Made by a program: the position numbers and the translations under genes. From Catenuloplanes atrovinosus (GTDB lineage: Bacteria; Actinomycetota; Actinomycetes; Mycobacteriales; Micromonosporaceae), in the NCBI RefSeq assembly GCF_031458235.1, contig NZ_JAVDYB010000001.1, positions 6,948,501-7,012,500 of the forward strand: a stretch of DNA of 64,000 bases, given 5' to 3'. A model generated the notes under the pieces. It did not search any database and had not been told where the DNA came from. It saw only the letters and a list, made by a program, of their open reading frames with translations. This document shows, one piece after another, positions 1 through 64,000 of the stretch. Every line of letters begins with the position of its first letter. Position 1 is the stretch's first letter.

Positions 1-419
1 ACGTACGGAAGCCGGCGGTTCTCGAAGTAGTCCAGCGGGGCGAACGCATCCGAGATGCGGCGGGTGTCGACCAGAACGGCCGCGCCCACCGCGCCCTTGA
101 TGATCTCGTCCCACATGAACCAGAAACGCGTCTGCCCGGGGGTGCCGAACAGGTACAGAATCAGGTCGTCGGCCATCGTGATGCGGCCGAAGTCCATGGC
201 GACGGTGGTGGTGCCCTTGCCGGGCACCTTCGACGGGTCGTCGATGCCGACGCCCGCCGCCGTCATGACCGCCTCCGTGGTCAGCGGAGTGATCTCTGAG
301 ACGGCGCCGACAAGAGTGGTCTTGCCGACGCCGAAGCCGCCGGCGATCACGATCTTGGCGGAGGTTATCTCTTTGCGCCGCTCCGGGCCCCCCGCTCGGT
401 CAAAGCCTGCGAAGTCCAC
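1..419 (-). CDS. cvnD: Conservon GTPase CvnD (ATP/GTP-binding protein), partial
   Basis: Small Ras/MglA-like GTPase of the actinobacterial conservon. Only the N-terminal ~139 residues lie in the window; the gene runs off the left edge. The translation begins VDFAGFDRAGG and carries a P-loop (GGFGVGKTT) about 25 residues in, then a GTPase-like stretch with FGTPGQTRFWF, matching the G3 region of this family. The GTG at 419 is chosen because it gives the usual family N-terminus; it overlaps the end of cvnC by 20 bp, so the two are translationally coupled. By family, CvnD acts with the roadblock and DUF742 proteins below the membrane kinase CvnA. Identity is firm; the signal it handles is unknown. 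Confidence 0.93.
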   Translation of the reverse strand, partial: MDFAGFDRAGGPERRKEITSAKIVIAGGFGVGKTTLVGAVSEITPLTTEAVMTAAGVGIDDPSKVPGKGTTTVAMDFGRITMADDLILYLFGTPGQTRFWFMWDEIIKGAVGAAVLVDTRRISDAFAPLDYFENRRLPY

Positions 420-762
420 TTAGCACCCTTTCAAGGAGTTCCATCCGCTCCTCATACGCTTCAACGGGAGCGGCACTGTGCAGGGTCAGCAGACCGTCGA
501 CCACCATGTCGGCGACGATGACGCGTGCGACGCCGAGCGGCAGGCGAGCATACGCGGCGATCTCCGCCAGGGACATCGCGCGACCCTCGCAGAGGGAGGC
601 GATGCGGTGCTTGTCGTGTCCGGCGAAGCGCGCCTCCTGCACATTGGCGACGCTTGCCGTAAGGATCGCCTCGACGGCGATGTCTCGGCGCGCCTCTGTG
701 CGGCCACGGGTGACCGCGTAAGGACGCACCAGTGACCCACGTGGGTCATCCGGCTGCACCAT
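400..762 (-). CDS. cvnC: Conservon DUF742 protein CvnC
   Basis: A 120-residue DUF742 protein, the third member of conservons. It begins MVQPDDPRGSLVRPYAVTRG, typical of the family, and has a winged-helix-like middle (SLAEIAAYARLPLGVARVIVADMVVDGLL). The ATG at 762 is preferred over the GTG at 771 because the Shine-Dalgarno AGGAGG occupies 776-771 and would overlap the GTG, whereas it sits eight bases before the ATG. It lies between cvnB and cvnD on the same strand. In family work CvnC is thought to bridge the kinase and GTPase; whether it binds DNA is not established. Confidence 0.93.
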   Translation of the reverse strand: MVQPDDPRGSLVRPYAVTRGRTEARRDIAVEAILTASVANVQEARFAGHDKHRIASLCEGRAMSLAEIAAYARLPLGVARVIVADMVVDGLLTLHSAAPVEAYEERMELLERVLSGLRRL

Positions 763-842
763 GACGGTCACCTCCTAGTAGCGCACTGCCCCGTTGTCAG
801 AACCATCGATGATATTAACTGCTCTCCGGCCTAGCCGGGGGG

Positions 843-1256
843 TCATGCGGTGTGACTCACGGCTTCACGCGGCAGCGGGCGAAGAGCCGCACCGACCCGC
901 TCCACGAGAAGTGCCATCTCGTAGCCCACCTGACCGACGTCACAGCTGCGCGCGGCCAGGACGGCCATCGAGCTGCCGTCCGAGATGGACATCAGGAAGA
1001 GGTATCCACTGTCCATTTCGATGATCGTCTGCTGGACGCCGCCGCCGTGAAACATGCGGGCGGCGCCCTCGGTCAGGCTGACCACGCCGGAGGTGATGGC
1101 CGCCAGCTGGTCCGCCCGGTCGTGCGGGAGGTCCCGCGACGACGCGAGCAGCAGGCCGTCAGCCGACACGGCCACCACGTGGGCGATGCCGGCGACGCTG
1201 TCGGCGAAGTTGGTCAAAAGCCAACCCATGTCCTGCATCGCAGCTTGGCGGGTCAT
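843..1256 (-). CDS. cvnB: Conservon roadblock/LC7 protein CvnB
   Basis: A 137-residue roadblock/LC7-domain protein, the expected second conservon gene and presumed regulator or scaffold for the GTPase CvnD. The sequence has the family pattern: an N-terminal helix (MGWLLTNFADSVAGIAHVVAVSADGLLLA), then SSRDLPHDRADQLAAITSG and YLFLMSISDGSSMAVLA. The ATG at 1256 overlaps the cvnA stop in an ATGA arrangement, so the two genes are translationally coupled. About 80 bp separate it from cvnC. Confidence 0.95.
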   Translation of the reverse strand: MTRQAAMQDMGWLLTNFADSVAGIAHVVAVSADGLLLASSRDLPHDRADQLAAITSGVVSLTEGAARMFHGGGVQQTIIEMDSGYLFLMSISDGSSMAVLAARSCDVGQVGYEMALLVERVGAALRPLPREAVSHTA

Positions 1257-4200
1257 CCGTTGGTCTCCTTGGGGTTGGACTCGGCCTCGCCGAGTTCGGC
1301 ACCGGCGCTGCGGCCCCGGTGCACACCACGGTGGTACGCGGACAGCAGGCCACGAACCTCGTCGGGGGTTCGACGGGTCCGTTCCGCGGGCTTCGTCTCG
1401 ACCCCGCCGGGGACGAGCTGAGCCTGCGGAACCCGCTTCGGCAAGCCGGAACGGGTGGTGCCGCTGACCGCCGGCTTGGCGGCCTCCTGGGCGCGCTTCC
1501 AGCCCTCGTCGGCCGCCGTCCGCCAGGTGGCCTCGTCCGGCGTGGCCGAGGGGGCCGGAGCCGCCGCGGGGGCGGCCGGTGCCGCTGGGGCGGCCGGGGC
1601 CGCGGGAGCCGCCGGAGCCGCGGCGGGTGAGCCGTACGACGAGGACGGTCCAGCGTTCACCGGGACCTGGGTCCCTCCGCTCGACGTGCCGGTCTCCGTG
1701 CCGTACGACGTCGTGCGGCTCTCGGACCGGCGCGGCGCGGCCGGCTCGGGCGTGCGCACCGGCAGCGCCGTGGTCTCGGCCGTCATCGCGGACGAGGCCG
1801 TCGGCCCGGCCGGGCTGGTGCCACCCACCGGCGGCGGCGCGTAGCCGGCCGTCGGCATGGACCAGACCGCGGTGTCCGCCTGCCCGTGCGTGCGGAACCA
1901 GACCGCTTCCATCTGCCGGAAGATCGGCGCCTCGGCCTGCTCGGCCGGGGCTCCGCCGCGCTCGAACGGGGCCGTGCTGACCGCGCCCGGGGAGGCGGAC
2001 ATCGGGTGCACCGTGGCGGAGATGGTCTGCGCCTCCGGCGCCGAGGCGATCGGGGGCACGACCGGCGTCTGCACCGGTGCCGGCGGGGTCACCGGCGGCG
2101 GCGCGACCGGCGGCGCCGGTGCGATCGCCGCGGGCGGGGTCTGCCGCGTGCTCGGGAACGCGGAGCCGCCGATGGTCGGCAGTTGCTGCGTGGCGCCGTG
2201 CTGCGGGCGCAGCGGGTTCTGCCCGGCGACGGGCAGCGCCTGCGTCGGCGTACCCGCGTTGACCTGGAATTCGCGCGGCTGCTGAGGAGCGGGCTGTTGC
2301 CACTGCTCGGCGGGCTCGCGCGGCGGGGTCAGCGTGGCCGTGCGGGACGGGGTCAGCGACTCGCCCCACGAGGGCGGGGAGCTGATCGGTGCCGACGGGC
2401 CCTGCTCGACGGCGAGCGGGCTGCGCGGCCGCGGCAGAGCGGGCTCGCGCCCACGGGTGCGCGGCAGAACCACGACCCCGTGCGGCAATGTCACTTGCGC
2501 GACAGTACCACCCTCCACATTGGGCCTAAGCTCGACGCGGACGCCGTAGCGGGAGGCGAGCCGGCCGACGACGGCCAGACCCATCAGGCGGAACGCGCCG
2601 ACGTCCACGGTGGGCGGGCTCTCCAGCCGCTGGTTCAGCGACTCCATCTGCTCCTCGGTCATGCCGAGGCCGCGGTCCTCCACCTGGATGAGCACGTAGT
2701 CCCGGACGCGCCGGGCGTCCGCGACCACCACCGTGTTCGGCGGGGAGAAGCGGGTGGCGTTGTCGAGCAGCTCGGCGACGAGCCGCACCACGTCGTTGAC
2801 CGCGTGTGCCGACACGGAGATGTCGGTGTCGACCGTGCCGAACTCGATGCGGTTGTAGAGCTCGACCTCGGACTGCGAGGCGCGCAGCACGTCGATGAGG
2901 AGCGCGTCCTCACGCCGCGGCGGCGCGGAGTCCGCACCGGCGAGGACCAGCAGGTTCTCGTCGTTGCGGCGCATTCGGGTGGCGAGGTGGTCGAGCTGGA
3001 AGAGCTGGGCGAGGCGCTTGGGGTCCTCCTCACCCCGCTCGATCTTGTCGAGCTCACCGATCATGCGGTCGACCAGCGCCTGCGAGCGGCGGGCCAGGTT
3101 GAGGAACATCGCGGAGACGGAGGTACGGAGTGCGGCCTGCTCGGCCGCGATCCGGACCGCCTCGCGGTGCACCACGTTGAAGGCCTGGGCGACCTCACCG
3201 ACCTCGTCACGCGTGTTGAGGCGGATCGGGTCGCGCAACTCATTGACGATCTCGTCCGCGCCGCCCTCACCGAGGCTGCGCACGTCGCGCAGCCGGGCCA
3301 CCGCGTCCGGCAGGTCGTGGTTGGCCACCGTCATGGCGCCCTCACGCAGGCGCCGCAGCGACGCGTTGAGCGAGCGGGCGAGCATGAAGGCGAGCGCGAT
3401 GGCGATCGCGAGCGCGATGAGGACCAGCGCGATCTCCACGATCACTCGCTGGACCACCGCGTTCCGCTCGGCCTCCGCGTCGCGGACCAGCTGCTCCTCG
3501 ATGTCGACCTCGGCGTGCCGCATCAGGTTCGCGACGGCGCCGATGGCGGCGGACGCCGCGTCCGCGCTGACCTCCGGCTGGCCGGTCGCGCCGACCGAGG
3601 TGATGATCGAGTTCGCCACGCGCTCGGCGAACGTGACCGCGTCGCCGGTGATCGTCCGGTTGACCACGTCACGCAGCGCGGCGTTGTTGGACGCCGCGAC
3701 GGCGACCTGCGCCTCCTGCTGCTCGGCGAGCGTGGCGAGGAACGACGCGAGCTGCTCCTGCCCGAGGTTCCGGTTGCCCAGGAGCGAGACGTACGCGACG
3801 GCCTGCTCTTCCGCGGTGGCGTTCTTCGCGCTCGAGAATGCGAAGGCGGTCCGCAGCGAGTCGGCCAGCTCACCCTCGCCGGCGCTCTGGCTGATCACCT
3901 CCAGGTACGCCATCAGGTCGTCCATCACCACGCCGTAGCGCAGGACCGCCGCCTGCGGGGTCGTCTTCGCCCCCGCCAGCACGTCCTGCCGGGTGGTGTC
4001 CAGTCGCTCCAGGTCGTCGTCGATGGTGTTCAGCCGGGTCTCGACGCTGTCCGGCAGACCGGAGAGGTTCCCCCGGGCGTTCCGATAGGCGGCGATGCGC
4101 TGGTCGGTCGAGGCCGTCGCCGCCGTGAACGCGTTCGACGCGTTGGCGTTGTTCCCCGCGGCGAGCAAGCGAGCGGCTGCCATCCGCTCACCGTGCAGGT

Positions 4201-4441
4201 CGTGGGACAGCGCCGACACGTCGAGGCTGAGCGCGGTCAGCGACCGGACCAGCCCCGCGTCCGCGGCCCGGTTGGTGCTCTCCCAGAGCCGCACGCTGGC
4301 GAGCACGAGGATGGCTGCCACCGGGACCACGAGGATCATGGCGAGCTTCGTACGGATCCGGGCGTCGCGAAGGCGCGGCAGACCGGATCGACGCGCGGGG
4401 CGCGCGAAGTTGCCCAAATTCGCTTTGGGGTGCGTGCTCAC
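1253..4441 (-). CDS. cvnA: Conservon membrane sensor histidine kinase CvnA with nitrate/nitrite-sensor-like domain
   Basis: A 1062-residue sensor kinase of conservon type. Membrane helices lie near residues 33-53 and 332-355. They bracket a mostly helical extracytoplasmic region like the nitrate/nitrite-sensing domain. A HAMP-like linker follows, then a GHKL ATPase with N box ELLDNATRFSPP (about 554-565) and G box EDRGLGMT (about 585). Residues ~655-1062 are a disordered Pro/Ala/Thr-rich tail with an APA-type tract (1560-1625). The phosphoacceptor region is atypical (QLDHLATRMRRND), as usual for conservons, so autophosphorylation cannot be assumed. Start: the GTG at 4441 has GGAGG at 4450-4446, only four bases away; in-frame TTG 4471 or GTG 4465 are alternatives. 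Its stop overlaps cvnB. Confidence 0.93.
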   Translation of the reverse strand: MSTHPKANLGNFARPARRSGLPRLRDARIRTKLAMILVVPVAAILVLASVRLWESTNRAADAGLVRSLTALSLDVSALSHDLHGERMAAARLLAAGNNANASNAFTAATASTDQRIAAYRNARGNLSGLPDSVETRLNTIDDDLERLDTTRQDVLAGAKTTPQAAVLRYGVVMDDLMAYLEVISQSAGEGELADSLRTAFAFSSAKNATAEEQAVAYVSLLGNRNLGQEQLASFLATLAEQQEAQVAVAASNNAALRDVVNRTITGDAVTFAERVANSIITSVGATGQPEVSADAASAAIGAVANLMRHAEVDIEEQLVRDAEAERNAVVQRVIVEIALVLIALAIAIALAFMLARSLNASLRRLREGAMTVANHDLPDAVARLRDVRSLGEGGADEIVNELRDPIRLNTRDEVGEVAQAFNVVHREAVRIAAEQAALRTSVSAMFLNLARRSQALVDRMIGELDKIERGEEDPKRLAQLFQLDHLATRMRRNDENLLVLAGADSAPPRREDALLIDVLRASQSEVELYNRIEFGTVDTDISVSAHAVNDVVRLVAELLDNATRFSPPNTVVVADARRVRDYVLIQVEDRGLGMTEEQMESLNQRLESPPTVDVGAFRLMGLAVVGRLASRYGVRVELRPNVEGGTVAQVTLPHGVVVLPRTRGREPALPRPRSPLAVEQGPSAPISSPPSWGESLTPSRTATLTPPREPAEQWQQPAPQQPREFQVNAGTPTQALPVAGQNPLRPQHGATQQLPTIGGSAFPSTRQTPPAAIAPAPPVAPPPVTPPAPVQTPVVPPIASAPEAQTISATVHPMSASPGAVSTAPFERGGAPAEQAEAPIFRQMEAVWFRTHGQADTAVWSMPTAGYAPPPVGGTSPAGPTASSAMTAETTALPVRTPEPAAPRRSESRTTSYGTETGTSSGGTQVPVNAGPSSSYGSPAAAPAAPAAPAAPAAPAAPAAAPAPSATPDEATWRTAADEGWKRAQEAAKPAVSGTTRSGLPKRVPQAQLVPGGVETKPAERTRRTPDEVRGLLSAYHRGVHRGRSAGAELGEAESNPKETNG

Positions 4442-4861
4442 GAGACCTCCGTCGTTCTCGTCCACGCGCAACCCGCCTTCATGACGGCATGGGGGGTGGG
4501 GTTGTCACACGCGGCACGATCCGCGATTTCACCAGAAGCGGCCCCGAATGGGAAGCCTCAGGGAGGCAGGAATCGGTCGGCCGGGACCGATCAACCGGTA
4601 ACAGTCAGCCGGTGCGGAGTCGGCCTCACCGCGTTGAACTGCACGAATGACGCGCCGCGTGCCATTAATCACCGCAAAGTTATGCCAAATGCACTCCCCC
4701 GCCGCCCGCATCGTGGGACAAAGTGTCCACGAACGAGCATCCACTCCGGCTTGACCAGTAGACCGAACGGTTGGCACAGTTCTCGCGTTTGCCGTCTCGT
4801 TCGCGGGACGGACGTGAGCGCCGCGCAGCCGTCGCTGCGCCGCGAAGAGGAGGACTGACCC
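4442..4861. promoter_or_regulatory. Divergent intergenic region with candidate promoter for the solute-binding lipoprotein
   Basis: A 420-bp gap between divergently transcribed cvnA and the lipoprotein gene. On the plus strand TTGACC (4751-4756) and CACAGT (4775-4780) are 18 bp apart, giving a start near 4787 and a ~75-nt leader ending in GAGGAGG (4847-4853), eight bases before the TTG start. No convincing promoter for cvnA was found. No RNA gene or small ORF is supported here. Confidence 0.4.
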
Positions 4862-6028
4862 TTGAGGCCAACCCGCGCCATGCTCGCGGTGGTCACCTCG
4901 GCCGCTCTGCTGGCATCGGCCGCCGGATGCGATTCAGCGACCACTGAGGACACCGCCGCAGCAACGATTCTGATCGCCGCTGATCTGGAGCTGACCGGTT
5001 CCGCAGCCTCGGTCGGCAACGCCTACAAGCAGGCGCTCGAGCTGAAGAGAGATCAGCTCAACGCGGTGCCCGGTGGTCCCCGGATCGAGCTGGACATCAA
5101 AGACAACCGGTCGGACAGCAAACTGTCGGCTCAGAACATCACCGGGTTCGCCAACAACTCGAATGTTGCGGCGCTCATCACAGGCGCTTGCGCGGAGTGC
5201 CTGATCGACTCACTTCAGACGATCACGGACCGCAAGCTTCCGACGATCTCTCTGTCGCCGTCGTCTGATGTGGTGACTCCGGTCGCGGAGCGTCAATTCG
5301 TGTTCAAGCTGGCGTCGAATCCGCTCGACAACGCATCCGCACTGGTGTCCGAAATCGCGTCGTCCGGAATTGGTCGCTTCGGACTGGTGACGACCACCGA
5401 CGCGTACGGCAAGAACATGCGGGAGGCGATCACCAACGAGGCCGCCAACGCCAACGTCCGCAAGGTCGGCGACCGGCCGATCGCGCCGGACGAGTCCGAG
5501 GTGGACACCTCCATCGCCCAGGTGGTGGCGCTGCAGCCGGACGCGCTGGTGGTGGCCGCACTGCCGGACCGCGCCCAGGAGGTCGCGGTCAGCGCGCGCA
5601 AGGCCGGCTTCGACGGTCCGATCTACTTCGACGCGGCCGCGGCCGGAGACCTGTTCCTCTCCGGCGAGGCCAAGGACGCCACCGAGGGCGCGACGATGGT
5701 CTTCTCGCAGACGCTGACCATCGACAACGTGATCGCGAACACGCCGGCGAAGGCGTCCCGCGCGGCCTGGTTCAGCGAGTACACCTCGCGCTACGGCACG
5801 TACTACGGCCCGTCCTCGTTCGCCGCGGACGCGGTGCAGGTCATCGTGAACTCGGTCAACCGGGCCGGCGGCACGAACGGCGACGCGCTGCGCGGCGCGA
5901 TCGAGACGGCCCAGTTGGACGGCCTGACCGGGCCGATCCGCCTGACGCCGACGAACCACTCCGGGCTGATGCCGCAGACGCTGGTGACGCTGGTCGCGGA
6001 GACCGGCCGCTGGCAGCTGAAGGCCTGA
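4862..6028 (+). CDS. Branched-chain-type ABC transporter substrate-binding lipoprotein
   Basis: A 388-residue periplasmic-binding-fold lipoprotein of the Leu/Ile/Val (Peripla_BP_6) type. A lipoprotein signal peptide ends in the lipobox SAAGC with Cys23. The mature part has the type I fold pattern: ILIAADLELTGSAASVGNAYKQALELK, LITGACAECLIDSLQTI, and a late YYGPSSFAADAVQVI segment. The TTG start is supported by GAGGAGG eight bases upstream. No permease or ATPase of the branched-chain family is nearby, so it is an orphan receptor. Its neighbour across the divergent region is the conservon, so it may feed ligand to that sensor rather than to a transporter; this is inference. The gene ends just before a strong terminator. 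The substrate is unknown. Confidence 0.85.
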   Translation: MRPTRAMLAVVTSAALLASAAGCDSATTEDTAAATILIAADLELTGSAASVGNAYKQALELKRDQLNAVPGGPRIELDIKDNRSDSKLSAQNITGFANNSNVAALITGACAECLIDSLQTITDRKLPTISLSPSSDVVTPVAERQFVFKLASNPLDNASALVSEIASSGIGRFGLVTTTDAYGKNMREAITNEAANANVRKVGDRPIAPDESEVDTSIAQVVALQPDALVVAALPDRAQEVAVSARKAGFDGPIYFDAAAAGDLFLSGEAKDATEGATMVFSQTLTIDNVIANTPAKASRAAWFSEYTSRYGTYYGPSSFAADAVQVIVNSVNRAGGTNGDALRGAIETAQLDGLTGPIRLTPTNHSGLMPQTLVTLVAETGRWQLKA

Positions 6029-6044
6029 CCGTACGCACGGAAAA

Positions 6045-6070
6045 GGGGGCCCGCCGACCGGCGGGCCCCC
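6045..6070. terminator. Bidirectional terminator
   Basis: A near-perfect GC hairpin (left arm GGGGGCCCGCCG, right arm CGGCGGGCCCCC) flanked by AAAA on the left and TTT on the right. It sits between the ends of the convergent lipoprotein and permease genes and can serve both. Confidence 0.85.
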
Positions 6071-6083
6071 TTTCGCGTCGGGT

Positions 6084-6875
6084 CTAGCGGGAGGTCTCCC
6101 GCGCCCACGGCAGCAGCACCCGCTCCAGCCAGACGATCAGGTAGTACGACAGCACGCTCATCAGCGCCAGCATGAAGATCGCGGCGAACGCCAGCGGCGT
6201 GTTGAGCTGGGTCCGCGCCGCCGAGATCACGTAGCCGATGCCGTCCCGGCCGCCGCCGATGAACTCGCCCACCACCGCGCCGACGAAGGCCAGCGAGATG
6301 CCCAGCTTGAGGCCGGTGAAGAACTGCGGCAGCGCCCACGGCACGCGGACCTTGAGGAACGTCTTGACCCGGGACGCGTCCATCGACTGGGTCAGCTCGA
6401 TCAGGTCGGCCGGCACCGACTTGAGGCCGGCCATCGTGGACAGCACCACGGGGAAGAACGAGAGCAGCACCACCACCAGCACCTTCGGCTCGTAGCCGAA
6501 GCCGAACCACATCACCAGCATCGGTCCGATGGCGATCTTCGGGACCGCGTTGAAGCCGACCAGGATGGGCGAGAACGCCTGGTCCAGCATGCGCGAGGCG
6601 GACAGCGACAGCGCCAGCGCCACCCCGACCACGATGGCGATGCCGAAGCCCAGCCATACCTCGAACAGCGTGAACAGCGACTGGTCGATCAGGTAGTCGG
6701 CACGCTTGGCGATCTGCTCGATGGCCAGTTCCGGCGACGGAACCACCGCTTTCGGCACGTCCCAGATGCGTACCGCGCCGTACCAGGCGACGACGAGCAA
6801 CGCGAGAGCGGCCAGCGGCAGAAGCACGCCGCCGATCTGCGGGCGTTTGACACGCCCCGCGGCCTGCGTGGTCAT
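6084..6875 (-). CDS. NitT/TauT-family ABC transporter permease
   Basis: A 263-residue inner-membrane permease of the SsuC/TauC/NrtB family (BPD_transp_1 fold, about six helices). The EAA-type cytoplasmic loop is visible as ELTQSMDASRVKTFLKVRVPWALPQ, followed by FFTGLKLGISLAFVGAVVGEF, characteristic of aliphatic sulfonate, nitrate and pyrimidine-precursor importers. The ATG at 6875 has an AAGGGAG ribosome site about eight bases upstream. It is divergent from the ATPase gene at 7015; the binding protein is at 7865-8887 on the same strand as the permease. The three form one importer by family logic. The substrate cannot be told from sequence: sulfonate, nitrate or a thiamine-pyrimidine precursor are all possible. 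Confidence 0.92.
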   Translation of the reverse strand: MTTQAAGRVKRPQIGGVLLPLAALALLVVAWYGAVRIWDVPKAVVPSPELAIEQIAKRADYLIDQSLFTLFEVWLGFGIAIVVGVALALSLSASRMLDQAFSPILVGFNAVPKIAIGPMLVMWFGFGYEPKVLVVVLLSFFPVVLSTMAGLKSVPADLIELTQSMDASRVKTFLKVRVPWALPQFFTGLKLGISLAFVGAVVGEFIGGGRDGIGYVISAARTQLNTPLAFAAIFMLALMSVLSYYLIVWLERVLLPWARETSR

Positions 6876-7014
6876 GAGAACTCCCTTGTAGACCTGAGGG
6901 GTGGGATATTCGCGATACGCGGTAAATCATGAGATTTGACGCTATGTACTGACACGGTGAGCAGGGACTAGCCTGTGCGCTCAGAGTGCTCGCCGATCGC
7001 ACAGGAGAGGGCAG

Positions 7015-7785
7015 ATGATCCAGCTCAACAACGTCTCCCGGACGTTCCACGGACGCCGCGGCACCGTGGAGGCGCTGCGGGGCATCGACCTGCACATCCG
7101 CGAGGGCGAGTTCGTCGCCGTCGTGGGCCGCTCCGGTTGCGGCAAGTCCACTCTGCTGCGCCTGATCGCCGGGCTGATCCCGGTGACCGAGGGCAACATC
7201 GTGGTCGGCGGCACCGCGGTCACCAAGGCCCGGCGCGAGACCGCCATGCAGTTCCAGCGCCCGGCGCTGTTGCCCTGGCGGACCGTGCTCGGCAACGTGC
7301 TCTTCCCGGTGGAGATCTTCGGCTGGAAGAAGCGCCAGCACGTCGAGCGCGCGCGCCAACTGCTGGCCACGGTCGGCCTGGCCGGTTTCGAGGACCGCAT
7401 GCCGCACGAGCTGTCCGGCGGCATGCAGCAGCGCGTCTCGCTGTGCCGGTCGCTGATCCAGTCGCCCAAGGTCATGCTGATGGACGAGCCGTTCTCCGCG
7501 CTCGACGCGCTCACCCGCGAGGAGATGAGCGTCGAGCTGCAGCGCATCCACATGGAGGAGCGGACCACCACGGTCTTCGTCACCCACTCGATCGACGAGG
7601 CGGTGCTGCTGGCCGACCGGGTGGTCGTGCTCAGCCCGCGGCCCGGCCGGATCAAGGAGATCGTCGAGGTCGACGTGCCCCGTCCGCGTTCGCTCGGCCA
7701 CAGCGAGCACCTGGAGACGCTGGCGCGCCACCAGGCCCGCCTGCACGAGCTGCTGATGCACAAGGACGAGGCGGTCGCCGCCTGA
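7015..7785 (+). CDS. NitT/TauT-family ABC transporter ATPase
   Basis: A 256-residue nucleotide-binding subunit of the SsuB/TauB/NrtD family. Walker A is GRSGCGKST (38-46), the Q-loop lies near FQRPALLPW, the signature LSGGM starts at 133, Walker B VMLMDE is at 153-158, and the D-loop is SALD with a later THSIDEAV switch His. It starts at ATG 7015 behind GGAGAGG. It is divergent from the permease (139-bp shared upstream region) and convergent with the binding-protein gene. It energises uptake by the 6084-6875 permease. Complete and unremarkable in sequence; the odd point is the split operon. Confidence 0.93.
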   Translation: MIQLNNVSRTFHGRRGTVEALRGIDLHIREGEFVAVVGRSGCGKSTLLRLIAGLIPVTEGNIVVGGTAVTKARRETAMQFQRPALLPWRTVLGNVLFPVEIFGWKKRQHVERARQLLATVGLAGFEDRMPHELSGGMQQRVSLCRSLIQSPKVMLMDEPFSALDALTREEMSVELQRIHMEERTTTVFVTHSIDEAVLLADRVVVLSPRPGRIKEIVEVDVPRPRSLGHSEHLETLARHQARLHELLMHKDEAVAA

Positions 7786-7808
7786 GCCGCGCGCCCTAAG
7801 TGGACAGA

Positions 7809-7844
7809 CGATCGGCCGTGCCCCTCGCGGGACACGGCCGATCG
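7809..7844. terminator. Terminator hairpin between convergent ATPase and binding-protein genes
   Basis: A 12-bp inverted repeat (CGATCGGCCGTG at 7809-7820 with CACGGCCGATCG at 7833-7844) whose loop adds a further CCC/GGG pairing. It lies between the two convergent gene ends. No strong T-run is present on either side, so it is a typical GC-rich actinobacterial hairpin. Confidence 0.75.
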
Positions 7845-7864
7845 CGGTTGTGACATGGTCCCGG

Positions 7865-8887
7865 TCAGGCCTTGGGCGCGATATCGATCTTCACGAACTC
7901 CGCCGGGGTCTTGCCGGCGGGGATCGCCTCGGCACCCTCCAGGATCGCGATGACCTTCGCCACCCGCTCCTGGTCGACGATGCCCAGCTTCGGGGCGTCA
8001 CCGACGGTGTAGGTCTTCATGATGACCATCTCGGCGGCCGCGACCTCGACGTCGGTCTCGGGGACCGCCTTGGCGAGGATCTCGGCGGACTCCTGCGGGT
8101 TGTTGATCGCGTAGTCCATGCCCTTGAGCAGCGCGGTCGCGAACTTCTGCGCCATCTCCGGCTGCTCGGTCGCGATCTTGTCCGAGGTGAGCAGGAAGTG
8201 ACCGTAGAGGTCGGTGATCACGTCGGAGAACGCGAGCGAGACCGCCTTGCGGGTACCGCCGCCGGCCGCCTTCTCGATCAGCGGCTGGCCCACCACGAAC
8301 TGGCCGATCGCGTCGACCTTCTTCTGGCCGAGCGCCGGGCCGAGGTCGCCCGCGCCGGTCGGAATGATCTCCACCTTCGTGTGGTCGAAGCCCGCGAGCT
8401 TCGCGTACAGCGGGAAGAGGATCGTGGTGGTGGCGCCGGCCTGGTCGCCGAGCTTCTTGCCCTCGAGGTCCTTCGGCGTGGTGATGCCGGTGTCGTTGAG
8501 GGTCATGATGCCGACCATCGACCGCTGCTGGACCGCGGCGATCGCGGTGATGCCGGCGATGTCGCCCTTCGCCTTGGTCAGCATGTAACCGGTCGAGTCC
8601 ACCGGCGCGAACTGGGCGGCGCCGGAGGCCAGCGCGGCCATGTTCTCACCGGAGCCGGTGCCGACCTGGATGTCGACGTCCAGGCCCTGCTCCGCGAAGA
8701 AGCCCTTCTCCTTCGCGACGTACGCGTAGGCCTCGCGGCCGAACGTGTTGAACGCTGTTAGATACGTCACCTTCGTCAGCTCTCCGGAGGCGTTGTCGCC
8801 TCCGGAGTCATCCGAACCGGTGCATCCGGCCACTGCCACCACTGCCATGGCAGCAACAGCCGCCGCGAGCCCGCGGAACGCTCTCAT
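7865..8887 (-). CDS. NitT/TauT/ThiY-type ABC transporter substrate-binding lipoprotein
   Basis: A 340-residue NMT1/ThiY/SsuA-type binding lipoprotein. The signal peptide ends with lipobox VAGC (Cys22), then a Ser/Gly/Asp linker. The mature domain shows the family pattern: VTYLTAFNTFGREAYAYVAKEKGFFAEQGL, then GTGSGENMAALASGAAQFA and TPKDLEGKKLGDQ. It should deliver solute to the permease at 6084-6875. A GTGACC-N17-TACTCT promoter lies ~120 bp upstream and the ATG is preceded by GGAGGAAGGG. The proximity of the thiamine operon and the NMT1-like fold make a thiamine-pyrimidine precursor possible, but no TPP riboswitch is present in its leader, so the substrate is left open. Confidence 0.88.
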   Translation of the reverse strand: MRAFRGLAAAVAAMAVVAVAGCTGSDDSGGDNASGELTKVTYLTAFNTFGREAYAYVAKEKGFFAEQGLDVDIQVGTGSGENMAALASGAAQFAPVDSTGYMLTKAKGDIAGITAIAAVQQRSMVGIMTLNDTGITTPKDLEGKKLGDQAGATTTILFPLYAKLAGFDHTKVEIIPTGAGDLGPALGQKKVDAIGQFVVGQPLIEKAAGGGTRKAVSLAFSDVITDLYGHFLLTSDKIATEQPEMAQKFATALLKGMDYAINNPQESAEILAKAVPETDVEVAAAEMVIMKTYTVGDAPKLGIVDQERVAKVIAILEGAEAIPAGKTPAEFVKIDIAPKA

Positions 8888-9008
8888 GGGTTTCTTGCCC
8901 TTCCTCCAGCCACCCTGGCTAGGCCATCTAGGTCAGGTGTGAGCGGACCGGGCAGTCGCGGCATCATTGCTGATCCCCCTGCCGACAACCCCCGGCGTAG
9001 CGGGCAAC

Positions 9009-9037
9009 AGAGTACGAGACCATCCGTTACCGGTCAC
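9009..9037 (-). promoter_or_regulatory. Promoter of the NitT/TauT binding lipoprotein gene
   Basis: On the minus strand GTGACC (9037-9032) and TACTCT (9014-9009) are exactly 17 bp apart, matching a housekeeping promoter. The same -10 hexamer is used by the rpsL promoter in this window. The predicted start near 9002 gives a ~115-nt leader. Confidence 0.6.
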
Positions 9038-9099
9038 CCCGCCCTCGCATTGCGAGACGGCAACGAAATGGACAGTGTTGGCTTAACCACTTCATAGGT

Positions 9100-9127
9100 G
9101 CGACACCGCTGAGATGGGGGCTAACCT
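9100..9127 (+). promoter_or_regulatory. Leaderless-type promoter of the LLM oxidoreductase gene
   Basis: GCGACA (9100-9105) and TAACCT (9122-9127) are 16 bp apart, and the -10 ends eight bases before the ATG at 9136. Transcription would begin at or within two bases of the start codon. No Shine-Dalgarno sequence precedes the ATG, which fits a leaderless mRNA. Confidence 0.55.
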
Positions 9128-9135
9128 CTGCGCCC

Positions 9136-10068
9136 ATGCGAGTCTGCGTGTTCACCGAGCCGCACCGCGGCGCCACATTCGACGAGATGCTGCGGGCCGC
9201 GCAGCACGCCGAGGCGGCCGGTTTCGACGGCTTCTTCCGCGCGGATCACTTCATGCCGGTGCACAGGTCGGACGGCTTTCCCGGCCCGACCGACGCGTGG
9301 GTGACGCTCGGCGCGATCGCCCGGGAGACCAGCACGATCAGGCTCGGCACGCTGCTCAGTTCGGCCACTTTCCGTCACCCCGCGATTACGGCGATTACGG
9401 TGGCGCAGGTCGACGAGATGAGCAACGGACGCATCGACTTCGGTCTCGGTGCCGGCTGGCTCGGCGCCGAACACACTGCGCTCGGTATTCCTTTCTTCAC
9501 GCCGCGTGAACGATTCGAGCGCCTCGACGAACAGCTCCAGATCATCAGCGGCCTGTGGGCCACCCCGCGCGGCGAACGCTATTCCTTTAACGGCAAGCAT
9601 TTCACGCTCGTCGACGCGCTCGCGCTGCCGAAGCCGGTGCAGACGCCCGGCCCCCCGATCATCGTCGGCGGACGCGGCCCGAAGAGCACGCCGCGACTGG
9701 CCGCGCGTTACGCGGACGAGTACAACGTGCCGCCGTCGCCGGTCAAGAAGTGCGCCGAGCAGTACGAACTGGTCCGTGAGGCGAGCGAGAAGTACGGCCG
9801 GACCAAGGCGCCACTGGTCTTCTCCGCGAGCATCGCCGTCGCGTGTGGACGGGCCGACGCGGAGATCGGCAAGCGGCTCGCACTGCTGGAGGAGCCGTCG
9901 ATCCTCCCGCCCGAGCCGGTCGTCGCCGGCACGCCCGCGCAGGTGGTCGAGGAGCTGGCCAGGTACGCCGAGGCCGGGGCCACGAAGCTCTACGTGCGAC
10001 TGCGCGACCAGTCCGACCTGGACCTGCTCGACCTGCTCGCCGCCGAGGTCATTCCACACCTTCCGTAA
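9136..10068 (+). CDS. LLM-class (luciferase-like) F420/flavin-dependent oxidoreductase
   Basis: A 310-residue TIM-barrel oxidoreductase of the luciferase-like monooxygenase superfamily. In actinomycetes most relatives use reduced F420. Family features seen: MRVCVFTEP start, EAAGFDGFFRADHFMP, TSTIRLGTLLSSATFRHPAI, the NGRIDFGLGAGW motif, and PIIVGGRGPKSTPRLAARYADEYN near residue 175. The C-terminal half (GTPAQVVEELARYAEAGATKLYV) is also typical. It is monocistronic or followed after 28 bp by the large membrane protein. Cofactor choice (F420 against FMN) and substrate cannot be decided from sequence. Confidence 0.88.
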   Translation: MRVCVFTEPHRGATFDEMLRAAQHAEAAGFDGFFRADHFMPVHRSDGFPGPTDAWVTLGAIARETSTIRLGTLLSSATFRHPAITAITVAQVDEMSNGRIDFGLGAGWLGAEHTALGIPFFTPRERFERLDEQLQIISGLWATPRGERYSFNGKHFTLVDALALPKPVQTPGPPIIVGGRGPKSTPRLAARYADEYNVPPSPVKKCAEQYELVREASEKYGRTKAPLVFSASIAVACGRADAEIGKRLALLEEPSILPPEPVVAGTPAQVVEELARYAEAGATKLYVRLRDQSDLDLLDLLAAEVIPHLP

Positions 10069-10096
10069 CGTTTCTTCCCCCCGTAACGTGCCCCAC

Positions 10097-13000
10097 ATGG
10101 CCATTCGGACCTGGGGCAGGGTGCTGCTGACGTCACTCGGAGTGAGCCTCCTGGTCGGCGCCGGGCAGCTCGGCATCGCGTTCGGGTTCGGCGTCCTCCG
10201 CTTCGGCCGCGCGTTCTCGGACGGCATCGAGAACCAGTGGTACGCACAGCTCACCTGGATCGCCTGGTTCGCGATCGTCGCCGCCGTCACCGGTGCGCTG
10301 GTCGCGGACCGCGCCGCCCGCCGCCTCGGGCACGACGGCGGCCCGCCCGCGCTCGCCGGGCTGGCGCTCTGCTCGTCGCTCGGCGCGGCCGGGGTCGCGC
10401 TGATCACCATGCCGGCCGCGCGCACGGCCCAGCTCACCGACGGCACCGACCCGGCCGGCGCGGTCGCGGTCGCCGCGCTGATCGGCGCCGCCGCCGGCCT
10501 GCCGCTCGCCGCGCTGGTGCTCTGGCAGCGTGCGTACGCCTGGGCGGTCGGCTCGCTCGTGGCCGCGGCCTGGCTACTCGGCGCCGGCTCGGCCGTGGCC
10601 TCGTTCGGCACCGGCACCGACCTGCCAGCGGTCCGCCTCGGCGTCCTCGACCCGGCCGCGTTCAGCACCGGCGTCGTGCAGCGCCTCGCGGTCGTGGTGA
10701 TGCCGTCGCTCGCGCTGGTGGCCGGCGCCACGATCGGCGCGATCGCCCGCCGGCGCGACCGGCACACCGCGATCGTGGCCACGTCCGGCCTGCTCGCGCC
10801 GGCGCCGCTGGCGATCGCCTACCTCGCCGCCGGGCCGGGCGGCGCGACCGACGCGTACCAGGCGGCGCCGTTCTGGGGCTCGCTGGTCGCGCTGGCCGCG
10901 GGCATGCTGGGCTCGCTGCTCGCCGTGATCGCCCACCACACCGCCACCCAAAATCCAAATCACACCCCTCCGCCGGTACGTGGGGAGCTCACCGCCGCAC
11001 CGGCGGCCCCACCGGGCAGCCCCTCCCCCGGCGACGCCGACTCGGACGGCCCGGACACCGCCGGTAAGCCGGACACCGCCGGTAGGGAGGCTCCGGCGGT
11101 GACGCCGGACGAGATCCTCGGCCCGGTTCCGGGGACGCGCGACACGGCTGGGACCTCGGCGGATCCGCTTGATCCCGGCACTCCGATAAGCTCCATCGGC
11201 TCGATCGGTACGGACAAACCGGTCAGCACAGGAAAACCGGCCACCTCGGGGGACCCAGACCACGCGGAAACGAAGGATGATGATCCACTCAGCAGGGAAT
11301 CTCACAACTCCCGGGATTCCGAGCCGATTACCTTGATCTCTCCGACACTGGATGACGTGTTGTCTCCCAAGGAACGCGAAACGCAGGAAGAGGGCGGGAG
11401 CGACATGTTCACCCCCGAGACGAACAGCGGCGATCCCCAGCGGCACCCGTCCCCCTGGGACGACGCGGACCCGGGCCAGGAGCCCGACGGCCTGGACGAC
11501 GCCTCCGCCTGGGCGGAGGCCGCCTCGCATCGCCCGAGCGGCCGCAGCGGTCTCGCCGACATCGAGGAGCCGCCGCCCGCGCTGGGCGCGCTCCGCGAGC
11601 CGACCGGCGCGTTCCGCCAGGCGAACTGGTCCGCCGCCTTCGGCGCCAACCAGCCGTGGGAACTCGACCAGGCCGAACGCGAACCCACCCCGTTCGAGCT
11701 CGCCGAACGCGCCCGCCGCGCCGAGGCCGACCGCGCCCTGGCCGCCGGCTCCGCACGCCCCGGCGACGACGAGGCCCAGGCTTCCCCGTCCGCCTGGGAC
11801 CGGACGCCGGCCGAGCCGCGCGAATCCCGCCCGGAACGGGACGACGCGGACCGCGACGACGGCCCGGCCGAGGCCGGACGGACGATCACGATGGACTTCG
11901 GGGCCCCCGCGGACCAGGATTCCGAGGGTGGCGGCCTGGACACCCGGCTCGGCCCGTCCGGGCTGCGCGCCGAGTTCGCGGCCGGCATCCGCGCCGGATC
12001 CGAGCACACCACCGACCTACCCGGCGCCCCGGCCATCCTGCCCCCGCCCGCCCCCGGCCCGCCGCCGCCACTCCCCCCGGCCGCGAACCGCCCCGCACCG
12101 GCCCCCGAGACCCCCGCCGCCAACGCGCCGACCTCGGGCGCGCCGATCTCCGGCGCGCCGGTCTCCGCCACCCCCGTCTCCAGCGCTCCAATCTCCGGCG
12201 CCCCTGATTCCAGCGCTCCGATCTCCGGCGGGCCGATCTCCAGCCCTGCTGCCCCCGGCATGCCGGCCTCCAGCACGCCGGCCTCCAGCACGCCGACCTC
12301 CGGCACCCCGATCTCCAGCCCTGCCGCCCCCGGCACGCCGATCCCCAGCACGCCAACCTCCGGCGGGCCGATCTCCAGCCCTGCCGCCCCCGGCACGCCG
12401 ATCCCCAGCGCGCCGACCTCCGGCGCCCCGGTTTCCACCGTGCCCGGCGCCCAGGTCTTCGGCGTCCAGATCCCCGACACGCAGATCTCCGGCGCTCCGG
12501 CCCCCGACGCTCCGACTTCCGGCACGCCGGTCTCCGGCAGCCCGGTTCCCGGCGTCCCCGTGCCGGGCCGACCGGTCCCGTCCTCGGATGCGCCGGCGGC
12601 GGGCGACTGGATGCCGGCGGGGCAGGCACGGGGTGGTCCGGCCGACGCCGCGCCTCCGGCACCGCCCGCGGCCGCGGCAGCCCCCTCCTACCCGGCCGAT
12701 ACGACGCCGACGGGGGACGCCGGTGCCGTGTTCGTGCCGGAGCCGGCGCGTGCGGTGCCGATGATCGAGCCGGAGTTCCGCGTCATTCCGCCTGACCCGC
12801 CCGCCGATGACTCGCCCACGGTCGCATCGCCCGTGCGGTCGGCTCCGGACGCACCGGCGGACCGGGGGCTCGGTGAGCGCCTGGCCGAGGTCCGGACCGG
12901 CGAGCCCGGCGACTTCTTCGCGCCGCACCAGCAGCCCGGTCCCCCGCAGGCCGTGGCGGCGCAGGGGGACGTCTGGTCCGGCACCGGCGAGCCCGAGCGG

Positions 13001-15049
13001 CGCGCTGATCAGCCGAGCGGGCCCGGTACCTCCGGTCCCGGTGACGGCTGGGCCGCCCGTCCGGAAGAACACGGTCGCGAGGAGAGCCGGTCCCCACGTC
13101 CCGAGCAGGGCCGCGAGGAGGCCGGCCGCCCGGAGGCGACCGAGGGTGCGGCGGCGACGCCGGCGTACCCGGCACGGGTCTTTCCCCGGATCTTCGAGCC
13201 GGTGGAGCCGCCGGCCGAGATGCCCTCGCTGTTCGAGTCGACGAAGCCGGCCACGCCGGCACCGTCCCTCTTCGAGCCGGTCCGGCAGCGGCTCACCGAG
13301 CCCCCGGCCGAGCAGCCCACGCCTCGCCCGGCCGACGGCCGGCAGACGAGCGGCCCATCCGGCGCCGAGACGGTCCCGCCCCGGCCCGGGGACGGCGCGC
13401 GCGCCGACTCCGGCACGCCGTGGCCGGCTGACACCGCCGGTGGCCCGGCGTCCGCGGCACTCCCCGCCGCCACGCCGCCGCGGGAGCCGTCGTCCCTGCC
13501 CCGGTTCGCGGTGAGCCGGCCGGAGAACAGCTCGGTCGCCGGCTCGTTCCCGGAGCGGTTCGCTTCCGGTCCGGCGGCGGGCGACGCCGCACCGAGGCCG
13601 GACGCCCGGCCCTCGAACACCACCGCCGGCACCGCCGACCAGGGCACCCCTGTCCCGCCGCGGTTCCCGGCATCCCCGCCGAGCCCGGCCGCGACCGACC
13701 CGGCCGGCTCCGCCGCGCCGTGGACCGGCGGCGACACCGCGCAGCCACACGCCCCCGGTCCCGCCGCACCGTGGACCGCCGCGACCGGCGGCGACACCGC
13801 ACAGTCGCACCCCGCCGATCCCGCCGCGCCCTGGACCGCCGCGACCGGCGGCGACACCGCACAGCCACACGCCGCCGATCCCGCCGCACCCTGGACCGCC
13901 GCGACCGGCGGCGACACCGCACAGCCACACGCCGCCGATCCCGCCGCACCCTGGACCGCCGCGACCGGCGGCGACACCGCGCAGCCACACGCCCCCGGTC
14001 CCGCCGCACCGTGGACCGCCGCGACCGGCGGCGGCACCGCGCAGTCGCACCCCGCCGGGGACAGCGAGGACCGCGCGCAGGCCGCGCCGTGGACCTCCGG
14101 TTCGCCCGGGGCCGGCACCGCCGAGCAGCCGGCTGCCGGCGACCCGTCACGGTGGGAGACCACCGGTCAGCAGCCCGTTCCGCCGGGCGCCTTCGGTGGC
14201 GAGGCCCCGTGGGAGACCGGTCCCGGCCTCGCCCGGCAGCCGGCGCCGGCGCGCCCGGTGGAAGCGTTCGAGGGCGACGGCCCTGCTCCGTGGGAGGCCG
14301 GCGCCGGGCAGACGCCGCGCTTCCTGGCCGGTGCCGACGACGGCAGCATGCAGCCGCACTTCCCCGCGCCGTGGCCCGCCGATCCCACGACGGCCGGACC
14401 TGCGGCGGGGCCGGCCCCGTCGCACTTCCCGGCGAGCACCGCGGACGGCTTCCCCGCGCCCGGAGCCGACGTCTCCCGGGCGGCCGGAGCGGCGCGCCGG
14501 GACGACCCGATCGGCGCGCCCAGCAGCGGAAACACCGGTACCGAGCCGGTGCACGAGGGTGTCGTGCTGCCCCCGCGGGAAGTACGCCAGGAACCTCGCC
14601 AGGAGCCTCGCCAGGAGTCACGTCCCGCGCGCAGCCCCTGGGCGGCCGGTGACTCCTGGGCCGCGGACGACGCCTGGTCCGTCACCGACGACTGGACGCC
14701 GACCGCACCGGCCGCCGGCGCCCGTCCCGACCGCCCGGCACGCGACGACGGGTGGTCCGCGCCGGAGGAGCCGGCGAGCACCTGGTCCGCGCGCCCGTCC
14801 GAGCCCTGGAACGCGGACCCGCCCTACCCGGCCGGCGCCACGCCGCAGCCGCCCCCGCCCGCCCCGGCTCCGGAGGCGCCCGCCGAGCCGGATCCGGAGC
14901 CGCAGGCCGCGAAGCCGGAGAAGCGCCGCCGGGGCCTGTTCCGGCGGCGCAACCAGCCGGCGCAGCCGCCCGCGGCCGAGGCGGTCCCGCTGCGGGACGA
15001 GGAGTACGTGGACTGGGTCAGCGGCCTCGGCGACCGCTCGTCCGAATAG
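10097..15049 (+). CDS. Giant multi-pass membrane protein with repeat-rich disordered tail
   Basis: A 1650-residue protein I do not recognise. Residues ~1-275 contain about eight hydrophobic helices. The rest (~1,370 residues) is low-complexity, rich in Pro, Ala, Gly, Asp and Glu. Two repeat tracts stand out: a (S/T)GxP-type pentapeptide tract (DNA 12121-12560) and 5.5 copies of a 20-residue unit containing GGDTAQPHA and PAAPWTAAT (13727-14058). The C-terminus is different: a basic patch (KRRRGLFRRRNQ) then an acidic-aromatic end (DEEYVDWVSGLG), which looks like a functional peptide. The ATG at 10097 is chosen because the frame upstream is antisense-like noise inside the LLM gene; TAACGT (10084-10089) lies seven bases before it, suggesting a leaderless mRNA. 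An internal ATG at 11405 is in the same frame. Confidence 0.75.
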   Translation: MAIRTWGRVLLTSLGVSLLVGAGQLGIAFGFGVLRFGRAFSDGIENQWYAQLTWIAWFAIVAAVTGALVADRAARRLGHDGGPPALAGLALCSSLGAAGVALITMPAARTAQLTDGTDPAGAVAVAALIGAAAGLPLAALVLWQRAYAWAVGSLVAAAWLLGAGSAVASFGTGTDLPAVRLGVLDPAAFSTGVVQRLAVVVMPSLALVAGATIGAIARRRDRHTAIVATSGLLAPAPLAIAYLAAGPGGATDAYQAAPFWGSLVALAAGMLGSLLAVIAHHTATQNPNHTPPPVRGELTAAPAAPPGSPSPGDADSDGPDTAGKPDTAGREAPAVTPDEILGPVPGTRDTAGTSADPLDPGTPISSIGSIGTDKPVSTGKPATSGDPDHAETKDDDPLSRESHNSRDSEPITLISPTLDDVLSPKERETQEEGGSDMFTPETNSGDPQRHPSPWDDADPGQEPDGLDDASAWAEAASHRPSGRSGLADIEEPPPALGALREPTGAFRQANWSAAFGANQPWELDQAEREPTPFELAERARRAEADRALAAGSARPGDDEAQASPSAWDRTPAEPRESRPERDDADRDDGPAEAGRTITMDFGAPADQDSEGGGLDTRLGPSGLRAEFAAGIRAGSEHTTDLPGAPAILPPPAPGPPPPLPPAANRPAPAPETPAANAPTSGAPISGAPVSATPVSSAPISGAPDSSAPISGGPISSPAAPGMPASSTPASSTPTSGTPISSPAAPGTPIPSTPTSGGPISSPAAPGTPIPSAPTSGAPVSTVPGAQVFGVQIPDTQISGAPAPDAPTSGTPVSGSPVPGVPVPGRPVPSSDAPAAGDWMPAGQARGGPADAAPPAPPAAAAAPSYPADTTPTGDAGAVFVPEPARAVPMIEPEFRVIPPDPPADDSPTVASPVRSAPDAPADRGLGERLAEVRTGEPGDFFAPHQQPGPPQAVAAQGDVWSGTGEPERRADQPSGPGTSGPGDGWAARPEEHGREESRSPRPEQGREEAGRPEATEGAAATPAYPARVFPRIFEPVEPPAEMPSLFESTKPATPAPSLFEPVRQRLTEPPAEQPTPRPADGRQTSGPSGAETVPPRPGDGARADSGTPWPADTAGGPASAALPAATPPREPSSLPRFAVSRPENSSVAGSFPERFASGPAAGDAAPRPDARPSNTTAGTADQGTPVPPRFPASPPSPAATDPAGSAAPWTGGDTAQPHAPGPAAPWTAATGGDTAQSHPADPAAPWTAATGGDTAQPHAADPAAPWTAATGGDTAQPHAADPAAPWTAATGGDTAQPHAPGPAAPWTAATGGGTAQSHPAGDSEDRAQAAPWTSGSPGAGTAEQPAAGDPSRWETTGQQPVPPGAFGGEAPWETGPGLARQPAPARPVEAFEGDGPAPWEAGAGQTPRFLAGADDGSMQPHFPAPWPADPTTAGPAAGPAPSHFPASTADGFPAPGADVSRAAGAARRDDPIGAPSSGNTGTEPVHEGVVLPPREVRQEPRQEPRQESRPARSPWAAGDSWAADDAWSVTDDWTPTAPAAGARPDRPARDDGWSAPEEPASTWSARPSEPWNADPPYPAGATPQPPPPAPAPEAPAEPDPEPQAAKPEKRRRGLFRRRNQPAQPPAAEAVPLRDEEYVDWVSGLGDRSSE
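12121..12560 (+). repeat. Degenerate short tandem repeats encoding an S/T-G-x-P tract
   Basis: Imperfect 15-18 bp repeats within the giant membrane-protein gene encode units such as TSGAP, ISGAP and ISSPAAPG. The frame is kept throughout. Nearly every unit contains Pro, which predicts an extended, possibly glycosylated stalk. Confidence 0.75.
13727..14058 (+). repeat. 60-bp in-frame tandem repeat (5.5 copies)
   Basis: Five 60-bp units start at 13727, 13787, 13847, 13907 and 13967, with a partial sixth. Two neighbouring units are identical at the protein level; the others differ mainly at HAPG, HPAD or HAAD. The near-identity implies recent expansion by slippage or recombination. Each unit encodes 20 residues and ends in PWTAAT. 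Confidence 0.93.
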
Positions 15050-15055
15050 CGGTCG

Positions 15056-15084
15056 AAGGGGGTCCCGGAGCCCGGGACCCCCTT
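15056..15084. terminator. Bidirectional terminator between giant membrane protein and thiC
   Basis: A perfect 13-bp stem (AAGGGGGTCCCGG with CCGGGACCCCCTT) and a 3-base loop. It begins right after the plus-strand stop codon and ends six bases before the thiC stop on the other strand, so it serves both convergent units. Confidence 0.88.
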
Positions 15085-15089
15085 GATCG

Positions 15090-16706
<1,617 letters not shown>

Positions 16707-17495
16707 CTAGCCGAAGTGATCCAGTGGGCCGCGACCGCCGCCCACCTTCCAGGAACGCGCGCCGGTCAGCGCCGCGGTCACGTACCGCTTCGCGGTCTCC
16801 AGCGCGGTGAACAGGTCGTCGCCGTGCGCGAGCCGGGCCGCGACCGCGGCGGAGAACGTGCAGCCGGTGCCGTGGTCGTTGTCGGTCGGCACCCACGGCG
16901 AGCGCAGGTGACGGACGTCGTCGCCGGCCCACAGCACGTCGACCGCGTCGCCGTCCTCCTCGCCGCCGGTCACCACCACGTACCGCGCGCCGCCGGCCGC
17001 GATCGCCCGCGCGGCCGCGGCCATCTCCGCAGTCGTGGTCACGGAGGTGCCGGTCAGCGCGGACGCCTCGTCCCGGTTCGGCGTGGCCAGCAGCGCGTAC
17101 GGCAGCACCCGCTCGATCACCGCCAGCGCGCCGAGCCGGTGACCGGAGGTGGCGTACAGCACCGGGTCGAGCACCAGGTTCGGCAGTTGCCCGTCGCGGG
17201 CGCGCGCGGCCACCTCGGCCGCCACGTCCGCGCCGCCCAGCATCCCGACCTTGACGGCCGCGACCGCCATGTCGTCCAGCACCGCGTCGATCTGCGCGCC
17301 GACCACCGTGGCGGGCAGCGGGTGCACGTCCACGACGCCGCGGGTGTTCTGCGCCGTGATCGCGGTGATCGCCGAGGTGCCGTAGGCGCGCATCGCCGCG
17401 AACGCCTTCAGGTCCGCCTGGATGCCGGCGCCGCCGCCCGAGTCGGAGCCCGCGATGGTCAGCGTCACCGGCGGCGTACCCGGTCCGGCGCTCAT
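16707..17495 (-). CDS. thiD: Hydroxymethylpyrimidine/phosphomethylpyrimidine kinase ThiD
   Basis: A 262-residue ribokinase-fold kinase that phosphorylates HMP and HMP-P to HMP-PP. Diagnostic segments: TIAGSDSGGGAGIQADLKAF near the N-terminus, then ITAQNTRGV, LLATPNRDEASALTG, and NDHGTGCTFSAAVAA with the catalytic GTGC anion hole. The ATG at 17495 overlaps the stop of the upstream TenI/ThiE-like gene (ATGA). It belongs to the thiamine operon, just before thiC. No fused ThiE or TenA domain is present. Confidence 0.97.
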   Translation of the reverse strand: MSAGPGTPPVTLTIAGSDSGGGAGIQADLKAFAAMRAYGTSAITAITAQNTRGVVDVHPLPATVVGAQIDAVLDDMAVAAVKVGMLGGADVAAEVAARARDGQLPNLVLDPVLYATSGHRLGALAVIERVLPYALLATPNRDEASALTGTSVTTTAEMAAAARAIAAGGARYVVVTGGEEDGDAVDVLWAGDDVRHLRSPWVPTDNDHGTGCTFSAAVAARLAHGDDLFTALETAKRYVTAALTGARSWKVGGGRGPLDHFG

Positions 17496-18079
17496 CGGGC
17501 CGGCTCCGCGACCGCGCCGATCAGCGTCGCGACCAGCGCGGCGGGGTCGGGCGCGCGCATCACGGCGCCCATCACGGCCACGCCGGCCGCGCCCGTGTCG
17601 ACGCAGGCCCGGGCCGCGGCCGCGGTCTCGATCCCGCCGAGGGCGACGACCCGCGCGGCGGTACGGCCGAGGAGCCGGGCCAGCCCGGTCAGGCCGAGCT
17701 CCGCGTCGTACCCCGGCTTGGATCTGGTCCGGAAGATCGGCGAGACGGTGACGTAGTCCTCGGTGGTCAGCCGCGCCAGCTCCGCCTCGTCGTGGCACGA
17801 GCGCCCGACCAGCGGCAGCACCGGTGGCGGATAGGGACCGGCGGCGGCGAGGTGCACGGCGTCGCCGCCCAGCGGGTCCGGACCGGCCACGATCAGCCGC
17901 CCGCCGGCCGGGGCCAGGATCGCCCGCAGTTCGTCCGCCAGCGCCCGCCGGGCATCCGCCGGCAGGTCCTTCTCGCGCAGCAGCACGCGGCGCGCGCCGC
18001 CCTCCACCGCCCGCGCGATCGTGCGGACCAGCCCGTGCCGCGCCTGCGCCCGGTCCGTCACCACGATCAACCCGTTCAT
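17492..18079 (-). CDS. ThiE/TenI-family protein (second thiamine-phosphate-synthase-like protein, possibly thiazole tautomerase)
   Basis: A 195-residue TIM-barrel protein of the ThiE/TenI family: MNGLIVVTDRAQ start, REKDLP, VGRSCHDEAEL, DYVTVSPIFRTRSKPGY and VVALGGI. A second, canonical ThiE is encoded at the head of the same operon. With the His in GRSCH and its place between thiG and thiD, this copy is a good candidate for the TenI thiazole tautomerase that acts on the ThiG product. It could equally be a divergent TMP synthase, which sequence alone does not settle. The ATG at 18079 is the only good in-frame start; AGGG lies 13 bases upstream, so initiation looks weak. It overlaps thiD. Confidence 0.8.
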   Translation of the reverse strand: MNGLIVVTDRAQARHGLVRTIARAVEGGARRVLLREKDLPADARRALADELRAILAPAGGRLIVAGPDPLGGDAVHLAAAGPYPPPVLPLVGRSCHDEAELARLTTEDYVTVSPIFRTRSKPGYDAELGLTGLARLLGRTAARVVALGGIETAAAARACVDTGAAGVAVMGAVMRAPDPAALVATLIGAVAEPAR

Positions 18080-18168
18080 CGAGCATTCATCACCCTGGCG
18101 AAGGGGTCGATGCCCGGCACGACTCGGCCGGCTGGATGTCCTGGGGTGGGGACCAGGTGGAAGAACGC

Positions 18169-19135
<967 letters not shown>

Positions 19136-19145
<10 letters not shown>

Positions 19146-20323
19146 GCCGGCGCCCTCCGTTCCGAGAATCTCTCCGCCGCGAACGCCGCCGGCGGGGCCG
19201 TACCGTCCAGCAGCAGCGCCGTGATCAGGTCCGCGGTCACCGGCGTGAGCAGGATGCCGTGCCGGTAGTGGCCGGTCGCGACCACCACCTCGCGGCTCGC
19301 CGCCGTCCACCGCCCCAGGATCGGCCGGTTGTCCGGCGAGCCCGGCCGCGCGCCGGACTGCGCCTCCACCAGCGCGTACTCCTCGATCTCCGGGACCAGC
19401 TCGGCCGCCGCGCGCAGCAGGTGCAGCACCGCACCCGCGGTCACCGCGCCGTCCGCCCGCTCGTGCGCGGTCGCGCCGACCACCACCTCGCCGGTGCGCC
19501 GGGGCACCAGATAGACCTCGTGGCCGTCCGCGTAACCCCTGATCACGTGTGTGAAGCCGGGCTCGCCCGGCGCCCGCAGCCGCAGCACCTCGCCGCGCAC
19601 CGGCCGCACCGGCAGCCCGGTCAGCGCCGCCGCACCGCACCCGGCCGCGACCACCACCCGGTCCGCGTAGACCTCGCACACGTCCGCGACCCGCCGCCGC
19701 ACGAACCGCACGCCCGCCCGCGAGGCCGCGACCCGCAGCGCCGCCGTCATCCGGCGCGGATCCACCTGATGGTCGTCCGGGATCAGCGCGCCGCCCCGCA
19801 CCCTCGGACTCAGCACCGGCTCCCGCGCCCGCATCGCCGACGGCGTCAGCGGTTCCACGGCAAGACCGAGTTCCCGCTGGTACGTGACGAGCCGCGTCGC
19901 GGTCGCCAGGTCGTCCGCGGTCAGCGCCACCGCGAGCGTCCCCTCGGCCCGGTAGCCGACCTCGGCGCCCGCGGCCGCCTCCAGCTCCGCCGCGAACCCG
20001 GGCCAGCGCGCGGCCGAGTCCACCAGCAGCGCGGTCAGCTCCGCCTCCCCGAAGTAGGCCTCGCCGATCGGCGCCAGCATCCCGGCCGCCACCTCCCAGG
20101 CCCCGCCCGCCTCCCCGAGCGCGGGCCGCACGCCGGCGCCGCTCGCGTCCCGTCCGGCGCCGGCGGACCTGCGACCGGCGGGGTCGTCGTCCGGCGGGAT
20201 GGCGTCGTCGTAGACGGCGACGTCGAGGCCGCGCTGGGCGCACCGCCAGGCGATCGACAGCCCGATCGGCCCGCCGCCGACGATGCCGAGGTCGACCCGC
20301 CCGGCCCGGCGTCCGGCGCTCAT
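19136..20323 (-). CDS. thiO: Glycine oxidase ThiO
   Basis: A 395-residue FAD-dependent DAO-family oxidase that makes dehydroglycine for ThiG. The N-terminal dinucleotide-binding motif is VGGGPIGLSIAWRCAQRG. AAGMLAP, RGEVLRLRAPGE and GHYRHGILLTPVTA are typical of ThiO. It is unusual in having about 35 extra Gly/Arg-rich residues between the first beta-alpha-beta unit and AAGMLAP (about residues 45-80), where most ThiO proteins have a short GASWAAAGM link. The ATG at 20323 overlaps the thiE stop (ATGA) and the stop overlaps thiS, so translation is tightly coupled along the operon. Confidence 0.96.
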
Positions 20324-21102
20324 CGCGCCCCGTCCCTCGCCGCTCGCCGCCGGGACCGCTCACCGTCCGTGCGGCCCTCGACGTCCGCGGCCCGGCCGCG
20401 TTCCGGCGGGCCCGCCGGGCCGTCGATCCGCGCCCCCGCCACCGCGTCGGCCAGTTCCCGGAGCAGGCCGAGGGTGGCGCGGCCCGGGTCGGCCGCGTCG
20501 CTGACCGCGCCGACCACCGCCACGCCGTGCGCGCCCGCGGCGATCAGCTCGGGCACCCGTACCCGCGTGACCCCGGCGATCGCGATCACCGGAACCGGCA
20601 CCGCGCCCGCGACCGGGGCGAGCCCGCCCGGCCCGAGCGGCGCGGGCAGCCCGCTCTTCGTGGTGGTCGCGTAGCAGGGGCCCACGCCCAGGTAGGACGC
20701 GCCGTCCGCGACCGCGGCACGCCCGGTGTCCGCGGCCCGCGCGGTGGCGCCGAGGATCGCGCCCGGCCCGAGCACCCGGCGGGCCGCCGCGACCGGCAGG
20801 TCCAGCGCGCCGACGTGCCCGCCCGCCGCGCCCACCGCGAGCGCCACGTGCAGCCGGTCGTTGACCAGGCAGGTCGCGCCCGCCGCCGCGCACAGGTCGC
20901 GGACGCGGAGCGCGAGCTGGTACGTGTCCAGATCGGTGGCGTCGTCCTCGACGCGCACCTGCACGACGAGCGGGCCGGTCACCGCCCGGACGTCGTCGCC
21001 GGCCGCGGCGTGGGCCGCCAGCGCGGCGCGCACGCAGCCGAGCGGATTCCGCCCGGGCCGGGTGTCGGTGATGAGATGCAGTCGTCCTAGGGTCGAGTCC
21101 AC
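20320..21102 (-). CDS. thiE: Thiamine-phosphate synthase ThiE
   Basis: A 260-residue TIM-barrel enzyme joining HMP-PP and thiazole phosphate to thiamine phosphate. Canonical segments: LHLITDTRPG, VQVRVED, CLVNDRLHVALAVGA, GVGPCYATTTKSG and VIAIAGVTRVRVPEL. A charged, Arg-rich tail of ~35 residues after the barrel is extra. The GTG at 21102 is preferred: GGGAGGA ends nine bases before it, while an in-frame GTG nearer the site would touch it. It is the first gene of the operon and its ribosome site is embedded in the 3' side of the TPP riboswitch. HVGALDLP replaces the usual HLGQDDLP, a mild divergence at the pyrophosphate-binding loop. Confidence 0.95.
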   Translation of the reverse strand: MDSTLGRLHLITDTRPGRNPLGCVRAALAAHAAAGDDVRAVTGPLVVQVRVEDDATDLDTYQLALRVRDLCAAAGATCLVNDRLHVALAVGAAGGHVGALDLPVAAARRVLGPGAILGATARAADTGRAAVADGASYLGVGPCYATTTKSGLPAPLGPGGLAPVAGAVPVPVIAIAGVTRVRVPELIAAGAHGVAVVGAVSDAADPGRATLGLLRELADAVAGARIDGPAGPPERGRAADVEGRTDGERSRRRAARDGAR

Positions 21103-21113
21103 ATCGTCCACTC

Positions 21114-21199
21114 CTCCCTGCGCCGGCATGACCCGGATCAGGTTCGACGGTCGGGGGCTGCAGCCCCCCTCTCAGCCCGGTGCACCGGACTCCCGTGGG
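21114..21199 (-). ncRNA. TPP riboswitch (THI element)
   Basis: The minus strand holds the conserved THI-box core in order: ACGGGAGTCCGGTGC, CTGAGAGG, a GGGGGCTGCAGCCCCC arm, GAACCTGATCCGGGTCATG, and CCGGCGCAGGGAGG. These form P1, the pyrimidine-binding CUGAGA side and the pyrophosphate-binding ACCUGAU side. The 3' end merges with the GGGAGGA ribosome site of thiE, so TPP binding is expected to hide the site and block translation initiation (inference from geometry). No separate terminator hairpin is evident between it and thiE. Confidence 0.97.
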
Positions 21200-21219
21200 G
21201 TTGTTGTGTTCCGTGGCCG

Positions 21220-21249
21220 ACCATACGCCGACGATTACACAGACGTAAA
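21220..21249 (-). promoter_or_regulatory. Candidate promoter of the thiamine operon
   Basis: On the minus strand TTTACG (21249-21244) and TATGGT (21225-21220) are 18 bp apart. The predicted start near 21213 is about 14 bases before the first conserved riboswitch bases, as expected for a riboswitch leader. Confidence 0.55.
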
Positions 21250-21334
21250 GTCCCGTGACGCAGCGCTCAAGGCCTTGCTCAGCCGGCCACGGGCGGCCAC
21301 CATCACGCGCGCGGGACGAGGGACCGCACCGCGA

Positions 21335-21955
21335 TCAGCGTCGAGGGCCCATCAGGACCGCCGGATCCATCTCGACATGGATCATCGTGCGATTGATGTC
21401 GATCACGAGCGGAAGCTTGTGCGACCGACCCGCCTCGTAGATATTCGACTCCCACTCACCGTCATCCCCGAGAAGGCTCACCACCACCGCGGGAACGGGC
21501 CCGAAATGCTCTTTCCACGCACGCAATTCCAGCCGCCAATAGCATGGAATCCGCGCCTTGGCATAGAGCCTCGACTTCTTCACCCGGTCGTCGGACGAAT
21601 TGGACGGGGAGACCACCTCGATGACCGAGTGGACCAGTTCCGCCGGAACCCCGCGCGGAAACTCCTCCAGGTCAGCGGTGGTCACCATCAGGTCCGGCAC
21701 CAGGCCGTCACCATCCGGCATCCGCACCGCCGACGCGGTGATGACCTCGGCATCGTGCGTGAGCAACGGGTCGATCAATCGGCCGAGCCGGTCGGCGGCT
21801 CGGTTGTGCTCCGGGGTGGCCGGCGGAGTCACGGTGAGAACACCTTCCAAAACCTCATAACGCAACCCGTCATCGGGCAGCGTAAAAAGCGTGTCCACGG
21901 TGAACGGAGGGCGCGGCAGGGAGAAACCACCCCGACCCGACTCCAACGTCACCAT
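21335..21955 (-). CDS. Uma2-family (DUF820) putative endonuclease
   Basis: A 206-residue Uma2/DUF820 protein with a PD-(D/E)XK nuclease-like core: GLRYEVLEGVLTVTPP, then VPDLMVTT (catalytic Asp), HSVIEVVSPSNSSDDRVKKSRLYAKARIPCYW (Glu and Lys-containing helix). These proteins are common in actinobacteria and cyanobacteria, and the cellular role is unknown. The ATG at 21955 has GGGAGGTGACC seven bases upstream and is preferred over the longer reading frame. It lies 55 bp after the ABC-F gene on the same strand. No partner antitoxin or transposase is adjacent. Confidence 0.85.
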   Translation of the reverse strand: MVTLESGRGGFSLPRPPFTVDTLFTLPDDGLRYEVLEGVLTVTPPATPEHNRAADRLGRLIDPLLTHDAEVITASAVRMPDGDGLVPDLMVTTADLEEFPRGVPAELVHSVIEVVSPSNSSDDRVKKSRLYAKARIPCYWRLELRAWKEHFGPVPAVVVSLLGDDGEWESNIYEAGRSHKLPLVIDINRTMIHVEMDPAVLMGPRR

Positions 21956-22010
21956 GCCGGTCACCTCCCTCACGAGCGCCAGTATCCCACCGCCCACCCG
22001 CACGCGGGGG

Positions 22011-23687
22011 TCAGCGAACGTCCCAGACGGGCTCCACGGTCTCGACCACCTCGCCGTCGCCCTGGAAGAGGATGAACCGGTCGAACGAGCGGGTGAACCA
22101 GCGGTCGTGGGTGACCGCGAGGACCGTACCGTCGAAGGCCTTCAAGCCCTCCTCCAGCGCCTCGGCCGAGGCCAGGTCGAGGTTGTCGGTCGGCTCGTCG
22201 AGCAGCAGCAGCGTGGCGCCGGAGAGCTCGAGCAGCAGCACCAGGAAGCGCGCCTGCTGGCCGCCGGAGAGCGTGCCGAAGAGCTGATCGCCCTGCCCGG
22301 CCAGCTCGTACCGGTTGAGCACCCGCATCGCGCCGTGCCGGTCCAGGCCGGAGCGGTGCTCGTCGCCGCGCCACAGGATCTCGACCAGCGTCCGGTCGCG
22401 CAGCTCGGGGCGGTCGTGCGTCTGCGAGAAGTGGCCGGGCCGCACCCGCGCGCCGAGCCGCGCCACGCCCTCGTGCGCGACCGGCTCCAGCACCACGCCG
22501 GAGATCGGCTTGCTCTCCGGCTCCGGGTCGGTGCCGCCGCGCGCCAGCAGGCGCAGGAAGTGCGACTTGCCGGTGCCGTTCGCGCCGAGCACGGCGACCC
22601 GGTCGCCGTACCAGACCTCCAGGTCGAACGGGTACGTCAGCCCGTCCAGCTCCAGCTGCTCGCAGATGATCGCGCGCTTGCCGGTGCGCCCGCCGCCCAG
22701 GCGCATGCTGATCTCCTGGTCCTTCGGCGGCAGCGGCGGCGCGCCGGCCTCCTCGAACTTCCGCAGCCGGGTCTGCGCCGCCTGATAGCGGGACGCCAGG
22801 CCGTCGTTGTACGCAGCCTTGTTCTTCAGCGTGAACACCAGCTCGCGCAGCTTGGCGTGCTCCTCGTCCCAGCGCCGCCGCGCCTCCTCCATCCGCTCGT
22901 GCCGGGCGCCGCGGGCGGCGTGCCAGCTGGCGAACCCGCCCGGATGCGTCCACGCGCCGCCGCCCTCGACCGCCACCACCCGGTCCGCGGTCTGGGCCAG
23001 CAGCTCGCGGTCGTGCGACACGTACAGCACGGACTTTCCGGACTCGCGCAGCCGCGCCTCCAGCCAGCGCTTCCCGGGTACGTCCAGGAAGTTGTCCGGC
23101 TCGTCCAGCAGCAGCACCTCGTCCGTGCCGCGCAGCAGCAGCTCCAGCGCGAAGCGTTTCTGCTGGCCACCGGAGAGCGTGGCCACCGGCCGGTCCCGGA
23201 CCCGGTCCCACGGGAGCTTGAGCGCGGCGACGCTGGCGGTGTCGAACGTGACCTCCGCGTCGTACCCGCCGGCCTCGCCCCAGGCGGCCAGCGCGGCGGC
23301 GTACCCCATCTGGGTCTTCTCGATCGTGGCGGCGCTCGCGCCGCGCTCCTCGGCGGCCCGCATCGCGGACTCCGCGGCGGTCAGGCGCGCGCCGGCCTCG
23401 CGCAGTGCGGGCGGGGACAGCGAGAGCGCCAGGCTCCCGAGCGTGGTCTCGTCCGCGATCATGCCGATGAACTGCCGCATCACGCCGAGCCCGCCGACCC
23501 GCGCGATCGCGCCCTCGCGCACGGCCAGGTCCCCGGCGATCATGCGCAGCAGCGTCGTCTTGCCGGCGCCGTTCGGCCCGACCAGCGCGATCTTGGCGCC
23601 CTCACCCACGCGGAACGAGACGTCCGCGAAGAGCACCCGCCCGTCCGCCAGCGTATGCCCGACTCCGGCCACGTCCACATATCCCAC
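22011..23687 (-). CDS. ABC-F family ATPase (ribosome-associated or antibiotic-resistance type)
   Basis: A 558-residue soluble twin-ATPase of the ABC-F family, with no membrane segments. Domain 1: Walker A GPNGAGKTT (37-45), LSGGQQKR, DEPDNFLD. A charged linker (ERMEEARRRWDEEHAKLRELVFTLKNKAAYNDGLASRY) separates it from domain 2: GANGTGKSH, LSGGQQAR, DEPTDNLD. ABC-F proteins act on the ribosome E site in translation or target protection. The second Walker A ends in Ser-His rather than Ser-Thr. The start is uncertain: GTG 23687 is used, with GTG 23678 nine bases on; ribosome signals are weak. The Uma2 gene follows. Which ABC-F subtype it is cannot be assigned by eye. Confidence 0.9.
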   Translation of the reverse strand: MGYVDVAGVGHTLADGRVLFADVSFRVGEGAKIALVGPNGAGKTTLLRMIAGDLAVREGAIARVGGLGVMRQFIGMIADETTLGSLALSLSPPALREAGARLTAAESAMRAAEERGASAATIEKTQMGYAAALAAWGEAGGYDAEVTFDTASVAALKLPWDRVRDRPVATLSGGQQKRFALELLLRGTDEVLLLDEPDNFLDVPGKRWLEARLRESGKSVLYVSHDRELLAQTADRVVAVEGGGAWTHPGGFASWHAARGARHERMEEARRRWDEEHAKLRELVFTLKNKAAYNDGLASRYQAAQTRLRKFEEAGAPPLPPKDQEISMRLGGGRTGKRAIICEQLELDGLTYPFDLEVWYGDRVAVLGANGTGKSHFLRLLARGGTDPEPESKPISGVVLEPVAHEGVARLGARVRPGHFSQTHDRPELRDRTLVEILWRGDEHRSGLDRHGAMRVLNRYELAGQGDQLFGTLSGGQQARFLVLLLELSGATLLLLDEPTDNLDLASAEALEEGLKAFDGTVLAVTHDRWFTRSFDRFILFQGDGEVVETVEPVWDVR

Positions 23688-23737
23688 GGCCGGATAATCA
23701 CCGATCGGGTACGGCGGGGACCAGCAAATTATTCCGG

Positions 23738-24358
23738 TCAGGCGGGCCGGCCGACGCGGAGCACCCGGTACCCCTTCTGACTGGCGTGCCGCTCGACCAC
23801 CCAGCCGCGGTCGACCAGCCACTGGTGCAGCGAGTCGCCGCCCAGGTGCCGCGCGATGACCAGCCACGCGACACCGTTCGGCGCGAGCCGGGGCAGCCAG
23901 CGGTCGAGCAGGTCGTGCAGCTCCGCCTTGCCGATCCGGATCGGCGGGTTGCTCCAGATCTGATCGAAGACCACCTCGGCGGGTACGTCGTCCGGGGCGC
24001 TCACCGTGACCCGGCGCCCGGCGCCGAGCCGCTCCGCGTTCTCCGCGGTCAGCTCGCGGGCGCGCGCGTTGACGTCCACCGCGTGGACGATCGCGGACGG
24101 CGCCTCGGTCGCCAGCACGGCCGTGATCGGGCCGAACCCGCATCCGAGATCGAGGAAGGGTCCCTTTGCACCTGGTTCGGGGAGGTTTGCCTTTTTGAGC
24201 AGAACGGCCGTTCCGGGGTCCAGCCGGTCCGCCGAGAACACGCCACGCGCCGCGACGAGCACATAGTCCCGCCCCTGAACGGTGAACGACACCTCGTGCC
24301 GCCCCGCGGGAGCGGCCGGCTCGGCGCTGAAGTAGTGCTCGGCGGTCACGCCCCGCAT
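23738..24358 (-). CDS. Class I SAM methyltransferase, RsmC/RlmG-like
   Basis: A 206-residue methyltransferase of the MTS family. Motif I is FLDLGCGFGPITAVLA, the acidic loop is VHAVDVNARARELTAEN, and motif IV is SNPPIRIGK, the NPP(F/I) signature of N2-guanine RNA methyltransferases (RsmC, RlmG). It begins HYFSAEPAAPAGRHEVSFTVQGRDYVL, as in short actinobacterial RsmC-like proteins that lack the N-terminal pseudo-domain. ATG 24358 follows GGAGGG closely; GTG 24349 is an alternative. It probably modifies rRNA; the exact target is not evident. Confidence 0.88.
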   Translation of the reverse strand: MRGVTAEHYFSAEPAAPAGRHEVSFTVQGRDYVLVAARGVFSADRLDPGTAVLLKKANLPEPGAKGPFLDLGCGFGPITAVLATEAPSAIVHAVDVNARARELTAENAERLGAGRRVTVSAPDDVPAEVVFDQIWSNPPIRIGKAELHDLLDRWLPRLAPNGVAWLVIARHLGGDSLHQWLVDRGWVVERHASQKGYRVLRVGRPA

Positions 24359-24475
24359 TCTTCCCTCCCGCCGGCGCGTCGCGAAACCGGGGCCACCCCG
24401 CCCGGATCGCACAAAATGTCCAATCTGTCGACTCGCGCGCTATGTGGATAGAGGCGAACCGACCGGGATGTCCAT

Positions 24476-24481
24476 TACCCT
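24476..24481 (+). promoter_or_regulatory. -10 element of a leaderless promoter
   Basis: TACCCT at 24476-24481 matches TANNNT and ends seven bases before the ATG at 24489. No Shine-Dalgarno sequence precedes the ATG. The -35 region (around 24452-24459) is weak. Confidence 0.45.
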
Positions 24482-24488
24482 GTGCGAC

Positions 24489-27400
24489 ATGGCGTACGGG
24501 CAGCATGGCGGAGCGGACGACGGTCGCCCGCCCGCGGAACACGAACCCCGCTCACGCCGTGCCGCGACCCCACCCAGCGGCGGCTGGCCCGCCCTCGACA
24601 CCCCCGGCCCCGACGTCAAGCTCTGGGACGCCGACCGCGCCGCCCCACCCCGCCGCTCCCGCCCCGCCGACCGGGCTCCCGCACTCGACGACCCCACCGC
24701 CTCCGGCGGCCGCCGCCGCGCCCCGGAAACCCCGGCGGGCCGCCGCACCGCACCGTCCGCGCCGGGCCGCGGCGCCGCACCGTCCGCGGGCGCCGCACCG
24801 GCCGCGCCGGGCCACCGCGCCACGCCGGACGCCGTGGCGATGCCGGTTCCAGACCGGACAGGCACGCCCGCGGCGCCGGGCCGCCGGGCCGCGCCGACGC
24901 CGGCACTCGACCGCGCGGGCACGCCCACGGCACCGGGCCGCCGAGCCGCACCCGACGCCGTGGCGCCGCCGGTCCCCGGCGCACAGGCCGCCGTGGACGA
25001 CGCGGCAGCGCTCATCCAGCGGGCGACCGCGGGCGACAGCCTCAGCGGACGCCGCGCAGCCCCGGAGGAACCCGTCGCCACGGGTCGCCGCGCCGCTCCG
25101 GCGGAACCCGCCGTCAGTGGCCGCCGCGCCCGCGTCGAAGATCCGGCGACGCCGGGCCGACGAGCCGCCGACGAGCCACCCAGCGGTGCCCCGCGGGCCG
25201 GTACGGATGGCACACAGCCAGGTGGAGCCCGGCCCGCCGTGCCGCACGCCACGACACCAGGTGGCGCTCGACGAGCTGCGGCGGACGACCCGGCACTCGG
25301 CGCCGTGCGACGCACCCCGGTTGACCCCGAGGGACCCGGCGGCACCCGACGAGCGGCGGCGGACGAGGTGCCACCCGCTGCGGGCCGCCGGGCCGCAGCG
25401 GACGACCCGGCACTCGGCGCCGTGCGACGCACCCCGGCTGACGCCGAGGGACCCGGCGGCGCCCGACGAGCCGCAGCGGACGAGGTGCCGCCCGGCGCGG
25501 GCCGCCGGGCCGCAGCGGATGGCGCGCCGGCAGGTCGCAGAGCTGCACCGGAGGGCGCGGCCTGGTCCTCGCCCCCGCTCGGACGCCGCGCGCCTGCGGA
25601 GGAGCCCGGGCCGAGAGGCCGCCGCGCTGCTCCGGAACCCGAATCACCGGCCACCGGCCGGCGGGCCGCCGAGAACCCGGCCGCCCGGGGACGAGCGCCC
25701 GACGCCCCGGCGACCGCACGGCGGGCCGCCGACGGGCCGGCGGCGAGCGACGCCTGGAAGATCACTCCGGAACCGCCCGGCACCGGTCGACGCGCCGCAC
25801 CCGACGAGACCCCCGCCCGGCGCCGCGCCGATGGCGAGGGTCCCGGTGGGCCCCGAGTCCCGGCGGGGAGCGGATCCACGGCACCGGACGCGCCGCCCGG
25901 CGGCCGGCGGCGGGCGGCCGAGGGCGCCGAGGCCTCGGGATCGTGGCAGCTCTCCGGCGAGCCGGGCCGCCGAGCGGCACCGGACGCGGGCCATGCACGC
26001 TCCACGACCGCCCGCGAGACGGCCGCCCGCGAGACGGCCGCCCGCGAAGCCACCGCCCGCGACACGGCCGCCCGCGACACGGCCGCCCACGACACGGCCG
26101 CCCACGACACGGCCGCCCGCGAGACGGCCGCCAGGGAAGCGGCCGGCGGTCGACGGCGAGCGATGGACGATCCCGGCCAGCGAGGCGAGACGCCCGAGCG
26201 ATCCGGCGGCCACCGGATGGTGCCGGACCGGCTCGGCCCGCCCGCGTTCGCCGGACCGGAGGCACCGGCCGGCCGCCGGCCGGCCCGCGAGCCGGGCGCG
26301 AGCGGCTCCCACGCGCTGCCCGAGCCGACGACCCCGCCGCGCCGCGCCGCTGCCGAAGCAGCGAGCGAGCCGGCCCCCGGCAGCCGGACGGCATTCCCGC
26401 CGCGTGCGGACCAGCGCCGGCACACGGACACCGGACACCCGGACGCCGACCCCGCGCGTCGGGCGGCCACCGGGCCTGGACGCCGGGACACGGACGCCGG
26501 GCGCCACGACACGGACACCGGCGGCCTCGGACGGCGCAGAGCCGCTGACGCCCCCGGCCACCGCCCGGCCGCCGGCACCGATCCCGCCGCGGCGGGCATG
26601 CCGCCGGCCTGGTCGACGCCCCCCAGCCGGCCGGTGCCGCCCGGCCCGGTCTCCGAGGCGCCGCCCGGAGCCGGACGACCGCCGACGGCACGAGGCGCCG
26701 ACACCGCGGCCCGCGCCGCGATGCCGGACCGGTCCGGCATCGTCCGAGGCGGTGCGGCCGTTCCCGAGCCGGACACGGGCGGCCTGGCCGCGCGCGGCCG
26801 CATCCCCGGCCCGGCCGCCGCCGGCGGTCCACCGGCCGGCCACGACACCGGTCCCGGCCGCGGCGACACCCCGCCACCCCCGATGCGCGGCCCCGACCGC
26901 CAGGGCCACGACCCGCGCGGACGCTTCTCCTCCGCGCACGATCGGGACCCGTCCGGCGACGTGATGGCCCCCCGCGACCGAGGACCCTGGAGCAGCCCGC
27001 CCGCCGACGCCGGACAGCAGGGCGCCGATCCCCGGCGGGGTGGAGGCCGGGCCGCGATCCCGGCGCAGGTCCCGCACGAGACCGCCGGCCCGCCGAGCGC
27101 CCGTGCCGCCGCGACACCACCGGCCGGTGACGCCCGGACCCCGGGTGCACGAGACCACGGCCCCGCACGACCGCCGCAGGGCCCGGCCGGCCGCGTCCCA
27201 TCCGGCACCGGACCCTCCGGCGGCAACCCCACGGTTTCCGGCGGTGCGTCCGCCGCCGTACCGGCCCGTGGCGGCGCCCAGGTCCCCGGCAACGCCCCAG
27301 TCTCCGGCGGCGCGGCCATCCCGCCCGCGCGTGGCGGCGCCCAGGTCCCCGGCACCGCCCCCGTCTCCGGCGGCGCGGCCGTCCCACCCGGCCGCGGCGG

Positions 27401-28604
27401 CGCCCAGGTCCCCGGCCGCGCCCAGCAGCCCGGCCGGGCATCCGCCGCCGTCCGCCGCCAAGGTCCCCCGCCGGCCCGCCCCGACACCTCAGGGGCCATT
27501 CCGCTGGGTCCGGAGAGTTCCGGCGGCCACCGGACGGGTCCCGACGCGTCGGGAGCCCTTCGGCTGAGCCCGGACACCTCCGGCGTCTACCGGCCCGACC
27601 GGCAGCCCGGGAGCGCCGCCGGACAGCGACACCCCGACGCCTCGGGCGCGCACCGCACCGGCAACCCGCCCGTGGCCGCGCAGCGGCACCCCGGCCCGGA
27701 CGACGCGCCCGGACCTCGCACGGCCGCCGCCCGGGTCACGCCGCCGGACGCCGCCGGTCACGGCGCCGGCGCCGCCGGCACCTCGCTGGCCCAGCGCCCG
27801 CCGAGCACCGTCGCGCGGATCACGCCGGCCCCCGCCGTACCGTCGCAGCCCGAGGCTCCCGAGGCGGAGACCGACAGGGCCGCGCCGGCCGAGGCGCGGC
27901 AGAAGCCCTGGCAGGTACTGGTCGGGGTGCTCGCCGCGCTGGTCCTGGTCGGGGTGTGCGGGCTGAGCTCGTTCTTCATCCTGGCGGACGAGCAGAGCGG
28001 CCGGGACGCGCAGGCCTCCGGCGGCAATCCGGAGGCGACCGCGCAGGCCCGGGACATCAGCTCGCGCGGCGTGGACGGCGAGCCGCTCACCACGAACGAG
28101 GTCTTCCCGGCCGGCACGATCGCGATCACGTCGCAGGAGCCGCCGTACACGGTGCTCAAGACCGAGCAGCTGGACGACTGCGGCAAGGCCGCGGCCGGCG
28201 AGATCCCGCAGCTGCTCAAGGACCTGGGCTGCAACCAGGTGGTACGCGGCACCATGCGCTCCCCCGACTCCGGCTACCTGGTCACGGCCGGGGTGTTCAA
28301 CCTGGAGGACGAGACCGGCGCGAAGTGGGCGCACGAGCAGATCAAGGCGATGGTCGACGGGCAGAAGGGCCGTTTCTCCGGCATGCGCGCGGGCGCGGGC
28401 ACCGAGCCGGTGGAGGAGTCGTCCGCGCAGGTCGGGTGGAACATCCGCGGTCACTTCCTGGCGTACTGCGTGATCGCCCGCGCGGACGGTGAGAAGATCA
28501 TCGACGGTGACCCGCAGGCCCGGCAGATCCTCTACGACATGGTGGAGCTGCACCTGCGCAACGGCGTGCTGGAGAAGCGCGCCACCCAGCCCACTACGAG
28601 CTGA
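24489..28604 (+). CDS. Giant proline/alanine/arginine-rich single-pass membrane protein
   Basis: A 1371-residue protein I do not recognise. Residues 1 to ~1135 are disordered and cytoplasmic by prediction, built from repeats of GRRAAP, RRAAADD and similar units. A single helix (about 1140-1166, VLVGVLAALVLVGVCGLSS) follows. The outer domain of ~205 residues (TIAITSQEPPYTVLKTEQLDD onward) looks folded and contains three Cys (DDCGK, LGCNQ and AYC). A type II topology with the basic disordered part inside is expected. The start ATG 24489 has no ribosome site but sits seven bases after TACCCT. The gene ends convergent with truA, overlapping it by 11 bp. The outer domain may be the conserved functional part; no family is assigned. 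Confidence 0.75.
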   Translation: MAYGQHGGADDGRPPAEHEPRSRRAATPPSGGWPALDTPGPDVKLWDADRAAPPRRSRPADRAPALDDPTASGGRRRAPETPAGRRTAPSAPGRGAAPSAGAAPAAPGHRATPDAVAMPVPDRTGTPAAPGRRAAPTPALDRAGTPTAPGRRAAPDAVAPPVPGAQAAVDDAAALIQRATAGDSLSGRRAAPEEPVATGRRAAPAEPAVSGRRARVEDPATPGRRAADEPPSGAPRAGTDGTQPGGARPAVPHATTPGGARRAAADDPALGAVRRTPVDPEGPGGTRRAAADEVPPAAGRRAAADDPALGAVRRTPADAEGPGGARRAAADEVPPGAGRRAAADGAPAGRRAAPEGAAWSSPPLGRRAPAEEPGPRGRRAAPEPESPATGRRAAENPAARGRAPDAPATARRAADGPAASDAWKITPEPPGTGRRAAPDETPARRRADGEGPGGPRVPAGSGSTAPDAPPGGRRRAAEGAEASGSWQLSGEPGRRAAPDAGHARSTTARETAARETAAREATARDTAARDTAAHDTAAHDTAARETAAREAAGGRRRAMDDPGQRGETPERSGGHRMVPDRLGPPAFAGPEAPAGRRPAREPGASGSHALPEPTTPPRRAAAEAASEPAPGSRTAFPPRADQRRHTDTGHPDADPARRAATGPGRRDTDAGRHDTDTGGLGRRRAADAPGHRPAAGTDPAAAGMPPAWSTPPSRPVPPGPVSEAPPGAGRPPTARGADTAARAAMPDRSGIVRGGAAVPEPDTGGLAARGRIPGPAAAGGPPAGHDTGPGRGDTPPPPMRGPDRQGHDPRGRFSSAHDRDPSGDVMAPRDRGPWSSPPADAGQQGADPRRGGGRAAIPAQVPHETAGPPSARAAATPPAGDARTPGARDHGPARPPQGPAGRVPSGTGPSGGNPTVSGGASAAVPARGGAQVPGNAPVSGGAAIPPARGGAQVPGTAPVSGGAAVPPGRGGAQVPGRAQQPGRASAAVRRQGPPPARPDTSGAIPLGPESSGGHRTGPDASGALRLSPDTSGVYRPDRQPGSAAGQRHPDASGAHRTGNPPVAAQRHPGPDDAPGPRTAAARVTPPDAAGHGAGAAGTSLAQRPPSTVARITPAPAVPSQPEAPEAETDRAAPAEARQKPWQVLVGVLAALVLVGVCGLSSFFILADEQSGRDAQASGGNPEATAQARDISSRGVDGEPLTTNEVFPAGTIAITSQEPPYTVLKTEQLDDCGKAAAGEIPQLLKDLGCNQVVRGTMRSPDSGYLVTAGVFNLEDETGAKWAHEQIKAMVDGQKGRFSGMRAGAGTEPVEESSAQVGWNIRGHFLAYCVIARADGEKIIDGDPQARQILYDMVELHLRNGVLEKRATQPTTS
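25269..25502 (+). repeat. 117-bp tandem duplication (2 copies) within the giant gene
   Basis: Copies at 25269-25385 and 25386-25502 encode 39 residues each, starting RRAAADDPALGAVRRTP. They differ at only a few positions, so the duplication is recent. Confidence 0.9.
26010..26144 (+). repeat. 15-bp tandem repeat (9 units)
   Basis: Nine 15-bp units (consensus GCCCGCGAGACGGCC) encode an ARETA/ARDTA/AHDTA pentapeptide run. The frame is preserved and it may form a charged helix or coil. Confidence 0.9.
27267..27413 (+). repeat. 63-bp tandem repeat (about 2.3 copies)
   Basis: Units begin at 27267, 27330 and 27393 and encode RGGAQVPGTAPVSGGAAVPP-type peptides. A third in-frame repeat class in the same gene. 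Confidence 0.85.
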
Positions 28605-29406
28605 GCGTCCGGATCCGCCGGGTCGCCTCGGCCCGGGTCGCGAACTCGGCGGCGGACGGGTAGCCGACCGCGACCAGCGTCAGCCCGTGCGCGGGCGCGA
28701 CCGTCACCTCGCTGGACCGCGCGGTGAGCCGCAGCAGGGAGGCCGGCCACTCCGGCGGGCGACGCCCGTCGCCGACGTGCAGCATCGCACCGACCAGACT
28801 GCGCACCATGGCCTGGCAGAACGCGTCCGCCTGCACGGTCGCCACCAGCACGCCGTCCAGGTCGCGCGCCCACTCCAGGCGGTTGATCGCCCGTACCGTG
28901 GTGGCGTGCTCCTTGCGGCGGCAGAACGCGGCGAAGTCGTGCTCGCCGACCAGCCCGGCCGCGGCCGCGTTGAGCAGTCCCGGGTCGAGCGCGCGCGGCC
29001 AGGCGAGCGTGTCGTGGCGGCGCAGCGGCTCCGCGCCGTGCACCGCGTCCGTGACCCGGTAGTGGTAGCGGCGGAACGTGGCGGAGAACCGCGCGTCGAA
29101 CGTGTCCGGCACCTCCGCCGCCGCGTGCACGCGCACGTCGCCGGGGAGCAGCGCGGCGAGCCGGCGCAGCAGCGTGGGCTGCACGGCCTGCCAGGGCTCG
29201 GCCGGCAGGTCGATGTGGCAGACCTGGCCGGTGGCGTGCACGCCGGCGTCGGTGCGCCCGGCGACGACCATGCCGAACGGGAGGTCCCCGAAGAGCCGGC
29301 CCAGTGCCTCCAGCAGCACGCCGGCGACCGTACGCCGGGTCGGCTGCACCGCCCAGCCGGAGAAGTCGGTCCCGTCGTAGGCGACGTCCAGGCGTACCCG
29401 TGGCAT
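28594..29406 (-). CDS. truA: tRNA pseudouridine(38-40) synthase TruA
   Basis: A 270-residue pseudouridine synthase that modifies U38-U40 of the tRNA anticodon stem. The catalytic segment AGRTDAGVHATGQV carries Asp53. LDVAYDGTDFSGWAVQP at the N-terminus and RRYHYRV, HDFAAFCRRKE and FCQAMVRSLVGAML are all typical TruA. It follows rplQ, the standard position. A terminator-like hairpin sits in the 73-bp gap between rplQ and truA, so truA may be partly uncoupled. Its 3' end overlaps the convergent giant gene by 11 bp. Confidence 0.98.
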   Translation of the reverse strand: MPRVRLDVAYDGTDFSGWAVQPTRRTVAGVLLEALGRLFGDLPFGMVVAGRTDAGVHATGQVCHIDLPAEPWQAVQPTLLRRLAALLPGDVRVHAAAEVPDTFDARFSATFRRYHYRVTDAVHGAEPLRRHDTLAWPRALDPGLLNAAAAGLVGEHDFAAFCRRKEHATTVRAINRLEWARDLDGVLVATVQADAFCQAMVRSLVGAMLHVGDGRRPPEWPASLLRLTARSSEVTVAPAHGLTLVAVGYPSAAEFATRAEATRRIRTLSS

Positions 29407-29431
29407 CCGATGGTCCTTCGGCTAAGACGCA

Positions 29432-29466
29432 AGAGCCCGGCCTCCGGAGAAGGAGACCGGGCCCTG
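29432..29466 (-). terminator. Hairpin between rplQ and truA
   Basis: On the minus strand an imperfect stem (GGGCCCGGTCTCC pairing with GGAGGCCGGGCTC) around a TTCTCC loop, in the short rplQ-truA gap. It may attenuate or end the rpoA-rplQ transcript. Confidence 0.65.
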
Positions 29467-29479
29467 CGGAAACGCGGAC

Positions 29480-30058
29480 TTACTTGTCGTCGCCCTCGGC
29501 CTGCGTGCCGGGGCCGTCGGCGTCCTTGTCACCGGACGCCGAGACCGGCGGGTCGGCGTCCTGGTCCGCCGAGTCCGAGGACGTGGCGGGCGCGGAGGAG
29601 GTGGCCGGGGCCTCGTCCTCGCGGGCCAGCGCCTCGACCTTGTCCTGCTGGCGCGCGGCCTTCCGGGCGGCCTTGGACGGGCCGGTGGTGGCCGCGACCT
29701 CGAGCGCCTCGACCAGCTCGATGATCGCCATCGGAGCGGCATCGCCGCGGCGCGGCCCGGTCTTCACGATCCGGGTGTAGCCGCCGGGACGGTTCTCGAA
29801 CCGCGGGGCGATCTTGTCGAACAGCTCGAACACCACGTCCTTGTCGCGGACGACGGTGAGCACCCGCCGACGCGCGTGCAGGTCACCGCGCTTGGCCTTG
29901 GTGATGAGCTGCTCGGCCAGCGGACGCAGCCGCCGGGCCTTGGACTCGGTGGTCTTGATCTTCCCGTGCCGGAACAGCTCGGTGGCCAGGTTGGCCAGGA
30001 TGAGCCGCTCGTGCGCCGGGCCGCCGCCGAGGCGGGCTCCCTTGGTGGGCGTGGGCAT
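29480..30058 (-). CDS. rplQ: 50S ribosomal protein L17
   Basis: A 192-residue L17 located near the peptide exit tunnel. The conserved core ([39 protein letters not shown]) fills residues ~10-120. An acidic, Ser/Asp/Gly-rich C-terminal extension of ~60 residues ([12 protein letters not shown]...) is longer than in most bacteria but common in actinomycetes. It lies 48 bp after rpoA on the same transcript. Confidence 0.98.
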
Positions 30059-30106
30059 GTCGGTGCTCCTGAATACGCTTCAGCCGGCGAGAACCGGCGG
30101 GGAAAA

Positions 30107-31129
30107 TTACAGCTGCTCGGTCTCGCGGTAGTCGTCGCTGTCGTAGTCGACCTCGCCGAACGAGTCCACGACGTTGGTCGGGTCGAAGGAGGGCGCGGAG
30201 TCCTTCAGGCCCAGGCCCATACCGGCCAGCTTCATCTTGACCTCGTCGATGCTCTTCTGCCCGAAATTCCTTATATCGAGGAGATCAGCTTCCGTGCGCC
30301 CGATGAGTTCGCCCACGGTGTTGATGCCCTCGCGCTTGAGGCAGTTGTAGGAACGGACGGTGAGGTCCAGCTCCTCGATCGGCAGCGCCAGGTCGGCCGC
30401 CAGCTGCGCGTCCTGCGGAGACGGCCCGATGTCGATGCCCTCGGCGGTCTCGTCCAGCTCGCGGCAGAGCCCGAAGAGCTCGACCAGGGTCGAGCCCGCG
30501 GAGGCCAGCGCCGTACGCGGGGAGATGGACGCCTTGGTCTCGACGTCGATGATCAGCCGGTCGAAGTCCGTGCGCTGCTCGACACGGGTGGCCTCGACGC
30601 GGTAGGTCACCTTCATCACCGGTGTGTAGATCGAGTCGACGGGAATCCGCCCGATCTCCGCACCGGCCTGCTTGTTCTGCGCGGCGGTGACGTAGCCCCG
30701 GCCCCGCTCGACCGTCAGCTCCATGTCGAGCCGGCCCTTGCCGTTCAGCGTGGCCAGCTTCAGGTCGGGGTTGTGCACGGAGACGCCGGCCGGGGGCTGG
30801 ATGTCGCCCGCCGTGACGTCTCCCGGCCCCGCCTTACGCAGGTACATGCTGACCGGCTCGTCGTGCTCGGAGCTGACGCACAGCTCCTTGATGTTCATGA
30901 CGAGCTCGACCACGTCCTCCTTGACGCCCGGGATCGTGGTGAACTCGTGCAGCACGCCGTCGACCTTGATGCTGGTGACGGCCGCACCCGGAATCGAGGA
31001 GAGCAGGGTACGACGGAGCGAGTTGCCGAGCGTGTAGCCGAAGCCGGGCTCGAGCGGCTCGATGATGAACTTCGAGCGGGTCTCGCTGATCGGCTCCTCG
31101 GAGAGAGCCGGCCGCTGGGTGATAAGCAC
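30107..31129 (-). CDS. rpoA: DNA-directed RNA polymerase alpha subunit
   Basis: A 340-residue alpha subunit that nucleates polymerase assembly. The N-terminal dimerisation domain includes [17 protein letters not shown]. The C-terminal domain includes [20 protein letters not shown] and [11 protein letters not shown], the helices that contact UP elements and activators. The GTG at 31129 gives the usual MLITQRP start, with AGAGAAG upstream. It follows rpsD with 90 bp between them. Confidence 0.99.
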
Positions 31130-31219
31130 AGAACTTCTCTTTTCGTACGGGGCACCCGCTATTTGATGCCCGAACTCGACGACCGGCGACGCCCCGAGGG
31201 GCGCCGCCGGACAACAGCC

Positions 31220-31846
31220 TTACTTGGAGTAAAGCTCGACGATCAGCTGCTCCTGGACCTGCGTGTCGATGACCTGCCGGCTCGGGAGCGAGTGGACCAG
31301 AACCTTGAACTGGCTCGGGATCGACTCCAGCCACGCCGGAATGGTGCGACCGCCGGCCTGGGCCGACGCGACGACGAACGGGGTCATCTCGCGAGACTTC
31401 TCGCGGACCTCGACGATGTCGTGCTCCTTGATCCGGTACGACGGGATGTCGACCTTCTTGCCGTTCACCAGGAAGTGACCGTGCTTGACCAGCTGCCGCG
31501 CCATGTCGCGCGACGAGGCCCAGCCGGACCGGTAGACGACGTTGTCGAGACGGGTCTCCAGGATCTGGAGCAGGACCTCACCGGTCTTGCCCTTCTTGGA
31601 GACGGCCTCGTCGTAGTAACCGCGGAACTGCTTCTCCAGCACGCCGTACACGCGGCGGGCCTTCTGCTTCTCGCGGTGCTGGAGCAGGTACTCCGACTCC
31701 TTGGTCCGGCCGCGGCCGTGCTGGCCGGGCGGGAACGGACGGGACTCGAAGGGGCACTTCGGTCCGTCGCACTTGCTGCCCTTGAGGAACAGCTTCATCT
31801 TCTCCCGCCGGCAACGGCGGCAGTCAGCACCGGTGTAACGAGCCAT
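31220..31846 (-). CDS. rpsD: 30S ribosomal protein S4 (zinc-binding form)
   Basis: A 208-residue S4, primary 16S rRNA binder. The N-terminus keeps four Cys (9, 12, 26, 31: CRRC and CDGPKC), the zinc-binding C+ form. The S4 domain (LETRLDNVVYRSGWASSRDMARQLVKHGHFLVN) is intact. It lies between rpsK and rpoA, the alpha-operon position; some actinomycetes keep rpsD elsewhere. Confidence 0.99.
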   Translation of the reverse strand: MARYTGADCRRCRREKMKLFLKGSKCDGPKCPFESRPFPPGQHGRGRTKESEYLLQHREKQKARRVYGVLEKQFRGYYDEAVSKKGKTGEVLLQILETRLDNVVYRSGWASSRDMARQLVKHGHFLVNGKKVDIPSYRIKEHDIVEVREKSREMTPFVVASAQAGGRTIPAWLESIPSQFKVLVHSLPSRQVIDTQVQEQLIVELYSK

Positions 31847-31862
31847 TTTCCTCTTCTACCTC

Positions 31863-32270
31863 TCAGACCCGGCGACGCTTCGGCGGACGGCACCCGTTGT
31901 GCGGCTGCGGCGTGACGTCGGAGATCTGACCGACCTCGAGGCCGACGGCCTGCAGCGAACGGATGGCGGTCTCCCGGCCGGAGCCGGGGCCCTTGACGAA
32001 CACGTCGACCTTCCGCATGCCGTGCTCCATCGCGCGACGCGCGGCGGCCTCGGCGGCCATCTGCGCGGCGAACGGGGTCGACTTGCGGGAGCCCTTGAAG
32101 CCCACCTGGCCGGCCGAGGCCCAGGAGATGACAGCACCGGTCGGGTCCGTGATGGACACGATGGTGTTGTTGAAGGTGCTCTTGATGTGCGCCTGCCCGT
32201 GGGCGACGTTCTTGCGTTCCTTGCGCCGGACCTTCTTGACTGCGGCCCCAGCGCGTGCCTTGGGTGGCAT
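31863..32270 (-). CDS. rpsK: 30S ribosomal protein S11
   Basis: A 135-residue S11 of the 30S platform. The family stretch [33 protein letters not shown] and the basic C-terminus [13 protein letters not shown] are intact. ATG 32270; 16 bp before rpsD and 39 bp after rpsM. Confidence 0.99.
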
Positions 32271-32309
32271 GAGTTCTCTGCGCTCCTATATGGGTGAGAT
32301 CGGGACTTA

Positions 32310-32690
32310 CTACTTCTTGCCGGGCTTCTTCTTGCCGGCGACGGTGCGCTTCGGACCCTTGCGGGTACGAGCGTTCGTCCGGGTCCGCTGTCCGCGGACC
32401 GGCAGGCCCCGGCGGTGCCGGATGCCGGCGTAGCAGCCGATCTCGACCTTGCGGCGAATATCCGCGGCGACCTCGCGGCGCAGGTCGCCCTCTACCTTGA
32501 AGTTCCCCTCGATGTAGTCGCGCAGCAGCACGACTTCCTCATCGGTGAGGTCCTTGGCGCGCTTGTTCGGGTCGATGCCGGTGGCGGCGAGCGCCTCCAC
32601 GGCGCGGGTCCGTCCGACCCCGAAGATGTAGGTGAGCGCGATCTCCATCCGCTTCTCGCGGGGGAGGTCGACGCCGACTAGACGTGCCAT
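32310..32690 (-). CDS. rpsM: 30S ribosomal protein S13
   Basis: A 126-residue S13 of the 30S head. It starts [24 protein letters not shown] and has the H2TH region and basic tail [18 protein letters not shown] 175-bp gap with hairpins separates it from rpmJ upstream, longer than usual in this cluster. Confidence 0.99.
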
Positions 32691-32799
32691 GTGCGGGCGT
32701 ACTCCTCAACTTCTTCTCGCGGAGGTCTGTGCCGTCCCCTCCCCGCACTGGCGCGTCGGCGCCTGCCCGGCGGGGCCCCGGCCTCCGACCGGGGGTGCA

Positions 32800-32815
32800 C
32801 CGCGACGAATCGCGG
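32800..32815 (-). other. UUCG-tetraloop hairpin between rpmJ and rpsM
   Basis: The sense (minus) RNA reads CCGCGA-UUCG-UCGCGG, a perfect 6-bp stem closed by a UUCG tetraloop, in the 175-nt rpmJ-rpsM gap. No T-run follows, so it is more likely an RNA-stability or processing element than a terminator. Confidence 0.6.
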
Positions 32816-32865
32816 CGGGAACGAACTGTCAGTTGTCGGGGGCGCGTCGGACCCCGTCGCCAGAA

Positions 32866-32979
32866 TCAGCCCTGGCGCTGCTTGTGGCGCGGGTCCTCAC
32901 AAATGATCATGACCCGGCCGTGCCGGCGGATGACGCGGCACTTGTTGCAGATCTTCTTGACGCTCGGCTTGACCTTCAC
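32866..32979 (-). CDS. rpmJ: 50S ribosomal protein L36
   Basis: A 37-residue L36, found by reading the short frame directly: [20 protein letters not shown], then [17 protein letters not shown]. The zinc ligands Cys11, Cys14, Cys27 and His32 are all present (C+ form). GTG 32979 is preceded by AAGG seven bases away. It sits between infA and rpsM, the standard position. Confidence 0.97.
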
Positions 32980-33089
32980 GGTGCGCCTTTGCTGTTCATC
33001 CGTGTCCCCGGCACGACGAAGCGCCGCCCGGTGAGGCACGGGTGACGGACACAGGAAATCCCGCCCCGTCGATCAGTTAGCGGTGGGCC

Positions 33090-33311
33090 CTACTTGTACC
33101 GATAGACGATGCGCCCACGGGTGAGATCGTATGGAGATAGCTCCACGACGACCCGGTCCTCGGGCAAAATACGGATGTAGTGCTGCCGCATCTTGCCACT
33201 GATGTGAGCCAGCACCTTGTGACCGTTGGCGAGCTCCACCCTGAACATGGCGTTCGGCAGTGGCTCGATCACTCGGCCTTCGATCTCGATGGCTCCGTCT
33301 TTCTTCGGCAT
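33090..33311 (-). CDS. infA: Translation initiation factor IF-1
   Basis: A 73-residue S1/OB-fold factor that binds the ribosomal A site during initiation. The sequence [44 protein letters not shown] and [12 protein letters not shown] is a textbook match. ATG 33311; GGAGG lies just two bases before it, with a second AGG further up. The conserved r-protein leader element (33510-33529) lies ~200 nt upstream. Confidence 0.99.
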
Positions 33312-33464
33312 GTCCTCCGCTACCTGACATTCGGTTATGGGACGCGCACACAACGCCGCTCGCAAGACGTGCTCATGATGATTCGCCTCGCGCCAGCCGC
33401 GGCTCCGCCACGCCATCGAAGCGCTGATGGACATGACGGAAGGGACGCTGTGCGCCAATCAACG

Positions 33465-33494
33465 AGTGTACGCCGCGCATTACATCGACACCAA
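33465..33494 (-). promoter_or_regulatory. Candidate infA promoter
   Basis: On the minus strand TTGGTG (33494-33489) and TACACT (33470-33465) are 18 bp apart. The predicted start near 33458 gives a ~147-nt leader for infA. It lies downstream of the conserved leader element, so that element would be transcribed only from further upstream. Confidence 0.4.
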
Positions 33495-33509
33495 ACCGAG
33501 GTCACGCAA

Positions 33510-33529
33510 CCCGCGGTCGGGTGTGTCGC
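33510..33529 (-). promoter_or_regulatory. Conserved r-protein leader element, infA copy
   Basis: The minus strand reads GCGACACACCCGACCGCGGG, one mismatch from the copies upstream of rpsJ and rpsL. Here CGACC can pair with the following GGTTG through one G-U wobble, so the hairpin seen in the other copies is kept despite the sequence change. It lies between the DUF1707 gene and infA. Confidence 0.7.
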
Positions 33530-33561
33530 TGCCCGCCGAAAACCGGACGGACGTGCCTAAA

Positions 33562-34092
33562 TCACTCGTCGTGGTCGTCGCGCTCGGCCTCGATCGCCTT
33601 CTTCCGCGCCTGCTTCGCCGCCCACCGCTGCGGCTCACCGGTCGCCAGCCCCGCCACGGTGGAGATCACCAGGACCGTCCCCCAGGTGCCGGCCACCCAG
33701 CCCGGCCAGAACGCGCTCGGCCAGTCACCGTTCGCCACCGCCGGGAAGCCCCAGACGGCCAGCAGAACGCCCATCACGCCGAGGAACGGCGCCCAGTTCT
33801 CCACCAGCCAGCGCCGGGTCGCGTCCTCGTACCGCCCGTCCGCCCCGATCGGCCACTCCGGCACGCCCGCCGGCACCACGGCGCCCGCCGCCGGCACCGC
33901 GAGCCCCTGCCGCTCCGCCGGCAGATCGGTCAGCAGCCCGTCCAACTCACCGTAGGTCTTCGCCGCGTAGGCCCGCCCGAGCCGCTCGTCGAACTCCGCC
34001 AGATCCAGCCGGCCCTCGTTGAGCGCGGTACGCAGCCGATCCGCGACCGCCTCGCGGTCCGCGTCGGCCGCACGCATCTCCTCGCGCCCCAT
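33562..34092 (-). CDS. DUF1707 domain-containing membrane protein
   Basis: A 176-residue protein with an N-terminal DUF1707 (SHOCT-like) domain: MRAADADREAVADRLRTALNEGRLDLAEFDERLGRAYAAKTYGELDGLLTDLP. A linker and two hydrophobic helices (FLGVMGVLLAVWGFPAV and VAGTWGTVLVISTVAGLA) follow, then a basic/acidic tail. Such proteins are common in actinomycetes; function unknown. The ATG at 34092 is chosen because TTGATT-N17-CATGCT ends seven bases before it, a leaderless arrangement; longer starts (34104 or further) are possible. It interrupts the usual map-infA adjacency. Confidence 0.8.
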   Translation of the reverse strand: MGREEMRAADADREAVADRLRTALNEGRLDLAEFDERLGRAYAAKTYGELDGLLTDLPAERQGLAVPAAGAVVPAGVPEWPIGADGRYEDATRRWLVENWAPFLGVMGVLLAVWGFPAVANGDWPSAFWPGWVAGTWGTVLVISTVAGLATGEPQRWAAKQARKKAIEAERDDHDE

Positions 34093-34099
34093 GCGTACC

Positions 34100-34128
34100 A
34101 GCATGGCACCGCCGAACACCCCAATCAA
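34100..34128 (-). promoter_or_regulatory. Leaderless-type promoter of the DUF1707 gene
   Basis: On the minus strand TTGATT (34128-34123) and CATGCT (34105-34100) are 17 bp apart, with the -10 ending seven bases before the ATG at 34092. Confidence 0.45.
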
Positions 34129-34375
34129 GATCATCAGTGGGTACGTCCGGGCACCGCCCCCGGCCCTCCCAGGACCCACCCGGCCCCCGCCGCCCAGACC
34201 CCCGGCGACCGGAGCCGCCGCGGCCCAGCCCGCGGCGCGCCGCCGGTTCATGCACCCACTCACCACCGCCACCGCCCGCCTCGCCACACCAGCCGGCGAC
34301 CCCGGGTAGCACTGAAACTGCCTACATAGTGATCCGGGCCGGTGGGGAAAGGAACGGCCGACCACCTCGGCCGGC

Positions 34376-34681
34376 GCGGAAGGCGACCAGCCCTACGGTC
34401 CCGGCCAGTGCGGGGAGCAACCAGCCCTACAGCCCCAGCCAGTGCGGAAGGCGACCAGCCTTACGGTCCCGGCCAGTGCGCAAAGCAACCAGCCCTACAG
34501 CCCCAGCCAGTGCACAAAGCAACCAGCCCTACAGCCCCAGCCAGTGCGGGGAGCAACCAGCCCTACAGCCCCAGCCAGTGCAGAAGGAGACCAGCCCTAT
34601 GGTCCCGGCCAGTGCGGGAAGCAACCGGCCCTACAGCCCCAGCCAGTGCGCAAAGCGACCAGCCCTACAGCCCCGGCCAGT
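34376..34681. repeat. 34-bp tandem repeat array (9 units), non-coding
   Basis: Nine consecutive units of exactly 34 bp, starting at 34376 and every 34 bp to 34648, with a degenerate tenth. The unit runs GCGGGGAGCAACCAGCCC then TACAGCCCCAGCCAGT. Two variants occur: an A type with CTACAGCCCCAG and a B type with CTACGGTCCCGG (units 1, 3 and 7); unit 9 is intermediate. Because 34 is not a multiple of three the frame shifts at each unit, so it is not a protein repeat. It lies between the map stop (34720) and the DUF1707 promoter. There are no spacers, so it is not a CRISPR array. Apart from the array and the DUF1707 promoter, the 34093-34719 gap shows nothing recognisable. Confidence 0.95.
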
Positions 34682-34719
34682 GCGGCGAGCGGGCGGCACC
34701 GGATGCCGGCCTGGCGGGG

Positions 34720-35565
34720 TCAGCTGGCCGGGGCGGGCTGACGGGAGGTGACCAGGTCGCCGAGACGTTCGCGACCGCCGTCGAAGGCGGTCAGCACCCA
34801 GATGCCGTCCTCCAGCAGCGCCATCGAGTGCTCGACGTGCGCGGCCACCGACCGGTCCTTGGTGATCACCGTCCAGCCGTCGGACAGCTCCACCGACTTC
34901 GGCGAGCCGAGCGTGATCATCGGCTCGATCGCCAGGCACAGCCCGTTCGTCAGCGAGATGCCGCGGCCCGGCCGGCCATAGTTGAGCACGTGCGGGTCCT
35001 GGTGCATCTCCGTGCCGATGCCGTGCCCGCCGTACCCCTCGACGATGCCGTAACGGCCGCCGGCGCGCACCGCGCGCTCCACCGCGTAGGAGATGTCAGA
35101 CAGCTTGCCCCGCCCGGAGGCCGCGCCGCGCGCCGCCGCGGCCAGACCGGCCCACATCGCGTCCTCCGCGACCGCGGCCATCTTCGCCAGTTCCGGCCGC
35201 ACCTCGCCGACCGCGACCGTGATGGCCGAGTCGCCGTGCCAGCCGTCCAGTACCGCGCCGCAGTCGATCGAGATCAGGTCGCCCTCCTGGAGCACCTGCT
35301 TCTCCGAGGGGATCGCGTGCACGATCTGCTCGTTGACGGAGGAGCAGATCGTCGCCGGGTAGCCGTGGTATCCCTTGAAGGACGGCACGGCCCCGGCGTC
35401 CCGGATGACCGATTCGGCGATCGCGTCGAGGTCCGCGGTGGAGACGCCGGGCGCGACCGCCTGTCGCATCCGCTCCAGGGCCTCCGCCACGACGAGCCCG
35501 GCGGCCCGCATCTTGACTATCTGTTCCGTGGTCTTCAGCTGAATCTTCAGCTGCTGGCGGCGCAT
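34720..35565 (-). CDS. map: Type I methionine aminopeptidase
   Basis: A 281-residue enzyme that removes the initiator Met from nascent proteins. All five metal ligands are present: Asp101 (SIDCG), Asp112 (HGDSA), His181 (GHGIG), Glu214 (AIEPM) and Glu245 (HVEHS). There is no N-terminal zinc-finger extension. ATG 35565 with AGAGGG upstream. It follows adk by 54 bp in the secY-adk-map unit. Confidence 0.98.
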   Translation of the reverse strand: MRRQQLKIQLKTTEQIVKMRAAGLVVAEALERMRQAVAPGVSTADLDAIAESVIRDAGAVPSFKGYHGYPATICSSVNEQIVHAIPSEKQVLQEGDLISIDCGAVLDGWHGDSAITVAVGEVRPELAKMAAVAEDAMWAGLAAAARGAASGRGKLSDISYAVERAVRAGGRYGIVEGYGGHGIGTEMHQDPHVLNYGRPGRGISLTNGLCLAIEPMITLGSPKSVELSDGWTVITKDRSVAAHVEHSMALLEDGIWVLTAFDGGRERLGDLVTSRQPAPAS

Positions 35566-35619
35566 GTGCGTACCCTCTGACTCTCGTGCACGTGTCGGCG
35601 GCGCCCTGGGCGAGCCGGG

Positions 35620-36273
35620 TCAGCCGCCGTAGGACCGCAGCGCGTCGATCGCGCGGACCGTGACGTCCTCGACCGGCCCGGTGGCGTCGATCCCGACCAG
35701 CTTGCCCTGGGCACCGTAGTAGTCGACCAGCGGAGCGGTGTCCCGGGCGTAGACCCGCAGCCTCTCCGCGATCGTCTCGGCCTTGTCGTCGTCGCGCTGG
35801 AACAGCTCGCCGCCGCACCGGTCGCAGATGTCCTCCCCCGACGGCGGGTCGAACTCCACGTGCCAGATCTTGCCGCAGCCGCGACAGGTGCGCCGGCCGG
35901 AGAGCCGCCGGATCACCTCGTCGTCGTCGACGACCAGCTCCAGCACGATGTCCAGCGCGGTGCCCAGGTCGGCGAGCAGCTTGTCCAGCGCGTTCGCCTG
36001 GGGCGTGGTACGCGGGAACCCGTCCAGCAGGAAGCCGTCCGTCGAGTCCGGCTCGGCCAGCCGCTCCCGGACCATGTTGATCGTGACCTCGTCGGGAACC
36101 AGCTGGCCGGCGTCCATGTAGCGCTTCGCCTCGACGCCGAGCGGCGTGCCCTGAGCCACGTTCGCCCGGAAGATGTCACCGGTCGAGATCTTCGGCACGG
36201 CCAGGTGGGCGGCGATGAACTCGGCCTGGGTCCCTTTACCCGCCCCCGGGGGACCAACCAGTACGAGTCTCAC
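35620..36273 (-). CDS. adk: Adenylate kinase (zinc-lid form)
   Basis: A 217-residue kinase interconverting ATP, AMP and ADP. The P-loop is GPPGAGKGT (7-15) and the NMP-binding segment is [19 protein letters not shown]. The long LID domain carries a four-Cys zinc site (Cys130, Cys133, Cys150, Cys153). 37 bp after secY, standard order. Confidence 0.99.
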
Positions 36274-36310
36274 CTATGCGCCCCCCTGGCTCGCTCGCTC
36301 CGCCCGCCCA

Positions 36311-37642
36311 CTAGCGCAGGAACCCTTCGTAGTTCCGCTGCATGAGCTGGCTCTCGATCTGCTTCACCGTCTCCAAGCCCACACCAACCATGATGAGCAC
36401 CGCGGTGCCACCGAACGGGAAGTTCTGGAACTGGTTGTTGTCGAGCCAGATGAAGAAGAAGTTGGGCAGGATGGAGATCACACCAAGGTACAGCGAACCG
36501 GGCAGCGTGATGCGACTAAGGATGAAGTCAAGATAGTCCGCCGTCGGCTTCCCCGGGCGGATACCCGGGACGAACCCACCGTACTTCTTCATGTTCTCCG
36601 CGACCTCGGTCGGGTTGAACGTGATGGAGACGTAGAAGTAGGTGAAGAAGATGATCAGCAGGAAGTAGATGACGATGTGCATCCACGCCGCGGGGTCCAC
36701 GATGTTGTTCTGCACCCAGGTCTGCACCGGGCCCGGGTCGTTCTGATCGAAGAACTGCAGGATCAGCTGGGGCAGGTACAGCAGGGAGGACGCGAAGATC
36801 ACCGGGATGACACCGGCCTGGTTGACCTTCAGCGGGATGTAGGTGGAGGTGCCGCCGTACATCTTCCGGCCGATCATGCGCTTCGCGTACTGCACCGGGA
36901 TGCGGCGCTGCGCCTGCTCGATGAAGACGACCAGCGTGATGACCAGCAGGACCATCACCAGGACCGCGATGAACCAGCCCCAGCCGCGGGACTCCTTGAT
37001 CGCCCAGCCCTCGCTGGGGAGGCGCGCCGCGATCGAGGTGAAGATCAGAACGGACATGCCGTTGCCGACGCCGCGGTCGGTGATCAGCTCGCCCAGCCAC
37101 ATCACCACGCCGGTGCCGGCGGTCATCGTGATGACCAGCGCCACCAGGGTGATCCACATGGGCATCCCGGTGTTCTCCGGGACGATCGGGAACTGGTCGC
37201 ACTGGTTGCTGAACAGCTGGCCGGACCGCGCCAGGGCCACGAAGGCCGAGGACTGCAGGACCGCGAGGCCGAGCGTCAGGTAGCGCGTGTACTGCGTGAT
37301 CTTCGCCTGGCCGGACTGGCCCTCCTTGCGGAGCTGCTCCAGGCGCGGGATCACCACCGTGAGGAGCTGAAGGATGATCGACGCGGTGATGTAGGGCATG
37401 ATGCCCAGCGCGAAGACCGAGAGCGACAACAGCGCGCCGCCGGAGAAGAGGTTCAGCAGCGAGAAGACCCCGCTGGTGGCCCCGGACTCCATGACGTCGA
37501 TGCACTTCTGCACGTTGCTGAACGAGACGCCAGGGCTGGGCAGTGTCGCTCCGAGCCGGTAGACCGCGATGATGGCGACTGTAAACAGCAGCTTTTTGCG
37601 CAGGTCAGGCGTGCGGAACGCACTGAGAAAGGCGGAGAGCAA
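36311..37642 (-). CDS. secY: Protein translocase subunit SecY
   Basis: A 443-residue, ten-helix channel subunit of the Sec translocon. Conserved segments: FRTPDLRKKLLFTVAIIAVYRLGATLPSPGV near the N-terminus, GIMPYITASIILQLL, and FNPTEVAENMKKYGGFVPGIRPGKPT in a cytoplasmic loop that contacts SecA and ribosomes. The TTG at 37642 is chosen because AGGAGG (37654-37649) is six bases upstream and the family N-terminus begins there; the longer frame is not needed. It has its own upstream promoters and is followed by adk and map. Confidence 0.98.
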   Translation of the reverse strand: MLSAFLSAFRTPDLRKKLLFTVAIIAVYRLGATLPSPGVSFSNVQKCIDVMESGATSGVFSLLNLFSGGALLSLSVFALGIMPYITASIILQLLTVVIPRLEQLRKEGQSGQAKITQYTRYLTLGLAVLQSSAFVALARSGQLFSNQCDQFPIVPENTGMPMWITLVALVITMTAGTGVVMWLGELITDRGVGNGMSVLIFTSIAARLPSEGWAIKESRGWGWFIAVLVMVLLVITLVVFIEQAQRRIPVQYAKRMIGRKMYGGTSTYIPLKVNQAGVIPVIFASSLLYLPQLILQFFDQNDPGPVQTWVQNNIVDPAAWMHIVIYFLLIIFFTYFYVSITFNPTEVAENMKKYGGFVPGIRPGKPTADYLDFILSRITLPGSLYLGVISILPNFFFIWLDNNQFQNFPFGGTAVLIMVGVGLETVKQIESQLMQRNYEGFLR

Positions 37643-37730
37643 CTTCTTCCTCCTGCGCGAGGTAGCCGCCACGATGGCGGTCGGAGCGGGTCCCGGTTGC
37701 GACACCCGCGTATCCATGGGCTGGAAACGG

Positions 37731-37760
37731 ACTCTAACAGTCGGCGACGTGTCCGGTCAG
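37731..37760 (-). promoter_or_regulatory. secY promoter candidate P2 (proximal)
   Basis: On the minus strand CTGACC (37760-37755) and TAGAGT (37736-37731) are 18 bp apart. The predicted start near 37724 gives a leader of ~80 nt before the secY TTG. Confidence 0.5.
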
Positions 37761-37787
37761 CGTGGCCGGGCACATACACCGGCCCCG

Positions 37788-37816
37788 ATATTAACGGCAC
37801 GGCGTAGTCGGTTCGA
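37788..37816 (-). promoter_or_regulatory. secY promoter candidate P1 (distal)
   Basis: On the minus strand TCGAAC (37816-37811) and TAATAT (37793-37788) are 17 bp apart. The -10 is close to consensus and stands out in this GC-rich sequence. Confidence 0.5.
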
Positions 37817-37865
37817 CACCGCGCCTCCCCTTTTTAACGGTGCGATGCCTCACCAGACACTACGA

Positions 37866-37913
37866 CGAGGGTGCTGATCCGCCCACCAACGGCAGGCGAA
37901 TTCAGCACCCTCG
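37866..37913 (-). terminator. Terminator-like hairpin after rplO
   Basis: A 12-bp perfect stem (CGAGGGTGCTGA at 37866-37877 with TCAGCACCCTCG at 37902-37913) with an inner GCC/GGC pairing in its loop, starting 16 bases past the rplO stop. Together with two secY promoters downstream it separates the spc cluster from secY-adk-map. Confidence 0.75.
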
Positions 37914-37928
37914 TACGCATGTGCGTGC

Positions 37929-38372
37929 TTACAGCTCGGTCGCCGAGCCGCCGGCCGCCGCGATCTTCTCCTTGGCCGACGCGCTGAACGCGTCCGCCTT
38001 GATCTGGATCGCGATGCCGTTCAGGTCGCCGGTGCCGAGCACCTTGACCGGGTGGTTGCGGCGCACCGCACCCGCCGCGGCCAGTTCCTCCGGGCCGACC
38101 TCGCCGCCGTTCGGGAACAGCTCGGCGAGCCGGTCCAGGTTCACGACCTGGAAGACGACCTTGTTCTTGTTCTTGAAGCCCTTCAGCTTCGGCAGGCGCA
38201 TGTGGAGGGGCATCTGCCCACCCTCGAACGCCGCCGAGATGTTCTTCCGGGCCTTGGAACCCTTGGTACCGCGACCGGCGGTCTTGCCCTTCGAGCCCTC
38301 ACCGCGACCCACACGGGTCTTGGCCTTCTTGGCTCCCGGCGCCGGCCGGAGGTCATGGATCCGGATGGGCAT
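37929..38372 (-). CDS. rplO: 50S ribosomal protein L15
   Basis: A 147-residue L15. The basic Gly-rich N-terminus ([24 protein letters not shown]) and [20 protein letters not shown] are typical. Its ATG overlaps the rpmD stop (TAATG). Last gene of the spc cluster before a hairpin. Confidence 0.99.
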
Positions 38373-38554
38373 TAGTCGACCTCCTCGACCTTCACGAGGT
38401 GGTTCACCGCGAAGATCATGCCGCGAATCTCCGGCCGATCCTCCTTGACCACCACGTCGTTGATCCGCTTCAGGCCCAGCGAACGCAGCGATTCACGCTG
38501 GTTGTGCTTGGTGCCGATGGTGGACCGCAGCTGCGTCACCTTCAGGCGTGCCAT
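38372..38554 (-). CDS. rpmD: 50S ribosomal protein L30
   Basis: A 60-residue L30: [25 protein letters not shown] and [25 protein letters not shown]. Begins directly after rpsE and overlaps rplO at TAATG. Complete. Confidence 0.98.
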
Positions 38555-38555
38555 C

Positions 38556-39179
38556 TCAGACCCCCACCCCTGCGCGCACCGCGAGCATGGCGGCCGGGGC
38601 GACGTCCTCGACCGGCAGGCCGCGACGGGCCGCGACAGCCTCGGGCGACTCCAGCATCTTCAGAGCCGCGACGGTGGCGTGCACGATGTTGATCGGGTTC
38701 GACGAGCCCAGCGACTTCGACAGGACGTCGTGGATGCCCGCGCACTCCAGCACGGCGCGCACCGGGCCACCGGCGATGACGCCGGTACCGGCGGAGGCCG
38801 GCTTCAGGAGCACGACACCGGCGGCGTCCTCACCCTGCACCGGGTGCGGGATGGACGCGGCGATGCGCGGCACCTTGAAGAAGTGCTTCTTGGCCTCCTC
38901 GACACCCTTGGCGATCGCCGCGGGCACCTCCTTGGCCTTGCCGTAGCCGACGCCGACGGTTCCGTCGCCGTCACCCACGATCACGAGGGCGGTGAAGCTG
39001 AAGCGACGACCGCCCTTGACGACCTTCGCGACACGGTTGATCGCGACGACCCGCTCGAGGTGCGGGGTCTTCTCGGCCGGAGCGTTGCCCCGGCCGCCGT
39101 CGCGGCCGCGGCCCTCGCGACGGCCGCCGCCACCTTCAGAACCGCCGGACCCGCCGCCTCGGCGCTGTTGACCTGGCAT
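38556..39179 (-). CDS. rpsE: 30S ribosomal protein S5
   Basis: A 207-residue S5 with a Gly/Arg-rich N-terminal extension (~30 residues) before the core [45 protein letters not shown] and [14 protein letters not shown] are conserved. It acts in decoding accuracy and mRNA unwinding. One base before rpmD. Confidence 0.99.
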
Positions 39180-39191
39180 TGGTCTTCCTTC

Positions 39192-39587
39192 CTAGAACTC
39201 GAGTCCGGCTTCGCGGGCGGCCGTCGCCAGGGCGGCGATGCGCCCCGCGTACCGGTTGCCGCCGCGGTCGAAGACGACCTTGCTGACGCCCGCGGCCTTG
39301 GCCCGCTCGGCGAGGAGCGCGCCGACCTTGCCGGCCAGGGCGCTCTTGTCGCCCTCGCCGCCACGGATGGTGGCGTCCAGCGTCGAGGCCGACGCGAGGG
39401 TGTGTCCCTTGGTGTCGTCCACGACCTGGGCCGTGATGTGCCGCAGCGACCGGGTGACGACCAGGCGAGGACGCTCCTCCGTGCCGCGCACGACGGTGCG
39501 CAGCCGGAAGTGACGACGCGCGCGGCCAACGGCCCGCTTCGCGGCGATACCGCCGCCGTTGCGGCGCTTGAGCAGCGTGGCGCTCAC
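39192..39587 (-). CDS. rplR: 50S ribosomal protein L18
   Basis: A 131-residue L18 binding 5S r[40 protein letters not shown] and [26 protein letters not shown] are diagnostic. The GTG start overlaps the rplF stop (GTGA). Confidence 0.98.
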
Positions 39588-40126
39588 TTCTTGCCTGCCT
39601 TTCCAGCCTTACGGCGGATGACCTCGCCCTGGTACTTCACGCCCTTGCCCTTGTAGGGCTCCGGCGGGCGGATCTTGCGAATGTTCGCGGAGACCTCGCC
39701 CACCAGCTGCTTGTCGATGCCGGCCACGTGGAACAGGGTCGGGCGCTCGACGGTGAACGTGATGCCGGCCGGAGGCTGGACCACGACGGGGTGCGAGAAG
39801 CCGAGGGCGAACTCGAGGTCGCTGCCCTTGGCGGTGACCCGGTAACCGGTGCCGTTGATCTCCAGCGACTTCCGGTAACCCTCGGTCACGCCGACGATCA
39901 TGTTGGCGACGAGCGTCCGGCTGAGACCGTGCAGCTCCTTCGCCTTGCGCTCGTCGTTGGGGCGGCTGACCTGGATGGTGCCGTCCTCAGCGCGCTCAGC
40001 GGTAATCGGCTCCGCCAGGGTGTGCGACAGCTCGCCCTTGGGGCCCTTCACCGTGACAACGGCGCCGTCGATCTTGACATCGACGTTGGCCGGCACGGTA
40101 ATCGACTTACGTCCGATTCGCGACAT
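39584..40126 (-). CDS. rplF: 50S ribosomal protein L6
   Basis: A 180-residue L6 with two related domains; [34 protein letters not shown] at the start and [29 protein letters not shown] at the end are diagnostic. 12 bp after rpsH, overlapping rplR by four bases. Confidence 0.99.
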
Positions 40127-40138
40127 TAGAGCTCTTCC

Positions 40139-40546
40139 TCACCAGACGTAGGCGAGGACTTCCCCGCCCACCCCTCGCTTGCGGGCCTGCCGGTCGGTGA
40201 GCAGCCCCTGGGACGTCGAGATGATCGCCACGCCGAGACCGCCGAGCACGCGCGGCAGCTCCGGGGACTTGGCGTACACCCGCAGACCGGGCTTGGACAC
40301 CCGGCGGATGCCGGCGAGGCTGCGCTCGCGGCTCGAGCCGTACTTCAGCTCGACCACCAGCTTCTTGCCGACGACGTCCTCTTCCGGGTCCTCGACCGAC
40401 CAGCTGGCGATGTAACCCTCGGCCTTGAGGACCTCGGCGATGTTCGCCTTGATCTTCGAGTAGGGCATCGCCACCCGGTCGTGATACGCCTGGTTGGCGT
40501 TACGCAGACGCGTGAGCATGTCTGCGATCGGGTCAGTCATGGTCAT
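40139..40546 (-). CDS. rpsH: 30S ribosomal protein S8
   Basis: A 135-residue S8: [31 protein letters not shown], and C-terminal [31 protein letters not shown]. The start could be the first or second Met (three codons apart). A 103-bp gap separates it from rpsN. Confidence 0.99.
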
Positions 40547-40649
40547 TGGTTTGTCAGCCTTTCTCGCCGGGGTTCCCAGGCGGTGTGCCGGGGCCTACGG
40601 CGAAGAGGTGCCACTGTCTTCTCTGTGAAAAGCGCAGCGTGGCGGATGG

Positions 40650-40835
40650 TTACCAGGAAGCCTTCGACACACCGGGCAGCTCGCCACGGTGGGCCATCTC
40701 CCGGATGCAGACGCGGCACAGACCGAACTTGCGGTAGACGGCCTTGGGCCGACCGCACCGCTGGCAACGGGTGTACGCGCGCACCGCGAACTTCGGCTTC
40801 GCGGCCGCCTTCAGGATCAGCGCCTTCTTGGCCAT
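40650..40835 (-). CDS. rpsN: 30S ribosomal protein S14, type Z (zinc-binding)
   Basis: A 61-residue short S14. The zinc knuckle has Cys24, Cys27, Cys40 and Cys43 (CQRC, CRVC). ATG 40835 gives [24 protein letters not shown], the actinobacterial N-terminus; the longer frame upstream overlaps the rplE end and is not needed. Confidence 0.98.
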
Positions 40836-40842
40836 GTCTCGC

Positions 40843-41412
40843 TCACTGCTCCTTGAACGGGAAGCCAAGGAGCTTCAGCAGCGCCCGGCCCTCATCGTCG
40901 GTCTTCGCCGAGGTCACCACGGTGATGTCCATGCCCCGGGTACGGTCGATCCGGTCCTGGTCGATCTCGTGGAAAACCGACTGCTCGGTCAGGCCGAACG
41001 TGTAGTTGCCGTTGCCGTCGAGCTTGCGCCCGTCGAGGCCGCGGAAGTCGCGGATTCGCGGAAGCGCGATCGACAGCAGCCGGTCCAGGAACTCCCACAT
41101 CCGGTCGCCGCGGAGGGTGACCTTCGCGCCGATCGGCATGCCCTCGCGCAGCTTGAACTGCGCGATGGACTTGCGGGCCCGGCGAACCAGCGGCTTCTGC
41201 CCGGTGATGGTGGCCAGATCGCGCACAGCGCCGTCGATGAGCTTCGCGTCCCGCGCGGCCTCACCGACACCCATGTTGACCACGATCTTCACCAGACCGG
41301 GGACCTGCATGGCGTTCGCGTACTCGTACTGCTCACGCAGCTGCGCGATGATCTCGTTGCGGTACCGCGCCTTGAGGCGCGGCAACGTCTTGGTTTCGGT
41401 AGCTGCCGTCAT
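40843..41412 (-). CDS. rplE: 50S ribosomal protein L5
   Basis: A 189-residue L5 that binds 5S rRNA and contacts t[42 protein letters not shown] and [25 protein letters not shown] are diagnostic. ATG 41412 is preferred over the GTG one codon before because AAGGA is then six bases away. The ATG shares one base with the rplX stop. Confidence 0.99.
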
Positions 41413-41732
41413 CACAGTTCCTTACCGCTGCGGCGCGAGATACGGACCTTGGTGCCGTTCTCGTCGATCCGGTAGCCCACCCGGGTCCGGTTGCCGTCGG
41501 AGTCGACCACCATCACGTTCGAGACGTGAATGGGGGCCTCCTGCGTCACGATGCCACCGGTCTTGGCGCCACGCTGGGTGGTCTGGATGCGCTGGTGCTT
41601 CTTGACTCGGTTCACGCCCTCGACCAGGACCTTGTCCAGGCGGGGGTAGGCCGCGATGACCTTACCCCGAACGCCCTTGTCCTTCCCGGCGATGACCTCG
41701 ACCGTGTCGCCCTTCTTGACCTTCACGGTCAC
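41412..41732 (-). CDS. rplX: 50S ribosomal protein L24
   Basis: A 106-residue L24, an assembly initiator. [38 protein letters not shown] is the KOW-containing core. GTG 41732 overlaps the rplN stop (GTGA); GTG 41726 two codons later is a credible alternative, with GGAGG 10 rather than 4 bases away. Confidence 0.98.
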
Positions 41733-42097
41733 AACACCTCCGGGGCGAGCGAAATGATCTTCATGAACCGCTTGTCCCGCAGCTCGCGGCCCACCGGGCC
41801 GAAGATACGGGTGCCACGGGGGTCACCGCCGTCCTTGATGATCACGGCGGCGTTCTCGTCGAAGCGGATGTACGACCCGTCGGGCCGGCGCCGCTCCTTC
41901 GCGGTACGGACGACGACCGCCTTGACGACGTCGCCCTTCTTGACACCGGCGCCCGGGATCGCGTCCTTGACGGTGGCCACGATGACGTCGCCGATGCTCG
42001 CGTAGCGCCGACCCGAGCCGCCGAGCACCCGGATGCACAGGATCTCCCTGGCACCCGTGTTGTCGGCGACACGCAGTCGCGACTCCTGCTGGATCAC
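41729..42097 (-). CDS. rplN: 50S ribosomal protein L14
   Basis: A 122-residue L14: [41 protein letters not shown] and [28 protein letters not shown]. First gene of the spc group proper; a 130-bp hairpin-rich gap precedes it. Confidence 0.99.
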
Positions 42098-42198
42098 GTC
42101 TATCTCCTATGTCTGCCAGTTCTCCGCCCGGAATGGGGCGGAGCTTGGCGGAACCTGGTCCGCGCTAGGCGCGGGCTGATTTCCCGCACCGACACGTG

Positions 42199-42216
42199 CC
42201 GGGGCCGAAGCCCCGG
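42199..42216 (-). other. UUCG-tetraloop hairpin between rpsQ and rplN
   Basis: The sense RNA reads CCGGGGC-UUCG-GCCCCGG, a perfect 7-bp stem capped by UUCG. It begins 11 bases after the rpsQ stop. A second hairpin (CTCCGCCC with GGGCGGAG) lies closer to rplN in the same gap. Without a T-run these look like processing or attenuation structures at the S10-spc junction. Confidence 0.6.
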
Positions 42217-42227
42217 AACCTGTCGGG

Positions 42228-42503
42228 CTACTTCGCCTTCTCGAGGATCTCGACGATCCGCCACCGCTTCGTGGCGGACAGCGGCCGGGTCTCCATCAGG
42301 GAGACGCGGTCGCCGACGCCGGCGGCGTTCTGCTCGTCGTGCACCTTCAGCTTGCGGGTACGGCGGATGACCTTGCCGTACAGCGCGTGCTTGACGCGGT
42401 CCTCGACCTCGACGACGACGGTCTTGTCCATCTTGTCGCTCACCACGAGGCCCTCACGGACCTTGCGCTGACGGCGGGCGGCCGTGGCGTTCTCTTCACT
42501 CAT
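42228..42503 (-). CDS. rpsQ: 30S ribosomal protein S17
   Basis: A 91-residue S17: [39 protein letters not shown] and [27 protein letters not shown] 42503 is preferred over GTG 42506, as GAGGTGA is then seven bases away. It overlaps the rpmC stop by one base. Confidence 0.98.
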
Positions 42504-42736
42504 CACGCAGTCACCTCAGACGGCGCGGACGAGAGACCCAGCTCCCGCTCACGCAGAATCGTGTAGATCCGGGCAATCTCCCGGCGGACGACAGGCAGCC
42601 GCCGGTTGTTGTCCAGCTGCCCCGTGGCGCCCTGCACTCGGAGGTTGAACAGCTCCGCCTTGGCCTCCTTGAGCTTCGCGATCAGCTCCTCGTCGGAGAG
42701 CTCACGGAACTCGGTGGCCTTGGTACCGGCTGCCAT
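42503..42736 (-). CDS. rpmC: 50S ribosomal protein L29
   Basis: A 77-residue L29: [59 protein letters not shown] 42736 shares its first base with the rplP stop and is preferred over the overlapping GTG, which is too close to the GAGG site. Confidence 0.98.
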
Positions 42737-43161
42737 CACGCCTCACCCACTTCGCGCTTCACGATGCGGCACTTCATCGGCAGCTTGTGGATCGCGCGGC
42801 GCATCGCCTCACGCGCGATCGCCTCGTTCGGGAAGGACATCTCGAACAGGACGCGGCCCGGCTTGATGTTCGCGACCCACCACTCGGGCGAGCCCTTACC
42901 GGAACCCATGCGGGTCTCAGCCGGCTTCTTGGTCAGCGCCTGGTCCGGGAAGATCGTGATCCAGACCTTGCCGCCACGCTTGATGTGACGGGTCATCGCG
43001 ATACGGGCCGACTCGATCTGCCGGTTGGTGACGTAGGCCGGCTCCAGCGCCTGGATGCCGAACTCGCCGAACACCACTCGGTTGCCGCCCTTGCTCTGAC
43101 CGTGACGGTCCGGGTGGTGCGGCTTGCGGAAGCCCTTCGGGGGCTTGCGCGGGATCAGCAT
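42736..43161 (-). CDS. rplP: 50S ribosomal protein L16
   Basis: A 141-residue L16 near the A site and peptidyl-transferase centre. [35 protein letters not shown] and [27 protein letters not shown] are diagnostic. Three bases after rpsC. Confidence 0.99.
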
Positions 43162-43164
43162 GTG

Positions 43165-44028
43165 TCAGCCCTCCTGCTGCGTTTCTGCGACAGCCGGCGC
43201 GGCCGCGACGGCCGCGTTGCTGACGGACTCGCCGGTCGGCGTGTCCGACTGCTGCTGCGCGGCAGCCGCCGCGCGCCCGGCCTCGGTGCCGCCCGCGGTG
43301 GTGCCGGACGAGCCGGACCGGCCACGACGCGGCCGCTCGGGCCGGTCGCCGCGCTCACGGCGCGGGCGGGACGGGGCCGTGTCCTGCGGAGCCTCGCGGC
43401 CCGGCACGGCGTCACCCTTGTAGATCCACACCTTCACGCCGATCCGGCCGAAGGTGGTACGGGCCTCGAAGAAGCCGTACTCGATGTTGGCCCGCAGCGT
43501 GTGCAGCGGGACGCGACCCTCACGGTAGAACTCCGTGCGGCTCATCTCCGCGCCACCGAGGCGGCCCGAGACCTGCACCCGGATGCCCTTGCAGACCGGG
43601 TTCTTCATCGCGGACTGCATCGCCTTGCGCATGGCCCGGCGGAAGCTGACCCGGCTGGAGAGCTGCTCGGCGACGCCCTGGGCGACCAGCTGCGCGTCCG
43701 ACTCGGGGTTCTTGACCTCGAGGATGTTCAGCTGCACCTGCTTGCCGGTGAGCTTCTCCAGCTCGCCGCGGATCCGGTCCGCCTCCGCGCCCTTACGGCC
43801 GATGACGATGCCCGGGCGGGCGGTGTGGATGTCGACGCGAACCCGGTCCCGGGTGCGCTCGATGTCCACCTTGGAGATGCCGGCGCGCTCCAGGCCCTTG
43901 GACATCATGCGGCGGATCTTGACATCCTCGCCGATGTAGTCCTTGTAGAGCTTGTCCGCGAACCAGCGGGACTTCCAGTCGGTCGAGATGCCGAGTCGGA
44001 ACCCGTGCGGGTGAACCTTCTGACCCAT
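43165..44028 (-). CDS. rpsC: 30S ribosomal protein S3
   Basis: A 287-residue S3. KH domain ([33 protein letters not shown]) and C-terminal domain ([41 protein letters not shown]) are intact. A ~75-residue extension follows, first Arg-rich ([17 protein letters not shown]) then Gln/Ala-rich, as in many actinomycetes. Its ATG overlaps the rplV stop (TAATG). Confidence 0.99.
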
Positions 44029-44480
44029 TACTCGGCGCCCTCCGTCTCGTTCTTGGGCTGCTCGGCCGCGGGAGCGGCCTTCTTGGCAGCGGCCTTCTTG
44101 GCGGGCCGCGCCTTCGGCGCCACAGCCTCGACGGCGATCGTGATGTGGCAGGTGCGCTTGCGGATGCGGTACGCCCGACCCTGAGCGCGCGGCCGGAACC
44201 GCTTGAGCGTCGGGCCCTCGTCCACAAACGCCTCGCTGACCAGCAGCGCGTCAGGATCCAGCCGCTCGTTGTTCTCAGCGTTGGCAATCGCGCTGGCCAG
44301 CACCTTGTAGACCGGCTCGCTCGCCGACTGCGGTGCGAACTGCAGCACGGTGAGCGCCTCCTTCGCGGGCAGACCACGAACGAGGTCGACCACCCGACGC
44401 GCCTTCATCGGCGAGACGCGCACGTGCCGCGCCACCGCCCGCGCGCCCGGCAGCACCGGAGCGTCGCCTTTTCCTGGCAT
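44028..44480 (-). CDS. rplV: 50S ribosomal protein L22
   Basis: A 150-residue L22 lining the exit tunnel. [24 protein letters not shown] and [23 protein letters not shown] (the tunnel loop) are conserved. An Ala/Lys-rich tail (~25 residues) extends it. 38 bp after rpsS. Confidence 0.99.
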
Positions 44481-44518
44481 CGCTGTAACCCCTTGATCCT
44501 CTAATCCGTGACTTCTGC

Positions 44519-44800
<282 letters not shown>

Positions 44801-44827
44801 GTCAGTTCTCCAGTCCAGCTGTCTCTA

Positions 44828-45667
44828 TCAGCCGCGCTTGCGGGTCGCGTAGCGGCGGCGGACGATCAGCTTGTCGCTCGCCTGGCCCTTGCGGCGGGTA
44901 CGGCCCTCGGGCTTACCAGCCGGGTTGACCGGGTGGCGACCACCGGAGGTCTTGCCCTCACCACCACCGTGCGGGTGGTCGACCGGGTTCATGGCGACAC
45001 CACGGACGGTCGGGCGCTTGCCCTTCCACCGCATCCGGCCGGCCTTGCCCCAGTTGATGTTCGACTGGTCGGCGTTGCCGATCTCGCCGACCGTGGCACG
45101 GCAACGCACGTCGACGCGCCGGATCTCACCGGACGGCATACGCAGCGTCGCGTACTGGTCCTCGCGGCCCAGCAGCTGGATGCCGACGCCGGCCGAGCGG
45201 GCCAGCTTGGCCCCGCCGCCCGGGCGCAGCTCCACGGCGTGCACCTGGGTACCGACCGGGATGTTGCGCAGCGGCAGGTTGTTGCCCGGCTTGATGTCGG
45301 CACCGACGCCCGACTCCACCCGGTCGCCCTGCTTCAGGTCCTTCGGCGCGAGGATGTACCGCTTCTCGCCGTCGAGGTAGTGCAGCAGCGCGATCCGCGC
45401 GGTGCGGTTCGGGTCGTACTCGATGTGCGCGACCTTGGCCGGCACACCGTCCTTGTCCGCCCGCTTGAAGTCGATCAAGCGGTACTGGCGCTTGTGGCCA
45501 CCGCCCTGGTGCCGGGTGGTGATCCGGCCGTGCGCATTGCGGCCGCCCTTCTTGGGCAGCGGCACGAGCAGCGACTTCTCCGGGGTGGAGCGCGTGATCT
45601 CGGCGAAGTCCGCGACGGAGCCACCACGGCGGCCCGGCGTCGTCGGCTTGTACTTACGAATAGGCAT
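44828..45667 (-). CDS. rplB: 50S ribosomal protein L2
   Basis: A 279-residue L2, needed for subunit association and peptidyl transfer. The [24 protein letters not shown] loop with its conserved His is intact, and [27 protein letters not shown] are typical. Complete. Confidence 0.99.
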
Positions 45668-45679
45668 GTCCTACACCCC

Positions 45680-45982
45680 TCAGCTGACCGGGCCGCCGAA
45701 GGCCTCGATGCGGTCGCCGTCGGCCAGCTTCACCAGCGCGCGCTTGGTCGCCTTGCGCTGGCCGAAGCCGGTCCGGGTCCGCTTCCGCTTGCCCTCACGG
45801 TTGGCCGTGTTCACGGTCAGTACGCGCACGTTGAAGATCTGCTGGATAGCGATCTTGATGGCGGTCTTGTTGGCGTCCGGGTGGACCAGGAACGTGTACC
45901 AGTTCTGGTCGAGGACGCTGTAGCTCTTCTCGGAGACCACCGGCGCGATGATGATGTCGCGCGGATCCGCGATCGTGGTCAC
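45680..45982 (-). CDS. rplW: 50S ribosomal protein L23
   Basis: A 100-residue L23 at the tunnel exit, docking site for trigger factor and [46 protein letters not shown] is diagnostic. GTG 45982 overlaps the rplD stop (GTGA). Confidence 0.99.
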
Positions 45983-46626
45983 TTGTCGCCCTCCTCGGAC
46001 GTGGAGCGGGCGCCCACGAACTCGTCCAGGGCGTCCTTGGTGAAGACCACCGCGTGGGAGTTCAGCACGTCGTACGTGTTGAGCTGCCCGACCTCGATCA
46101 GGTGCACGGTCGGCTCGTTGCGCAGCGAGAGCCAGTTGAGCTCGTCCACGCCGGTCAGCACGACCAGGACCTTGGTCTCCTCGGTCACCTTGCGCAGCGT
46201 GGCCAGCGCGGCCTTCGTCGACGGCGTCTCGCCGGAGACGAACGCCTCGACCACGTGCACCGCGCCCTCGCGGGCCCGGTCGGAGAGGGCGCCACGCAGC
46301 GCGGCGGCCTTCATCTTCTTCGGGGTCCGCTGCGAGTAGTCGCGCGGCACCGGGCCGTGCACGACGCCACCGCCGGCGAACTGCGGCGCCCGGGTCGAGC
46401 CCTGGCGGGCGCGGCCGGTGCCCTTCTGCTTGTAGGGCTTCTTGCCGCCGCCGGAGACCTCGCCGCGGGTCTTCGCCTTGTGCGTGCCCTGGCGGGCGGC
46501 CGCCAGCTGAGCCACCACGACCTGGTGCATCAGCGGGATGTTGGCCTGCACGTCGAAGATCGCCGCGGGCAGGTCGACCGTGCCGGCCTTCGCGCCCTCG
46601 GTGTTCAGCACGTCAACGGAGCTCAC
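45979..46626 (-). CDS. rplD: 50S ribosomal protein L4
   Basis: A 215-residue L4. The tunnel loop [41 protein letters not shown] is complete. In some bacteria L4 also represses its own S10 operon; no such leader is proved here. GTG 46626 overlaps the rplC stop. Confidence 0.99.
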
Positions 46627-47285
46627 TTGGCCGCACCCTTCTTCACGGGGGCCTTCGCGGCGGAACGCACCAGGATCAGCGCGCCCTTGGGGCCGGGAAT
46701 GGCACCGCGGACGAGCAGCAGGTTGTTCTCCACGTCGACCGCCTGCACCGTCAGGTTCTGCACGGTGTAGCGCGCGCTACCCATCCGGCCCGCCATGCGG
46801 ACGCCCTTGAAGACGCGACCCGGGGTCGCGCAGGCGCCGATCGAGCCCGGGGAGCGGTGCTTGCGCTCGACACCGTGGCTCGCGCGGAGACCGTGGAAGC
46901 CGTGCCGCTTCATGACGCCGGCGAAGCCCTTGCCCTTGGTTCGGCCGGTCACGTCGACCGGGGAACCCACCGGGAACGAGTCCACGGTGACCTCCTGGCC
47001 GAGCGAGTACTCGCCGGCGTCGGTCGTCCGCAGCTCGACGATGTGACGGCGCGGCGCGACATCGGCCTTGGCGAAGTGCCCGGCCCGCGGCTTGGTCGCC
47101 TTGCGGGGGTCGATCGCACCGAACGCCAGCTGGATCGCGGAGTAGCCGTCCGTGTCAGCGGTGCGGACCTGGGTCACGACGCACGGGCCGGCCTGCACCA
47201 CGGTCACCGGGACAACCTTGTTGTTGTCCCAGACCTGGGTCATGCCGAGCTTGGCGCCCAGGATGCCCTTCACTTGCCTGTCCAT
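46623..47285 (-). CDS. rplC: 50S ribosomal protein L3
   Basis: A 220-residue L3: [36 protein letters not shown] and [42 protein letters not shown]. An early assembly protein near the peptidyl-transferase centre. 13 bp after rpsJ. Confidence 0.99.
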
Positions 47286-47298
47286 GAGTTCGCAGTCC

Positions 47299-47607
47299 CT
47301 ACAGCTTGATCTCGATGTCGACGCCGGCCGGCAGGTCGAGACGCATGAGCGAGTCGACCGTCTTCGGAGTCGGGTCGATGATGTCGATCAGACGCTTGTG
47401 CGTACGCATCTCGAAGTGCTCGCGCGAGTCCTTGTACTTGTGCGGCGAACGGATCACGCAGAAACGGTTGATCTCCGTGGGCAGCGGCACCGGGCCCGCG
47501 ACCTGCGCCCCGGTGCGCGTCACCGTCTCGACGATCTTCCGCGCCGAGGAATCGACGACCTCGTGGTCGTAGGCCTTGAGCCGGATGCGGATCTTCTGTC
47601 CCGCCAT
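47299..47607 (-). CDS. rpsJ: 30S ribosomal protein S10 (NusE)
   Basis: A 102-residue S10, also the NusE partner of NusG/NusB in transcription-translation coupling. [45 protein letters not shown] is a textbook match. It heads the S10 cluster behind a ~420-bp upstream region with the conserved leader element and strong hairpins. Confidence 0.99.
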
Positions 47608-47717
47608 GGTGGCTTCTGTTTCCTTCTCTCGATGCCGCTACCTGCCGAGTCGAACTCCTCGGCATGCCCCCGGATCAGACTCGGCCAAGTCGTCGACTCG
47701 GCCGGATTTGACCCGGG

Positions 47718-47740
47718 GCACAGGGCCCTCGGCCCTGTGC
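47718..47740 (-). other. Perfect hairpin next to the rpsJ leader element
   Basis: The sense RNA forms GCACAGGGCC-GAG-GGCCCTGTGC, a perfect 10-bp stem with a 3-base loop, four bases downstream of the conserved leader element. It may be an attenuator stem or part of one composite RNA structure. Confidence 0.7.
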
Positions 47741-47744
47741 TGTC

Positions 47745-47769
47745 CGACCCCCGCGGTCGGGCGTGTCGC
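47745..47769 (-). promoter_or_regulatory. Conserved r-protein leader element, rpsJ copy
   Basis: The minus strand has GCGACACGCCCGACCGCGGG followed by GGTCG, 25 bases identical to the rpsL copy. CGACC pairs with GGTCG over a GCGGG loop. It lies ~140 nt before the rpsJ start. Confidence 0.8.
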
Positions 47770-47905
47770 GTTTTAACTTCACGCTCCGCCCCGGAATCCG
47801 GAGCGGTCTGCCCTGTGCCCCCGACATCGGGAGCCGCCCCCGTGGGAGCGCCGTCCGCCGGGATCGGGGCGTCAGGAGATCAAAAGACCCCCAGACGCCG
47901 GGCGA

Positions 47906-47950
47906 GGGCGACTGGACATGGTGCACTGAGCACAGCACATCCAGCCGCCC
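47906..47950 (-). terminator. Terminator-like hairpin after tuf
   Basis: An 11-bp stem in the minus-strand RNA (GGGCGGCUGGA with UCCAGUCGCCC, one G-U pair) around a 23-base loop that can itself pair at TGC/GCA. It is 75 bp beyond the tuf stop and is the best candidate end for the str operon transcript. Confidence 0.6.
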
Positions 47951-48025
47951 CGCGCGGACGCAACCTGACTAGTATGCCGTACTACCTCACGGCAATGCTA
48001 ATCGGGGTACCTGTTTACTTCTTAC

Positions 48026-49219
48026 TTACTTGATGATCTTCGTGACCGTGCCGGCGCCGACGGTGCGGCCACCCTCACGGATCGCGAACTTCAGGCCCTG
48101 CTCCATGGCGATCGGCTGGATCAGCTTGACCGACATCGAGGTGGAGTCGCCCGGCATGACCATCTCGGTGCCCTCGGGGAGGGTCACGACGCCGGTCACG
48201 TCGGTGGTCCGGAAGTAGAACTGCGGACGGTAGTTCTGGAAGAACGGGGTGTGCCGGCCGCCCTCCTCCTTGGAGAGGATGTAGACCTGGCCCTCGAACT
48301 CCGTGTGCGGGGTCGTGGTGCCCGGCTTGATGACGACCATGCCGCGCTCGACGTCCTCGCGCTTGATACCGCGGAGCAGCAGGCCGACGTTCTCACCGGC
48401 GCGCGCCTCGTCCAGCACCTTGCGGAACATCTCGATACCGGTGCAGATCGTCTTCATCGACTTCTCGCGGATACCGACGATCTCCACCTCCTCGTTCGGC
48501 TTGAGGATGCCGCGCTCGGCGCGACCGGTGACCACGGTGCCGCGGCCGGTGATCGTGAAGACGTCCTCGATCGGCATGAGGAACGGCTTCTCGGTCTCAC
48601 GGTCGGGCTGCGGGATCGCGGTGTCGACCGCGTCCATCAGCTCCAGCAGCTTGCCGGTCCACTCCGGGTCGCCCTCCAGCGCCTTGAGCGCCGAGACACG
48701 CACGACCGGCAGGTCGTCGCCCGGGAACTCGTAGGTGCTGAGCAGCTCACGAACCTCGAGCTCGACGAGCTCCAGGAGCTCCTCGTCGTCCACCATGTCG
48801 CTCTTGTTGAGCGCCACGACGATGTACGGAACGCCGACCTGGCGGGCCAGGAGCACGTGCTCCTTGGTCTGCGGCATCGGGCCGTCGGTCGCCGCGACCA
48901 CCAGGATCGCGCCGTCCATCTGCGCGGCACCGGTGATCATGTTCTTGATGTAGTCCGCGTGGCCGGGGCAGTCGACGTGGGCGTAGTGCCGCTTGTCGGT
49001 CTGGTACTCGACGTGCGCGATGGAGATCGTGATACCGCGGGCCTTCTCCTCCGGCGCCTTGTCGATCTCGTCGAACGGCGTGTAGGGGTTCAGGTCCGGG
49101 TACTTGTCGTGCAGGACCTTGGTGATGGCCGCAGTCAGCGTCGTCTTACCGTGGTCGATGTGACCAATGGTGCCGATGTTGACGTGCGGCTTAGTCCGCT
49201 CGAACTTCGCCTTCGCCAC
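48026..49219 (-). CDS. tuf: Elongation factor Tu
   Basis: A 397-residue EF-Tu delivering aminoacyl-tRNA. G motifs: GHIDHGKT near residue 19, the DCPGH motif, NKSD and SALK. The effector region [12 protein letters not shown] is standard. GTG 49219 with AGGAGG five bases upstream. Fourth gene of the str operon, 181 bp after fusA across a strong hairpin. Kirromycin-relevant residues were not examined in detail. Confidence 0.99.
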
Positions 49220-49296
49220 TGGGTCCTCCTGTGGACTGTCTGGTTCGTTTGCGCACGGTGCCGGCTGGGGCGCCGCGAACATTGTCGACTGTGCGC

Positions 49297-49324
49297 CACG
49301 GGCCGGATTGGTATCCGGCCCGTG
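49297..49324 (-). other. Strong hairpin between fusA and tuf
   Basis: A perfect 12-bp stem, CACGGGCCGGAT with ATCCGGCCCGTG, and a 4-base loop in the 181-bp fusA-tuf gap. No T-run follows. It may set relative tuf and fusA mRNA levels by partial termination or processing. No convincing separate tuf promoter was seen in the remaining ~75 bases. Confidence 0.7.
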
Positions 49325-49400
49325 ACACTGCGGTCTTTGAGGCCGCTTCGGCCGTCAGGCCAGGTCTCACACAGCCCGCCGAGACGGGCCCGGGGTGGAA

Positions 49401-51497
<2,097 letters not shown>

Positions 51498-51621
51498 TGT
51501 AATCCCTACTTCGTCGTCTCGTCGGGTTGCTGAATCACCCGGTCGGCACCGGATGACGGTTGCGCCGGATGACCCAGCGGTGTGCCCGGCGGCCGGCCGT
51601 GACCGGCGCCGGGCGGCTGGA

Positions 51622-52092
51622 TTACCAGCGGTAGTGCGCGAAGGCCTTGTTGGACTCGGCCATCTTGTGCGTGTCCTCGCGCCGCTTGACGGCGGCACCG
51701 AGGCCGTTGCTCGCGTCGAGCAGCTCGTTCTGCAGCCGCTCGATCATGGTCTTCTCGCGGCGGGCCTTGGAGTACGTGGTCAGCCAGCGCAGGCCCAGCG
51801 TGAGCGCGCGGGCCGGACGGACCTCGACCGGCACCTGGTAGGTCGCGCCACCGACGCGGCGGCTGCGGACCTCGAGGGTCGGCTTGACGTTGTCCATCGC
51901 GCGCTTGAGCGTGACGACCGGGTCGGTGCCGGTCTTCTCCCGGCAGCCCTCGAGGGCGCCGTAGACGATGCGCTCGGCGAGCTGACGCTTGCCATCGGCA
52001 AGGATCTTGTTGACCAGCTGCGTGACGAGCGGGGAGTTGTAAACCGGGTCCGGCGTCAGCGGCCGGCGGGGAGCGGGGCCCTTACGCGGCAT
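51622..52092 (-). CDS. rpsG: 30S ribosomal protein S7
   Basis: A 156-residue S7, the 30S head assembly initiator. [48 protein letters not shown] and the C-terminal [14 protein letters not shown] are diagnostic. The ATG at 52092 starts one base after the rpsL stop. Confidence 0.99.
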
Positions 52093-52093
52093 G

Positions 52094-52468
52094 TCAGCTC
52101 TTCTCCTTCTTCGCGCCGTAGCGGCTGCGCGCCTGCTTGCGGTTACGCACACCCTGGGTGTCGAGCGAACCGCGAATGATCTTGTAGCGAACGCCGGGCA
52201 GGTCCTTCACACGGCCGCCACGCACGAGCACGATCGAGTGCTCCTGCAGGTTGTGACCCACACCGGGGATGTACGCGGTCACCTCGATCTGGCTGCTGAG
52301 CTTGACACGAGCGACCTTGCGCAGCGCCGAGTTGGGCTTCTTCGGGGTGGTGGTGTAGACGCGCGTGCAGACTCCGCGACGCTGGGGACTCCCCTTCAGC
52401 GCCGGCGTCTTGGTCTTACTCGTCTTCGCCTGGCGGCCCTTGCGGACCAGCTGCTGGATCGTGGGCAC
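52094..52468 (-). CDS. rpsL: 30S ribosomal protein S12
   Basis: A 124-residue S12 of the decoding centre. Lys43 ([10 protein letters not shown]) and Lys88 (GGRVKDLPG) are both lysine, the streptomycin-sensitive state. GTG 52468 gives the expected start [15 protein letters not shown], with a GGAG site upstream. First gene of the str operon; a ~310-nt leader is predicted. Confidence 0.99.
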
Positions 52469-52626
52469 CGGGTACTCCGCTCCCTGTCCTATCCGGGCCG
52501 TATGCATCGGCCCGTAACTTCCGTGGCGGCCGCCCCTGTGGCGGCCGAACCCTCTGTCTTACCTACCCGGCTGCGCCGGTCTTGCCTGGTACTACCGATC
52601 GGGGGGCCTGCTGGGAGTAGGCCTCT

Positions 52627-52651
52627 CGACCCCCGCGGTCGGGCGTGTCGC
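52627..52651 (-). promoter_or_regulatory. Conserved r-protein leader element, rpsL copy
   Basis: Same 25 bases as the rpsJ copy: minus-strand GCGACACGCCCGACCGCGGG then GGTCG. It lies ~130 nt after the predicted transcription start and 163 nt before the rpsL GTG, so it is within the mRNA leader. Confidence 0.8.
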
Positions 52652-52760
52652 CCGGCGCTACGGTCGCGCGGTGAAGACTCGCGCGTGGTCTGCCATTGTC
52701 GTGGTGCGCATCGCTGACCGTGATGGTTGAGATCCGGATCGAACGGCGCACGCACAAGTT

Positions 52761-52778
52761 GCCCGGGCTAGCCCGGGC
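52761..52778 (-). other. 5'-terminal hairpin of the rpsL transcript
   Basis: GCCCGGGCTAGCCCGGGC is a perfect palindrome giving a 7-bp GC stem with a CTAG loop, beginning about four bases after the predicted transcription start. 5' hairpins of this sort often protect mRNAs from 5'-end-dependent decay. Confidence 0.6.
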
Positions 52779-52788
52779 ACGAAGGGAA

Positions 52789-52817
52789 AGAGTACCCACC
52801 GTGAGGGCGCTGGTCAA
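52789..52817 (-). promoter_or_regulatory. rpsL (str operon) promoter
   Basis: On the minus strand TTGACC (52817-52812) and TACTCT (52794-52789) are exactly 17 bp apart. This is one of the best housekeeping promoter matches in the window. Confidence 0.75.
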
Positions 52818-53014
52818 AACCGGACGGTAAGGAGAGCTATCTCCCCACTACACGACCCCCAACGGATCTCCGGCCTCAGCCCGCACACCAGAACCCGGAA
52901 GTATCTGATGCTGGCACCTTCAGCGACGAACCACTCTGCAACAGCAAGTGTACCCGGTCCCCAGGGACGCCATTCACTGACTCCCTACATGCCCGTGCGC
53001 CGCGGGGCAAGCAC

Positions 53015-54013
53015 CTACGACAGGCCGAGGACCACGACGACCAGCAGTGAGAGCAGCGCCACCGCGGCACCTCCGCCGCCGAGCGACAGCCCGGTGATCG
53101 CCAGGCCGCGGCCGCTGAACCGGATCGACGACGCCTCGGCCGGCCGCCGCACCTGACGCAGCGCGCCCACGCCCTGCACCACCGCGCCGGCTCCCGCGAT
53201 CACCGACAGCAACGCGAACGCGCCGCCGACCAGACCGCCCCAGCCGCTCTCCGCGCCGAGCAGCCCGAAGCACACCACGGCGAACGACACCAGCAGCGCC
53301 ACGGCGCCGGTCACCACCGACCCGATCGCCAGACCGGAGACCACCGCGGGCACCTCCAGGTGCACCACCGCGAACGGCGTCTCGGCCACCGGCTCCACCC
53401 GCTCCGCGCTCCCCCAGCCCTCGCGCGGCGGCGGCGGAACACCAGGACCATAGGAACCCATCGGGGGGTACGGCGAGAGCGCCGGCCCGGCCATCCCCGG
53501 CGCGTACCCCGGGTAGGCCGGCTGCGGCATCGCGGCCGGGTACCCGGGGTGGGCCGGATATCCCGGGTACGCCACGGGCGGCCCGCCATAGCCCGGATAC
53601 CCGGCGGGGACGCCGCCGTGGCCGGGATACGCGACCGGCTGACCCGGGTAGCCCGGATACGGATACCCCGGGTGCGGCATCGGCGCGCCACCGGGGTACC
53701 CCGGATAGGCCGCCGGTGACGCCGGTCGCAGCATCCCGCCCGGCATCGCCGCGGGCGCCGCCCACCCACCGGGACCCGGTCCCGCCGGAAGCACCGGCGC
53801 CGGGACCATCGGAGCCGGGGCGTGCGCCGGAGCCGGGGCGTGCGCCGGAGCCGGGGCGGGATGCGGGTTCGGATCCGGCGAGACCGGTGCCGGCCCGGCC
53901 GCCGCGGGGGCCACCGTCCCGGGCGCCTCCGATGAGGACGCGGGCGGCTCGGACCCGTCCGGCGGTCGCTGCCACACGGAGTCGGCACTCCCGTGCTGCG
54001 GCTGTTCGGTCAC
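53015..54013 (-). CDS. Proline/tyrosine-glycine-rich DUF4190-like membrane protein
   Basis: A 332-residue protein. The N-terminal ~210 residues are disordered, with PAPAHA and YPGYP/YPGH repeats. The C-terminal ~120 residues carry about three hydrophobic helices (VVSGLAIGSVVTGAVALLVSFAVVCFGLLG, GGLVGGAFALLSVIAGAGAVVQGVGAL, GLAITGLSLGGGGAAVALLSLLVVVVLGLS), like actinobacterial DUF4190 proteins. GTG 54013 has GGAGGAG nine bases upstream. Function unknown. The small membrane protein at 54108 is just upstream and probably co-transcribed. Confidence 0.8.
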   Translation of the reverse strand: MTEQPQHGSADSVWQRPPDGSEPPASSSEAPGTVAPAAAGPAPVSPDPNPHPAPAPAHAPAPAHAPAPMVPAPVLPAGPGPGGWAAPAAMPGGMLRPASPAAYPGYPGGAPMPHPGYPYPGYPGQPVAYPGHGGVPAGYPGYGGPPVAYPGYPAHPGYPAAMPQPAYPGYAPGMAGPALSPYPPMGSYGPGVPPPPREGWGSAERVEPVAETPFAVVHLEVPAVVSGLAIGSVVTGAVALLVSFAVVCFGLLGAESGWGGLVGGAFALLSVIAGAGAVVQGVGALRQVRRPAEASSIRFSGRGLAITGLSLGGGGAAVALLSLLVVVVLGLS

Positions 54014-54107
54014 GCCTGTGTTCTCCTCCCACTGTCCCCGCGGCACCGCGAGGCCTCGCGTGCGTCGAGGGCGCCCGCCGAGCATGGCACAGCGGAGCGC
54101 GCCCGTG

Positions 54108-54464
54108 TCAGTCGATGCCGGGCGCGAAGTCCTGCAGCGGCGCGTTGGCGTAGTTGAAGATCCCGACGACCAGCGCCCCGACCAGCGCGCCGGCGGCGAG
54201 CGCGATGCCGATCCAGGCGAGCGCCACGCCGCGGCGGATCCAGGCCCCGCCGGTCAGGTAACCGCCGGACGCGTACGCCTCGCGCCCCGCCTGCCGGGCC
54301 AGCAGCAGCGCGATCGTGGCCGGCACCAGCCCGCCCACCAGCGGCCCGGTGAACAGTGCGATCAGCCCGAGCGCGAACACGGTCGGCGCCTTGGTCGAGC
54401 GCACCGGCTCCGGATCGAGCGGATGCCGCCCCGGCCCGACCACGACCGCCTGAGGAAGACTCAT
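54108..54464 (-). CDS. Small membrane protein, two to three helices
   Basis: A 118-residue protein not firmly assigned. A short polar N-terminus precedes APTVFALGLIALFTGPLVGGLVPATIALLLARQAGREAYASGG and a second hydrophobic stretch (GVALAWIGIALAAGALVGALVVGIF). The pattern resembles DUF4190-type membrane modules. ATG 54464; the start is plausible but its ribosome site is weak. It lies between the rpoC terminator and the Pro-rich protein. Confidence 0.75.
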   Translation of the reverse strand: MSLPQAVVVGPGRHPLDPEPVRSTKAPTVFALGLIALFTGPLVGGLVPATIALLLARQAGREAYASGGYLTGGAWIRRGVALAWIGIALAAGALVGALVVGIFNYANAPLQDFAPGID

Positions 54465-54575
54465 GGCTGCCTACCAATCCTCCATCGCCGCGGATCCACG
54501 GCGAGCGGCACCGAGTCGATGGATTCGCTCGCGCGCTCGCTCATCCAATCATCCCTCGCGGACCCCGGAACACAC

Positions 54576-54608
54576 CGAGGGCGGGGACGCATCGCGTCCC
54601 CGCCCTCG
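54576..54608 (-). terminator. rpoBC operon terminator
   Basis: A perfect 15-bp stem (CGAGGGCGGGGACGC with GCGTCCCCGCCCTCG) and 3-base loop, 22 bases past the rpoC stop. Confidence 0.88.
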
Positions 54609-54629
54609 ACGGCGTTTCGATCAGCTAGC

Positions 54630-58520
<3,891 letters not shown>

Positions 58521-58607
58521 GTTATATATCCCTCGTGTCGTGTCTGAAAGCTAGTGGGCTCCAGGAGTCAGGCCCGGGGCGCCTCGCGACGCCCCGGACC
58601 TGGAACC

Positions 58608-62039
<3,432 letters not shown>

Positions 62040-62170
62040 GATGCGTCCTTCCGAGGACCGGTGCTGCAAAACGGCCGTTATGCGCGCACCCCAACTGACC
62101 CCGCATGGGTGGAATGACCGGTCTGAGCATTCCAGGGCAGGGCTGTAGTGAGAAGGCAGCGCAAACTAGC

Positions 62171-62199
62171 AGTGTAGCCGCACGGCTAACCGCTGTCCA
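62171..62199 (-). promoter_or_regulatory. rpoB promoter
   Basis: On the minus strand TGGACA (62199-62194) and TACACT (62176-62171) are exactly 17 bp apart. Predicted start near 62164, leader ~125 nt. Confidence 0.72.
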
Positions 62200-62532
62200 G
62201 CCCCCCACCACAGGTCGTCGCGGAACAGGCCGGGCGCACCTGATCGGTGCTCGCCGGGCCGCTCGGAACGCGGCGTGACTCTGTCGGTTCGCCCCCGGTA
62301 TTACCCGGGTCGGGGCCGTCGCAAGCGCGGAAGGTCTTGCTGCCGTTTAGCGTGCCTGCCCCCACAGCCCACGTCAAGGGTTGCGTGGCGGGTCGGAGGT
62401 CCGTGATCGACGCGAGCCGCGCGAAACGGGCCGCTAAAGCCACAATTCGGTCAATCCGCCCCGAGAATCGGGTCGTTCAGTGATCACTTAATACAGTCCG
62501 CAATCGGACGGTCGCCGATCCAGACGTTTCCA

Positions 62533-62564
62533 GCGGCGGTACGGCCGACCTGCCGTACCGCCGC
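62533..62564 (-). terminator. Terminator after the glycosyltransferase gene
   Basis: A perfect 12-bp stem (GCGGCGGTACGG with CCGTACCGCCGC) and an 8-base loop, 12 bases past the stop at 62576. Confidence 0.8.
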
Positions 62565-62575
62565 GGGACGGGGCG

Positions 62576-63604
62576 TCAGGGGGCCGGAACGAACCGCTCG
62601 GCCTCGGCCTGACGCGGCACGATCGGGGGTGCCGGCACGGCCGCACCGTGACTCTCGTCACGCTCGGCGTCCTCGGCCGAGTCGTACCCCACGAAGTAGT
62701 TCGGCCGGCCCTGCGCCGAGACGTAGATCCGTGCCACGTACTCACCGAGCAGGCCCAGGCAGAGCAGCTGGAGCGCGCCGAGGAACACCGTGATGACGAT
62801 GAGCGACGACCAGCCCGGCACCACGCTGCCGTTCAGGTACGCCACGAACGCGAAGACGGCCAGCAGCGCGCACGCGGCCATGCCGAGCAGGCCCAGCCAG
62901 GTCGCCAGCCGCAGCGGGGCCGCGGTGAAGCCGGTGATGCTGTCCACGGCCAGGCGGATCATCTTGGACAGCGGGTACTTCGACTCGCCGGCCGCGCGCT
63001 TCTCCCGCACGTAGGTGACCTCGCCGCTCGGCAGGCCGGTCCACGGCACCAGGAGCCGGTAGACCGGCCGGTTCTCCGGGAGTTGCCGGAGCACGTCGAC
63101 CGTGGCGCGGCTGAGCAGGCGGAAGTCGCCGGCCTGGGACGGCACGTTCCGCCCGACCACGCGGCGCATCAGGTTGTAGTAGGCGCCCGCGGTCCACCGC
63201 TTGAACGGCGTGTCGGTGGTCCGGTCGGTACGCACGCCGTACACGATGTCGAGCTGCTCGGACTGCGCCAGGCGCAGCATCTCGGCCAGCGTCTCCGGCG
63301 GGTCCTGCAGGTCCGCGTCGATGCTCGCCACGTAGGCGCCGTGCGCGCGGTGCAGGCCCGCGGTCAGCGCGCCCTGGTGGCCGCAGTTGCGGCTGAGCCG
63401 GATGACCCGCAGCTCGGGCCAGCTCCGCTGCATGCCGGCCAGCACCAGCGGAGTCGCGTCGCGGCTTCCGTCGTCGACGGCCACGACCTCATATGTCTCG
63501 CCGAGCCCGTCGAGGACCGGCCGGAGTCGCTCTGCGAAGGAAGGGAGGACTTCTTCCTCGTTGTAGATCGGAACGACGACGGAAAGTGTCGGCACCGGGC
63601 GCAC
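62576..63604 (-). CDS. GT2-family polyprenyl-phosphate-type glycosyltransferase
   Basis: A 342-residue DPM1/GtrB-like glycosyltransferase. The N-terminal GT-A domain has VVPIYNEEEVLPSF, AVDDGSRDAT and the DAD metal motif in SIDADLQDP (96-98). The QAGDFRLLSR segment and the acceptor loop EKRAAGESKYPLSKM are typical of enzymes that load sugars onto polyprenyl phosphate. Two C-terminal helices (LATWLGLLGMAACALLAVFAFVAYL and ITVFLGALQLLCLGLLGEYVARI) anchor it in the membrane. GTG 63604 is used; GTG 63595 is possible. It lies between rplL and rpoB as a single-gene unit with its own terminator. Sugar and acceptor are unknown. Confidence 0.9.
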   Translation of the reverse strand: MRPVPTLSVVVPIYNEEEVLPSFAERLRPVLDGLGETYEVVAVDDGSRDATPLVLAGMQRSWPELRVIRLSRNCGHQGALTAGLHRAHGAYVASIDADLQDPPETLAEMLRLAQSEQLDIVYGVRTDRTTDTPFKRWTAGAYYNLMRRVVGRNVPSQAGDFRLLSRATVDVLRQLPENRPVYRLLVPWTGLPSGEVTYVREKRAAGESKYPLSKMIRLAVDSITGFTAAPLRLATWLGLLGMAACALLAVFAFVAYLNGSVVPGWSSLIVITVFLGALQLLCLGLLGEYVARIYVSAQGRPNYFVGYDSAEDAERDESHGAAVPAPPIVPRQAEAERFVPAP

Positions 63605-63662
63605 CTGACAACCCTTCGTTGAGGGGAGGGACGGCCAATCCTAAATGTGAGCCCGGCATACG

Positions 63663-63698
63663 AAAAGGCGGGTGCCCCCTTCGGGACACCCGCCTTTC
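63663..63698 (-). terminator. rplL terminator
   Basis: On the minus strand AAAGGCGGGTG...CACCCGCCTTTT forms a strong stem with a GAAG-type loop and ends in TTTT, 18 bases past the rplL stop. Confidence 0.88.
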
Positions 63699-63715
63699 AG
63701 TGCGTGAAGACGCGA

Positions 63716-64000
63716 TTACTTGAGGGAGACCTTGGCGCCTTCGCCCTCGAGCTTGGTCTTGGCCTTCTCGGCCGTCTCCTTGTTGACCTTCTCCAGGATG
63801 GCCTTCGGCGCGCTCTCGACGACGTCCTTGGCCTCCTTCAGGCCCAGGCCGGTCAGCTCGCGCACGACCTTGATGACCTGGATCTTCTTGCCACCGTCGG
63901 CCTCGAGGACGACGTCGAACTCGTCCTTCTCCTCCGGGGCGTCCGCAACGGCGGCCGGGCCGGCCGGGCCGGCGATCGCGACCGGCGCGGCGGCGGTCAC
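63716..64000 (-). CDS. rplL: 50S ribosomal protein L7/L12, C-terminal part
   Basis: The last 94 residues of L7/L12; the N-terminal dimerisation part is beyond the right edge. The Ala/Pro/Gly hinge ([12 protein letters not shown]) precedes the factor-binding C-terminal domain [48 protein letters not shown]. This domain recruits EF-Tu, EF-G and IF2. Followed by a terminator. Confidence 0.97.

Follow-up and report, generated by a model that had tools for sequence, protein, structure and literature searches.

A nine-unit 34-bp tandem array in the spacer after map of Catenuloplanes atrovinosus, most likely a lineage-specific non-coding minisatellite

Introduction

Does a strictly regular tandem repeat lying just downstream of map, in the neighborhood of infA, serve a function there, or is it a by-product of DNA duplication in a spacer? 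The question is raised by a 34-bp repeat in the 8.9 Mb, one-contig genome of Catenuloplanes atrovinosus (73% GC in an 800-kb sample), which lies within the 64,000-nucleotide stretch of DNA analysed here (the window). A previous reading of this stretch from its letters and open reading frames (the sequence-only reading) called the repeat a clean minisatellite between map and infA, and proposed that it could be a recombination hotspot, a protein-binding array or a processed RNA. No paper on this locus was among the literature matches listed.

Results

Structure of the array

The repeat occupies positions 34376-34681 of the window as a gapless array of nine 34-bp units arranged head to tail without indels. 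The sequence-only reading was accurate in its coordinates and in its description of nine units with two interleaved variants and no spacers, and since contiguous head-to-tail units of tens of bases are what constitutes a minisatellite, that name was well chosen. Eight of the nine units have distinct sequences, and 13 of the 34 unit positions are variable, the departures from the consensus being 27 transitions and 4 transversions. Variants A and B, which change together at unit positions 10, 22, 24 and 28, occupy the first eight units in the order A B A B B B A B, and the ninth is a mixture of the two. Units 2 and 6 have the same sequence, and a single base separates unit 1 from unit 3 and unit 4 from unit 5. 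Self-identity of the array is 0.81 at a lag of 34, 0.87 at a lag of 68 and 0.90 at a lag of 136, and TRF scores it 403, 483 and 461 at periods of 34, 68 and 102, in rows that stop at 34685 or 34690. This periodicity is far above chance expectation: the best lag (20-60) over 1000 mononucleotide shuffles of the array gave a maximum identity of 0.42, versus 0.81 observed, and the highest value among 3000 random 306-mers drawn from the genome sample was 0.78. The left flank together with unit 1 (34330-34417) matches units 7-9 at 77%; alone and ungapped, the flank agrees with the units at 14-18 of 34 positions.

Genomic setting

The order is map, array, DUF1707 gene, infA, and all three genes are on the minus strand. 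The features of the locus are as follows:

34720-35565, minus strand: map (Peptidase_M24), whose stop codon is 38 bp ahead of the array
34682..34690, no strand: incomplete tenth unit of 4-9 bp, beyond which resemblance to the unit is lost (TRF and unit comparison)
34376..34681, no strand: tandem array with two interleaved variants (sequence reading and TRF)
34355..34375, minus strand: terminator-like hairpin with a T-rich tail, immediately beyond the array when read in the sense of map (weak)
34093..34267, minus strand: upstream block of the DUF1707 gene (alignment with congeners)
33562-34092, minus strand: DUF1707 gene, with the ATG at 34092 taken as its probable start
33090..33311, minus strand: infA (eIF-1a/IF-1 family; domain match)

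The earlier placement of the array between map and infA is thus loosely true, but the DUF1707 gene intervenes, and the array sits in the map-DUF1707 spacer, where it ends about 280 bp from the DUF1707 start. The three genes stand in this order in all five genomes of the genus that were compared (C. atrovinosus and four congeners). A search for the DUF1707 protein in 41 genomes (this one, the four congeners, 20 others of the family and 16 of the order) found a match in 32; four of the 20 other family genomes gave no match. Thirty loci were kept, at most one per genome, in stretches of 2.2-3.7 kb. Map is near DUF1707 in 17 of them, with infA also present in 13 of the 17, and at one more locus DUF1707 is accompanied by infA but not by map. 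As judged from gene order, map and infA are already apart in the genus and in several family relatives, a statement that covers less than the whole family.

On the minus strand, window positions 34092-34135 read TTGATT, 17 nt, CATGCT, 7 nt and ATG, and the congeners have a similar block (with 18 nt in G002). By eye this looks like a putative promoter of a leaderless DUF1707 gene; a consensus promoter scan of the region lists no promoter. If the gene is leaderless, starting with the ATG at 34092, the 267-aa ORF would be over-long.

The spacer after map in related genomes

The spacer was compared at 12 of the 17 map-DUF1707 loci (this genome, the four congeners and seven other family genomes). 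From the map stop to a DUF1707 start chosen by script (in C. atrovinosus 12 nt ahead of the ATG at 34092) it measures 615 bp here, 392, 224, 546 and 303 bp in the congeners and 33-334 bp in the seven others. Subtracting the 306-bp array leaves 309 bp, which is inside the congener range. Alignment with the congeners covers the final 103-164 bp of the C. atrovinosus spacer in all four cases (longest aligned stretch 34104-34267), and G002 has two further, shorter matches at spacer positions 435-492; at E 1e-3 nothing in the spacer beyond this final block and the two G002 matches aligned with any of the four congeners. The array, at spacer positions 39-344, lies outside the aligned block.

In three congeners, G002, G003 and G004, the spot of the array is occupied by a long hairpin just after map (L003:2360-2403, L010:1347-1386 and L004:2204-2279). 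Its arms vary by species yet, by eye, stay largely complementary, and it is perhaps the map terminator. The exact hairpin pattern of G002 and G003 is found at one place in each of them and is absent from the other three genomes, including G004, which has different arms. No long hairpin after map was found in C. atrovinosus or in the fourth congener, G001. The latter has neither hairpin nor array, which counts against reading the array as a stand-in for the terminator. A scan of the 2-kb region for terminator-like elements returned two overlapping rows versus 0.7 (sd 0.9) expected, a weak result. Among the five species of the genus compared, the spacer after map varies in both length and content.

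Distribution of the unit

The sequence-only reading had suggested searching the rest of the genome for the unit, whose presence at many loci would make it an ordinary dispersed repeat. With up to three mismatches allowed, the unit pattern has nine matches in the genome, which are the nine units themselves (the backwards pattern, used as a control, gave two), and a search with the whole array matched one place. The dispersed-element reading is rejected by this restriction to a single locus. A 39-bp match found elsewhere in the genome is to 34702-34738, outside the array.

The array had no match in any of the four congener genomes, and their syntenic spacers, read directly, contain no array; TRF gave 0, 1, 0 and 1 rows on the congener stretches L003, L004, L005 and L010, both rows being inside the DUF1707 match. 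A search of 354 genomes of the family, with two candidates scored per genome, gave weak matches in eight genomes other than this one (E 2.9e-6 to 9.4e-4, 25-97 bp, 71-96% identity). Those at L044, L046, L047 and L050 sit in other repeats with periods of 6-72, that at L049 overlaps a row of two 24-bp copies, and those at L045, L048 and L051 have no repeat there. The L046 repeat has a period of 31-32 bp, about 3.5 units and a different consensus, and is judged unrelated to the 34-bp array. An exact search with the unit core, from which the C. atrovinosus genome was possibly omitted, gave a single match at each of five loci, of which one is in Plantactinospora. Neither map, DUF1707 nor infA was seen within the stretches examined at the eight weak-match and five exact-pattern loci, and a frame around each of these matches runs without a stop for 234 codons or more, which is weak coding evidence in GC-rich DNA. 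A homologous array in these family relatives was rejected on the ground that the matches are weak and non-syntenic. Viral contigs (searched by exact pattern only) and plasmids and phages (searched by BLAST with low-complexity filtering) gave no match, a weak negative.

Coding potential, RNA structure and binding-site features

The plus strand is free of stop codons from 34342 to 34710, which bears out the earlier remark that it stays open in spite of a unit length that is not a multiple of three. The companion remark, that the other strand has a TAG in every unit, holds for eight of the nine units; the remaining one has a TAA. Such openness is what chance predicts and is not unusual: when closed into rings, shuffled units lack stops on a given strand in 57.5% of cases, and random 34-mers from the window in 60.4%. 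The array lies outside the flanking genes, its 34-bp period is not a multiple of three and its GC content at the three codon positions is flat (0.73, 0.65 and 0.70), from which we infer that it is non-coding.

The processed RNA that had been proposed is argued against by two observations. An Rfam search of 33000-36000 gave no match up to E 1, and the array folds less stably than its dinucleotide shuffles (z +2.98 and +3.69 for the two strands, with no shuffle out of 100 less stable on either), so neither an Rfam match nor a fold beyond that of shuffles marks it as a structured RNA. The proposed protein-binding array likewise found no support, as no single unit contains an inverted repeat of at least 10 nt and the clustering of variable positions is weak. 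Seven of the 13 variable positions fall in one 8-position window (p 0.043), unit positions 3-10 varying more than 11-34, and the longest invariant run in the unit is unremarkable (p 0.19), where both tests assume independent positions. Unit 9 and the end of map carry the two arms of an 11-nt inverted repeat, 43 nt apart.

The map-sense strand of the array is G-rich. By absolute G4Hunter score the array ranks within the top 2.1% of 306-mers from the genome, and its GC skew is reached by 6% of them. A G-quadruplex reading was rejected: the map-sense strand carries nine two-tier motifs, an ordinary count that 49% of 3000 genome 306-mers equal on one strand, and three-tier motifs are absent from the array.

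Frequency of similar arrays in the genome

Arrays whose best period is not divisible by three were counted as the best row per overlapping cluster, with a score of at least 150 and at least 2.5 copies. There are 12 in 800 kb of the C. atrovinosus genome, distributed over 10 of 40 stretches, where "non-coding" rests on the period for all 12. The same rule gives, per 400 kb, 6 in G003, 4 in G004 (a sample that includes 5000 N), 2 in G002 and 2 in G007, which belongs to another genus. Scores of at least 250 are reached by 10 of the 12 arrays here versus 2, 1, 0 and 0 in G003, G004, G002 and G007. Four of the 12 are longer than the map-spacer array, and nine are surrounded by a stop-free frame of at least 178 codons, as the map-spacer array is. 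Under the same rule, periods that are multiples of three account for 11 rows in C. atrovinosus and for 8, 12, 6 and 7 in G003, G004, G002 and G007. Such arrays are a general trait of this genome and nothing peculiar to map, and because they are common in it, one array near core genes is no sign of function.

Long arrays with such periods are frequent in the C. atrovinosus sample; they include L085:934-1466, L060:8366-8815, L061:3777-4387 and L063:10022-10304, among others, with periods of 85, 86, 134 and 19. In these small samples, long arrays with periods that are not multiples of three are equally dense in G003 and rarer in G002 and G007. By eye, a GCCCGCATGCTC-CGCGGGC-like motif recurs in the units of L060:8366-8815 (period 86) and L075:578-775 (period 79), which would fit two separate amplifications of one dispersed palindromic element. 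The window itself has several tandem repeats with multiple-of-three periods (15, 60, 63, 117) at 12110-14057 and 25281-27593, perhaps inside coding sequence.

Discussion

Origin and possible function

The array is very probably a lineage-specific, non-coding minisatellite in the 3' spacer of map that grew by slippage or exchange and is most likely without a selected function. It would have begun with the duplication of 34 bp in the spacer past the map stop, where constraint is loose, and would have reached nine units as blocks of one, two and four units were added by slippage during replication or by unequal exchange. The self-identity at lags of 68 and 136 and the near-identical unit pairs are the pattern expected from such block duplication, and this higher-order pattern makes recombination and copy-number change at the array plausible. 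It would at most extend the 3' untranslated region of map, and it would have persisted because it interrupts neither gene and is placed outside the block shared with the congeners, well short of the DUF1707 start.

Could the array instead modulate expression through its length, with the number of units altering either how much transcription from map runs on into DUF1707 and infA or where the map mRNA ends and how stable it is? We regard this as improbable. The M. tuberculosis rnc-fpg1 repeat, whose length tracks fpg1 mRNA (PMC2734929), is a precedent, the array is at the hairpin position of three congeners with a terminator-like hairpin directly after it, the map-sense strand is G-rich, variable positions cluster weakly and unit 9 can pair with the end of map, features with which a transcriptional role would be compatible; however, DUF1707 has its own conserved upstream block, all four congeners lack the array, G001 does without both hairpin and array, the G-quadruplex motif count is ordinary and the terminator-like match is weak. 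The more specific proposal that the G-rich array stands in for a hairpin terminator that was lost, acting as a tunable element of 3'-end formation or attenuation, its unit number setting read-through into DUF1707 and infA, seems less probable still; array growth between map and its terminator, or a role in terminator change, is compatible with the positions seen.

The remaining explanations carry little weight. That the array is a protein-binding site, for example for replication or segregation proteins, is very unlikely: its units are regularly spaced and positions 11-34 vary less than 3-10, but it lacks inverted repeats of 10 nt or longer within the unit, occupies one genomic locus, is missing from the congeners and has an ordinary invariant run. 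We give hardly any credence to the idea that the plus strand holds a gene or encodes a repeat peptide. ORFs of 204 and 412 aa span the array on that strand, and the exact unit-core matches in five other genomes are in long stop-free frames, where by eye one frame of the core can be read as QPYGPGQ-like; against this, the openness is expected by chance, the 34-bp unit shifts the reading frame at every repeat, codon-position GC is flat and the genome has no second copy of the unit. Equally remote is an assembly artefact of copy number, to which tandem arrays are prone, as nearly all of the units are distinct and the genome is one contig, for which reads spanning 306 bp are assumed. On the minisatellite explanation, the array is of little importance beyond a possible use as a strain-typing marker.

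Comparison with known systems

The array may be compared, by description and not by sequence, with the repeat in the rnc-fpg1 spacer of the M. tuberculosis complex. As reported in PMC2734929, that spacer is 279-358 bp long, contains 37-bp repeats (VNTR3239/ETR-F) and varies among strains, and the rnc-fpg1 spacers of the other mycobacteria tabulated there are 54 bp or less and repeat-free. Both repeats are in the spacer of co-directional genes, have units of similar size (37 and 34 bp) and begin at a similar distance past the upstream stop (40 bp there, 38 bp here). The rnc-fpg1 repeats differ in reaching the fpg1 start and in varying by strain (PMC2734929), whereas the map-spacer array stops well before DUF1707. 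The MIRU elements of mycobacteria are also short tandem units between genes, but they form a family whose 40-100-bp units are spread over 41 loci in a single genome (PMC2734929), unlike the 34-bp unit here, whose nine matches are all at one locus. A CRISPR array resembles it in regular spacing only, since there are no unique spacers between these repeats.

A survey of prokaryotic satellites reports few satellites in most species, with species of Streptomyces, Amycolatopsis and Mycobacterium among those that have 20 or more, and describes long-unit satellites as mainly multiples of three (PMC6749651). Like the unique satellites of that survey, the array is head-to-tail, has a unit of more than 30 nt and is unrelated to other arrays; its period is not a multiple of three, the criterion for non-coding satellites given there, which places it in a minority among long-unit satellites (PMC6749651). 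The map-spacer array is probably one more, and probably neutral, example of an already known kind of repeat, the non-coding minisatellite.
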